Shown here in pieces: positions 1 through 62,669 of a stretch of 62,669 nucleotides of DNA. The position numbers were made by a program, and so were the translations under genes. The notes under the pieces are model-generated. The model saw nothing but the letters and a program-made list of their open reading frames with translations. It was not told where the DNA came from and did not search any database. The number at the start of each line of letters is the position of its first letter. Within the stretch, counting starts at the first letter, position 1. Location of the stretch: NCBI GenBank assembly GCA_003833135.1, contig QZLH01000698.1, forward strand, positions 1 through 62,669, in the 5' to 3' direction. The DNA is from Oehlia diaphana (Eukaryota; Glomeromycota; Glomeromycetes; Glomerales; Glomeraceae).

Positions 1-257
1 GCCTTGCATATAGTAATATTTCGAAATATTTTAAAAAGTTACAAAATATTACGCTTACGCAAACTTGCGGCGGGTCTGAAAACTTACGAAATATTATGTA
101 AAATTACGAAATATTGCGAACTGCAAAATTACGGAATATTACAAATCGTAAAATTACGAAGCTTTGCATATCGTAATATTTCGAAATATTTTAAAAAGTT
201 ACGAAATATTACGCTTATGCAAACTTGCGGCGGGTCTGGAAACTTACGAAATATTAT
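1..257 (+). repeat. Two direct repeat copies, period about 160 bp
   Basis: Positions 1-97 and 161-257 are near-identical. Both read from a 'ttgcatat..gtaatatttcg' start through 'cttgcggcgggtctg' to 'cttacgaaatatta'. The sequence between them is made of the same short words (ttacgaaatatt). This is a degenerate tandem repeat and continues off the left edge. The long open frame across it has no protein-like composition. Confidence 0.8.
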
Positions 258-406
258 GATGTGTAAACTTGCGCAACTTTTCGCACTATATAATTTCCTG
301 ATGAACTCATCTTTGCACATGTTTGGAAATTATTATAAAAGGCATAATTTGTCATCATTTTTGGCATGTTATGCTTTATTCAAGTTTAGCATAATTTTAC
401 ATCTGA

Positions 407-1069
407 ATTATTCCTATTAGATGGTATAACAACAATATTTTAATTAATCTGGATATTAATCTTGAGAATTCTCCTATTCTTACAGCAGTAGAATCTTCTA
501 ACTCAACATTATTACCTTAAGTTAATTTTACACTCCAGAGTTTGCAACACTTTCAAGAATCAGACCATAATGAAATTATCATCAACAAAAATCTTCCTCA
601 AAGGAATCGATTTGGAATTGCTTTTTCAACAGCAAAAACAGCTGTAAATATTACCATAGAAATAAATAGTGATGTTGAATTAATTAAATTATTAAAAGAA
701 TTTATTGCTACTAAGCATGGTGGTAATGGTGATGGTGATGGTGATGGTAATGGCAATAGTAATGATAATAGTAATGGAAACAGTAATGATAATAAAATAG
801 AAATTAACAAAGACATTAATGATATAGTTCCATTACAAGAGCATCTTATTAATAACATTACAAATCCAAATATTACTAGAATTCGTGATGCACCATCTAA
901 AAAGAGAATAAAAAGTGCTATAGAATCATCAAAGAAAAGGGTAGTGATGCAAGAAATATCTTTAAACAAAGATAATAATCAACTTGCACCTGCAAAACAA
1001 CGGCATAGATGTCTGACATGCGGAAAATTAGGACATTACCAGAAAAGATGTTCAAGTAATATCAACTAG
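407..1069 (+). pseudogene. C-terminal relic of a FAR1/MULE-type transposase-like protein with zinc knuckle
   Basis: The frame is open from 407 but broken by an in-frame TAA at 518-520, and it resumes to a TAG at 1067-1069. There is no ATG at a sensible place, so only the 3' part survives. The encoded text 'RWYNNN..', 'PQRNRFGIAFSTAKTAVNI' and 'LIKLLKEFI' has the look of the region after the SWIM finger in Rhizophagus FAR1/MULE-like proteins. It is followed by a low-complexity G/D/N/S stretch (about 720-800), a basic 'KKRIKSAIESSKKR' segment and a C-terminal CCHC knuckle C-x2-C-x4-H-x4-C (1012-1053). The family assignment is from memory of the family style. The stop codon and missing 5' part argue for a decayed element. 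Confidence 0.7.
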
Positions 1070-1343
1070 TAATATGAAGGTTATTATATGCAGTTGGGAA
1101 TGAATAAAGCAAGATGGGTTGGTTTAGCGATGTTTTATGTAATTTGATCATGATTTTATGTTTAATATGTTTAATAACCTTGGGCATTTTTAATGATTTT
1201 ATTATTAAGTATTCATCATTAAAAAAGACATAAAGCACTGCATATTAAGTTTCAATTTTATTTGCATTTATTTATACAGTAGATTTATTATACATAAAAA
1301 AAAAATAATAATAAATAATTTAGTTTAAGTTAAAAAGCATTAA

Positions 1344-1857
1344 AAATTAAATTTTACCCAGGAATATGGTGGCCAAATTTGAAAATTTTTATATATGTTT
1401 CATATAATTTTTTACTAAAATAAAATGAGAATAACTTTTTATATATTAATCCAATTTGAAAAATTAAATCATACTTTTATAGCTTTTGGTCTAATCTATT
1501 AAAATATGATGAGTATTTAAAATAATATTTCTTTTTTTTAAATTTTATGGCCATTTAAAATTAGGGTTTTTGACTTGATACGACTAGGATGCTCAAGCTG
1601 TAGAAATTAAATTTTAACCAAAAAATAAAAATGTGGCAGCCAAATTGAGCATATTTATATATGTTACATATAAATTTTTACTAAAATAAAATGGTCATAA
1701 CTATTTATATATTAATCCAATTTGAAAAATTAAATCATACTTTTATAGCTTTTGATCTATACTATTAAGATATGAAATAATATTTCTTTTTTTAAATTTT
1801 ATGACCATTTAAAAATAGGGTTCAAAAATTGATGTGACTAGGGTGCTCAAGCTGTAC
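1344..1857 (+). repeat. Tandem duplication, two units of about 255 bp
   Basis: Unit 1 (1344-1602) and unit 2 (1604-1857) share the order 'aaattaaatttta', 'atatatgt.acatataa', 'aatccaatttgaaaaattaa', 'cttttatagcttttg' and the end 'gactagg(a/g)tgctcaagctgta'. No coding frame is seen. The shared end resembles a transposon terminus, but no matching inverted copy was found next to it. Confidence 0.85.
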
Positions 1858-1912
1858 CTAAGGTATGTCTATGATGTGATTTAACTAAGAGTTACATGTT
1901 AAGTCATATATC

Positions 1913-2077
1913 ATATGGGCGCTTTGCAGTAGAAAGGGACGAAACTACCAAAAAAAATAAAAAATGAGTTAATATAAAATCTGAACAAATTATAGCATTT
2001 AGAATATATTTGGCATATAAAAGAAAATTTGAATTTTTTTAGTAGTTTCGTCCCTTTCTACTGCAAAGCGCCCATAT
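1913..2077. mobile_element. MITE with perfect 36-bp terminal inverted repeats
   Basis: Positions 1913-1948 and 2042-2077 are exact reverse complements. The arm begins 'atatgggcgctttgcagtag' and ends 'gggacgaaactac'. The loop of 93 bp is AT-rich and non-coding. The outer 'atat' may be target-site duplication rather than element. Perfect arms suggest recent insertion or conversion. Confidence 0.88.
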
Positions 2078-2420
2078 ATGTTTAATTGTAATATAATTAG
2101 TAGCATTTATCTTAGTTAGCACCTTTAGTCACTAACTAGAGCACCGTTATTTATTATAGTAATGGTAAAGTCCTAGATCCTGGACCTAAAGACCTGGTCT
2201 GCAGATCTTTAAGTCCAAATTTTGGACCAGAAGCGGACCAGGTCCTAAAAAGTCCTAGCCAATAAAGTATCAATATAAATTATATAGGTTATAAAAGACT
2301 CTATATAAAATTATATTATGTTTAAATTATATATGTATAGTTTGCTGTAAATTTGATTTTAAGTAATAATAAATTATAAAAAAATGCACTGCAATATTGT
2401 TTACGTTTTTATATTAAAAT

Positions 2421-2671
2421 CATATAAAAAAGTGAATCGCAAGACCGCAACTCACTTTTTTTTATATAAATCAATATAAAAAAGTGAATCGCAAGACCGC
2501 AACTCACTTTTTTTATATAAAATCAATATAAAAAAGTGAATCGCAATACCGCAACTCACTTTTTTTATATAAAATCAATATAAAAAAGTGAATCGCAATA
2601 CCGCAATTCACTTTTTTTTATATAAAATCAATATAAAAAAGTGAGTCGCAATACCGCAATTCACTTTTTTT
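2421..2671 (+). repeat. Five-copy 52-bp tandem repeat, each copy a hairpin
   Basis: Copies start at about 2431, 2483, 2535, 2587 and 2640. Each is an imperfect palindrome: 'tataaaaaagtgaatcgcaa' followed by 'ccgcaactcactttttttata', with small substitutions between copies (agacc/atacc, actc/attc). The five stacked hairpins have almost no spacer. There is no coding content. Confidence 0.9.
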
Positions 2672-2902
2672 ATTGTCCGGAGCGAAGCGAAGGACTATAT
2701 ATGTCTACGCACTATGGAATAACGTGTAAATTTTCAATCACGTGAGTCTCTGTCCAGGAATTCCAAGGCGTTATGCTGCTAATCAGCAGAAAATTACCGG
2801 AATTCCAAGGCGTTATGCTGCTATTTAGTAGAATATCGCTACATCTTTATTTATTATACCTCGCTCCGGACTTACAACGGTTTCCGTTTCCTAGTATTTA
2901 GT
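2672..2902 (+). repeat. Dispersed repeat bounded by 'ttgtccggagcg' and 'aacggtttccgtttcctag'
   Basis: The order is 'ttgtccggagcgaagcgaag', 'atatatgtctacgcacta', 'tcacgtgagtctctgtcc', an internal duplicate 'ggaattccaaggcgttatgc' at about 2756 and 2808, then 'ctcgctccggacttacaacg' and 'tttccgtttcctag'. The same order is found on the minus strand at 50439-50580, and the end motif alone at 24343-24366 and 50376-50400. It is therefore a repeat family present at least four times in the window. Confidence 0.75.
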
Positions 2903-3017
2903 TATCACTAGATTCATAAAATCTATAAATAACTTAGTCAGGACCAGGTCCTGGGATCAGGTCCAGGACTGTCCTAACAAGACCTGGTCCGCAGGTCCGT
3001 TCTATAGGACTTACAGG

Positions 3018-3109
3018 TAGGGATGGTATATAACATGTTATATATTTTTTAAGGGTATGTACCATGGTATATACCAGGTATATACCGGGTGTATATTTCC
3101 CCATCCCTA
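3018..3109. mobile_element. 92-bp hAT-type MITE with 8-bp target duplication
   Basis: Terminal repeats are TAGGGATGG (3018-3026) and CCATCCCTA (3101-3109). They are flanked by an exact 8-bp direct repeat CTTACAGG at 3010-3017 and 3110-3117. TAGGG-type ends plus an 8-bp duplication are the hAT signature. The interior is rich in 'tatataccaggtatatacc' palindromes. It is nested inside the right end of the larger candidate element. Confidence 0.85.
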
Positions 3110-3464
3110 CTTACAGGTCCCTAGCACCGTAACCAAAAGTTACAGTCACGGGATATTTTGATTGTACTATCATACAAAACAAAATGTCCAATCAAAAACG
3201 TCCCTCCTATTCATTAATAACTTACCGATAAAAATTTGTATTACTTTTATTATTTTTTATATTTTAGTGATCTCCCATCTTGAAACCTAATTGCATCATT
3301 GTATGCTACTTTTACCATAAAGATGATATTGAATAGAAATTTAATAACATAATAACTTTATAAAATACACCAATTTTAAAATAGTTTTATAAGACTACAC
3401 ATATTTTATTGATATTTTATTACTAGGTAGGCTTTTATTAAACGTGTACATATTAATAAAGAAG

Positions 3465-3946
3465 CTACACTAAGAACATTGTATTTTCGTTATAATCCTT
3501 CCAAGTGCGTGGAAAAATTATTCTTCTTGAATATGATTTAATATCATCAACTACCTTTTTTATTTCTGAAAAATTTTTAACTACTGAATTGGCCAGTGAT
3601 AATTTTTTGCTTGATGTTGTTCTATCACGTAAAGCTTATAAATAAAAAAAAAAAAAATGAAAAAATTAGCAATATTATAATTATAAAATCAAACATTTGA
3701 GTTTGAAAATGCTACACATGTTTTATTCTTTTGTGAATTGTCATCATTTTCTTGATCTCTTTTTTCATATTTCAAGAATGGATAAACTCCTTGTCGTTTC
3801 ACCTTTGTGAAAAATGACAAATCATTTCCTAAACCTTTTTGTAATAGTACAAGATGATAACACATAGGCCACCGGCTTAAAAGAAATGCATAACAGCTAC
3901 AAATCCATTTTTCAGTATTTGTAACGCCCTCACCTAAGTCACCTTT
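3465..3946 (-). pseudogene. SWIM zinc-finger 3' fragment of a MULE-type transposase-like gene
   Basis: Reading the minus strand from 3946, the peptide has 'EKWICSCYAFLLSRWPMCYH'. This is the SWIM pattern C-x-C-x(n)-C-x-H, followed by 'FFTKVKRQGVYPFLKYEKRD'. A plausible intron at 3635-3717 (donor GTGTAG, acceptor TATAAG) joins in frame to an exon 3465-3634 ending 'FPRTWKDYNENTMFLV' and TAG. An in-frame TGA lies just upstream at 3947-3949, and nothing of the catalytic domain is present. It is a truncated remnant. It differs from the relic at 407-1069, so at least two transposase lineages left debris here. Confidence 0.68.
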
Positions 3947-4084
3947 TCACTCTTGTTGTCTAAAATTTTCATTCTATCTCTCCCTTCTCGCTTTCTACCC
4001 ACTTTATCATACTCTTTTTTTTTCATCTTTGTTTAACTGTTAAGAGTAATATAGCAGGTGATGGATAAGGTAGAACTTTATTGA

Positions 4085-4470
4085 TATTTTGAGTATTTCG
4101 ATGGAGCAGCATGATACTATGCATGAGTGGGAGCATAGCATGCTTACTTTGCAAGCCCGTGAGTACCAGATTTTCTGCAGTCTCACAGTATGGCTGATTG
4201 GGAAATTTTTTGAAGCGGGGGTAGTACTATGCGAGGGTTAGAGCATAGGTGCTTGCTTTTTAGTAAGCTCGTGGGTACCAACTTTTGCTGCAGTCCTGCG
4301 ATAGGACCAGTTGGTGTGAAACGGCATGGTGGAAGAGAGATAAGGAGGATGATTCTACTCCTAGGCTATGCGTAATATTTTTTTACAGGGTGGAGCATAG
4401 TGTACTTCCTAGGAAGTCCCTTTGTTGTAGAGCCGGAGTACTTTTATATTATATGATGATGAAAAGAATC
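4085..4470 (+). repeat. GC-richer repeat made of three diverged units
   Basis: Units at about 4105-4195, 4223-4315 and 4363-4445 share 'actatgc..g(a/t)g..gagcata', 'cttgctttttagtaag', 'cgtg.gtacca' and 'tgctgcagtc'. Their composition is clearly richer in G and C than the surroundings. No convincing protein frame or tRNA-like fold was found. It may be a SINE or a diverged transposon piece. Confidence 0.5.
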
Positions 4471-4515
4471 AATACTTTTTAATGAAAATTTCTGTTTTTT
4501 TTTTGTATATGTATT

Positions 4516-4600
4516 ATTTATTTCATGGGGAGTTGGGAATAATAGGGTTTTTTCCCTTTGGAAAAAAAAACCCTAATGTTCCCCTTCCCATGAAATAAAT
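4516..4600. mobile_element. Foldback element, about 85 bp
   Basis: The arms pair: 'atttatttcatgggg' plus 'aataatagggtttttt' on the left, and 'aaaaaaaaaccctaatgtt' plus 'cccatgaaataaat' on the right. One or two bulges interrupt the stem. The loop is 'ccctttgg'. Confidence 0.7.
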
Positions 4601-4616
4601 GGGTAATCCATGGAGC

Positions 4617-4767
4617 GTGTCACTCATTAATATTAATTATTTAACTATTTTAAACTAAAATTAGTAATCTCCCGGCTATCTATATGAGGCCGGGAATAAG
4701 TCATTTATAAATTCAGCTAATCACTCACATTTTAAAAAATTAGTATGAAGGTGATCATGAGTGACAC
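4617..4767. mobile_element. MITE-like segment with 11-bp inverted ends
   Basis: 'gtgtcactcat' at 4617-4627 and 'atgagtgacac' at 4757-4767 are exact inverted copies. The inside is AT-rich with a short 'ctcccggc..gccggga' hairpin. No clear target duplication is seen. Confidence 0.55.
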
Positions 4768-6849
4768 TTAGTGCGACAGCCGACAGGGGATTAGTTTAAT
4801 AATTTAATTATTTAATGTCTTTTTTAATTCATATTTAATTATTTTAAGATGGTATTTAAAAGTGAGGTAGTTTGTTATGTTACACATATCATTAACTAGT
4901 CCGTTAAAAATAGTTTTTTTGGTTTTTTTCACGGTGTAAATTTAATAATTTTATGACTTTATATAATTTCTTAATATTATAAATTTCTTTTGTGTAAAAG
5001 TAAACTCTTTTTCAAATAAAAATAAAATTAGCTATTCGGCACGAAGTGCCGAATAAGTGGTGTAATCATCAAACTTTTTTAAACTTTACCTGATACACAT
5101 GATATTTTGACCATCACCATACATATTCCAAGGGGTATCAATGAATAACTAAAATTAAACCTTTTTTAATATTGACAAATTTGGTTATATTTACGTAAAA
5201 AAGCAAATGTAATTCACTTAACATGGCATGAGCTTATTGTAGAATTACTCACATTTGTATAGCTTCATTTGATGAGCCAAGAATGCTTTTTTGCTCTAAT
5301 ATGTTAAAAATACTGTATTATTTTGAACAATAAAAAAAAAAATTAATAGACATTAGACAGTGAATTTGTGTTAATTTATTAAACCCTAAATTTACTTATA
5401 TCGCCTGTATATACTGTATATATGCTCTTTTTTGTCAATTTAATAATGTCATTTGAAATTTGTATTATTAAACGAAAAATAAAATTTTGGCAAGGATTAA
5501 TAAATAATTTATTTTTAACATCCATGTAATAATTTTTTTCGCAAATAATGATAATTAAAATTTTGATGCATAATTAGCTTTATTTTTTATTGTGTGTTTA
5601 GATGTTGTGCTTCCAGTTTTATAAATGTGGATAAATGCGGATACCTACGATTATGTCCGCAGTTTATCCGGATTTGCAGGTTTCGGATAGGTCGAGTCAA
5701 ATTTTATAGTTCATATGAAGTCATTAATTCTATTAAGTATTTCAATCAAAATAGAAAATTGCAATTTAATTAATTTTGTTTAGATTTAAAATTAATTACT
5801 GGTATTGGAAACGATGCGATGGAGTATCATTACTTTGATATTATTGCAACAAATTTAGCAGCGTTCTAATTGAAAATATGCACGTTTTGCTTTTAATTTA
5901 ATAATTAATGTCTGAAATGTTTGCAATAACGAAGACATGAAGGTACATATGTTCAGGATTTTACCTGGGTTACTGCCAAAAGAGCAATAGTCCTTCCTTT
6001 TTTGAACAATTCATTCTCACATGTGACATTATCGTTGAATGAATCGAACGAATACATTTTTTTGCTAAAGGTCAGGCAAGCTCCCACATGATTTTTTTGA
6101 TTATTGTTCTGGATATCGATAATGAAAAGAATATTAAAAATAAAGTATTTTATTGTAACTTTTGTCGCGGGCGCAGTAACACGTGATCATAAATGACGAT
6201 AACGTAAAGTCGTGACGTATCGTTCGTTTACAAGTTTTTTTTAAAAAAAATATATGGAATATTTTCAATAATTTTAGTATTCTTATTATTTCTACGTTCT
6301 TTAAAATTTTTTTAATTATACTCAGTATACTCAGCAACCGAGAGAAGAAAAAGTAATAATGTTACAACGACTCAAACAGAAACTACAGAATTGATGAAAA
6401 GCAAGTAGGAAGTAGAAGCTCAACCTAAGAACCCACGAAATGACGACCATATAATATACAAATTTCTATAAAAATTTTACAACAGAATTTATATTAGGAC
6501 TTTTTAAATAAAGTTTGTTACAGATAAATTCTAATATAAAGAATAATATTTCTTAGCATTTCACATTCAGTTAAACCGGTTACCTAGTTTCGGTAAATCT
6601 TTGGTATTCATTATTAGACGAATCGCAATTAAAAGTATATTGAAAGATGTAACGTTCCTACATTTAGCCAGATTTTCAATAATAATTTATTAATTAAATT
6701 ATTTAATTTCGGGTGTTTATTGGCAGGAGTGACGGTATTAACAATCAGACCTTCATATAATATAAACAAAGTGACGACCCGCTGCGAGATTTAGCTAAAT
6801 TGTTCTTTGACATGAAAGAGGGGATATATTCCATGATAGTCCATTATTC
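4768..6849. other. Intergenic, AT-rich
   Basis: No gene is supported here. A perfect small hairpin 'attcggcac gaa gtgccgaat' sits at 5035-5055. A degenerate 'ggata/tatccg' patch at about 5625-5695 resembles patches at 40975-41050 and 54880-54920. The short open frames on both strands lack protein character. Confidence 0.6.
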
Positions 6850-7020
6850 TTATCTTTCGACGAGGTATACAAATATACCAACCAATAAGACATAAAACGG
6901 CCACAGAACCGCTCCCAATATAGTAAACATATATAACCCCCTAAGTAACCCTAAAAAAACGCCCACAGAAGCTATTCCTGCTATGAATCCCCTCCTATAA
7001 TTCCTACCCTTCCAATCCAT
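6850..7020 (-). CDS. Hypothetical 56-aa membrane micro-protein
   Basis: The minus-strand ATG at 7018-7020 begins 'MDWKGRNYRRGF', and the frame ends at TAA 6850-6852. After a basic N-terminus come two hydrophobic segments, about residues 11-29 (GFIAGIASVGVFLGLLRGL) and 30-53 (YMFTILGAVLWPFYVLLVGI and VYL). The peptide ends 'VER'. This hairpin membrane layout with a positive N-terminus would suit a small organellar or ER membrane subunit, but I do not recognise the family. The codon and residue mix (Gly, Trp, Val, Arg) stands out from the surrounding AT-driven frames, which give K/I/N/F-rich text. It could also be the last exon of a larger gene, because the frame stays open a little upstream of the ATG. 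Confidence 0.5.
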   Translation of the reverse strand: MDWKGRNYRRGFIAGIASVGVFLGLLRGLYMFTILGAVLWPFYVLLVGIFVYLVER

Positions 7021-10000
7021 CCGGACCAATTCCAGATATGGTAATTAATAACTTGTAAATTATATATATTACACATTTGTATAAGTTTATAATTTAATTA
7101 ATTTAAGAATATATATTTTCGATGAATAGAATGACGTACCTAAATTATTAAAATATTTATCATTAGTGATAGTCATTCTCTTTAATGTGATATATATACA
7201 TACATTACAATAATAACATAAAACCCTCTTGTAAATTAACGAAAATGACGGCTTGACAACATCCCAGAAAAAGAATCTTCCCACTATTCGCCAATCCTAT
7301 ATTTTCAAGCAAAGTCTCCGTTAAGTTACTGTTAATATTAAAATAATTTAATATGCATGTTAATAAATATAATAAATATGCAACAACTATAACTCAATCA
7401 ACAACTATAATATAAAATTCTAATAATATAACAATGTAACAACTATTATAACAACATAATAATTATAACAACTAATAACAACAAATTACAACATAATAAA
7501 TTTATCAAGAGTACCTCCTGTGCGATTAATCCTTAAATTTAGATCAGAGTGATAACTAATAACCCAACACAAGAAATTCGTATTTGATCATATCGTTCGA
7601 TATAATGTTATCGTCGTTGAGAATTTAAAACAGAATATTTCTCTTTGACCGAGATTTTTCTGAAATAAAATCCAATTAAATAATAAATTATTTTTGTTGT
7701 TTTGTTCATTTATTTACTAAAATACTATGCATCCTACTATTAATAAATGTAAAAAGTTAAGAAATATCGACAGACGGATGGGAGTTTTGCTGTTAGAATT
7801 TTGAATTTATGATATTATGTTTTTATTTATTTATTAGATTTTACTTTTTTATATGTATTTGAGTCTCTACTTTTAAATATTAATTAAAAGTATGTCAAAA
7901 AAGAAAATGAAATTTATTTTCTTCGCTCAAATTTCAGTTTAAATTTCATGAGTAGAAAAAAGAGGCTGGTGAAAAAAAAAAATCATGTGTTTTAAAAGTT
8001 TGTAACATAAAACTCGTGATCGAAAAGATTTTATATTGTGTTGATGGGTACAATGTTACCTTTAAAGAAAGAAGGAGACAAAAAAGTAAAATCTTGCGCA
8101 ATAATTCAGGTTATTGGATGAGCTTAAATATATATTTATATAAAAAAATTTTTTTTTTTTGTGTAAATGGAATCGAAAATGGAATGTATCGTTGACTATA
8201 AAAGTCGGGTAACTTTTATAGATAGCCCCACATCAAATGACCCAAACCAATTGCACATCAATTACCCTTTACATCTTTAAAGAATAAGATTTCGAAATAA
8301 ATATAGTTTAACAAATAATTAATTAATAAACAAGCATGATCTTACGATATAATTACTTCTTTTGTATATTAAAAATTCTTTATGGGAACTCGTTAAATAA
8401 TTTTAAGGATAAATAATTTTAAGGGTAACGTTTCAGAAATAATTCGGGCAACCCTAGTAACTCTTAATTTTTTTTTTTTGATTTTTTAGATAAATCACGT
8501 ATGATATAATTCTTAAAATTTTTTAATTGTTGTACATTTTATCGAATAAGTTTTAGTTAATACTTTTTTATTATTATTTTTTTTTTCAAACAAAGAAACG
8601 AAAAAAAAAATTCGAGAATTTTCAGCAAGATTCATAATATTTTGATCGATCATATTAAAAAAATTAATTAATTTTTTCGTGTTATCTTCGCGATAAAGAA
8701 ACGCCAATAGTGCGTAACACAAAACAAAAACAAAAAAATTTATGATTCAAACTAATTCTAATAATTTTTTTTTTTACCGAATCTAAATTATTTCGTAACC
8801 TTTTTCCCAAAGTTATGGAGAAAGTAGTTTAGTTAAAGAACAATAAACAAATAACATGCGGATCGGCTCTGTGTGTAATTGCGTCATAGTTTGTTGCGCA
8901 TGTGCAATGTTAATATGATTATCACAAATCGGTGGGATCGGTTAATTAATTACCGTAGATTTTATTATATATATATTTTTTTTTTGAAAATTTTAATAAT
9001 TTTTTTTTTTTTTTTTTTTCTAATAATAATATTACATCATAATTTCATAAGTTTTTTCATTGATAATGTTTTAAATCGATTATCATTGAAAAGTCTTAAC
9101 AATGGGAACGTATTTTGAATTATTTTAACTAAATACAGTATATTTTTTTTTTGTTTTGAATGACTTTTTAAACTTTTTTAACATTTTTTTTTATCATTGA
9201 AATTCTTTATTCATAATAATTAGGTTACTCTCTATCAAATGAAAGAGATATGAAAAAAAAAAAAAAAGATAATCTTTATTAATTGAGTTGAGTTGTATAT
9301 TTTTAATTGAAATCACGTGATTTAATTGAGATCGTCAAAGAAAGAAAATTCGTCAAAAAGAATTAAAAATAAAAAAAATGATGAATATAAATATAATTTA
9401 TATATAACAAAATAATCATATTTAAAATAAACACGTATTATATTGTACACATAAATAATAATTTATAGATCTATGACACATTAAATTACGCTTTGTTTAT
9501 ATTCCTGCATCACAGGGTACGAATAAAGTTCAAAGATATTCTTGATATTTCTTTGTAAGAAAATTAATTAGGAAATTTGAAATCCGATAACAGTTTGAAG
9601 AAATTTATATTTGATTATATTTAATCTAATCTTTATTTAGATAAATGTCTCGGAAAACAATTTCAAAGATTTATGATTGTGAAACATTCTAAATATTTTT
9701 ATTAATATATATGTATTATATGTACAAAGTAATTTACTTTATTTGGTTTATTTTGTAAATTTTTTGTCTTAGGTCTGAAAATTAAGCCACCAGTTGATAA
9801 TAAATGGGTTAGAACGTTTAATAAGATTTTCAAAACGTAAAAATTTTGTGTAATGGAGTCATTTTGGAATTACCAAAAAAAAAAATTTTTTTTTTTCAAA
9901 TTAATATTAATATTTTATAGTAATTTTATTGGAATAAAAAAACGCCAATTTACTTAAATTAGTTTCAACATGGCGGAGTAAATTTCTTTAATCGGTATTG

Positions 10001-10639
10001 AGCGGCCGGCATTATAGAGTGATGTCAGTGAGGCTTTTTTTTTCTCGTGACATAATAATTCCGGGAAACAATAATGATACAATAATACATTTGACAGAAA
10101 CTTACAGGAATTTTGTCATTTGTTACTCAAATTTTTATATTTAGTAAAAGAATGTATTACAAATTATTTTAATTAGGTAACAAATAATGTTGATCATTTT
10201 ACTTTTTACTTTATTTTTTTAAAAAAAAAAAAAATTTTTTTTTTTTTACTTTGTTTTTAAAAAAAAGAAATCATGATAATCATTCGATATGAATAAAAAA
10301 AAATTATAATATTTATCGTTCAAATTGTATATTCTAAATAAGTAAAAAAAGAAGGCTTAAATAATCATTAGGGAAATATAAATAAATGAAATCATCATTT
10401 TTATAAATTAGGGAGAAATGTTCCGTCATAAACAAATGATTTTCACGGGAAGTAAATCGATGATTGTTCATTTGTTTAAAAATTATCACCTGAGAAATTT
10501 TTTTTTTTTAATGATGAAAGTGGTGTAATAACCAATACGTGGGGCATTGTTCCAATATCACCTTTTTTAATCATTTTGTATATGCAAATTAATTGTTACG
10601 TAATAAATAAACGATTTTCTATTCTCCTGATATATTTAG
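7021..10639. other. Long AT-rich intergenic stretch without supported genes
   Basis: Contents are homopolymer A and T tracts, an 'aacaactataa'-type simple repeat at about 7380-7500, an E-box-like 'tcacgtga' at 9311-9319 and the recurrent 'ggccggcattata' word at 10012-10024. Open frames here are short and low in complexity. Confidence 0.6.
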
Positions 10640-10659
10640 TAACATATACATAAATAACA

Positions 10660-10798
10660 TATAAATATAATACAATATATTATATTATATATAGTATCAT
10701 ATAGTATATAATAGTATAATATAGTATAATATAGTATAATATAGTATAATATTAAGTATTATATAATATAATATATAAATATTATATATACTTTATAC
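10660..10798. repeat. AT minisatellite, 10-bp period
   Basis: The unit 'atagtataat' is repeated about six times around 10700-10755, flanked by degenerate 'tatat' variants. There is no other content. Confidence 0.85.
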
Positions 10799-11298
10799 AA
10801 TACAGTCAACAAAGCCGAAGAATTAATGTGACTTGTAATATAAATAAGGAATAACAAAAAAGTTGTTTAGTAATTATTAGTCAAATAATTCAAATTAAAG
10901 TAGTAATTTGATATTCTAAAGTAGATCATATTTATTTAACGTTTTATATAAATTATATAAATTATGTGTAATCTTATACATTTTATGACATCAAGCCACA
11001 TGCAGTTGTTTCATATTTGGTTTAGTTCATCTTAACATTGACATTTCATATATATATTACGAATGTTTTATTTATGTTGTATAACAATCATTTTTTTTTT
11101 TTTATTTGTGCATTTCTTACCAAATATATTACGTGTTATACTTTGCAACATTTATAAATACGCCCGAATTTTGGTTCCATAAAAAAATTTAAAAAAAAAA
11201 AAAAAATAATCAAAAAAAATAATATATTTATTTTTATTAAAAAAAAAACAAAATAATATATATATATATATTAAATTAATACATATAAAAAAAAAACA

Positions 11299-11556
11299 AT
11301 GTCAACAACAGCAACAAGAACACAACAACAAAAATCAAAAAATTCTTTCAATCATACATCACAACCACCGACAGAATCGATGATTGAAGCAGCAAAAATT
11401 GATTACGCTACTCGTCTTTTCTTACATACTCAACAACAACTCCAACAAGTATATTCAGAAGATAAAGAAAGGAAGAATAATAAAGGTTTCATGAGAAAAG
11501 ATTATGGTGAAATTCGTGATCAAAAAGTCAAGAAAACGAACAAAAGAAATTGGTGA
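11299..11556 (+). CDS. Hypothetical 85-aa Q/K-rich protein
   Basis: The ATG at 11299 follows an A-rich leader ('aaaaaaaaaacaATG'), and the frame ends with TGA at 11554-11556. The N-terminal third is S/T/Q-rich (TTATRTQQQKS). The middle, 'MIEAAKIDYATRLFLHTQQQ', looks like an amphipathic helix, and the C-terminus is strongly basic (KVKKTNKRNW). The gene family is not recognised. Codon use (mix of CAA, ACA, GAA) and the lack of homopolymer peptides make it more gene-like than its surroundings. A homologous longer gene could continue past a splice site near the stop (a 'gtgact..ttgcag' pair lies right after), but joining it gives an immediate stop. Confidence 0.5.
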   Translation: MSTTATRTQQQKSKNSFNHTSQPPTESMIEAAKIDYATRLFLHTQQQLQQVYSEDKERKNNKGFMRKDYGEIRDQKVKKTNKRNW

Positions 11557-11730
11557 CTAACCGCCCTTTGCGATAAATATGATAAATATTGTTGCAGAAG
11601 AAATAAAACTGGTATTGATTCAAGCTAACTAAAAGAAGTGATGATGATCAAATGATCAAAATTACAAAATTAGTATTATAAAGTTAGTTATATATATATA
11701 TATTAGATTTACTTTTTAGCTAGAATTATT

Positions 11731-11780
<50 letters not shown>

Positions 11781-12287
11781 TTTTTTTTTTTTTTTTTTTN
11801 NNNNNNNNNNNNNNNNNNNNNNNNNNNNNNNNNNNNNNNNNNNNNNNNNNNNNNNNNNNNNNNNNNNNNNNNNNNNNNNNNNNNNNNNNNNNNNNNNNNN
11901 NNNNNNNNNNNNNNNNNNNNNNNNNNNNNNNNNNNNNNNNNNNNNNNNNNNNNNNNNNNNNNNNNNNNNNNNNNNNNNNNNNNNNNNNNNNNNNNNNNNN
12001 NNNNNNNNNNNNNNNNNNNNNNNNNNNNNNNNNNNNNNNNNNNNNNNNNNNNNNNNNNNNNNNNNNNNNNNNNNNNNNNNNNNNNNNNNNNNNNNNNNNN
12101 NNNNNNNNNNNNNNNNNNNNNNNNNNNNNNNNNNNNNNNNNNNNNNNNNNNNNNNNNNNNNNNNNNNNNNNNNNNNNNNNNNNNNNNNNNNNNNNNNNNN
12201 NNNNNNNNNNNNNNNNNNNNNNNNNNTTAGTATTATAAAGTTAGTTATATATATATATATTAGTTACACTTTTTTTTTTTTATTTGT

Positions 12288-12319
<32 letters not shown>

Positions 12320-13956
12320 TATTGATAATTGATAATTAAAAGTCGTTGCATTTATTATCCAGGGAATAATTTTTGTCTAGCTCATTTAATTCCGCTAATT
12401 AATTTTATTTTAGCAATAAAAAAAAATGTTCAGCTTTATTATAAGAATATATTTTTAAAGATTTATAAATATAATAATTCTGTGAGCGTTATTTTTATCT
12501 TAAAAAAATTCCAGATAATAATAATAAAAATACTTTTTCTTTTTTCTGTTGAAATTATTTCGTTATTTTCTTTATTTGTGATATTATTTTTGCGTAATTT
12601 TTGTGTAATAACTTGGTGTTTTTTTTTTTCGTAAGCCAATATAGGAAATATCCTTCCCATTGATACCGAATTTTAGAATTTTGAGCCCACGCATGATTTA
12701 GAAGGCGTAAACAAAATACACAAATTCAAAAGGTAACTAAAATTTAAACAATTGTTTTATAACTTATTGTTTGTATCTTTCATCTAATTTACGCCAATGT
12801 AAATCTACTAGAACTACTTTGAACTATTACGCTAAGGGGATTGTGGAATGATGAAACTTAAAATCAACTTTGGAAACAATCACACTTTGATCATAGTTTG
12901 AAAGATTTTTTCATCATGTTTCGATTTTACTATTTTTAATTTTTTTAATGATGATGAAATCTGATTTCATTTCAAAATCTTACGACACATTAGGTGATTT
13001 CATAAGATTTTCATAATTTTTTAACAAATTTGTTTGATGTTTATATATATCCATTTTTTTTTTTTTTAAAGTTGTAGATCTGAGATTACTCATAGTTCTG
13101 CACAAACATAATGACGCAATTACACAAATGATCATTCATTTTCACACGTGTGGTTTGAAATTTATTCAGAGTTAGTTTGTTTTTTATAATATATCAATTT
13201 TCTTGTATTAGATCTTTTAAAAAAGGTGAGAATTTTTATTCTATATCAATTTTTTTTACTTTCATATATTTTTTTTAAAAAAAAAAATAATAATAATGCT
13301 AATAAATCATCACGCCACATTTTAAAAGACGCCATTACACAATATAACGCCATAATACTCATTCGTTCTTATTTGGGTAAAAAAAACCAAATCTTCAATT
13401 TTAAATGTTTGTAACTAATTCTGGGTAATTGATTAGGTTAGTATTAATGTTTAGTATCGTGTGATGTAAAAATTTCTTATGGATCTTGATAAAAAGTTCT
13501 GATGTTCGATTGAAAGAATCTTTATGGCGTAAATAGCGTAAATAATTCTAAAGTTCTAAGAAAGTTTTCTTAGGATATTAGGTACGAGAAATTTTTTAAT
13601 GGCGTAATTACATAAATATTTGTTATCATTTTCACTATGATATATATTTTACCACTAAATCATATCCTACTACTTTAGGTAAAGCCAATTTTTAGGTGTG
13701 AAATAAAGATGATTATATTCGATCTTAAAAAAGAATATTGACGCCTAAACTAAAAAATTTATAATAGATCCATTTTTAAAAGAATGGGGGTAAGAAAATA
13801 GAAATTCCGTTTATTGAAGAATAATTACTAAATTTTATTTTACTTTATTATTATTTACGATGATATTATTGATCATCACTTTGATTCAAATATTTCAAAT
13901 ATTAAAAAAATTTTACTGCGGTAGAAGATCACGTTACAAAAATTATTGGCTCAAAA
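11557..13956. other. Intergenic with poly-T tracts and assembly gap
   Basis: Positions 11800-12226 are 427 Ns between long T homopolymers. The 36-bp sequence from 'ttagtattataaagttagtt' to 'tattag' stands on both sides of the gap (11670 and 12227). From about 12690 to 13760 the words 'ggcgtaa' and 'gacgc.attacacaaat' recur several times on both strands. No gene is supported. Confidence 0.75.
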
Positions 13957-14577
13957 TTATTTTCCAACATTAGCTCCTAAGAAATATTTGCTTTTAGTAT
14001 TCCATCTTTGATAAACCATTCTTGGTCCACGTTCTGTAAGAGAAGGATCTTTTGAACACACATCTTTCCATCTCCCATTAACAAATGATGTGACTGCATC
14101 GAATAACGCCTGATCCTCTTCCTTAGTCCAAAATGATTTCGGTCTTTTATTAAGAGATTTTTTATTACTAGACTTTTTGCGTTTTTTATTGGTTGATTCT
14201 TCGGTGGATGAGTTGAACTTTATATTGATTTAATTATTAACGTTAAATTTTTTTTTTTTTAATTACAATTTATTAAATATTTAGTTTTCATACAATACCT
14301 CAAAGGAATCTTCGTTCTTTTCTTGTTTAATAACCACGTCCATTTCTTGTTTAATAATCACGCCCTTTTCTTGTTTAATAACCACGTCCTTTTCTTTTTT
14401 AATCACGTCCTTCTCTTGTTTAATAATCACGTCCTTTTCTTTTTTAATCACGTCCTTCTCTTGTTTAATCACGTCCTTCTTTTTAATAGAGTTCTTTTTT
14501 TTAATCACATCCTTTTCTTGTCTAATCACGTCCTTCTCTTTTTTAATTGCGCCTTTTTTTTCTTCTTTAATCACCAT
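13957..14577 (-). CDS. Myb/SANT-like DNA-binding protein, two exons
   Basis: Exon 1 is 14577-14299 (ATG at 14575-14577). The intron is 14298-14218 (81 nt, donor GTATTG, acceptor AAG). Exon 2 is 14217-13957, ending TAA. The joined frame gives 179 aa. Residues about 1-93 are a low-complexity repeat of 'KKEKDVI' and 'KQEKDVI' units, probably charged helix. A basic patch 'NKKRKK' may act as a nuclear signal. Residues about 122-170 form a single Myb/SANT domain beginning 'FWTKEEDQALFDAV', with the three spaced tryptophans expected of the fold (FW, RW, RW with 19-21 residues between). By family this would bind DNA or chromatin in the nucleus. The target is unknown. Without the intron each half looks like an unrelated short frame. 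Confidence 0.75.
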
Positions 14578-15746
14578 TTTTTAGATATGTGGAAATAGAG
14601 GTATCGGCCACGAAGGATTCCAAAACGAAAAAAAAAATTACTATAGTAATAAAAATAAAATTATAATTCCAAAAGAAAAAAAAAAGAATGGGAATATTTG
14701 ATAAATCAATCTTGAGGGCTGAAAATAATGTGATTAACTATTGTGATTAAAATCAAAATAAGTTATCTGTTATGACGTTATTTTTCAAAATGTTTCAAAT
14801 GATTTTTATGTTGTTTGATTTATATTTAATAAAAAATTTCTTTTGATAAGAATTCATTTCTAAAACCATAATTTTAAGTTAATAAATATTTCGTTTTAAT
14901 TTAACAAAACTATAAAAATATAATTTCAAAATTATATAATAATTTAATAAATATCTCGTTTTAATTCAACGTATTTTTATAAGTTCAAGTTATATAAACA
15001 TGTATACAATAATGATCTGATGAAGAAAGATGTTCGACAAATGAATTGAAGTGACAAATGAACAAATGACGCCATCAAATGCTGAGTTTGGGATTAATGT
15101 TGGCCGCACTATAATTATGGGCTACATTATATTAAATCATGTGATAAACGACTAAATTGACAAATGATTATGAAATAGCGAACCTGAAACTCATCCATTT
15201 TTTTTTGAATGATACGTCACTTGTCATTTGTTATCCAACCGCTGATTATTAAAAATTCATACTGGATGTAAAAAATCAATGAATGAATAAATTCTTATTA
15301 CCTGTGGCGAGTATGATTCACCGGGTTGAACGGTTAAAAATTTTGAAATACTCATCCGTATTTTGTTTGATCGGACGGAATGAGCGTAATGTGCTAATAT
15401 ATATTCTGTGGTGGTCTTGGTATTTGATTTATTGCAGCAGTTTGTAATTGTGGTATCAATTAGTAATTTTGTTTCGGAATTGTTTCAATTGTGAGAGATA
15501 CTATTGGATTAAGTTCGTTTGGTTCAAAAAACTGGTGGTAAACTGAACCGACCGTCATTATTTGTACTGCGGTTTAAGCCACAGTTTGAACTTTTGATTT
15601 AGAAAATTATTATATTTACACTGCCGTCCGTGAAATAATTAAAATATTAAAATTATCTAAATTAATAAGTAATTAATATTATTATTCTCTAGTCGTTTTT
15701 ATACCATAACTTTTAATTTCGTAAATTTTGAGTTAATCCACCCGTC
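14578..15746. other. Intergenic, no supported feature
   Basis: AT-rich sequence upstream of the Myb/SANT gene. Runs such as 'aaaaaaaattactatagtaat' and several 'caaatga' words (15030-15220) are visible, but no gene, strong inverted repeat or RNA gene is. Confidence 0.5.
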
Positions 15747-15995
15747 CCTATAAAAAAAAAGAATGCCCAGAAATTGTCATCGAAAATGTCCGGAAAATGA
15801 AAAATGTCTGGAAAATTGTAATATTCCAGACACTTTCAGGACGTCAGGCCTGAACCCTCCTAGATATTTTCTGGACATTTTCTGGAAATTCAAAATGTCT
15901 CGACGTCCGAAATATTGCAATTTTCCTGACATTTTCCGGACACCTGAACATACAGTATTTTCGATAATTTCCGGACATTCTTTTTTTTTATAGGG
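15747..15995. mobile_element. MITE with 'ccctataaaaaa..gaatg' ends
   Basis: The left end is 'ccctataaaaaaaaagaatg' and the right end 'cattctttttttttataggg'. The inside repeats 'tgtccggaaaatg' and its complement several times, so the whole element folds back. It has the same end type as 16277-16472, 26712-26869 and the degenerate copy at 36437-36632. Confidence 0.82.
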
Positions 15996-16276
15996 CGTTA
16001 AAAAAATAGCATTATATTTTATGCATGCAAGGACAATGATGATTTTAATTTAATAAAACTTCGTAAACTTTATTTCTTCTATTTTCTTCTATTTTCTTAT
16101 TAATATACTGAATGTCCGTCCCATAAATTTCTATAGATATTCCGGGTTCGGCCAAAAATTGTTTTCTGAGATTTTATTTTAATTATGTTACACGCTAATC
16201 TATCTAACCTTTTTAAAAAAAATAAAAAATATAATTTTTAAGAATTTGTAATTTTTGTACTTTTTTTTATTATATT

Positions 16277-16472
16277 GCCTTGTAAAAAATGTTTGATCCG
16301 AGTTTATATTTTCCATGTTTTTTCCGGGAATGTATCATTTTCATGGAATTTATAGACTAAAATCATGGAAATTTTCATCAGGATTATCCGTAAATGTATC
16401 ATTTTTCACGAAATTTTTACGAAAACTACAGAGAAATAATGGGAAATATTCGGATAAAAATTTTTTACAGGA
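16277..16472. mobile_element. MITE, same terminal family
   Basis: The left end is 'ccttgtaaaaaatgtttgat' followed by 'ccg'. The right end is 'cggataaaaattttttacagg'-like (about 16450-16472). The inside has weakly repeated 'catggaa' and 'tgtatcattttt' words. It lies just 280 bp from the previous member. Confidence 0.7.
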
Positions 16473-18013
16473 ATGATATAAATGTATTATTCAGATAAAA
16501 AATTTTATAGAGTTGATATAAATATATCAATACTTTTAATTAATTCCTTGTAAAATTTTACCCTAATTTGTAAAAAACTGATTTCAATCATATAATTTAA
16601 ATTGCTGTCTTCAGAAATCCTACAAAAAAAAATTAATGAAACGTTTGTAAACGTTCCGTTTGATTAAAAATAAATAAATAAATAAATATTTTCAGTTGCC
16701 TTCGAAATGGAGTCTGGGACCAGTACCTTCGTGTTCTGGACCTACAAAAAAAAAAGAAAAAGAAAAACGAGCATTAGCTAACGTTTGTTAAAATAAAAAA
16801 GATTTTTTTTTTTTTCAAAGTTTACCTTCGTCGGCGGTACAAAAAGATACTGTAAAAACGAATATTAAGTTAATGTTCGTTAAATAAAATTAATGATAAA
16901 GAAAAAATTAATTTTCAAAGCAAAATCTTATAATTATCCGAACCCCATTTATCAAAGATTTAAACTGTATTTGTACCATAACATTGTATAATTATCAGCG
17001 TGTTAGATTACTGTATATTAATTTATTAACATATAGAATCAATGTGTCTTTGCATGTAAATTTATAATGAGTCTAGGTATATATATATTTTATAAAAACA
17101 GTAATTTATTGAATAATTTGGATAATTTACACAATCAAATGATATAAAATACACACGTTTATTTATACGTAAAAAAAATGAAAAGACTAAAAAGAATTAG
17201 TCAATAGAAAGAAAGAATAATAAATAATATCAGCAATAAAAAAAATCATATTTCTATTATATGAGAAACACCAGTCGAAATTACTTGAATTCACAAACTG
17301 ATTATGTCTGTATTATTAATTTTTTTCTGTCGAATTTAAGTGATCGATAAAGTTTAAAATTGTGCGCGAGCGTAAAGAATCGGGGAATTCTATGTGAAAA
17401 TAGATTTGATTACGTAATAATTTTTGCGGAACGCTATTGCCAAATGGAAGTGATCGACATAGCGTGAATTATAATTCAGGCCAGGATTATAAATTGGTCT
17501 GAATTACTGCTGATCAATAGTAATCATGTAGTGATACCGATTATCTGACACTCGGATTTTGATTATTTGGATTCGGATTTTTCTTGACGTATGACGGATC
17601 GGATGGTTCAAATTTTCCCGGATGACGGATGATTCGCGGATTGGAACACTATCAGAATACAGAATGATGGAAATTCGAGGAATTTGTGGAAATAAAAAAT
17701 AATTGCCTATGTATGTGGGTAAGAACGTATAGACTAATTGGAACTCATCGTTAGTTCTAAGTGTGGGACAACACTCGCTAATCACACGACAAAATATATA
17801 GCAAAGCCAATTATTTGTTTAAAAGAAAAAAATTACGTATTGCGATAATAAAAAAAAATATTATAATTCATTAGGGCTTATTGCCAGACATCTTATTAGT
17901 AAAGAATATATTAAGAAATTGTGTATAAGAACCATGATTAGGGAAATATCCCAAACCCCTAAACCATCTCCCCACTATATGTCTTAATATTAAGTAATAC
18001 CCATTTGGTAAAA
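16473..18013. other. Intergenic, no supported gene
   Basis: A degenerate repeat of 'ggatt/cggat' words occupies 17545-17655, and a 'ggccaggattataaattgg' word sits at 17479-17497. A 93-codon open frame across 17504-17785 is built from these repeats and is not taken as a gene. Confidence 0.55.
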
Positions 18014-18695
18014 TCATTGCGTACATGTATGACAGTATGACTCCTTAGGAACGATATTATAAATGTCTAATTTTGATCCGATTAGCTCCATTCGATCACG
18101 TTTTTTATTATATTTAAATTCTCTAACCACTCCAATAATATCACATCCAATCACGTCGTTAAGAATATTGTCTTTTTTTAGATCTCTAATCATCTGATTC
18201 GTATACCTCGCTAACGTTGGGAACTCGTTTGAATCCAGTAGCTTGACCACAATATTTACCTTCCTTACGGTCGGTGGTTTTGGTTCTTGTTGAGGAAGGA
18301 GTTCCATTGCTTTTTTTCCCGGCATTTCGATCCGCATTCCTGGAGTTTCTCTGAGTACTAACTCCATTTCTGCATTCTCTTCTTCCGTCAGCATATTTTC
18401 TGGTTCCTTAAAAAGAATTTTATTTATGTTTGACTATATAACCAAACATATACATGAAAACGAAATAGTAGAATGAGTACAAATCAATAGACTTACCAAC
18501 TGATCTTTTTTGAGATTCATATTCATGTTTCAGATTCATAAGTACTTCTTCGTGTTCCTCATACGGTCTTCCCGCTTCAACCCACTTATTGTATTTATTC
18601 CAGTTCACAGGGCACTTGGAAATTTCTATTGCCTTTTTTAGTACTTCTTCCTTAAATTGAGGAAAAAGAGACCGGAGAGACTGATAATCAGACAT
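18014..18695 (-). CDS. Two-exon protein of unknown function, 195 aa
   Basis: Exon 1 is 18695-18497. The intron is 18496-18400 (97 nt) with consensus donor GTAAGT and acceptor CCAG. Exon 2 is 18399-18014, ending TGA. The acceptor after 'ccag' is required: the earlier AG would shift the frame. The protein starts 'MSDYQSLRSLFPQFKEEVLK'. It has an acidic helical middle and a C-terminal half that looks like a mixed alpha/beta domain ('RKVNIVVKLLDS', 'LNDVIGCDIIGVVREFKYN') ending with a 'CHTC' pair. The family is not recognised. The upstream region (18780-18960) holds CACGTG and CACATG/CATGTG boxes and a TATA-like 'atatatat', consistent with a real promoter on this strand. Confidence 0.65.
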
Positions 18696-19014
18696 ATTTA
18701 CGAGTTTTTCTTAATAGTTTAAAAAAGTTAAAAAAAGTTAGTAAGTGATGTAGTGATGGTTTTTATTAAATTTAATGTAACACAAACTCGGCATATGTGT
18801 GATTTGTAATGTCGCGAATCGATCTCACATGACTGACCTAGCTGAATCATGTGATCGCCAGAATCCACCCACGTGATTTTTCGGCGTCTAAATTTTGATT
18901 GGCTTAATTATTTGATATTATATTACGAATGTAAAGACTTGCAAATATAAATATATATCGGACGTTAAAATAAAGGATCGGGACTTTGCCCATATTACAT
19001 GATGATTTACTACG

Positions 19015-20167
19015 CTAAGAACTATCTGTAGTATCTGATTTTTCCGCAAGGCTGCTCGATGACCTATGATTTTTTATTACTCTCTCTCCACTTTGAGAAT
19101 CTAAATCCGGTTTTTGTATCTCTTCTAATAACCTGCAATATGACCGAGAACTTTCCTATCCATATTTTCCATATTCTCATCTTTGTATTCAAAGACCACC
19201 GATTTGAATAGTTTGAATTTCAGCCTATCTTGATCATCGAGCGAGCATTCCATAAATACCATTTTCAGCATCGGTGACAATTCCGAATACCTTACCTACA
19301 AACACACTCTCTTCCTCCATCTTATTCGCCTTATGTTTACAGTTTGATAAAGCGGATTCAAGTTGAACGACATTCTGAGCAATACCCTTAAAAAAATCTT
19401 CATCCTTTACCTCTGTCACACTGACAGTTTGTGCGGTTTGGAGTAAGTCTATTGCGAAATCGACTGATCCGTATCTATTGGGCCCTGTGATATTTTTCTC
19501 TGGTCGGAGTTCAAACTTGTTTTCGTACATTTACCTGGCGATAAGATAAGAAAAGACATATTTTGATTTCGATCTTCATTCTTGCTGATTGGAATGAACT
19601 TGAGGCGAGCCTTCAATAGTTCAGTTCAGTTACAAGATTGTTAAGTATTACCTTGGAAAAATCCTCTTTCCAGTCCTTTATACTCGCAAGTAAGAGGCGA
19701 GAACACTGATAATGGGATATCGTCTGATTCACCAAGATCATAAAGCTGACACACCTTCGGAATGACCAATCTGAAAATGATTTTGAGGGCATTTCAATGA
19801 ACACGGTAAACTTGAGATTGTTCTTTGATATGAATATGTGGAGCATATCATGAAGGCACTGATCATTTTGAGGAGAAAATTTCCCACTGTCATTTAACAT
19901 GCTAAGTTCGCTCCATTGTTTTCAAGTGCTGGTGCCTTGTACACTCCGTATGTGTTCTTTGAGGCCATCAAGGGTCGCAACCAGGTCATTAAAAAATCAT
20001 AATCTAAATTTCATTTACCTCAGGTAAGGAAAAAATATGCACTATATTAAGTAATGCCGCATTGTTGAGTATATTCTATAAGACTCTTGGGATTGTGATA
20101 TCATTTATATCATTTATTCTCTGCAGTGTAACTCTAATTGGCAAGATTTGAAGGTAAGACAGTAATT
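19015..20167 (-). pseudogene. Decayed Crinkler-type (CRN) gene with nuclease-like C-terminus
   Basis: Pieces in different frames line up, in order on the minus strand, with the Rhizophagus Crinkler layout: 'DITIPRVL' and 'NIVHIFSLPEVNEI' (about 20130-20020), 'DLVATLDGLKEHIRS', 'ELSMLNDSGKFSPQNDQ', 'NNLKFTVFIE', 'PKVCQLYDLGESDD', 'KDWKEDFSKVILNNLVTEL', 'MYENKFELRPEKNITGPNRY', 'VSVTEVKDEDFFKGIAQ', 'FMECSLDDQDRLKFKL', 'LLEEIQKPDLDSQSGERV' and 'SSSLAEKSDTTDSS', then TAG at 19015-19017. At least four frame changes and several stops separate them. The V-T-E-V-K block with an upstream D and downstream Q is the PD-(D/E)XK-like signature of this family. It is clearly broken; no product is expected. 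Confidence 0.78.
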
Positions 20168-20511
20168 AATTACGTCATTTATGTGTTTCTCTTTACTATT
20201 ATGCTGTATAATGTATAATTTTTTTAAAATTTTTTTTTCTTTTAAGAGGTATGAATTAAATTGTGCAGTGCTTTTTTTTGAGTTTTTGTATAAAAGCTAA
20301 ATAATTTATTATCTTCATAAAAAAGTAAATGTTATAAATAGATAAAGTGAACTACCAACTAGTACCCATATAAAAATTTTTTAAAAAGATTACTCAATTT
20401 GTTTGGTTGTCACTTGCTCAGAATTATTTTCATCATCTATAGGTTAAATAAGACATTAAATATTTTAAGAATTAATATATTACAACGTAAGTAGTAAGTT
20501 AATTTACCTCT

Positions 20512-22076
20512 TTATTGTAATGAGCTAGAAACCTCCAAGTCAAGTATTTGAGAATCTTGACAATCTTTTAATAAAGCGACAAAATTAGAAATTAGGGAAT
20601 TAATTATTTGATGATAAAAAACTTAAATACCTTACCTTTATTATTTTCTTCATCATTTAAGTATAAAGATGTAATAATCGATGAATTAATAGGTTTTGAT
20701 AAATTGCTAAACGTAAATACTCTACTAGTATAAATAGCATCAGAATTCTTTTCATATGAAGTTGAAATATTTGGTATTTCTTTATCAGCTTCTTCAAACA
20801 TAGCCTTGATTTGTTTTCTTTTATAACCAAATTTTTCTTCTTCTTGATTTTCATTACTCCATCCCAAACTGCTAATATATCCAATAATTCATCTGCTGCT
20901 GGTCTTTGATCAGGATTAGCGTCCATACATCTATAAGCTAATTTTTTATAAATTTCAGGAGTTCCTTTTCCAAATTCTGGCCTGAGTCCATTACATATTT
21001 CTAATGCTAAGGTAGCATCATGTTTTCTTTTATAAAATGGTGATTTTCCAGATGATAATTCAGCCATAATTACACCAAAACTGTAAATATCAGAGGATAA
21101 TGTATATGGTTCTTCATTCAAAACTTCTGGAGCAATATATGGTAATACTCCTCGTATTTTATTACATGATTTTTGTTCATTTGGTGACCCTGATAGCCCA
21201 AAATCTGAAACAAAAGCTCCTCCACTAATATTTTGTAATATATTTCCACTATGAAGGTCTCTATGAAAAAAACCTAATTTATGCAAACTATTGAGGTCAT
21301 CTGCCAATCCACATAAATAAACAATTTTATCTTTCCATAAAAAGTTCTTGAAATTACTTGAAAGAAAACATTTTAAATTTCCTTTTTCTGCAAATTGTAA
21401 AATCATCATGAATTCTTTAGTTGCTGGATCTTTAGTCATTCCATAAAATTTTAATGATGATTTCAGCGATTTATTTAAATTCCAATGCGTTTGAAGCAAT
21501 TATTTACATTAAATTAAATAAAGTATTAAGGTAATTGTAATTAAAACATTTATAACTAAAAAAATCATAAATGTAAAATTCGTTAGAAAGTACCTCATTT
21601 AAATATTCAGCTGACATATTTTGCGATCCATTTAACCTTTTCAAAGCAACTTTCATAGGTTCGGGATCTAATTTTTTCCAACCTTCATCATCTTGTCTTT
21701 TATATTTTGCCCGACCATCGATCCATGTTGCGGAATACACTTTGGCAAATCCGCCTTCACCAATTTTCTTTATATCTTCAAATCTATCAAATGATACCCA
21801 TTCAAGAAATTCTGGATAATAATCACCATAATAATTTAATCCTTCATCATAAATCGTATTCTTGATAAATTCATCAATATCATGATTTTCACTGGTCCAT
21901 CCTTCAATCATTCTAAATGGATCACATTCTTTACACCATAATTCTTCAATAAATGGCTTATCGCATTGAGAACAATTTTTATGGTTGATAGTCATCCCTG
22001 AATTACAATCTTTATCAGAGACATTTAAATTTTTAGTTACAAATTCTATTGTAACTTTTTCGTTTTCTTTATTCAT
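20512..22076 (-). pseudogene. Tyrosine-kinase-like protein kinase copy, disabled
   Basis: Exon 1 is 22076-21594 and starts with an ATG. It carries two CxxC pairs (CSQC, CKEC), the leader 'SENHDIDEFIKNTIYD', a Gly-rich loop IGEGGFAKVY and VALKRL with the ATP lysine. Exon 2 should be 21496-20636 with HRDLHSGN, DFG and APE all intact. Exon 3 is 20564-20512 (ends VSSSLQ). Two lesions are seen against the paralogue at 25100-26606. The exon-2 acceptor reads TTG where the paralogue has TAG. About 10 nt are missing near 20840-20865, after 'VWDG', which shifts the frame before 'KFGYKRKQIKAMFEEADKE'. The kinase core itself has no stop, so decay looks recent, or a truncated product could still form if another acceptor is used. 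Confidence 0.78.
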
Positions 22077-23339
22077 ATTAATTTAAATCGTACTTTTTAT
22101 TAACGGAATGAATTGAATTATTTGCAATTAGGGGTTACTTTTATTTACTTTTTACGAAAAAGGAATTTGATTTTCAAAATTAGTTAGTCGTAGATCACAA
22201 AAACGTCATTTTTAACCATTGAATTGATCAAAATGAAAAACAATCAATTTTTTCATAGTTTCCTATACGAATTTATTATAATAATTAATTCATAAAGAAC
22301 ATAATTTGGATTATTGTTATTCAAATATTCCAAGTTTATGCTTAAAATAAATTTATTCGTACGACATGTGATATAAAAATGCATATAACTAGGAAAAATG
22401 TAACCGTTAAAGTTTGTCGCATTTATTTACTCAGGATCTTTTTTTTTGTTACAATATTAAACAAAAAAAAATTGATTATGTACGAAAAATAGCAAATTAT
22501 CAGTATTACAAAAAAAGGAATATGATTGAAAGGATTTTTTAAAACATATAAAAAATCATTGTTTAAATTTGAATGTTAAAAATTTTTTCAACATGTCAAA
22601 TTATTTATTTAGTTATGTCCTAAATAGCTAATAAGCTAATAATAGTAAATGGCGTCTATAGAATTTGAATTATTCTTTTTTTTTAATGTACAATGTATTT
22701 TATTATATAACGTCTGAGTAAAATTCAAACAGTTATGTTTTTCTTAATAAATCTATTTCTATAAGAACAAAAAAAAAAATTGTGAAATGCATAAACGTGA
22801 AGATTAAAGAGTCTAACAAACTTGAGGAAAGTAAAGAAAGAGTTATTTAAACGTAAACATTTGAATGATTTGTGATTTTATGGAAAAAGACTCATAATTT
22901 TAAGTTTAAAATTTAAAATATCAATCCAGGGTTATAAATTGAGTGTTTAAAATGGATAAATTCATACAAACTTTTATTGTATTATATTGCATCGATCATT
23001 ATTTTACATTTTTTTCTGTACAACGTTAAAATGCAACGTAAATAACAAAAAATGTTATTGAAAAGATTAGAATTGATTTAATTTCTTGAAGTCCTGGAAT
23101 TCTCTTTGTTGCATTTCTTTCCGCCATAGGCCCCTATAAATTAACATTGAAAGCTTATATTAGTTCTAGCTCATTCACTTCAGGCTATAATAGTGAATAC
23201 CAAAATGGTATTGTAAACAGTGACCATTTTGACAAGTGGCTGTACACCATAACCCAACTACCTTAGGGATAGGCATACATTTCAGGAGTGACTATATATT
23301 ATGGTATCCTTCACCACCATCTATATTCTCTATTATAAC
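22077..23339. other. Intergenic upstream of the disabled kinase
   Basis: Mostly AT-rich without a supported gene. On the minus strand, 23127-23071 reads 'GLWRKEMQQREFQDFKKLN' after an AG. It may be an isolated decayed exon, but too little is present to name it. Confidence 0.45.
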
Positions 23340-23625
23340 CATCTGATCCTTTACAAGAGTGGCTCCAGAGCATTTGGCAGACCAACTACTATATCTTTAA
23401 GACGGTGAATTTGAACCTGATGACTTATATTCAGATACCTTAACCAAGGCTCCACTTTCAAAGATATAACCTTGGGGTGGGTTCTCGTATGATGGGCCCC
23501 AGTCATCTGTTTGCAACCTTTTAAAGCCGTCCGGTCAGCCCTCATAAACCTTCGCACGTTGCTTTCGCGGTGTGCAGTCAAGGATTATGGCCAGTGGGTG
23601 ATAGAATACTCTTTACCCACCTCTT
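23340..23625 (-). mobile_element. Possible SINE-like or other GC-richer repeat
   Basis: This 285-bp block is markedly richer in G and C than its flanks. On the minus strand it contains 'TTGGTTAAGGTATC' (23447-23434) followed after 16 bases by 'GGTTCAAATTC' (23417-23407). These are similar to the A and B boxes of tRNA-type RNA polymerase III promoters. The spacing is shorter than in most tRNAs and no cloverleaf could be drawn with confidence. The 76-codon open frame across it has a mixed composition and no recognisable domain. Confidence 0.35.
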
Positions 23626-23649
23626 TAAAATCCAGTTAGGTCGGAGGTA

Positions 23650-24030
23650 ACATTATTATCTATAAAAGCCTTTTGTTGTTTGTCATCTTTTTTTTTTTTT
23701 TTGTTAGAAGAGTTTAGTTTTATCCATAAAAGCCTTTTGTTGTTCGTATGGAAGAAAAGGATAGACCTAAAAGAAAGACGAAAAAAAAGTGTTAAAACAC
23801 CACCCACACACAAACCCACACAAACCCACACTCCCAACTCACATACCTAAAGGAAGACGTAAAGAAAAACCGTCTTTTTTTTTTTTGTTAGAAGAGTTTA
23901 GAACTCGGAAACAACTTTATTATTAATCGTTTGTTCATAGTGTTCATATAGATTATCCTGTCTGTTAGAGTTTTTTTGTTAGGAGATTAGGTAGTAGTTT
24001 CTTTTGTTAGGAGAGTAGGTAGTGGCTTTT
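23650..24030. repeat. Cluster of short direct repeats and a C/A-rich tract
   Basis: 'tataaaagccttttgttgtt' occurs at about 23658 and 23726. A T tract followed by 'gttagaagagtttag' occurs twice (ending about 23717 and 23900). 'ttgttaggaga.tagg' occurs at about 23975 and 24005. A 'cacccacacacaaaccc'-type tract lies at 23800-23835. No gene is supported. Confidence 0.7.
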
Positions 24031-25099
24031 TTTAGGTGTCCCCTTTTTATATTATTTTCTTATCACGTGTTTGTTTGATATATGAGTCATCTTATATAGT
24101 AAATTAGATAATACAAATTAATACAAAAAAAAATTTCTGTACTCAGACGGACCTTTAAAAATACCCGTACTAAGTAACATCATTGTGATCAAATTTGCAA
24201 TAAAAAAAATAATCAATCGGCATCTTTTTAATATTATCTTTTCAACCAAATAGAAGTATATAATCAAAAAAGGAAAATACAGGGTGAATAAGGATGATTT
24301 AGCGAGGGAAGGAATATTACATGGGTTAACTATCAAATCGAGAATGTCCTTCGCTACACTCCGGACAATTATTCTTAAAAGCTATACTTTGAACTATTGA
24401 TATGAGTCAGTTTTTATCTAACCAGTGGGTAAAACCTTAAATACTTTGTAAAACAGAATAAAATTTTCAAAAAACTATAAATAATACAGACACTAATCCT
24501 AAAAGAATAGAGTACTTTAATCATTTTACAAAAAAAAAAAACAATTAAATTATTTTGATAATTCGATCTTGTCATTTCAAACGTCCAAAAGTAATGTTCC
24601 AAGTCGATACCCAATTGTGACTAGTGTTTCGATACGTAACAGTTTTATCCGGTATCCAGTACGGCTAATTTAGGGTGGAACTACAGAATAATAATATTAA
24701 TTCCGGTCGAATTTATAGTCCATTCAGAGCTGAGGCTTAAAATATTTTTTTTTTCAGTCATAATCTCATTTAATTGCGAAATGGCAAAATTCTCATCATC
24801 GGCCGTGTCATGTTTGAGGAAAAAATTTTATTTATTTGGTCGTGATCATAATAGTTAAGAAATAAATTTAATGTTCATATTTAGATAAAGTATAATTATA
24901 AAGTCACATGAAAGAATAGAAATAATATTACTAAATAATATCAGAAAATGCATGTTGTCTCAAATAAAAAGGAAGTTATAGGTAGATGAAAAGAACAAAC
25001 AAAATCTCTAATCAATGGAGATATTTAAAAAATTTAAAAACGTTACTACAATACTACATTTCTCATCGTCCTTAAATCGCAATTTGCTATAGCTTAAAA
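24031..25099. other. Intergenic between kinase copies
   Basis: AT-rich. It contains the dispersed-repeat end 'tccttcgctacactccggac' at 24344-24364, one of the shared ends of the family at 2672 and 50376. No gene is supported. Confidence 0.5.
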
Positions 25100-26606
25100 T
25101 CAATCATCAGCATCAGTATCATTTTCATGCGAGCTAGAAACTTCCAAGTTAAATAATTGAGAATCTTTACAATCTATTAAGAATGTAACAAAGTTAGTAA
25201 TTATAGGATTAATTATCGATAATAAAAGCCTTTAAACAAAATACCTTTGTTATTTTCTTCATCATTTAAGTATAAAGAAGTAATAATAGGTGAATTAATA
25301 GGGTTTGACAAGTTTCTAAATGTAAATACCCTACTAGTATATATAGCATCAGGGTTTATTTCATATGAAGTTGAAATATTTTGTATTTCTTTATCAGCTT
25401 CTTTAAACATAAATTTAATCTCTTTTCCTTTATAACCAAAATTTTCTTTTTCTTGATAATTTATACTTTTGATACACTTATCCCAAAAATCAATTATTTC
25501 ATATAATTCAATTGCCATTGGTCTTTGATGAGGATTAGCATTCATACATCTATGAGCTAGTTTTTTATAAAATTCAGGAGTTCCTTTTCCAAATTCTGGT
25601 CTGAGCCCATTACATATTGCTAATGCTAAGGTAGTATCATGTTTTCTTTTATGAAATGGTGGTTTACCAGATGATAATTCACCCATAATTACACCAAAAC
25701 TATAGATATCAGAGGATAGAGTGTATGGTTCTCCATTCAAAACTTCTGGAGCAATATATGGCAATACTCCGCATACTTTATTTGATATTTGTTCATTCGA
25801 TGGTCTAGATAATCCAAAATCTGAAACAAAAGCTCCTCCACTAATATTTTCTAATATATTTCCACTATGAAAATCTCTATGAAAATATCCTAATTTATGT
25901 AAATTCTTGAGGTCATATGCTAACCCGTGTAAATTGAAAATTTTATCTTTCCATAAAATATTGTTGAAATTACTTGAGAGAAAACATCTCAAATTTCCTT
26001 TTTCTGCAAATTCTAAAATCATCATAAATTCTTTAGTTTCAGGATCTTTTGTCATTCCATAAAATTTTAATGAATCATCAAATGATTGATTTAAATCCCA
26101 ATGTGTTTTAAGCTATTATTTAAAGTAAAAATAATGATAAAATTATAACTGAAATATTAATACATAAAAAAAAAAAAATAATTAATATGCAAAAAAGTCA
26201 CCTCATTTAAATATTCAGCTGATATATTCTGTGATCCATTTAACCTTTTTAATGCAACTTTTATGGGTTTAGGATCTAATTTTTTCCAATTTCCATCATC
26301 TTGTCTTTTATATATTGCTTGACCATCGATCCATATTGCAGTATATACTTTGGCAAATCCACCTACACCAATTTGTCTTATTTTCTTAAATCTTCCAAAT
26401 GGTACCCATTCAAGAAATAATAGAGAATAATTATCAATACTAGTATGACGTAAATTTGCATTATAAATCGTATTCTTGATAAATTCATCAATATCGTGAT
26501 TTCCACTGCTCCATCCTTCAATTATACAACAAGGAACACATTCTTTACACCATGGTATACCATCTTTTTCAGTACAACAATTTTTATGGTTGATGGCCAA
26601 TTTCAT
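25100..26606 (-). CDS. Tyrosine-kinase-like protein kinase, three exons
   Basis: Exon 1 is 26606-26202, exon 2 26112-25245 and exon 3 25173-25100 (TGA). Joined they give 448 aa without a stop. There are Cys pairs near the N-terminus (residues 20-27), then 'SSGNHDIDEFIKNTIYN' typical of these fungal kinases. The Gly-rich loop IGVGGFAKVY is at 79-88 and the ATP lysine in VALK at 120. HRD in FHRDFHSGNIL is at 213-215, DFG at 233-235 and APE at 256-258. The C-terminal tail 'DADKEIQNISTSYE'-type and acidic end 'HENDTDADD' follow. All catalytic residues are present, so an active Ser/Thr or dual-specificity kinase is expected. Introns are short and AT-rich with acceptors TAG. It is the only intact member of the local tandem cluster. 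Confidence 0.85.
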
Positions 26607-26711
26607 GTTTCAATTTTATTTCAGAAATAAATTCGAAATATTAAGGCGTTATTTTCTTTTATATTAATCAATCAGGACGAAAATGGTATCTAATTTCCAA
26701 ATTTAGTTAGT

Positions 26712-26869
26712 GCCCTGTAAAAAAGTCGATCCGTTTTTTATATTCCGTCTTTTTCCGTAAAAGGCTCATATTTCCGGAATTAAGAATAATTTACATTTTC
26801 CGTGAATGGCTCATTTTTACGGAATTTTTACAGAAATAACGGATAAAATTTTTTATAGGGACAGTGGAA
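26712..26869. mobile_element. MITE, 'ccctgtaaaaaa' terminal family
   Basis: The left end is 'ccctgtaaaaaagtcgatcc' and the right end 'ggataaaattttttataggg'. The inside has 'ttccgt' and 'ggctcat' words repeated in both orientations. It sits immediately upstream of the intact kinase. Confidence 0.78.
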
Positions 26870-27004
26870 CGTAATCGATTTTTTTTTTTGCCGCAGATTT
26901 TTATCAACCAGATTGAATTTATTAAAAATATTTATATTTTTCTTAGAACCATAAATTAAGTAAAATTTAATATAATCAAACATTGTGATATTTTTGTTAT
27001 ATTT

Positions 27005-27300
27005 CACTGACATATTCTTTGATCCATTTAACCTTTCAAAGCGACTTTTATAGGTTCAGTCTTTTATATTTTGCTTTACCATCAAATCCATATTACCACC
27101 TTCGTCAATCTGTTTTATATCTTCTTGATAAAATTCATCAATATAATGATTTTCACTGGTTCATCCTTCAATTATGCAACAGGGAGCACATTCTTTCACC
27201 ATGATCTTATGTCTTTTTCGTTATAACAATTTTTATGGTTGATGATTACTTAATTAGAATCTTTATCAGAGATATTTAAATTATTAAATTTAGATTTTAT
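27005..27300 (-). pseudogene. 5'-exon relic of a third kinase copy
   Basis: The minus strand matches, piece by piece, exon 1 of the kinases at 20512 and 25100. Recognisable are the 'ttatcagagatatttaaatt' leader, the 'aaaaattgttataac' Cys region, 'gaaggatgaaccagtgaaaa', 'ttgatgaattttatcaagaa' and 'ttaaatggatcaaagaatat'. Several blocks are deleted, including most of the segment between the leader and the Gly-rich loop, and no continuous frame remains. Confidence 0.75.
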
Positions 27301-27689
27301 TTTAACTTGAGTTTATTCAATTTATGTAATACTTTAGCAGGAATGAACTGCGCTATTTGCGATTAGGATAAGTGAAATCAATTATCAAGATATTACTATT
27401 GATTTTTCTTCCTATCAAATGTCACATCTAGATAATAAACTAGTACAGTATAATTTATATAATTTATAAATTACATGAAAAAATAAATAAATTAAATATA
27501 CAGCATATAGATGAATAAAACTAACAAAACTAATTTAAAATTTTTTCAATTTATTTAGTTACCAGCACCGTTCTCATTCATCATCTGTAATTTGAACACA
27601 ATGTTATTATTAATAATATGTAAATGTATTTACCAATATAAATAGCAGCAAATATACGGTATACAGTATATGTTACCACAAAGTTGCAA

Positions 27690-27857
27690 TGAGTTAGGGG
27701 CATTCAAATTAAATAATTTAGAATCTTTGAAATCTATAATAAAAAATAAAATTAGATATTATAGGATTAAATAAAAATTATATACAAATTACCTTTATTA
27801 TTTTCTTCGTTATTAGGTAAGAAGTAATAATGGATAAATTAATGGGTTTAGACATTT
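27690..27857 (-). pseudogene. 3'-end relic of a fourth kinase copy
   Basis: The sequence aligns with the last intron and flanking exons of the kinase at 25100. It has 'aaattaaataatttagaatc' (last exon), the intron and 'acctttattattttcttc', then 'gataaattaatgggttta' (end of exon 2), where the match stops abruptly at about 27857. It lies upstream of the 5' relic at 27005, so it must come from a separate copy. Confidence 0.7.
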
Positions 27858-28148
27858 ATGTATATATTCTCTCTTTATTGAAATCACGCCTTAAGGCTCA
27901 ACGTAGACGACGTAGACGTATGGAAATATACATGTACATCCACACAGTTATCGAACACCGCGTCACGCGGTGTAACCTGACTAAAAAACTTAAACGAAAA
28001 AATAGAACGTAGATTAGATAGTATTGTTTAGTTTGGTTTTAACACCTAAAATAAGACACTACCAAAATACATGTATTTTTGTTTAACCAAATTTTTATTA
28101 AAGCTAAACTGTACCTAAACTGTATACTTGTATCGATAAAAAAAAAAT

Positions 28149-28469
28149 CTAAAAACCTATGAAAAAAAAAATAAAAACTATAAATAATACAGCCCGTCGC
28201 GACAAAAACTCTTTGCCCAAGTGACAACCGAATATCTCTCTCGATCTCATCAAGATGATGTTGCCGGCTGAATCTCCAATTTCTGGATAGATGTAGGGTG
28301 TACGAAAGTACTTCCGTCTCTGATCAATTGCCTCATCTCCTTGAAATTTCATTCGTTCCCTCCTTTGTCCTATACCTTCTTTTTTGATGACCACTACTTC
28401 TTCACCCGCAATTGTCTTCGAAGGTCGAAAATTATTTGTCAATAACTTTCGTATGCCTGTAGTCTTCAT
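28149..28469 (-). CDS. Uncertain 106-aa open frame
   Basis: The ATG at 28467-28469 begins 'MKTTGIRKLLTNNFRPSKTI'. A charged middle 'KKEGIGQRRERMKF' and 'DQRRKYFRTPYIYPEIG' follows, and it ends 'FIVFIFFFIGF' before TAA. The first 90 residues have a balanced composition unlike the AT-driven frames nearby, which favours present or past coding. The hydrophobic F-rich end coincides with an A-homopolymer and may be read-through. No family is recognised. It could be a transposon fragment or an exon. Confidence 0.35.
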   Translation of the reverse strand: MKTTGIRKLLTNNFRPSKTIAGEEVVVIKKEGIGQRRERMKFQGDEAIDQRRKYFRTPYIYPEIGDSAGNIILMRSREIFGCHLGKEFLSRRAVLFIVFIFFFIGF

Positions 28470-29204
28470 AAAAATTTGCGTAGTGCACGCACTACTGTAC
28501 TGGCGCTTAATACTCTTTGTTGAATTTTGTATCGAAAGAAACGTGGAACCTTTTTTTCTTCTTGTAAAACGTTTTTGGTCGATATTACTCTATTTTTTTT
28601 CTAAATATAAGTTATAATAAAGACTCAAGTATGGTTTTTAACTCTTTATAAAACCTTTGATCTTTTTTTTACCATAATAAAATTTTTGGTCGAATGATCT
28701 GCAATTTTTTTGTTATACATTCTTAGCTCTTGTTACCCAGTTAAATCTGAAACTTGTATACGAATAACTATTATCCTATACATAAGCCGAATTTTTTGCA
28801 TTGCGGCCTAAAGTAAAGCTATTCGTGGATCTGCAAGTAAATTTTTTTATAACTCGGATAATTTGGACCAGATCTGCAGCAATTTTTAACAGTTTCGGCC
28901 AAATATACAATAAGGACTTTGAAATATCGGCCATATCAATATTTTATTAAAATACAAGTTTACAAAAATCCCAGGCCGAAACTCTTTCTAAGTGTTGTAT
29001 AGACATTGCAGAAGCCTTATTTCATTCAGATCTACAAACTGCAGATAATTAATAGCCGACATATTTTCGCCCACATGTGTAAACTAACCCATAAATGGGT
29101 AACAAGAGATCGGCACTCATTTACTATTAGTTCTACGCATCTTTTCGGGCAGAATTACATAATACCGCCGGCATTATCCAGCTCCCCATTCTACTCATGT
29201 TCGG

Positions 29205-29225
29205 CTTCTATATATATATACTCTA
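29205..29225 (+). promoter_or_regulatory. TATA-like element before the pseudokinase gene
   Basis: 'ctatatatatatactctaat' lies about 60-75 nt before the proposed ATG at 29283. The placement is reasonable for a core promoter, but AT-rich DNA gives such strings easily. Confidence 0.35.
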
Positions 29226-29282
29226 ATAAAGGCGTTTGCCTTATTTTTTAGAAAAAATCTCAGTATAATTAATTGTTCAGTA

Positions 29283-32200
29283 ATGGCTAATAGTAACGAC
29301 GAAGGTAAAAGCATATAGCATAAACGTAGATATTAAATACAAAATTGGAATTCTAAATTTTTTTTATAACAAATTTGCAATATAATAAAACTAGTTTCAA
29401 TAATTGAAGAAAATATAGGTAGGCAAAAATTCAATGAGCCTGAAATTATAAATATATAATTTTAAAATTTTATACTGCGTTTACCTATTTTAGCTCGTAA
29501 GTTATAGGTTATCTTGTAGTTTGAATAATAGTTGAATTACTTACTCCTATTATATTTTAAATAACCAAATAATTTATTTTATTATTAATGTTATTATAGT
29601 TGGTAAGTTATTAGCCATTTATTTTTTATTGTATTCTAAATGATATTTAATTCTTCACTAAACTAATTTGTTTAATAATCAATGATGTTATAGAAAGTAA
29701 GTATTTAATTTTTTATATTAATTTAAAATATTTACATAATTCAAACTAATAATAATATTATTAAAATAATTAGATTGTAAGTCACTGTATATATTCAATT
29801 TTTATATAAGGTTATAATATTTTATTAATTTATTATGATTACTTTACTTTAAAACTATTATTAATTAATAATACTACAGGGTGTAAGTTACTTATTATTT
29901 ATGTTTCTGTGATTTTATATGCAAACTTAACTAAATTCTTTATTTAAAATTTTAGTTGGTAAGTCATAAGTTATTTATTTTTAATTGAAAATTTCTCAAT
30001 ATACACGGCATTTCAAACACGGATCACGTGACGTTATAACGAAAAAATAATGCGAAAAAAATTGATAAATATACCTTAAAAAAATGTACAGTGTATGTAT
30101 TTACTTAAAGTATCAAAGATGGTTTTGAATGTCATTTTTGTCTTGACTTAATTAACAGATTTTTTTTCTTCATTAAATTTAATAGTTACCTTTTGAGCCC
30201 CCGTGTACAAATAGAAATTACCTTATTAATTGAATTTATTATTATATTTACTTATAATTTATACTAACTAAATTCAAAATATTTTAGATGGTAAGTTACA
30301 AGTTATTTATTTAATCTATAAAATATTGAATTATGATTTAAACTAACCAAATTCTTTATTTATTTAATAATATAGAACGTAAGATATTATTTAATTCTAT
30401 TATATTTTTATAATTTTTGCAAGTAATTTAAACTAACTAAAATCTTTATTTTTAGTTGGCAAGTTATAATTTATTTATTTATATTTGTTTAATATTTACA
30501 TATTAACTAAATTCTTTATTTAAAATATGATTTATTTAATAATGTAGAACGTAAGATATTTTATAATTTTATTACGTTTATTGTTATATTTACAAACTAA
30601 CTAAATTCTTTATTTTATTATAGAATGTAAGATATTATTAAATTATATTATGCTTATATAATGTATACATATAATTTAAACTAACTTTTTATTCAAATAT
30701 TTATTTTAATTAATAATATAGTGTGTAAGTTATTTGTTTAAACTTATATAAGGTTATATAAAAATTAGACTAACTAAATTTTATATTTTATTTAATATTA
30801 TAGGGAGTAAGTTTTTTATATAATTCTATTATATTTATTTATATATTTGCATATGATTAAACTAATTAAATTCTTTATTTGAAAATTATTCAAATATTTT
30901 AGTCGGTAAGTTATAGTCATTTATTTAATTCTATTATATTTATATAATATTTATATATAATTTAAACTAACTAAATTCTTTATTTAAATATTATTAAAAT
31001 CTTTTAGCTGGTGAGTTAGAGCTAATTATTTCATTCTATTTATCATATTTATATAATTTAAACTAACTAATTCTTTATTTTCAATTATTTAGATAGTAAG
31101 TTACAAGTATTATATTTATATAAATTTATATATAATTTAAACTAACTAAATTTTTTATTAAAAAAATTATTCAATATTTCAGTTAGTAAGTCATAAGTTA
31201 TTTGCTTAATTTCTATTGTATTTATATAATATTTACATATAATTTAAAATAATTAAATTCTTTGTTTAAAAAATCATTTATTTAATAATATAGGAAGTAA
31301 GTTATTTATTTAATCCTACTATATTCATATTTTATTTATATATAATTTAAACTAACTAACTATGAAATTTTTTTAAAAAATTATTCAATATTTAGTTGGT
31401 AAGTTATAGTTTTTTATTTATTATATTTACATATAATTTAAATTAACTAAATGCTTTATATTAAAATCATTCAAATATTTTAGCTGGTAAGTTATAGTTA
31501 TCTATCTATTATATTATATAATTTAAACTAACTAAATTTTTATTTTAAAAATCATTCAAATATTTTAGACGGTAAGTTGTCTATTATATTTATATAATAT
31601 TTACATATAATTTATTCTAATTAAATTCTTTTTGAAAAATTATTTAAATATTTTAGATGGTAAGTCTATTATATATTTTTGTTTATACAATATTTACATA
31701 TTATTTATATTAATTCTTTATTTTCTTTATTTAAAACAATTATTCAAATATTTTTAGATGGTAAATTATTTAATTTTATTATGTTTATACAATATTTACA
31801 TATAATTTAAACTAAATTCTTTATCTAAAATATTATTTGAATCTTTTAGTTGGTAAGTTATAACTATTATATTTATATAACATTTCCATACAATTTAAAT
31901 TAACTAAATTCTTTATTTAAAAATTTATTTAAATATTTTATTAGTTTGTAAGTATACATTACATTATCCAATTATAAAATTCCTGAATTTAATTTATTAT
32001 ATATACTAATCTTTTTAAAAATTTTTGGTAATTTATTTTAGTTGGTAAGTTATAAGTTATTGTATATTATTTTTATAAAAATTTATTATTTATTTATTGT
32101 ATTAAATTTCTAAAAATTTATTTAGAGTAAGTATAATTAACATTATTTAATATTTAAATTTTTTGCTTTTATGTTTTATTTTAAATTTTACTTATATAAT

Positions 32201-34695
32201 TTATTTTTTATATTTAAAGATCTGGTAATAGTGGAAGTGAAATTATGGATCAATTTATTTTTGAAAATAAATTAAAATGGATTCCTTATAATAAATTTGA
32301 AAATATTAAATATCTTAATAAAGGTGGATTTGGTATTATTTATGAAGCTACATATAATAATTATAAAGTAATTCTTAAATCTCTTAATTGTCTTAATAAT
32401 TCATATGAAAGTTTAAATGAATTTTTAAATAAGGTATGATTAAATATTTTAATTTTAATTACAATTTAATTATTCTAATTTATTCTAATATTATTTTTTT
32501 TTTTATAGTGGAGAATTATTGATTCAAATAAAATTATTAAAATATATGGATTTACAAAAGAACCAGATACTTTGAATTATATGTTAGCAATGGAGTATGC
32601 AAATAAAGGTAATTTAAGAGGATGCATAACAGAAATAACAAAAAATTGGGAACAGAAATTATATATGTTGTATAAAATTATTATTGGTCTTAAGGATATT
32701 CATGAAAAAGGTCTTATTCATTATAACTTTCATGATGGTAATATTTTATGTAACAAATATTCAGAAAATGTATATGAAATTTATATTAGTGATTATTTAA
32801 GATCATATCAACTTGCAACACCTTTCTCAAAAGAGAGTAGTATTTATGGCATTATACCATTTATGGCACCTGAAATTTTAAGAGGCAAACCTTATACTCA
32901 AGCTAGTGATATATATAGTTTTTCTATGATTATGTGGGAATTTACATCTGTTATTCCACCATTTAATGATAAAGCACATGATCTTCAACTTGCTTTAAGT
33001 ATTTGTAAAGGTGAACGTCCTGAAGTTATTGAAAATACTCCACAATGTTTTATAGATTTGATGAAAAAATGTTGGGATGAAGATTCATTAAAAAGGCCAT
33101 CTGCATCAGAAATTTTAGATACCATTGAAAAATGGATTTTCCTTTCTTCTAATATAGAAAATAATAAAGAATTAAAAAGCAATATTATGGAATTTATAAA
33201 TGCACCAATTGGATACAATAACCTTATTGTGGAATCTCATTTACAATCATATTATACAAGTAAATTACTTGATTTTACTAGTAAAGAATTAAATAAAATT
33301 TTAAAAGAATCTCAAGAAGTAAAAGATGACGATGATATTGAGCAGGAACTACTTAAATTAGGAATAATTGCTGAGACTAGTTCTCAAAATGAGCTAAAAG
33401 AGGTATATCAAAATATTCAAATAAAATTAGTTGATTTACAACAAAAGAATTTTCAATTTGAGCGAGATAATCAAATTCTAAGGCTTAACTTAGCTGTACA
33501 AATTAAAGAATTTGCAGTAAAAGAAAATACTTTACAAACACAAATTACTCTCTTGCAAAAGCAAGCCTTACTAGCCAGTGATTTAACTGAACATTTGGAA
33601 CAAAACAAACTGATTAACCAGCAGATTCAAATTCAAATAGACCATTTAGAGCAAGAAAAAATCGGGTTGCAAGAAAAATTAATTCAAACAGAAGCTAATA
33701 TTCAAGAATTAAAATCTCAGCAAGAAGCTTTAATTGAACAAAAAGAGCAATTAGAAAATAAAATAAGTCAATCTCAAGATAATTATAAGGTAATAGAACA
33801 AGGAAAAATCAAGTTGTACAATATGGGAAAAGGTCTCTCACAAGATCATAAATTGAAAGCTAAATTGGAAAAGGAAATTGCTCAATTGGAACAAAAATTG
33901 ATTATTGAAGATCAAATCAAAATGCAATTAACTCAAGCTTTACGAATCAAAGAAGATAAAGTAAATGAATTAGAACAAAGATTGATTGTCCTTGATTATG
34001 AGCGCATTGAAAGGCTAAAAGGCAAAGAAAAAGAATTGAGTAAAGTCATAGAGGAATTAGTAAATAAATTAACTAGTGGAGAAAATAAGGAAATTCATAA
34101 AGAAAAAGAAGCTAAACAAAGAGAAATGGTTGGACTCCAACAAGAATTGTCAAAAACTTCAGCTTTTTATTATTCCAATAGAAAGAAACAAGTTCTTAAT
34201 CAAGCAAATAATTTTCTAAAAGCCAAGGATAATTTTTTAGCTTTACGAGAAGAAGCTATTAATAAACTGCAAAATTGTTGCAATGATCTGGAAAGGTTTA
34301 CTAATAAAGAAAGAAATACTATTGGTTCTATCAGTGATATGAAAATCTTCAAATTGGCTGATAAATATACTAAAGAGTTTCAAAATACTCTTGTAAAGTA
34401 TAGTGATGGATTACTACAGTTGAATAAAGTTTATGACTCTTTAGTGGATATTGTTCAAAAAAATAGAGAGTTGGAAGTTAGTCTTGTTGTTGAAGATATG
34501 TTTAAGTTGAATTCTTTTAATCTTGACAAATACAATATCTTTAAATTTGCTACTAATTCTCAGGAAGGAGCTAGAACGCAATTAAATTCTAACATGATGA
34601 TGGAAGATATAGATTCATTAAGAAAGAATTTGAATGAATTGAAATCAGAATTAAAACAAGAAAAAAAGGAATTGAAAAATTTAGCGGCAGATTAG
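29283..34695 (+). CDS. Pseudokinase with micro-exon N-terminus and C-terminal coiled coil
   Basis: The proposed first exon is 29283-29304 (MANSNDE plus one base). Then come 26 three-base exons and one single-base exon (separate entry), then 32220-32433 and 32509-34695 (TAG). The lengths sum to 834 codons, giving 833 aa without an internal stop. Residues about 50-300 are a TKL-type kinase fold: Gly-rich KGGFGIIYEA, ATP lysine in VILK, and APE in MAPEIL. The HRD motif is HYN (176-178) and DFG is DYL (200-202), so the catalytic Asp is missing and the domain is probably a pseudokinase, acting as scaffold or regulator. Residues about 395-720 are a long Q/E/K-rich heptad region, probably coiled coil. 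If the array is not spliced in, translation could instead start at the ATG at 32245 (791 aa). The coding body is secure; the N-terminus is inferred. Confidence 0.72.
29494..32126 (+). other. Array of 26 three-nucleotide exons plus a one-nucleotide exon
   Basis: Each unit reads AG, three bases, then GTAAGT or a close variant. Triplets: 29494 CTC, 29600 TTG, 29694 AAA, 29774 ATT, 29880 GGT, 29956 TTG, 30288 ATG, 30376 AAC, 30456 TTG (GC donor), 30548 AAC, 30624 AAT, 30722 TGT, 30804 GGA, 30903 TCG, 31008 CTG, 31093 ATA, 31193 TTA, 31294 GAA, 31396 TTG, 31494 CTG, 31569 ACG, 31657 ATG, 31758 ATG, 31850 TTG, 31945 TTT, 32042 TTG. A single A stands at 32126 between AG and GTAAGT. Most introns carry a branch-point-like 'aaactaactaaattc'. 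Spacing is 75-106 nt except where a MITE lies (29959-30287). Exon 1 leaves one base. All triplets keep that phase, and the single A supplies the base needed to enter exon 32220 in frame (GAA-TCT). No stop arises. A further optional 9-nt exon is possible at 29410-29418. Confidence 0.7.
30004..30205. mobile_element. MITE with TA flanks inside a micro-exon intron
   Basis: The ends are 'CACGG' and 'CCGTG', directly flanked by TA on both sides (30002-30003, 30206-30207), as in Tc1/mariner-type insertions. It contains 'ggatcacgtgacgttataac'. Its insertion explains why the interval between the triplets at 29956 and 30288 is about 200 bp longer than normal. Confidence 0.65.
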
Positions 34696-35153
34696 AATTA
34701 ATGGATTATAGTACAGTTTATGAACGGCTATTGATTCATTGAAATGAACGTCTTAAGTATTTAGAATTTATTAGAAATTTTGGGAATTTTTTCTCATTGA
34801 TTTATCATTATCTTATTATAATATTTGGATACTTTCTTGTTTAGTTTATCAAAGGTTTTAATAAAAGAGCATTAAAAAACTTTTTTTAAAATGTGATAGA
34901 GGAAGAATTCTTTCTCATAAAATAATCATTTTACCATTTTATATGGTGTAAATATTTTTTAAATTAAAACAAGTAAATTACACGATATATAAAATCATTT
35001 TTATCAATATATATATATTGCAATGGTCAGTTATGGTCGTCTTAGTTGGTCATAACCAGTTAGAACCCGTTCTGCTAAAAGTGTTCTGTTTTTATTTCGT
35101 TAACAAAATTTAGTTTTAGCATTTATAAACAATTGTATTGCACTCACTTATTA
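34696..35153. other. 3' flank of the pseudokinase gene
   Basis: It contains AT-rich sequence with possible polyadenylation signals ('aataaaagagcattaaaaa' at 34859). Near 35025-35070 is a short 'ggtcagttatggtcgtctta' and 'ggtcataaccagtt' imperfect inverted motif. No gene is supported. Confidence 0.5.
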
Positions 35154-36013
35154 CAGCTGATTTCATAATGTATAGGAATTTTTATGCCGAGAGTTGCCGG
35201 CTTGTCGGGTTGCCGGCTAATTGAAAAAATAACGAACACATGATTTAGCTAATATCACGTGACTCCATTTTTTGGCTGATTGGCTACTGACAATCGATCG
35301 TCTCTCCACAAAACAGCTCTATAAACATTTATACGGACTCTCAAGCCGCCATTGATACTTTTCATAAGTTGTCCAACCTCATCTCTATTTCTCCGAGACG
35401 TTTCAACAAAATTAATAATAATATTCTATGGTCAACTATACACCATATTATAGACAAATTGTACCTTCGTATAATGCTCCACAAAGTCAAAGTTCATTCT
35501 AATAATGATTTCAATGACATAGCTGACGCGCGGTGACTTCCACAAGAACTTCGCACCTGCGTAATCTGTAGGTGTATGTCTACCCACATTTTGATTTCAG
35601 GAATTATAAGAACCATACGGATTTATTGTCATCTAACAACATAGATCATCACCATAAAATAGACGACCACTTTATTTCATATGTCTAGTCACATACAATT
35701 TATAAAAATTAGAACCACTATACAGTACTTAGCAATAGATCTTTTTTTTCTTTTATTTTTTTAGGTTCTATTGCTATTCTTTATTGGTCGTGGTAGAGAG
35801 TACTCAGAGTAGGAGGCTCTTTTTCTTTGAAGTGAGGGTCTGGTTTTTTTATTAGATGATAGCGAAACTGATGTACCGCTTATACTTTCTTGTACTGTAA
35901 AATAGCAATACTTTGTACACTGCCTGCTTGGCATAAATTAAATAAATAAATAAATAAACCTGACAACTCTCGGCAAAATTTGCCAAGTGTCCCGTACATT
36001 ATGAAATCAGCTG
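35154..36013. mobile_element. 860-bp Tc1/mariner-like non-autonomous element
   Basis: The left end 'cagctgatttcataatgta' and right end 'tacattatgaaatcagctg' are inverted copies flanked by TA on both sides. The similarity continues inward to 'gccgagagttg' at about 35184 and 'caactctcggc' at about 35965. The inside has no intact transposase frame. It holds a GC-richer block (35290-35640) and a 'taaataaataaataaa' tail at 35938-35958 that may be a nested retro-element end. Confidence 0.8.
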
Positions 36014-36436
36014 TAAATTGTAATTGCAAAATTGCAGCTGATAAACAAAAACAAAAAAAAGATGAATAAACTTAAAAAATTGGTTGAATATGATACATTT
36101 ACGGAAATAACATGAAATAAAAACACGTTATAAGGTTTTGGATAATGCCAGGTGACATTACGTAATTCCGGTCCTAAAGAAATGCATAGAGCTAATAGTA
36201 AACGAGTGGTGATCATGTTACCTATTTATATTTATGCATGTCGGTAAAACAGGTGTAACATGGTCACGCCTGCATAATAACACAGTTATTGTTTCGCAGT
36301 TCGGAACCTTACACAATAACTATTATTTATACTATATTAAAAAGATAAAGTCAAATATATTTGGTAAATTTGATACAAGTATGCTTATTCCAATATTTAT
36401 TAGAATTAATTACAAAAAATTTAGCACAGAATTTGC
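36014..36436. other. Intergenic between two elements
   Basis: No gene is supported. The word 'tgcataataacacagttatt' at 36270-36289 recurs exactly at 53855-53874, so it is part of another dispersed repeat. Confidence 0.55.
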
Positions 36437-36632
36437 TTACACCCTATAAAAAAAGAATGTCCGGAATTGTAGCTAAAAACGTCCGGAAAATGTTCATTTG
36501 TCTGGAATATGTCCGGAATATTGCAATATTCCGGACGTTTAAAAATTTCCATTTTCCAGATAATGGCAATTTTCTAGTTTTCTGGACGTTTTCCGGACAC
36601 AACACACGGACATTTTCCGGATGTTTTTAGAT
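36437..36632. mobile_element. Degenerate MITE of the 'ccctataaaaaa' family
   Basis: The left end is 'ccctataaaaaaagaatgtc'. The right end, 'ggatgtttttagata', is diverged. 'gcttaca' flanks both sides (36429-36435, 36635-36641), a possible target duplication. The inside is packed with 'gtccggaa' and its complement, as in the copy at 15747-15995. Confidence 0.65.
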
Positions 36633-37255
36633 AAGCTTACAGCGGTGCCGATTTTGAGGTATGTTAGACATGAACTTTCTTTTGACGCACTATTTAGGGT
36701 AAGAATAGGAAGGTGATATAGGAAAAAAAATCAATAAAATATCTACCGGCGATTAGACAAATAATTTAGATATTCATTTATTAACTGATTTTTATTTCAT
36801 GTTTACTAATTGGTCACCATGCCGATATATTTTTATTTTTCATGCTCACGTGTTTTTATAGCTTATTTATACCTCACTCTTTCCCATCAGTCTCCATAAG
36901 ATCATATTTAATATTTGACTCGCTAACAATTATTAATTTGTATCACTTTAATATGGATTGATCTAGAAATTTTAGTTCATTATTGTTAAAATAATAATAA
37001 TGTTTTTAATTATATAATAGTTGATTATGAAAATAACACCTAAAGTGAGTATTTTAACGTTTTGAATATTTTATTAGTATAAAATGTTCTTCTACTTCTC
37101 CTAGCCTACCCCCTGTGAAATATCCAAAACCAACCAAATCCCGCACGAAAAAGTACGAATTTATATTGATGTTAAAATGTTTATGAGATAGTCCTTTGAA
37201 TATAACGTCTATATTGTAGAATAATTTCAGATACCGTATTTATTGTATTCATTGA
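36633..37255. other. Intergenic downstream of the F-box gene
   Basis: AT-rich, without a supported gene. 'gctcacgtg' at 36844 is another E-box-like word. Confidence 0.5.
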
Positions 37256-37960
37256 CTAATGAAATTTCAAGAGTTTTATTAATTTGTTAAGTGTTTCAAC
37301 AAATTGATTATCGTTACAATTTAGATTAATGATAATTAAATCTTCTTGAGCTTCAACCAATTTAATAATCTCATAATTATAACTATCCTTTTTAATAATA
37401 AGTTCCAATTCTTTGATCGAATTACAAATATTTGTTAATCCAGTCAAAATATTACGATTTGTATTAGTGCTACAATTAAGGTATTCAATTTTTGAAAAGC
37501 AACTTTTTGCTCCAGGTATAAGATGTATTTGATAATCAAATAAACTTGGAATATAAAGGTGTGTAAAAATTGCATCTTCATTAATGAAAAGTTTTAATAT
37601 TTCTTTTTTAATAATTTTTAATTTTGACCTTTCATTAATTGTATTAATTAATTTTTGAATCACATTTAAATTTAAATGTTTACAAAAACTAATATAATTA
37701 AATAAAGGTCTTTGAGTTGAAATATCGATACATTTGATTTTTAATTCATTTTTTGATTCTTCTGAAAAATGTGAAATAATAACATTCAATAATATCTTTT
37801 CTTTATTCCTTTTTAAATATATCCATGGATTTTTCCATAAAATTGGAATAATCATTTCGCACCAAGTTTTGTTAATTAAAAGACATGATGGAAGTGTCTC
37901 TTTATCATCTTGTAATTTTTCGAATATCAAATAAAAAATATCTTTATTTAATTTGGACAT
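37256..37960 (-). CDS. F-box protein, short form
   Basis: The start is taken at the ATG of 'MSKLNKDIFYLIFEKLQDDK' (37958-37960). An upstream in-frame ATG (38054-38056) would add 32 residues of AT-driven text and is less likely. The N-terminal 50 residues are an F-box (LIFEKLQDDKETLPSCLLIN, then KTWCEMIIPILWKNPW). F-box proteins dock on Skp1 in SCF ubiquitin ligases and select substrates through their C-terminal part. Here the frame ends after 234 aa ('LLKFH', TAG or TAA at 37256). Rhizophagus F-box proteins with leucine-rich tails are usually about twice as long, so this is either a short member or a 3'-truncated copy. No intron is needed. Confidence 0.75.
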   Translation of the reverse strand: MSKLNKDIFYLIFEKLQDDKETLPSCLLINKTWCEMIIPILWKNPWIYLKRNKEKILLNVIISHFSEESKNELKIKCIDISTQRPLFNYISFCKHLNLNVIQKLINTINERSKLKIIKKEILKLFINEDAIFTHLYIPSLFDYQIHLIPGAKSCFSKIEYLNCSTNTNRNILTGLTNICNSIKELELIIKKDSYNYEIIKLVEAQEDLIIINLNCNDNQFVETLNKLIKLLKFH

Positions 37961-38695
37961 TTTAAGAGACAGAGAAAAAGAGAGTTTTTTCGTCCAACGG
38001 ATCCCATTTGTTGCACATTTATAGTAAATGATCACGTTTGTGTAACTAAGCCTCAATGCTAAGCCTTTATAAAGAAATGTGGCTTGTTAGATTGTCATTT
38101 AAATTAATCAAATACAGTACCGAGTTAATTGGTTGTAAAGTTAGTCACCTGACTTGCACCATATTTTTTATGATTAGATATAATGTTTAGATTAAATCGG
38201 ACGCAAAAAAAAAAAAAAAAAAATTATTATTGTTACTTATAATATTAAAAAAAAAACACTTTTATAGACCTATAATGGATAATAATTAAAATTTTACAAT
38301 ATTTCTTAACATATTATAATAAAATATGAATTCTTTTTGAATTTTTTATTTTATTTTATAGAAAAACAGGAAATTTTTACGGGTCGATTTGTTGTGAGAA
38401 TTATCGCTTGTTAATCTAAATTATTTATCATAGTCATCAATCGTAATCAATGAGTCATATGTTGAGGTTTTCGAAATTTTCTTTTTATATATTTATTTTG
38501 TAGAACTCACGGGTCGCACGGTCGTACAGATTATTCGGCCGAAATTATAAATCGGAAATCGTAATCCGGAAAAAGTATTCCTTATTCGTATAACTCAAAC
38601 ATTTCCGTTTGATCAACGTTACAGTCGTTACACGTACTAAATAAATTTAAATATTAAAACTTAAAATTCCCCAAAATTTCAAAATTTGCAAGAAA
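37961..38695. other. Divergent intergenic region between F-box and BTB genes
   Basis: The two genes are transcribed away from each other, so both promoters should lie here. An A tract at 38205-38223 and 'ttattcggccgaaattataa' at 38531-38550 (the recurrent ggcc-attata word) are visible. No clear TATA box could be assigned. Confidence 0.45.
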
Positions 38696-40290
38696 ATGTC
38701 TTTCGAGTTCCCTCGAGAAGTTAGTGATGATTATGAAAAATTACTTGAAGCCGAAGAAGATCAAGATGTCATTATATATGCTGGTGAAAATGAAAATTTA
38801 AAAGAATTTCGTGCACACTCACTCATCTTATGTACTAGGTCTCAATATTTTTTTGCGGCTTTCTACAATGATTGGGTCGAAAAGAAAAATAAAACTTATA
38901 TTTTGAAAAAACCAAACATTTCTCCTCAATTATTTAAAATTATTTTAAGGTAATGAAATGAACAAATTCATAAATGGTATTTATAGCCGTTTTCAAAATG
39001 GTTGAGGCAGTTTATTTGTGATAGTATATTCGAAATATTCGTCCGGTTTTAATCCATTATTCGTCCGGTATTTGTCCGGTTTTCGGGTTTCTTTTTTTTT
39101 TCATTCATATATAACTGCATCAACCATTTTGTAAACGACGATAATTTTGATAAATTCGGAATTTAAATTTATTTATTATTTTTTTTTTTAACATATCATC
39201 TAGATTTATTTATTGTGGAAAAATTGATTTAACAAAGTTTAAAGGCCCCGAAATGTTAAAACTTTTAACGGCAGTAGATGAACTTAATATTCAAGCATTG
39301 ATAAATTGTGTTCAAAAGTATTTAATCAATAACGATGAAAAATTTTTACAACAGAATTTTACGGAAATTCTTCAGATAGTTTATCATAATGAACTCTTCA
39401 CAGAGTTATTAAGTTATTGCCTTCATGAAATTGAAATATTATTCAATTCTGATAAAATTCTTAGTTTAGAAGCACATTTATTGGAATTTCTTTTAAAACA
39501 AGATGATTTAAATTTAGATGAGATAGAAGTTTGGGAGGGTTTAGTTAGATGGGGATTAGCTCAAGCACGAGAACTTAATTTATTTAAAGAGATTCTTAAT
39601 AAATATATTCCTTTAATTAGATTTTATGCGATATCTCTTGAAGATTATAATAACAAAATTAAATCTTATGAACAGATTTTACCTAAAGAATTACGTGAAG
39701 AAATTTCAAAATTTCATCTGGAACCCGAACCATCACTCAACTTTTTACCAAGACGTTTTGTTGATTCTACTATAATTAGTCGAAAACATATCGCAATTTT
39801 TGCAAATAGGATTGCTAAAAGAGATAGAGGCAGAAACAAAAATTGTAAGTTTTCTTATAAATTTAATCTTTTATTTAGAGCTAGTAAAGATGGCAATACA
39901 GCTGAATCATTTCATGCTAAATGTGATAATAAGGGAGCTACTTTAGTAGTAGTAAAACTTAATGATTCAGAACGTTTAGTTGGAGGATATAATCCACTTT
40001 TTTGGGATTCAAGTAATAGTGGTAAAAATACAAGGCATAGTTTTATATTCACTTTTGAAAATAAAAACAATTTTCGAACTGCGGAATTTGTTTATAGTAA
40101 TAATGGTCAATTTTCTATATATTGTGGTTCATTTAATGGTCCGGTATTCGGTTATAATGACTTATCTATAAATTATAATCAGCCTGATACTTGGTATAGT
40201 TATTCGGGAAGTTATCCTAGACTTGACTTACCACACATTATGATCGCAAATGATTATGAAGTATTTCAAGTTATTAGAAAATGCATTTAG
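38696..40290 (+). CDS. BTB-BACK-TLDc domain protein
   Basis: Exon 1 is 38696-38949, the intron 38950-39203 (254 nt, GTAATG...TAG) and exon 2 39204-40290. The protein has 446 aa. Residues about 25-118 are a BTB/POZ fold (QDVIIYAGENENLKEFRAHS, then LILCTRSQYF), continuing across the intron with 'FIYCGKIDLTKFKGPEML'. Residues about 125-240 are BACK (FLLKQDDLNLDEIEVWEGLV). Residues about 278-446 are TLDc (FNLLFRASKDGNTAESFHAK, then LVGGYNPLFW). By family the BTB part mediates dimers and Cullin-3 binding. TLDc proteins are linked to oxidative-stress resistance, but the expanded fungal BTB-TLDc set has no proven substrate. The intron is mostly a MITE. Splicing keeps codon AG|A intact. Confidence 0.88.
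38988..39137. mobile_element. 150-bp MITE inside the BTB-TLDc intron
   Basis: The left arm 'cgttttcaaaatggttgagg' and right arm 'catcaaccattttgtaaacg' are imperfect inverted copies of about 25 bp. The inside repeats 'ttcgtccggt' three times. It accounts for most of the 254-nt intron, which suggests the host intron was originally about 100 nt like the others here. Confidence 0.78.
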
Positions 40291-40959
40291 AGAAATATTA
40301 GCTGTACGCGGTCAAAATTACGACAATTTCAGTCGGCATTAACAAGTCATAATTCCTGGCCGGAATTATAAATTATATACAAAAGTTATAGAAAGAAATG
40401 GATAGACTTTGTTAGTTTGAATGAAATCATATTTTTATTTGTATTATTTAATAAATCTAATAAATATAAATTAATTATTATCATTATTAATATCTTTAAT
40501 TTTATTTCTAATAAAAACTATTTGTTATTATTGTCCGTCAATTAGTAATGTGTGGGATTGGATTTTGCTGACCGATATTTTTATTAGAGAAATCAGAATT
40601 AGTAGCATTAATTCTATTGATCACTGCATTATGATAATGAACGAACTATAACTCAGTTATATCAGCCTTCAACTATTAATGATTAATAATTATGTATGTT
40701 AAAGATTATATTTATAAACTAGGGTTGCATCACTGTTGCATTAAGTCCGTTCACAACCTTCGCTATTGGTGCACAGAAATTATACATATTTATAAATAAA
40801 ATTTATTCGTAAATTTTGTAAATTAATAATTTCATGATCAATTATTATGGTGCGTTAGTACAGACATGTATGTAATTTTTTATTATCACGCTAATCATAT
40901 AAGGATTGCCGCAACTTATTGTCTGAGCCGATTTTTTTTACAGTAGATGCTAATAAATA
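40291..40959. other. Intergenic, no supported gene
   Basis: 'agtcggcattaacaagtcat' and 'cctggccggaattataaatt' at 40331-40374 belong to the recurrent ggcc/attata family. The rest is AT-rich. Confidence 0.5.
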
Positions 40960-41247
40960 TAGCGCTTCGATCCGAGTCCGGTTTATCCGGATTTATTCGA
41001 TTATCCGCGGTTATATCCGCGGTTATATCCGGATTGTAAGTTTCGGATAATTTGAAGTATTTCGGGAACTAATGATCAGAACTCTACGATTCATAGCTTG
41101 TTTGAAAGCTCTTAAAACTAAGAATGTGATCATAGTACTGAAATTTTAAAATAATCAGTTTTAACTCGAATTTTATTTTTAATAACTCTTTTTATCCAGA
41201 TAAAATAATTTATCCGGATAACGGTTTTTATCCCGATCGAAGCGCTA
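40960..41247. mobile_element. 288-bp hAT-like MITE
   Basis: Terminal repeats are TAGCGCTTCGATC at 40960-40972 and GATCGAAGCGCTA at 41235-41247. Flanking octamers aataaata (40952-40959) and aatgaata (41248-41255) match at seven of eight positions. The inside is rich in 'ttatccgg' and 'ccgcggttatatccgcgg' words. Confidence 0.8.
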
Positions 41248-42272
41248 AATGAATAATACTACTTTTTATTATCATTTGCTTTTACTTTAGATAATTCGGC
41301 AAGTTAATACTTATTATTCCTTAATTTCTTATTTATTAATTTAATAATTCAAAGTTGGCTGGAAAAAGCTCATTCTAGTTGCATTGAAGATGAAAGAGCG
41401 AAAATATTTCCGATAATTTTACGCCGTCAAAATATGGTAATTATACGCTATATATAAAGATTTATTATGAATTATTTAAGAATACATTTATTGGCCAATA
41501 CTAGAGTAGCGAAGTTGATAGAATTTAATTGCAATGTATAGATTAGCAAATTTTTTTTGCAGACTGACATAACATGTGAGTGATTAGTTGTAAGAAATTG
41601 CAATTTGTTCGGATTCATATTTTGATAATTATATATATATATATAAAAAAATACTAAGTTAATATAATTACAAAATAAAAGGTTAATCTCCACAAAAAAA
41701 AAATTGGTTATTTAAATGCTGTATTACGATCATATAATTCATGAAAATTTTTTAATGAGCTCTTTAACATCTTATTTTGCTTCTTTTTATCGTCAATGAA
41801 ACTAAGTAATATATTATTATATGGACAGTACTTTTTAAATTAGGCGAAACCATAAATTAATGCCATAATTCTGGCCAATTTTGTTGACTTTAATTTTACA
41901 TGAACAATGTCATGTTTCAAGACAATATAGTAAATGCTATTTAAAGTTAAAAATAGAAGTTTAGTTATGATCATTTTTATTAAAATATTAATAATATATG
42001 TAAAAAGAAATTTTTGCCTCAAATAACGACAATATTATACATTAAATTATTTACTAAATTATCTTTATAAAATTCGTAACTAACAATGTTTTTATACTCC
42101 AAATCCAAATAATTTATACGTGGTAAGCTATTTAAAATTCCATATCATCATAATACCATTATAACTATAGATTTTCTTTACAATAAATAATTACTATAAT
42201 TAATAGTAAATAAATATTATTTGCTAAATATTGTAACTCATCATAAATTTATATATAATTGATAGAATTTGA
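41248..42272. other. Intergenic downstream of the micro-exon kinase
   Basis: AT-rich. 'ataattctggccaatttt' at 41866-41883 is another degenerate copy of the ggcc/attata word. No gene is supported. Confidence 0.5.
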
Positions 42273-45200
42273 TTAATTATCCAATATTCTTGAACGATTA
42301 TTAATTAATTCATTATATGCTTTGTTCAAATCTACAATAAAGAAAAAATAAAAAATCAATAAATGATTTAAGATATTATTTATAAATTACTTACCATCTA
42401 AAGAAAATTCGTAGGTTTGTGTACTATATCTTGAATCTAACAATACTTAGATAGATGTCAATATACTTAATATACTTAAAATATTTATTAAAAAAATCAA
42501 TTACATTAAATATGTACCTTCTACGTTGTCTTCTTTGGAAGGACCTTCAAAAGGAACTAGTTGTATTGGAGATTTTGCTTCTATAATCCAAATTATTAAT
42601 TATTTAACGTTATTTCGAAGAAAGAATTAATTATTAAATTCGTACCAATTTTCTGTATTTTATCTATTATTGACAAATTATTTGTTAATAAAATAATTAT
42701 TAATAAATAAATAAACTTAACTTACTGTAATTATCTTCGATTTCCTCTTTAAATTTAATATAGAAAAATATCCCATTAATAATTTGTTGTTATCTTCAGT
42801 TAAGGAAAAAGATGTCATTTGAACTTACCAATTACTAATAAGAAAAGTTATTTAATAATAATTAGCAATTAAATAATAAAAATAAGAGTTAATATTTTGC
42901 TATTGGTCAATATTTTGTTATTAACTTACTATCATGATAACCTGATTAGTATTAATAAAGTTGTTAAATAGACGATTTAATTATTATGCAATTAAGTTAT
43001 AATAGAAATAAACTTACGTCCAACTTTAAAATTTGAATATTTTTTTGTTATTCAATAAGCGAAAGTTATTAAATATCGTTAGTGGATGATTTAGTTATAT
43101 TAAACAATTAATTTATAATGTGATAATGTAAATTAACTTACTATCTTCACTCTCTTTAAATTATAATATAAAAATGGATTCAAAGGTTAAAAAGTTTTGA
43201 TATTTAGCTGCAACAATAATTTGTCATTATCCTAAAAAAATGATATAAACTCTAACTTACGATAGTCTAATTAATTAAGCAAAATTATTTGATTATTATT
43301 AACAAACAATTTAGTTATATAAATTACCACTTACGGACCGTTCCCCGACAAGACATTTTCCAGACAGCCTAACGCTGGCCGTTTAATCACGTGTTCGTGC
43401 ATAACTCTTCCAAACCTGTCGTGCAAATGTCTGTCGAGAAATCATCCGTGCCGTCCATTATTAAGATTATAATATAATAGACTTACTTGCTTTAAATATA
43501 AATATAAGAAATATGATATCCCAAATGTTAAATACTTTGTTATTATTTAATAGTTTGCTATCATCATTAAGAAAATAATTTTAATGACTTACTTTCGTCT
43601 AATAACGTAAATTAGTAAAGTTATTTAATATAAACAGTTAGCAAATTATTTAATTATTATATTTTAAGTAAATAAATATAAACTTACTTATTACTTTAAA
43701 ATACAAATATAAATTATATATTCAAATATTAAATATTTTGTTATTATTTATAATTTTCCAAAAAAATAATGTTATTAAATCCAATTTACTTACATTCGCC
43801 TAATAATGTAAATTAATAAGGTTAATAATAATTGGTTTGCAAACGATTTAATTATTATGTAAATATACTTACATTTAAATATTCGTTTTAGAAAATATAA
43901 TGGATGCTTGCGTTTTTCTTCTATTTTGATTTTAAAATAAATTATATTATGATTATAATTATTCGATAATATGTTTATATATTAACTGGCTTACCATCAT
44001 CTATAATTTAATAATTTAATAAATAGTAAAATAATATGTAATCTCATAAGTTAGCAAAAGTTTCATATTTGTAATCATATATATATATATACTGTATGTA
44101 TGCTGTAAATAAATAAAATAAAATAAAAATGTTTTAACAAACAAACATACCTATAAATAAATAAATAAATAAATAAATAAAAAAGTATTGTTAATGATAA
44201 ATTTGTCAACTAGATGGTTTGAAATATAGTTTCGGGCGAAACTATTTTCAAATCTGAAACAAGTTTCGCCGAAAACTTCCGAAATCCAAATTTGGAAATG
44301 TTTTTAGATCAATTAGGGGAAACTAGTTTCGCCCGAAACACTAGTTTGAAAGGAAAGGATATTAAGTTTAACTTACGTTTTTGTCCTAATAATTAATTAA
44401 ATTTATAAAGTTATTGGTTAATTTAATGTCATCCGGATGAATGAACTTATTAAGGATATTAATATACAGTAACTTACGTTTTCCTGGTAATTAAATGAAT
44501 ATAGAAATATGAAAATGTAATTAAATTTAATGAATAGATGTTTAGAAAGAATAGAACAATTAATGTCTAACTTACCAAATAATTTTTTAAGAAAGTATAA
44601 CGGTCGTTTATGATTATTAGATGCTTTATTACCTAAAATAATAAAAATAATAATAATGCTTAATTAAGAAGTCTGTCAGAATTCAATATTTTACAAAAGA
44701 ATATGGAATTTTGGTATCTATAATTGAGTATTGCTAAATATCACTGCTGGTGATTGTCACCTTACCAGAATTATGGTATAATTTTGGGCAGAATTAGAAA
44801 TGACATGAAATTCTGCCCGTTAATATTTTCTAATGCTGGTGCGGTGAGATTAACCAGCGGTGAGATTTAGCAATACCCTCTACAATTTTGGAGTTCACAA
44901 TCTTAACTCCTAATTAACGAAGTGCTTTGGTTTCATTCATATCATACTCAAATAAAAATATTATATACCATTAAAATTGGTTGAAAATCCAGAAATATTC
45001 TCATGCTTTTTGGTTTCATACTCTAAAAAAGGGACAAAATTCAATATATATAATATTTATTAATTCATAGTACGTTTAAATTACTACAATAGTGTACCTG
45101 CTTGAATACTAATTTCATTCAAGTTTGCTACAGGAGGTAGAGGAGATATTTCTATGTCCGCATCATTTGTTTTACATGTTAAACTAAGAGAATATGCTCT

Positions 45201-46626
45201 GGTTTTATATCCTAAAAAAAATTCTGAATTATTAACAAAAATTTTTGCTTAAATTAATACACATAAATATTTGTGCTTCATATACGGCACCTGATTCAAT
45301 ATTATCATTATTTACGGAATTAGATCGAGATGATAATGAACAAGAAGTAGAATTTGATGAAACATTATCATCAGTCATTTTGAAATGTTCTATCATTTTT
45401 TCGAATATTTCAGGTAAACAAGAAGCGTCAGGCCTTTTTTGTGGATCAGAATCCCAACATTGTTTCATAATATTAGCGTAAAAATATGGTGTTCCTTTAA
45501 CATCTTCGGGTCTCTGTCCATCAAGAACCGCAAATGCAAGTTCTATATTATGAGGGTAATTTGAAAATGGAGGCTTTTTTGAAGTTAATTCCCACATTAT
45601 CATACTTATACTATACACTTCTGATCGCTTTGTATAAGGTTCATGTCTTAAAACTTCAGGAGCGATATAAGGTAAAACTCCTTGAATGTTATTTGTATCT
45701 TTTTAAGGTAAATAGAAAGGCTATTAGTAATATTTAAAATATCGTAAAAAAAAAAAATCGTTATTTTTTTAATCATTTACCTATTTCCGAGCCAATTTGT
45801 TGACAAAGTCCAAAATCACTTACAAAAATTCTATCACCTTCATCTACTAAAATATTTTTACAATGGAAATCTCTATGGAGTAAGTTCATTTGGTGAAGAG
45901 AATTTAATGCTTTTGAAAGTTCAAGAAGAATCTTTGCTCTGTCAATCCAAGTTAATTTTGGAAAAAATTTATAAATATAATTTCGTAAATCTCCATACTC
46001 TGCATGTCTTATTATCATTGCGTATTTATTTCCATCGAGTGAATGAGGTGATTTCGTTATTCCATAAAATGGGATAACTCTTGGACCACGGCATCTATGG
46101 TGAAATTTAAGCTAATAAATCACAAAAATAAATCACAAAGATTAATTTTTCAAAGAAACGATTATTTTTTTTTTTTTTCGAGTTTTTTTTTTACCTCGTT
46201 TAAAATAAGATCACTGATATTATCAGATCCATTAATGGATTTTAAAACAACTTTACAAGTTACTTGTTTTGGAACCACAGGAGCCAAAGACATATTTGAA
46301 GGCAAATTCCAAATTCCAAAGTAGACTTTTGAACTTCCTCCATTCGCTAAATGTTTTATATTTTCTAAATCTGAACTTGATATCCATTCAATAAAATCAT
46401 CACAATATTTTGAATTTAGTTGAGTCTCTTTGATAAATTCATCCAGTTTTAAATTTCCACTTAAAAATTTAAAAAAATTATTTGTTTCACTATTTTGTAT
46501 TTCATATGTACTAGTAATTCGCGAAGGAAGAAATTGCTTTCTACAAAGTTTATTTGGATAATTCATTATTTTTTGATTACATTTTGTACAAAGGTTATCA
46601 TATTCTGGATCTTCTGTCACATTCAT
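42273..46626 (-). CDS. Protein kinase with a C-terminal tail built from micro-exons
   Basis: The start is the ATG at 46624-46626 (MNVTEDPEYDNLCTKC), 44 nt after a TATATAAG box. Large exons are 46626-46195, 46111-45781, 45698-45291, 45211-45098, 45022-44969 and 44632-44576. They are followed by the small exons of the array entry and a last exon 42331-42273 ending TAA. The lengths sum to 1731 nt, 576 aa, with no internal stop. The kinase domain is residues about 95-360: loop ANGGSSKVYFG (a degenerate Gly-rich loop), lysine in VVLKS (129), HRD in HRDFHCKN (223-225), DFG (243-245) and APE (267-269). Catalytic residues are present, so it is probably active. The tail is Ser/Asn-rich and then basic ('HKRPLYFLKKLF'). 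The exon-3 end is uncertain: it is placed at 45291 because other donors give stops. Confidence 0.75.
42395..44483 (-). other. Array of symmetric phase-1 micro-exons
   Basis: Candidate exons in transcript order, with length: 44478-44483 (6), 44377-44385 (9), 43995-44000 (6), 43873-43920 (48), 43794-43799 (6), 43688-43693 (6), 43593-43598 (6), 43487-43489 (3), 43261-43266 (6), 43142-43153 (12), 43018-43023 (6), 42930-42941 (12), 42829-42834 (6), 42726-42746 (21), 42646-42663 (18), 42518-42580 (63), 42395-42436 (42). All are bounded by AG and mostly GTAAG donors (GTACNN for the 18- and 63-nt exons). All are multiples of three, all split a codon after base one, and none creates a stop. The 48-nt exon encodes 'RKHPLYFLKRIF', a diverged copy of 'HKRPLYFLKKLF' in exon 44576-44632. 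At 44149-44152 an AG directly abuts GTATGT, a possible zero-length recursive splice point. An orphan donor stands at 43330. Confidence 0.72.
44226..44343. mobile_element. MITE-like inverted repeat in a micro-exon intron
   Basis: Arms 'tagtttcgggcgaaactatt' and 'aactagtttcgcccgaaaca' pair with few mismatches. The interior is rich in 'gaaac/gtttc'. It enlarges the intron between the exons at 44377 and 43995. Confidence 0.6.
44728..44876. mobile_element. 149-bp MITE in a large intron of the micro-exon kinase
   Basis: The left arm 'gtattgctaaatatcactgc' plus 'tggtgat' is the imperfect inverse of 'accagcggtgagatttagca' plus 'atac'. Inside is an inverted pair 'gggcagaattagaaatgaca' and 'tgaaattctgcccg'. 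It lies between exons 44969 and 44632. Confidence 0.78.
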
Positions 46627-46669
46627 GTTTTGATTAAAATGTTTTCTAATAAAATTCAATACCTCGTTG

Positions 46670-46684
46670 CCTACTTATATAGGT
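46670..46684 (-). promoter_or_regulatory. TATA box of the micro-exon kinase
   Basis: On the minus strand 'CCTATATAAGTAGG' lies about 45-58 nt before the chosen ATG at 46626. This is the clearest core-promoter signal in the window and supports starting the protein at MNVTEDPEY rather than at the upstream in-frame TTG. Confidence 0.55.
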
Positions 46685-48232
46685 TATTATGTTTATTTAG
46701 GGAAGGCCAGAAATGACATAATTTCCTAAGGGGGAAGGGGTCGGCCCAAAACTAACGTTACACATTTCCTTTTTCGGGGATTAGTGAAAGGCTTAATGCC
46801 GACCAGAATTATAATTTTTATATTTCCTAAAATGGAGTATGATCTGGGGGTTCAAAAATTGAATGACGTCATTTCTTACCATCTCCCTACTTTTAAGCTA
46901 TTGAAATTAATAAATGTAAGTGGTTTCGAAATGGAAATAATGACGTTATACTGCGTTACACAAATTATTAATTTTTTTGTCTGAAAGGAATGTTATAATA
47001 ACAGAATTTCTTTTTTCCGACTTGAAAGGAACTGAATATTAACTTGAGTAATATAGAAAATCGATGTAGGTTGTTCTAATGATCTAAACCATTTTTGTGT
47101 ATACCCCGTTATGTCAAATTAAATAAATATTTGACAGTATTTTAGTCAACAAATTTCAAAAATAAGCTCTAGAAAATTTTTTTGTACCCAAAATCTTGTC
47201 CAGTGTTAAGGGCGCGTCATTATTTGACATTTTCTAGGAAAAAATCTTAATGTTTCTGTAAGTCAATTTAAATTCCCGAGGGCGCAGCAGGGTTTTTGCC
47301 AAGTTTCATAAATCCTCCGCAATGAATATCACTTGTACTTAGCAATAACAAGTCCCGTAGTTGAAGAAGGGCAATCGAAATTTATCAATACGCTCCACGA
47401 TCGTAAATTTAAAATGTGACACGTAAATATTAGGCGACAGACGCAGTATTTTTATTTAAACATTATATATATATATTTATAAGGTAAAAATTAAACATGT
47501 TGCCGAAACTCGGCAATTTCAGAATAATTTCAGAATTCGACCTTCGGCCAATCATTTCAAAACGAAACTCCTGAAAGTTGGGCCGAAATTTTCTGGCCGG
47601 CATTATGCATTTTGGCCCGCATTATAACTTTTGTGTAACATTCTATCCGATGACACTTGATATATTATTCTGGCCAGCACTAAAAAATTTGGCCAGAACT
47701 ATAAAATAGTTTCGGACAATCTCGTTTCAGATTTCAGAACTTTCGGATTCGGCCACGTTTCGGCAAGTTTCGGCTATATGTATAGTAAAAATGGTAGTCC
47801 AAATTTTTTAAATTTTTTTTTTTTTAAATTATACAAAAAATATAATCTAGTTCGTAAAGTAAAAGTAATTTTGGAACATTCAGTAATTCAAGTATCACAT
47901 GTATGAACAATTGATATCTAAAACGATAGTAAATCCGACCAATCAGCATTCAAATGTCGCACATTTAACAATTTTAGATATCGCGAAAAATTTTTCTCTT
48001 GTGAAATATTATATATAATATATCAACTATTATAAATAAACAAGTTTAATTAATTGAGACTTTATAGAAAATAAGTGATCAATGAAAATAATATTTTTAC
48101 CCTATAAAAATTATTTTTACTAAAAAATGGAACGTTATTGTGCCACAACAATTTTAAAAATTATATACGCTTAAAAGTTAATAGGAAATTTTTATTTATT
48201 TATTCTTTTTTTTATTCTTAAAAAAAAAAACT
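46685..48232. other. Intergenic with degenerate 'ggccgaaat' repeat field
   Basis: From 47497 to 47775 the words 'ggccgaaa', 'ggccggcattat', 'ggcccgcattataac', 'ggccagcactaa', 'ggccagaactataa' and 'cggcaagtttcggc' follow one another, a decayed short-period repeat. A related 'gccgaccagaattataattt' stands at 46797-46816. No gene is supported. Confidence 0.6.
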
Positions 48233-48376
48233 TCAGGATTTTAATTCCACTGGAATTTAGGTTTATCGGGATTATAATTCAATTGGAATTTAGGTTTATC
48301 AAGATTATAATTCAACTGTAATTTGGGTTTATCAGGATTATAATTCAACTGGAATTTAGATTTATCGGGATTTTTG
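48233..48376 (+). repeat. Four-copy minisatellite, about 34-bp unit
   Basis: The unit is 'ggattataattcaactggaa' followed by 'tttaggtttatc(a/g)'. Copies begin at about 48236, 48270, 48304 and 48336, with single-base differences. It ends at 'cgggatttttg'. Confidence 0.85.
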
Positions 48377-49261
48377 TTTTAATTATCAGGATTTTGTAAA
48401 TCTAAAAAACTTAAGTATGGAATATCATTATTAGCAAGACTAGCAGACTTGGGTGACTAATAAAAGTCATTTAACAAGTATGGAATACAAATAATTTTAT
48501 TAATATTGTTTAAATATTTGTAATATTTTTTTTTTAAATTGTAAAAATACATTTTATTTTTTTAATTTTACAGCGCGATTTCAATGCTTTTGCTAAATGA
48601 AATGAGTTTAGGAAGTTTGCTCAGTAGGTATTTTGATAAATATTTGTTGTTATATAGATCACGTGACACATAAAGGAGGAGTTAAAAAAAATTTCATCTT
48701 ACGTTCCGTGCCTTATTAAGGAGAGTAATATCATGCGAATTTTCACGCACCTTACATTGCGCACTCAGCCAATCTACCGAGTTTTCCACAAATATAATTT
48801 CTTAAACCATTAAACTATCATTTACTTCAGGAGACGTTCTTGATTTAGGGATATTTATTAAACAGTACATACTATCGGACATTAAGAGACATTATATTAA
48901 AAATTCTATATACTAATATATCCTCAAATTTCGCAAACATATTAATTTTTATTTTAAACTTTGATCATACCTATTTTTATAATAATCTATTTATTATTGA
49001 TTAACTTTCATATGTAGAAACTTTTTAAATTAACGCAATCTACATAATATAAATGTCTTGGTAAATTAAAATCATACATAACAAATATATCTCAAACTTT
49101 ACATTATAATTATTATTAATTTGTTATATTGGTATCTAAAATTTAATTAAAACCAGAAAAAAATTGAAAGACTTTAATATATACCATTCATTTAAATTTA
49201 GGAATTAAATATAATCCTTTTAGTGAAATTGTACATACATGTATGCTAGAGACATGATTCC
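48377..49261. other. Intergenic, no supported gene
   Basis: AT-rich. 'gatcacgtgacac' at 48658-48670 is an E-box-like word. Nothing else is recognised. Confidence 0.5.
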
Positions 49262-49464
49262 ACATTCATTTGAAGGGGGAAAGTGAAACCTATTTAATGA
49301 TTAAAAATTACATGAATTCAATCAATAGGTTAATGAATAATTTCGTTCAACTTATTAATCTCCAATTTTTAAGTTTAATCATTAATATTTCCACATGTAG
49401 TGATTCAATATGAATAGTCTTTCATTCCAAAATTAGGGTAGATTTTCTTCTTTCAAATGAATGT
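49262..49464. mobile_element. 203-bp MITE-like element
   Basis: 'acattcatttgaaggggga' at the left and 'tcttctttcaaatgaatgt' at the right are inverted copies, the outer 13 bp exact. The inside is AT-rich with 'attaatgattaa' words. Confidence 0.65.
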
Positions 49465-49676
49465 AAAATAATTTATTTAGCATATGTGTATGAATGATTT
49501 ACTTCAATCAGCAAAATTTAAATTATGTAGTATTTCTTACATAATAAAATTATAGAATTCCTTTCTTTAAGCTTTTAGTAGAATGACTTACAAAATAACT
49601 CCTAAAAGAAACAGGAATATATATATATATAGTTAGTTAATAATAAAAAGAAAAAAATCTTCAAATTGCTTAATAA

Positions 49677-50009
49677 AATTTCCTAATTTTAGGAATATTA
49701 CATAATCCTAAATTTACCCCTGAAAATTCCCATTCTGGAATGAAAACTATGGCTTTTTATTTTCAAATTAAACTTGTTGAATATTTGAAAGAAAGTGGAG
49801 TGGCAGCATGTTGACAGTACTTTTTTTTTTAAAAAAAAAAAAAACATGAAACTTATAAATAATAATAACCATTGATTTAAAGTGTATAAAATTTAAAAAA
49901 AATAGTTTATTTTTATTTTTTAAAATTTTACGTACAACCCACAGTTTTAATCCAAAAAGGGTGATTTTCAGGGGTAATTTAGGATCCCGAGAATTAGGAA
50001 ATTTTTTTT
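49677..50009. mobile_element. 333-bp MITE with about 55-bp imperfect arms
   Basis: Left-arm words 'aaatttcctaatttta', 'atcctaaatttacccctgaa' and 'aattcccattctgg' are matched inversely at the right by 'ccaaaaagggtgattttcag', 'gggtaatttaggatcc' and 'gaattaggaaatt'. The interior has an A/T homopolymer foldback at about 49818-49842. Confidence 0.75.
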
Positions 50010-50375
50010 AGGAAAAAATACATGATTATCATAAAAAGAAGAAACCCCCCAAAATTCTGTACTGAAAAACTTATCCTTTTATTCTGTAAAAATATAGAAT
50101 ATTTGGTCAAAACATTTACCTTGTTTATTTATTTCAATAGGCTTTTATAGAAGTAAACCTCTAAAAAATAATAAAAAGTAGTTGTATTAAATAAGAACTA
50201 GAAAACGGAAACCGGTAAAGTCCGTTACTCGTATCTAAAAAAAAAAATTGTTTACAAAAAAAAGCATAATATGAAAAATACGTAACACCAAATAAAATAA
50301 GAAAATCATAAGTAAAAAAATCAAGAAGGAGGGTAATTAGTGAGGTGACGTCAGCGGATGGGTTAATCCAAAATT

Positions 50376-50580
50376 GTTAGCCTTCGCTACGCTCCGGACA
50401 ATAAATAAAATAAAAATAATTGTAAAGTATAATATTATTAGGAAACGGGAACCGTTGTAAGTCCGGAGCGAAAAACTAAAACCCGCGATTTTATTGGGCG
50501 ACGATCACGTGGCGGACAGAGAAATTCACGTGATCGATTTTTTCTTTCAATAGTGCGTAGACATATATTCTTCGGACAAC
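50376..50580 (-). repeat. Second copy of the 'gtccggagcg' dispersed repeat
   Basis: On the minus strand, 50580-50439 reads 'ttgtccgaaga', 'atatatgtctacgcacta', 'gatcacgtgaatttctctgt', 'cgctccggacttacaacggt' and 'tcccgtttcct'. This is the same order as 2672-2902 on the plus strand. A detached end 'ttgtccggagcgtagcgaag' lies at 50400-50378. CACGTG occurs twice inside. Confidence 0.75.
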
Positions 50581-51406
50581 TACTGTATTTTATGAGAAAC
50601 TTTAACATAAATTATTTTGTAAGGTGTCTAAAATGTTCGAAATATTTAGTTGATTTTTGCTTTGTGGCGCTATCAAATTAAAATAGTAAAGATATCACGA
50701 ATTTAATAAAGATGCACACACTTTAGATAAATATATAATACAAAATTACACTTCTAATTTATGATTTTGCAATTTATTTTTTATAAAATGATCGGCAAAG
50801 TGATCTACACTGTGATAATACGAAAGCCCGCTACGAATTAATAAAAATTCCGTTTTTTTTTTAATTAATAAAATTCCAGTTTTTTTTTAATAAAAATCAT
50901 TTTTTAAAATTTAATTAATGAACCAAAAATTTTTTTTTTTTTGCTTAATAAAAAAACATTTCTTTAAAAAATCAATATTATTTGAAAAAAAAGGATGTTT
51001 GTCACAGTTATGAGACTGAAATTATCTTCTGAATTAGAAACAATAGCATTGAAAATTAACATAATCTCAGTCAAGGTTTGATTGTCAAGATTTTAGACCA
51101 TCAGGATTCTGTGACCATCAGGAATTCAGGTTTTTGGGAGATCCCATCTAAATTATACTGAATTTTTGCCATTTCTTAATATAATTTTTAAGTATAAAAT
51201 AAAATTTAAGTATAATTTAGTTATAATTTAAGTTTACATTATTTAAAATTTGAATATAATTTTTTATTTTCGATATATTTTAAGTATAAATTCTTTTAAT
51301 AAGGTTCAAAAGAAACAAGCAGATACAGGTAAAAAAATAATTATAAATAAACATAGATAAATAAATAAATAATTATATATCTCTATATATATATGTATAT
51401 CAGTAT
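50581..51406. other. 3' flank of the P450 gene, AT-rich
   Basis: No gene is supported. 'accatcaggattctgtgacc' and 'atcaggaattcaggtttttg' at 51097-51137 are short internal duplicates. Confidence 0.5.
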
Positions 51407-53136
51407 TTAGAATGACCTTGGTCTAATCTTAACCTTTAATTCACGACAAGAGTTAATAAAACCAGATTCATATTTAATTGGTGCGTCATAATCCACCAAA
51501 TCAACATCATAACTTCTATAAATACATGCTATTAAACATTTTAATTCTATAATTGCCAATTTTCTTCCAGGACACATTCTAATTCCACCTCCAAACATAG
51601 AATAAGTATTTTTAATGTTTTTCTTTTCAAGTAAATATTTATCTTTATCACTTTCTTCAACTTTATAAAATCTGTCAGGATCGAATTTTTCAGGATCTGT
51701 CCAATAATTTTTATTTTTCATTATTGAGCCAAAATACATATGAAATACAGATCCTTTTGGCCACTCACATCCTCCAACGTTATCACTTTCAGCACTTACG
51801 CGACCGATCATAAAAGCTACAGGACTATGCCGATTTACTTCTTTGATAACTGCATCGCAATAATTTAATTCTTCAAGTTCTTTAAATGTTACAGGTTTTG
51901 TTAAGTCATTTCCAAAAACTTCATCTAATTCTTGACGTAATCGTTTTTTTACTTCAGGATGATGTTCGAGAAAATATACGACAAAGCAAAATACACTCGC
52001 CGACTATAATTTAAAAAGAAATGAGTTTATATAGGTTTTTATTTTTTTTTTAAAAAAAAAAAAAAAAATTAAAATTTTTTACTTACAGTATCAGTTCCTG
52101 CGATAATCGACTCGAATATATTGCCAAAAATTTCTTTATCTACCATTGGTCTCGACATATCTACATCGTCACTATGTTTAATAATATTTATATCACGTGG
52201 AGTATTTGCGGTTATATGTGAAGTTAATATATCATGACGAAGAGGTTGATCTAATGGTGTATTCTCAATTTCATATCTTCTTTCTTTAATAATTTTTTTT
52301 ATTCTATTAAAAAGAGTTTCCTTATTTTTTAATAACATCTTTATTTTTTCGCGGAAAAATGGAACATTATTACGTATAAACTTATTAAGAACAAAAAAAT
52401 AACCAACACCACTCATATAAGTTTCGATTGATTTAACAAATTCTTCAGAATATTCCATTTTTGCTTGTTCAGTTTTATCTAAAGTCTTAATACTTTCAGG
52501 ATCAACAACTGTATAATAAAAAGCAGCAACGGAATTATTTTTTACTCCAGTTGCAATATTAAAAATAATTTCATTTGTAAATCTATGCATCCATTTTCCA
52601 AGATCTAATTCTTGATTTTCTCCAATTTTATTCCAATAAGTTTCCATTTCTTTCCATAATTCATATGTCCATTCGATAGCTTGATGATTAAAACTTGGTG
52701 TTAACATAGCCTGAGTAAAAAATTGACGATTAAATTTCCAAGATTTAGGTACATTATTATGGCCAACTCCTACTGCACTAACTCCATATTCAACAAGTCC
52801 TTCTGTATTATTAAATCTAATGGGATATTTAGTTTTTGTTGAAGTTGTATTCATATTTTCAATTAGATCTGGTCTACATAATACGACTATACGTTGTCCT
52901 GCATAATTTACTTCAAACATATCACCATATTGTTTATGCAATAATTTATACCATTCACCTAAACTATAACCAATTTTTTGATGAATGTTACCAACAATTG
53001 GAAGTGGGATAGGACCTGGTATAGGATTTATACGAGTGAAATAACGATAATAAAAATGAGATACATAACCAATTATAAAAAGTATTAAAAGAGAGGGTAT
53101 GTCAGAAAATCCGAACGATAAAATATTAATTGCCAT
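51407..53136 (-). CDS. Cytochrome P450 monooxygenase, two exons
   Basis: Exon 1 is 53136-52087, the intron 52086-52004 (83 nt, GTAAGT...TATAG) and exon 2 52003-51407, giving 548 aa. A hydrophobic anchor (about residues 13-31, SLLILFIIGYVSHF) followed by a proline-rich hinge (PIPGPIPLPIVG) indicates an ER-bound enzyme. The I-helix motif AGTDT (346-350) falls exactly at the splice junction. The K-helix ExxR is EVNR (405-408), the PERF-type motif DPDRF is present, and the heme loop FGGGIRMCPG has its cysteine at about 494. All catalytic signatures are intact. It would use NADPH-P450 reductase to hydroxylate a lipid, sterol or secondary metabolite. The substrate cannot be read from sequence. Confidence 0.92.
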
Positions 53137-53933
53137 TTTTTTGATTTTATTTTATTTTTTGATTTTTTTTTTTTCTTTGAAGGTACGCTCTTTATATATC
53201 TTAAAAATTCGACATCACCTCATGTTTTTTTTTTTTTTCGTGATCTGTTGTGCAAAGATTATTATTATTTCTATAAAAAAATTCATTCCGAGTTCTAAAT
53301 GGAATTAAGAAATAAAAAATTTGTCGATTGTCGATCAAAATTTCCGTTATAATATGGAGTATGGGAGCAAGGAGCAATATCACAAAGAATAATGGGTGAT
53401 GAGCGATCGGCTATAAAATTTGACATTCACACTTACATAATATATTACTCAAGAATTTAAATGAAACGCAAAGTGATTAATTTCCGTCAGGCTAAGATCG
53501 GCACGCTCGTCATAATCATAATAATTAATCCGGTCGCACCCGATTGGCAATAAATATGCTATTACGAAATTCATTTATAATTTGCAAAACTAAAAAATTA
53601 AATGAAAAGTTAAAAAAAATTATGCAATTTATATTGTGAAAAAGGAGTTCACATTATACAAATCAAAAATTCTATCATGTTTCAATTGTTTCATGTATGA
53701 TAACCACTAAAATTATGAAAACTTGTTAATATGCTGTAGAAAAAATGGAAAAAGTTATGAAATTATAGTCATTTAGATCACACATAAATTTTTATAGGTA
53801 AAATATCTATTGTTTATTATAATCTTTAATATGGAACATGATTTTGGACTTCTGCATAATAACACAGTTATTGAGTATGGTGGTTAAAATATCATCCAAA
53901 CTGCTTAAATTCACTATCCCATAATTATTATTT
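53137..53933. other. 5' flank of the P450 gene
   Basis: No gene is supported. The word 'tgcataataacacagttatt' (53855-53874) is shared with 36270-36289. The P450 promoter should lie here on the minus strand. No TATA box could be picked out with confidence. Confidence 0.45.
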
Positions 53934-56056
53934 ATCGGTTTGACGAAGGTCCGTTTTCATGCAATTTTTTATAATAAACTCCCGTTAATATCCAATAATT
54001 TTATTATTATGATAATACATAGTAATATGAGATAATAGACTTAAATAATAATTATGTAAAATCTGCATGAATTTATGAGTTTAAACGATAATTATTTTTA
54101 TAAATTGATGTTTCATATAGCAATATACATAACAATTGGCAAGACAAAATCGCTCAACAAGTTATATAATAGTTATTGAACTGGAATTATATTTTAATCA
54201 CCATACTCCAATTATGCAGACGTCCAAGAACATGTTTCATACAAAAAATAATAAATATTCTATAAGCTTATTCATGTATTTTACCTATATAAATCTAAAT
54301 TATGTAATGCGTCAATAATATCAAACAATAATTTATCTAAAAAATATCAGTGCGTTAAAGACGACATGTTAGCCAATAGGAAAAAAGTTTAAATCTGGTG
54401 ACCGAGGCTCAAATTACTACTGCAATTTAAGCAGCTCCAATTTTAAATATTAAATAATAAAGACTTTAATATGCAATCAAGAATCATTTATTAAAAGCAA
54501 ATGTATTTTGCAATAGTGCACCTACTACGTCTGAAATTTGACGGTGTATGCTCCGTCACAGTGATATAAAATCGCGATCATCGTGTCGTGTTAGTCGGTC
54601 GTTGTTAACCGCGGAAAAGAATTGGGGCGGTATTGTCATAAAAGGTGTTATGCACATTATTCTTTATTACTAGAATTAAAATAAAACTTCATATTCTTTT
54701 TTTAAAGATTCCAGAGATTTTCTTTTCTTCATTCAAATCATCATGAACTTGAAACATTATACTATTTGTTTTAAAATTATTTTTCACTATATATAAAAGT
54801 ATGCAACATAATATATTTAGAATTATTATTAAATCCCATTATTGTTATAAGATATATACACGATAGAGTTTGTATCCGTATATCCGTAATGTTATCCGTT
54901 TATCCAGAATCCCGGATATCCTAAATTTTTGCAGACTAATTCAGGCCAATTTATAATTCCGACCAGGATTTACGCCTGGTAAGATGATCATTTCCATTTT
55001 TGGCGATAGCGTTCCATAAATAATAAAAATCTTTTAAAGAGGCCATGTAACACTTTTTCTAAAAAAGGAAATATTTTAGCATAATTCTGGCCGGCATTAT
55101 AAAATTGGTCTTAATGATAATATCACGGATTATCCGGATATTGTAGGGACCTGTGCCCGTCATAAAAGACGTTTGCCACCACAAGCTACAAAATAAATTT
55201 TATTAAATTTGATAAAAAATTATAACAATTATAACAATTCCCGAGTTTCATAATAAGATTTTAAAAAGATAATAATAAACTGAAATATTTAAATTCTGAA
55301 TCTAATTCCAGAAAAAATTTTAAACATCTAATTTAAGCGTTAAAAAACCAATCAAAATAATAATTTCCTAAAATGAAATCTTTAAATAAAAACCCGAAAT
55401 AATAGCCTTCTAAAATAAATTATCGAACCAAATATAGAATAATAAATGATCGACTACTGTCTATCGCCATTAATGATCCTCATACAACCCCTGAAAATAT
55501 AAATAACATAACCAATAAATCACCACTAGTTTAACGTCACACGGACCATCTTAATCATTTGTTGTTTTAGTTAACAGTTTAAAGTCATTCTGGACCGCAG
55601 TAAATAAAAATACTTAAAAATTTTAAAATATAATACTGCGCCCCAAAAGTAATAATTTCACCAGACGCTACAACATCCAGAATTCTGTATCGGATATCCA
55701 TTTTTTAACGGATAAAGGATATAAACTCTAATACACGATCACATGTATGTTCTATTATTTACAGTAATAGAATAATATAGTTAATTTTGGTTGAATCATA
55801 CATTTAACTTCCCATATTAAAGTTATTAACATTATATAATCAAAGTATCTAATTCCATTTATTGTGATTCACTGTAATTTTCAGCTTTTTGCTACAAAGA
55901 ATTAATTAACAATTATCAGTTATCCTCATCAGTTCATGCAGATTTTACATAATTGTTATTTAGGTCGGTTATCTCATATTATTATGTATAATCATAATAA
56001 TAAAATTATTACGGGAGTTTATTATAAAAATTGCATGAACGGTCCCGTCAAACTGA
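53934..56056. mobile_element. 2.1-kb element with about 170-bp terminal inverted repeats
   Basis: The left arm starts 'tcggtttgacga' and continues 'catgcaattttttataataa', 'actcccgt', 'aattttattattatgat', 'atgagataatagac', 'aattatgtaaaatctgcatg'. The right arm (about 55910-56056) carries the same words in reverse order and orientation, ending 'cgtcaaactga'. TA stands outside both ends (53932-53933 and 56057-56058). The inside has no transposase frame, only repeats including 'ggccggcattataaaattgg' (55092-55111) and 'tccgtatatccgtaatgtta'. It is probably non-autonomous. Confidence 0.75.
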
Positions 56057-56645
56057 TAAGTTTTAGTTATTCACTGATCTAGTAGTATATAAAAGGGTTA
56101 TCATCCGAAGGATGATAATCAGTAAATAATATATGATTATCGTGCTCCGTATATTAAATATAATTGCCGATAATTTTGTTATATTTAAAAAATCAAAAAT
56201 AAGCTAAAATTAACTTTAAAGTTAAGCTATAATTAAGCTAAAGTCAATGGGTCACACGATAATATCGATATTGTGCTTTGCGTTGATAATTATACTATTA
56301 TTAACCAATTCTAGCATTCTGATTGGACAAATTTGACCATACGTGGCCAAATCTTTACCAATCATCTGCTAATAATTGGTTAATAATTGTGATATTAATC
56401 GTTGCAAGCATAATAACTTATAATTACTTGACTAATGTTTGAATATTTTTTTCTTATATGTAGAAAATTTTATTACATTTAATATTATTAAATATGTAAA
56501 ATATGTGTAAAAGTGTAGATTTTCTTCAATAAAGCGTGAATAAAGTTGTTTTTAAATACAAAAATACTATCTATAATTTTTTAGGTTCTTCGTTTCTATT
56601 AAAAAAAATTTGAAAGCAAAACATATCGTGAAAAATCTAAGTTAA
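56057..56645. other. Intergenic, no supported gene
   Basis: AT-rich. 'aaccaattctagcattctga' and 'accaatcatctgctaataat' flank a short imperfect inverted region near 56300-56380. Nothing coding is seen. Confidence 0.45.
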
Positions 56646-57770
56646 ATGTTACAAGAAGCCAATCAAAACTCGGACGTCACATCACAGCCACGTGCCCGAG
56701 CTTTTACGGTTCTACTGGATACTGGTAGTTAATGTTGATCATCACGTTAAATTAACCAGTGAACGGGATTTTACTAAATGTATAAGAAAAAAAGGGACCA
56801 TTATTAATGTTCCTTAAATACTTTTATTCTCAATCCCTTCCATAGTTTATTTCCAATTTCCAAAGTCCAATAATTCAAGACAACCAGGATTTTAATAGAA
56901 ATATTAGCAAGTTCTTATAATATTTCCTTAAAGTCAATCCTTACCTTATTCTAAACAAAATAAATTCCAAATATTCATAATGGTACCAAAATAATTTTTT
57001 TTTTTTTAATAAAAAGATTACAGATTATAAAAAAAAAAGAATAAATAAAAAGAATTTTCTATTTTTTTTTACTGAAGCATTTAATATAAAAGTGATTTTA
57101 AAAATTACGAAAGTTTAAAACCGTGAAAACAAAAGCTCAATAAAAACGAGTAATACGAATAATAGTATATCCGTGTAACACAATTATAAATAATATTTAT
57201 AATCAAAAAAATTTTTCATATCGAACCTTTTCAATTTCAATTATGATAACAATTTTATTAATGAAGAAGACACTATTTATGAAGAGGACCTTATTTTAGA
57301 GGTAACTTAATATGATTTTAGTTAAATATTAATAAACCATACAATATACCCAATAGAGAGCGAGACAAAGGACCCATAACTCGTAGTGTTCAGTCTAACA
57401 AACGTAAACGTAACTAAAAATCATGGCTTTATTTAATTATGATTATTTTATTAATTTTTTTTTATATATTAGCTAATGCACAGGTTTAAAAATCTGAAAT
57501 GTAGACGCGCAATATCATTTCGGGTATACAATTGATTGTTACGGTTACGGCTGCTTAATGGTTACAGGTACTTGATCGACGTCATACATATTCCATACCT
57601 TCTGTACCTAAAAATGTATAATCCGCAATTTCTAACAAGAAAAACAAAACAATTGTCACAATTTCTGATTTCGATGATAATTTTGATAATAATAATAATA
57701 AAAAAATTTCACGTTCTTTTAAAGCTAGTTCCCTCTCTAATTTAAGTTTAAATTTTCTTTAAGAGAATGT
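56646..57770 (+). pseudogene. Scattered retrotransposon-like coding relics
   Basis: Three short plus-strand pieces look protein-derived. (1) 56646-56732 reads 'MLQEANQNSDVTSQPRARAF' and ends with the aspartic-protease-like 'TVLLDTGS' directly before a stop. (2) 57238-57300 reads 'NYDNNFINEEDTIYEEDLIL', and 57361-57417, joined by a possible intron ending AGAG, reads 'RDKGPITRSVQSNKRKRN' to a stop. (3) 57572-57760 reads 'RRHTYSIPSVPKNV', an in-frame TAA, then 'ISNKKNKTIVTISDFDDNF' and 'SRSFKASSLSNLSLNFL'. The LDTGS and 'PITRS' words recall LTR-retrotransposon polyproteins, but no integrase or reverse transcriptase block is visible. The grouping into one element is inference. Confidence 0.35.
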
Positions 57771-58276
57771 AAAGAAAAGTTCATGTAATGGAACTGTCCG
57801 ACCTTGAGAAGGAGCAGGAATTAAAGTTACATTAGAAGTTAGAATAGTTTATTGAAGTTAGAATAGCTATTATAAAGTAAAAATTTGCATTAATTAAATA
57901 AAAATGAAAATCCGCATTTTATACTAATTAAATTAATTAATACAATACACGTTTTAAATGTTACATACATACAACGGAGTATAGTAAATTTCATACACTA
58001 TACTCAACATCTGTTATTACGTCATACAATACGTCAATACTCAATAGACAACCTATACTGTATATACTACTATTTGTCTTACCTAAAAAAAACATGAAAT
58101 AGTTTAAATTAAAAACTAAACAATATGAAAAAAGTTAAGATTTTTTAGTTATTAGTGATTGGCATTGCGGATCATGATTTTTTTATTCACAAAGTTTCTT
58201 AAAAATTCATAATTAAAAAGAAACTTTGAATAAGCATGATTACTAATGATTACCAAAGATAACTGTGATTAATAAT

Positions 58277-58668
58277 ACCCATAACAATTAGATTAATAGC
58301 ATTATAATAATTTGTATTAAGTTAGTAAAGTTATATCATTATGACTTATAAAACTAGTTATGTTTTTGATAATATTTCACATCAATAACAGAAATAATGT
58401 GTATTACTAATGTTTACTAAGGATGACTGTAATTAAAAAAAGATTTCTAGAAATTTCTCACAATTACAAAGCAGAGTATAATAATTAAAATATATTTTAA
58501 ACATTAATTCATAATATGTGCTAACTGTATCCATGTATGAATACAACAATATATCATACTTATAACAATTAGACTAAAAGCGTTATAATAATTTGTATAA
58601 TAGGATATTAGTTTAGTAATGTTATATCATTATGACTTATAAAACTAGTTTATATTTTTGATATTATA
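58277..58668 (+). repeat. Direct repeat, about 100 bp, two copies
   Basis: 'cataacaattagattaatag' through 'gacttataaaactagttatg' (58280-58365) recurs at 58560-58662 with an 11-bp insertion ('taggatattag'). The intervening 180 bp shares only weak similarity ('gattactaatg', 'tttactaa'). Confidence 0.8.
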
Positions 58669-58874
58669 GGAGAAAATAATGTGTCAGATTGACAAATGAT
58701 AATTTGCATTGATGTATCAATCTGAATCATTATTACATTCAAGAACATTATTTATTTATTTAAAAACCCTCTAAAGTTAATTAAATTCTATAAATTTTCT
58801 GAAATTTTCTGAAAACTATTAATTTAAACACTAAAAATTTTCACTTTTTTTTATATATATTAAATATAATCAAT

Positions 58875-60783
58875 ATGAGTGTATATCCTGGTCAAGATAG
58901 TAAGTTTATTAAACAATATTTCAACTTATGGTAAATTTTAGCTTTCTACTAACTATTTCTTTGGCTTTTAGTTCTCATCTCTTATTTAAAAAAACAAAGT
59001 AATAAATCATATCGTGGATTCTTGAAATTACACCATGATATTATTATGACTTCAGTAACTTCAGAACTCAAATGGTATAATCTGGATAATGCTTGGGCTA
59101 GTAATTATATAAGAGAAGCAGAAAAGATTTTTGTAGATCAACAAGTGATTGAAACATTAAAAAAAAGGGTGTGTATTTTTTTTTATTTTGCAGAGATAGG
59201 GTAACTCTTAAGACGAGCCACATGCAAGATGACTAGTTGATTGAGTTTGAACATATGCCATAATGGAAAGCCACATGTAATGATGATTTCAGTTTACTAA
59301 CTGAGTTTGAGCATGTGTCTTGGATGGCTATATGTAAAGATGACAAGATTACTGAGTTTATCAACCATGTGCTTCGACTTCTGAGAATTACTGTTTGGAG
59401 ACACTTGGTAACCACCCCAAGCTCGATATTCAGGCGCCCTAACTTTGTTGTTGGTAAAAGTCTGTTAATTCTGGAGGAGGAATTGACTATGTACCTTCTT
59501 TTACTACTAAATAATAAATTTTACACACTGCTAACAATATTTTCTTTTTATAAATAGATTAATATAGAACGTTTAGAATATAAAAAGGAATTACAAGCAT
59601 ATTGGCAAAGGGTAATCAAAGAATATGAAAAAGAGAATTTGATTCCTAAAAAGAAACTACATTCAAAAAATACAATTAAAGTACTTACCAAAGACCTTTC
59701 TGAAACTTCTCAAGTAAATTGTAATAAAAGAAATAATAATGATGCAAATTATTTATTAAAACTTAAAAAGAAACAAAATCAAAATGAAAATTATATGCCA
59801 AAGCAAAATGAAAATCCTGAAACTTCTAAATTAAATCAAGAAGAAATTAATAAAAATACTAAAAGAAATAATGATGGTGATATAGATAATTTATTAATTG
59901 GTAAGCTTACCTACTATCATTATTAAATTGCAATTATTTTTTTATTTTTATACAATTTACTAACTTACGCATTCAAATATTAATTATTAGAACTTAAAAA
60001 GAAACAAAAAAAAAATGTAGATCATATAAAAATAGCTGAAGATATTCTTCATATTGCTTTGGCATATGAAGATCTTATTTCAGGTAATATCACCAGGTTT
60101 ACTGAACTTCTGAAAGAAACAATCTTATTTCAGGCAATATCACCAGGTTTACTGAACTTCTGAAAGAAACATTATTAACAAGGTCACGAATGTCATTAAC
60201 TTCAGCAAATGAATCAGTTCTCCAAGTAACTGTAGAACTTCTTTTGCCATCAAAATATCGTGTTCCTGAACTTTGCTTAATAATGAATGCTGCAATGAGT
60301 AAAGGAAATGGTAGATTTGGTTTTCTTGATATTTTTGTCCTAGGAGAAAGCTATAGTATCAGTATAGAATTAAAATATATTCCACTAACTGGGTTAGTGA
60401 GCAATATTAATGGAAAACAAACAAAAGATTTTAATGCAAATGAATTGAAAGAATTAGATGAAGTACTTGAAAAAGAAGATGAGGAGATTTTATTAAAAAG
60501 ACAATATAAATATTATGATAAAAAAGTTAATAAATATGAACAAACAACTATAAATGAGTTATTATATAAAGGAATGAAGCAGCTAAGAGGTTACATAGAA
60601 ATAATTGCAAAAGGACAAGCAAACAAAGATTCCACAGGAGTATGTGATAAACAAATTAAGATAATTAATTCAAATCCTAACAAGTTAATAGGATTTGTTA
60701 TTGTAGTAATAGGATTTTGTCAAATTATATGGAGATCTGTTGGTGAAAAATTAACTAATTATAAATATATTAATATTAAATAG
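58875..60783 (+). CDS. PD-(D/E)XK nuclease-like protein, five exons
   Basis: Exons are 58875-58899, 58972-59168, 59558-59900, 59991-60083 and 60134-60783 (TAG), joined in frame to 435 aa. Residues 1-75 are 'MSVYPGQDILISYLKKQSNK' and a helical segment. Residues about 75-215 are Lys/Asn-rich and low in complexity, with 'KLKKKQ' occurring at the end of one exon and the start of the next. From about 230 a globular domain begins. 'NGRFGFLDIFVL' (Asp about 285), 'SIELKY' (Glu 298, Lys 300) and 'KQLRGYIEII' (Gln 369, Tyr 373) form the D...ExK...Q pattern of the PD-(D/E)XK nuclease superfamily, a large set in Rhizophagus. The substrate is unknown. The second intron (59169-59557) is unusually long and contains three diverged 55-bp repeats. 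The last intron is a 50-nt duplication product. Confidence 0.75.
59216..59385 (+). repeat. Three diverged 55-bp repeats inside an intron
   Basis: Units beginning 'gagccacatgcaagatgac', 'agccacatgtaatgatgat' and 'ggctatatgtaaagatgac' each continue with 'actgagttt' and 'catgtg'. They fill the oversized second intron of the nuclease-like gene and are richer in G than the exon sequence. Confidence 0.65.
60072..60171 (+). repeat. 50-bp tandem duplication spanning an intron
   Basis: 60072-60121 and 60122-60171 are identical except at one site: the first copy has CAGGT, the second CAGGC. Splicing GT at 60084 to the AG at 60132-60133 removes exactly one unit and restores a continuous frame (SGNITRF). 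Without splicing, a stop follows. Confidence 0.88.
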
Positions 60784-62669
60784 AATACTATTTTATAAAA
60801 ATTAATTAATATCAATGCTATTAGTTAGAATAAGTATTTACTTAATTTTAGTGATTTAATTTTTTTTAAATTATGTTACATTTGATTATCTTTTTAAAAT
60901 ATTTTTAATACTTATTTCCTTATCATTATTTTTCAGCATTTAATTATATCTTAAATTATTATTTCTCTTAAATATTTTTAAAACTTAATAAACTGCAATA
61001 CAAAAAATCTGGCAGTGGTATATAACATTTAATTATATCTTACTTCAAAATTATTATTTTTTTTATAGATCTTTAATTCATTTATTTTCACTGATTTATT
61101 TTTTTAGATTATTACTGTGCTTGATTAATAATAAAATAATAATAAATCAATAAATTGATATCTTTTTTAAAAATTTTATTTTTTTTTAGAAAAAAAAAAA
61201 TTTATTACAAATATTTAGCTATATATTAATAAACTCCATAGTAAATTGTAAATTTATAGTAATAAAATGTTTTAAAGCAATAGTAATAATTTACTAACAA
61301 ATAACTTACTTTGGAAAAATAAATAAGTAATTTGATCAGATAGTCAAAATTTTATAATGCGTCCATTTCAATTTTCTCGTTCATCATGAGCGTCTCAAAG
61401 GTCATATAATGTCTAATTTTTCATTTTACCCCGTAACCTATATGTTAATCAGGAAAAATTTTTAGAAATGAGTTATTGAATTTTTCGTTGTGATATTGTA
61501 AATTAATCTGCGTATTTTTGCCTATACTGTTTATTTCATAATAAATTAAAAAAAGTGATACCAGCTTAAGTCATCCTTCATACATACAATACCGTACTAT
61601 AAAATACTAAAATATTATTAAATTCCAAAATAGTATTTGATTTCTTGTTCACAATCATTATTCTGTTTGTTAAAATGAGATTATAATGTTCTACTATGGT
61701 GACGCATCTGTACCCTACCTGTATATACTACTGGAATTGACTATATCTCAAATTTTGATTCTAAAGTTCAATTTTGATTAATTAATCATTTCTAATTGAT
61801 TGTGCACTATTAAATTTGTAGCAAATGATCACAAATTTAACATTTTAAAAATCATTAGTTTTTATATTTTTGCATTAAAATAAAATGTTTATTGCATGTA
61901 TAACAGTGCGTGATTTAGAATTTCGTAATTTGAGCTAGCACTATACAAATTCAAACTATTATTAAAAATTAACCAAAAAATATATTTTATAAACTCTAAG
62001 TAAATTAATATGTAAGTTATATCAGTTTTATTTAGAATTTTAAGAAACACATTAATTTAATTTAGGCATATGAAATATTACTGTGCATAGAAAATGTGTC
62101 AAAATATATTTAAATTTCATAGTGATCAAGTGAAAATGAAATAATACAATTTAATTAGTATGACTCATTATAAATAATTTCATTGTAAAAATTGGTAACT
62201 TAATTTACTAAATGTAATCAAGATTCGTAATTATTCATCTTATTGTAAATATTAATAACTATGACTCATTATTATTTTAAATTAGTATTTGTAATTATTC
62301 ACCTTATTATAAATATTAATAATTATGACTCATTATAAGTAATAAAATATCATATGCTAAATATAATGTAAAAATTTTTATAAATAGGAGTAGTTTTGGA
62401 CCTTTATAAGAAGGATTATAATGTTCGGAATGTAATTACTAATTATTCTTGTTTACTAATTATTCTTGTAGGCGATTAGACCACCCACCTTATTCTTAAC
62501 AATATTAACAGAAATTTATTTATCCCTGATATTAGGTGAGTTATTGTGTTTAATTGCAATGAAGGCTTTTTTACGATTTAGTTCATGGGTCTGCTCACGT
62601 ATATATATGTCTAAGGTTTTCCAAATATATTTATTTGTCGGGATTCTTTGTGAGTCTAGATGAAATCTG
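60784..62669. other. AT-rich 3' flank to the window end
   Basis: No gene is supported. 62160-62345 is a degenerate tandem repeat with 'tatgactcattat' three times and 'cttattgtaaatattaataa' twice. At 62472-62534, between an AG and GTGAGT, lies a possible exon reading 'AIRPPTLFLTILTEIYLSLI', but one exon is not enough to call a gene. Confidence 0.5.

Follow-up and report, generated by a model that had tools for sequence, protein, structure and literature searches.

Predicted runs of one-codon exons ahead of kinase-like domains in the fungus Oehlia diaphana

We report a predicted gene of Oehlia diaphana in which the front part of a kinase-like protein is encoded almost one codon at a time. In the window, by which we mean the whole 62,669-nt contig analysed here (QZLH01000698.1 of assembly GCA_003833135.1), an exon of 22 nt, one of 24 nt, 26 exons of exactly one codon and one exon of a single nucleotide are all predicted to be joined, in their genomic order, to a pseudokinase exon, a reading to which we assign a probability of about 0.9. 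At least 20 kinase-like genes are predicted to carry such a front part. Across dozens of genes of this one fungus the arrays very probably act as a coding satellite, in which the repeated unit is an intron plus a codon and the tail of the protein is resized residue by residue.

Between positions 29492 and 32050 of the forward strand, all 26 sites made of AG, three bases and a splice donor that the original prediction had described are present. The corresponding exons, all on the forward strand, are CTC (29494–29496), TTG (29600–29602), AAA (29694–29696), ATT (29774–29776), GGT (29880–29882), TTG (29956–29958), ATG (30288–30290), AAC (30376–30378), TTG (30456–30458, followed by a GC donor), AAC (30548–30550), AAT (30624–30626), TGT (30722–30724), GGA (30804–30806), TCG (30903–30905), CTG (31008–31010, with a GTGAGT donor), ATA (31093–31095), TTA (31183–31185), GAA (31294–31296), TTG (31396–31398), CTG (31484–31486), ACG (31569–31571), ATG (31657–31659), ATG (31758–31760, with the weak donor GTAAAT and absent from a stricter model), TTG (31850–31852), TTT (31945–31947) and TTG (32042–32044). 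The fourth and fifth of these form a Trp codon split as T and GG, and the same ATT-GGT pair was present in 21 of 31 loci scanned. The donor is GTAAGT in 20 of the 26 units, GTAAGA in three and GCAAGT, GTGAGT and GTAAAT in one each. Units are spaced 76–111 nt apart apart from one step of 332 nt. The intron between the sixth and seventh units is 329 nt long and contains an insertion-like stretch (29990–30219) with imperfect inverted ends of 28 nt, whose arms are 71% complementary and contain ACACGG and CCGTGT.

The strict form of the motif, AGNNNGTAAGT, matched 26 times across both strands of the whole window, compared with 1.13 matches expected and a largest count of 4 in 100 dinucleotide shuffles. 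Twenty of the 26 matches fell inside the array, where the minus strand had none. Elsewhere in the window, a 52-bp tandem unit is repeated 5.1 times with 95% matches (2406–2671), and a 33-bp unit, a multiple of three and possibly coding, is repeated 4.2 times (48233–48372).

The predicted gene starts with a 22-nt exon (29283–29304, forward strand) that carries the start codon and encodes MANSNDE plus one nucleotide, leaving phase 1. A homologous ATG exon was found in 18 of the 21 scanned loci, window included (absent from L010, L023 and L026), mostly 22 nt long and always a multiple of three plus one. Between this exon and the array lies a second exon of 24 nt (29395–29418, forward strand; VSIIEENI), with counterparts of 24, 27, 30, 33, 51 or 99 nt found in 19 of 21 loci. 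Its length is divisible by three in 18 of these, the exception being the 50 nt of L028 under boundaries of our own placing; those of L012 and L023 were set by hand. Beyond the array, a 1-nt exon (A at 32126, forward strand) sits between an AG (site at 32124) and GTAAGT, moves the frame from phase 1 to phase 2 and supplies the middle base of a Glu codon split as G, A and A. A terminal 1-nt exon closes all 13 of the models in our discovery set, as A in 11 and G in two. It is needed for the frame because exons 1 and 2 end in phase 1 and the kinase exon starts in phase 2; without it, exon 1, exon 2 and the kinase exon together reach a stop after 33 codons.

The first kinase exon (32220–32433, forward strand) begins SGNSGSEIMDQF, and a second one (32509–34695, forward strand) continues into a long C-terminal part that ends with the stop codon. 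Once spliced, the model has 31 exons, 27 of them 1–3 nt long, in one uninterrupted frame of 841 codons. Profile matches to PF07714 (E = 9.4e-32) and PF00069 (E = 6.7e-30) place its product in the protein kinase superfamily. By eye, the protein reads HYNFHDGN at what we take to be the place of the HRD motif, without the catalytic Asp. A search of Rfam with positions 28900–34700 returned zero matches. The exon list of the original prediction was incomplete, lacking both the 24-nt exon and the 1-nt exon. Each 3-nt exon does add one codon, but the phase is constant only up to the 1-nt exon, where it shifts.

With the opening 307 bases of the array as query, a DNA search of the genome (108.8 Mb in 1672 contigs) gave 50 matches spread over many contigs. 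Twenty loci of 2.9 to 10 kb were taken, followed by ten more and by two that were reached through the kinase exon rather than the array. A correctly oriented kinase exon was found in 13 of the first 20 loci, the window not counted, and dropping L026 for an N gap in its array left 13 discovery models including the window. Loci of the first set were excluded for N runs in or after the array (L014, L015, L019 and L026), a contig end (L020), lack of a kinase hit (L010 and L028) or a kinase exon on the opposite strand (L024), and loci of the second set for N gaps (L030 and L031), lack of a chain (L032) or lack of a kinase hit (L038). The number of 3-nt exons per paralog ranged from 14 to 54, with the ends of the tails mostly conserved, often as A-L-E-N-W at the start and F-E-F-G at the end. 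In a comparison of how well units 1–5 of 17 loci are conserved in their splice sites, triplets and introns, the splice-site columns were set aside because the loci had been picked by those motifs.

The family is large: with 150 of 1649 candidates scored, at least 74 genomic sites, that of the window among them, matched the first kinase exon at E below 1e-12. Both loci reached through this exon had chains, of 40 and 31 triplets. Genome-wide, a pattern of three donors with two 3-nt exons occurred 645 times (281 and 364 by strand), compared with 11 times for the reversed pattern. The arrays that we read stand ahead of kinase exons, whereas those at C38:73006-89746 and C66:45627-48226, also built of 3-nt units, carry introns of unlike sequence and were without a kinase hit among the 150 candidates scored. 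These two possibly belong to other gene families with the same architecture.

Exon lengths were called by a dynamic programme blind to reading frame, which scored donors, acceptors and a CTAAC-like branch point and allowed exons of 1–40 nt; its scoring was seeded and trained with AG-NNN-GTAAGT sites. In the 13 complete discovery loci, 441 of 460 internal exons were 3 nt long and 13 were 1 nt long, one closing each chain, while a stricter first run on 12 loci had given 391 of 415 exons at 3 nt. Applied with frozen settings to the six usable loci among the later ten, which had been held out, the search called 240 of 258 exons at 3 nt, compared with 2 of 143 on their reverse complements and 0 of 44 in one dinucleotide shuffle of each. 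Because the search had been trained on 3-nt sites, a simple count of distances carries weight here: for 638 GTAAGT words in 21 arrays, the nearest upstream AG lay exactly 3 nt away in 570 cases and 1 nt away in 52, the latter as AGN triplets and terminal exons would produce. None of 32 GTAAGT words on the opposite strand had an AG at 3 nt. The array exons fall within the length usually set for microexons (up to about 30 nt between splice signals).

Entry into the kinase exon was in frame in 13 of 13 discovery loci, five of six held-out loci and both of the later two, so that 20 of 21 modelled genes were in frame once outlying calls had been removed. These were chain calls longer than 6 nt in the discovery set (5 of 460, at 13, 17, 24, 36 and 40 nt), calls other than 1 or 3 nt in the held-out set (11 of 258) and a single long call in each of L039 and L040. 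Several frames break if the outlying calls are retained, and their removal was decided after some had been seen to break the frame; many of them lie in unusually long introns. Tracing of the frame began at the exon 1 ATG in 12 of the 13 discovery loci, at exon 2 in L023, and at the first unit in the held-out and later loci. Substitutions point to the same register: middle-base variants in units 1–3 (L009 TCG, L016 TAG, L018 AGA and L023 CCC) are synonymous in four of four cases in phase 1 and in none of four when triplets are read as they stand. L026 and L036 also vary in these units and were excluded from the count for want of context, and unit 3 shows non-synonymous differences between subfamilies.

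Stop codons bear on whether the triplets are read. In phase 1, each codon takes its first base from the end of one exon and its other two from the start of the following exon, across an intron of about 93 nt, and because these codons straddle two exons, a stop depends on which exons are neighbours. Across the 19 genes of the discovery and held-out sets, only 2 of 668 adjacent pairs made a stop. In the discovery set, neighbours did so in 1 of 428 cases, compared with 16 of 415, 17 of 402 and 13 of 389 for exons at distances of two, three and four, and 20,000 shuffles of exon order within genes gave a mean of 15.8 stops and a minimum of 5. The held-out loci revealed the same pattern, with 1 of 240 for neighbours, 15 of 234, 14 of 228 and 15 of 222 at the three larger distances, and a mean of 12.7 and minimum of 4 in order shuffles (Fisher p = 1.9e-5). 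Over all 21 genes, an exon ending in T was followed by one starting with AA, AG or GA in 2 of 175 cases, with 32.3 expected. When each distinct pair was counted once, stops remained depleted among neighbours (2 of 339 versus 64 of 660; p = 3e-10), whereas a control register showed an excess among neighbours (42 of 339 versus 47 of 660; p = 0.007).

Both neighbour stops occur in damaged-looking copies, L016, in which the kinase frame ends early, and L034, in which the acceptor AG of the kinase exon is lost. In two further copies, L012 and L018, a stop interrupts the kinase exon but the tail has none, and gene damage and neighbour stops therefore coincide imperfectly. Stops are also rare when triplets are read in their plain register (1 of 391, compared with 13.7 expected if columns are shuffled independently), which counts against a clean phase-1 picture. 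The phase-1 reading does not call for such rarity, and we take it to reflect the copying of a few triplet types. Because the triplets are copies of each other, column-shuffled counts were dropped as evidence in favour of the within-gene order shuffles and the distinct-pair test.

We see no other explanation for the depletion of neighbour stops than that the exons are translated after being joined completely and in genomic order. From this pattern in the DNA, the triplet exons are very likely real and constitutive, with splicing itself inferred. The original prediction had gone further, holding that any subset of the exons could be skipped and that one gene could make very many N-terminal variants. 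Such free skipping of real exons appears improbable. Exons of 3 nt are symmetric, and about 96% of distance-two joins in the discovery set are free of stops, as skipping would call for, but joins that skip one exon make stops at the background rate (16 of 415 and 15 of 234) where neighbours make almost none (1 of 428 and 1 of 240), and the 1-nt exon is indispensable, the frame being lost without it. Because neighbour joins are nearly stop-free and distance-two joins are at background, selection would seem to see complete, ordered inclusion, although occasional skipping of one-codon exons may occur.

Less probable still is a purely satellite array, intronic or upstream, with splice-like words as passengers and a protein that starts at an ATG in the kinase exon (position 32245). 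Parts of the array do score as tandem repeats, and public proteins offer some support. A search with the spliced protein gave 343 hits; the named organisms among the 120 listed were all arbuscular mycorrhizal fungi, mostly R. irregularis, R. clarus and R. diaphanus with a few Funneliformis, Gigaspora and Glomus, and the jgi entries among them bear no species. Of twelve relatives, seven begin with MDQF or MNQF within the kinase exon and five have other N-termini. Against a passenger satellite, the avoidance of stops depends on neighbours and spans gaps of about 93 nt, the ATG at 32245 is kept in just six of 20 in-frame genes (that of the window, L012, L018, L021, L025 and L039), and exons 1 and 2 and the 1-nt exon are found again in paralogs and yield one open frame. 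The original prediction had preferred one-codon exons to a satellite of splice-like words, and the neighbour-stop test, the strand and shuffle controls and the 21 modelled loci all agree with that preference.

It is very unlikely that translation of the joined exons follows the plain triplet register, a reading suggested by one public protein. Residues 1–53 of P0082, a kinase-like NCBI protein of Rhizophagus diaphanus, match the terminal part of L035 exon 2 and, after it, 35 of the 39 L035 triplets, read in genomic order and in that register, in which stops are rare too. P0082 looks like an automatic gene model that had already chained one-codon exons. It resembles our models in having an N-terminus of concatenated L035 triplets and differs from them in register and in omitting exon 1 and four units (CTT, TTG, an inner TTG and the last TTG); by our reading, it also enters the kinase frame only if a 5-nt exon (AGTAA) replaces the 1-nt one. 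The neighbour-stop signal is confined to phase 1, and the middle-base variants (0 of 4 synonymous, versus 4 of 4 in phase 1) likewise speak against the triplet register. Equally improbable is that the units serve as stepping stones for recursive splicing of one long intron, with the triplets lost or irrelevant: every unit pairs an acceptor with a donor and the whole interval is about 2.9 kb, but ratchet points, as described in the excerpt available of PMC8605326, have no exon between AG and GT, whereas here AG and GT adjoin in 5 of 638 cases and are 3 nt apart in 570, and the triplets show the behaviour of codons.

Predicted splicing of the one-codon exons in phase 1 would mean that this front part is absent from, or wrongly read in, the public gene models examined. 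An annotated R. clarus model (P0016) has Sel1-like repeats (PF08238) ahead of the kinase. A search of 5.77 billion proteins with predicted residues 1–58 of L009, which required shared 5-residue words and similar length, gave nine candidates and none at E up to 10, showing only that nothing similar enough is annotated.

The unit of the array consists of an intron (median, 93 nt) with a donor, a branch-point-like CTAAC and an acceptor, together with exactly three exonic bases. Gain or loss of a unit would make the protein one residue longer or shorter with the frame kept, because every unit brings its own intron. Tails would lengthen by tandem duplication of single units and blocks, much as satellites do, and shorten by decay of splice sites. 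Self-comparison of L039 and L033 revealed long stretches with 66–83% identity in shifted register, and since units are alike along the length of these arrays, growth by tandem duplication is likely. Within seven of 27 long introns there is still a 3-nt unit whose donor is weakened (GTAAAT, GTAGAT or GTATAT), which looks like unit loss by splice-site decay. A fungal spliceosome that works by intron definition, recognising short introns rather than exons, would be able to cope with exons of 3 nt. The encoded tails are rich in Arg, Asn, Asp, Leu, Trp, Glu, Phe and Tyr, and the predicted N-terminus appears polar and charged by eye. The array would supply each gene with its own polar, aromatic N-terminal tail ahead of the kinase fold, changing in length and sequence by single residues, and a role of this tail in recognition or in pseudokinase regulation is our guess.

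Exons this small have precedents, as described in available portions of the papers cited here. Single-nucleotide exons are reported in APC11 and VPS55 of plants and in CYP621A of Fusarium, and they escape annotation (PMC12940212, PMC8831610). In CYP621A the 1-nt exon joins a phase-1 to a phase-2 boundary (PMC12940212), which is the same join that the terminal exon of the array makes; unlike these genes, each with one such exon, the 1-nt exon here follows 14–54 consecutive 3-nt exons. Micro-Ex8 of Drosophila homothorax is likewise exactly 3 nt long (PMC7392893), but it is single and alternatively spliced, whereas the array exons form an uninterrupted and apparently constitutive run. Schistosoma MEGs, which encode secreted proteins, contain many exons of 3–81 bp with introns of up to 5 kb (PMC10526429), and the window gene model shares with them the build of many very short exons in one gene; unlike their mixed lengths, its units are uniformly 3 nt, its introns are about 93 nt and its product is a kinase-like fungal protein. 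Introner-like elements of fungi, invasive introns that multiply in genomes (PMC4457414), also yield many similar introns with splice sites at their ends, but those of the array stand in tandem within one gene segment.

The annotation of the R. irregularis genome describes a kinase expansion and AUGUSTUS-based models, with no mention of tiny exons in the available portions of that paper (PMC6123716). Among the listed titles and opening lines of abstracts in the open-licence literature, we found no description of a run of one-codon exons. In the sources at hand, single 3-nt and 1-nt exons are known, and we found no known counterpart of the repeat architecture.

If confirmed by RNA, these genes would mark a new extreme of exon–intron structure, with tens of consecutive one-codon exons, every codon of the tail split by an intron and an obligatory 1-nt exon at the end. 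They would establish that splicing can link dozens of 3-nt exons in their proper order and would provide a testable system for the lower limit of exon size and for splicing fidelity. They would also represent a route from satellite to coding sequence, by which a protein tail is diversified without frameshift. Finally, the N-termini given in databases for a large family of kinase-like proteins of arbuscular mycorrhizal fungi would prove to be missing or wrong.
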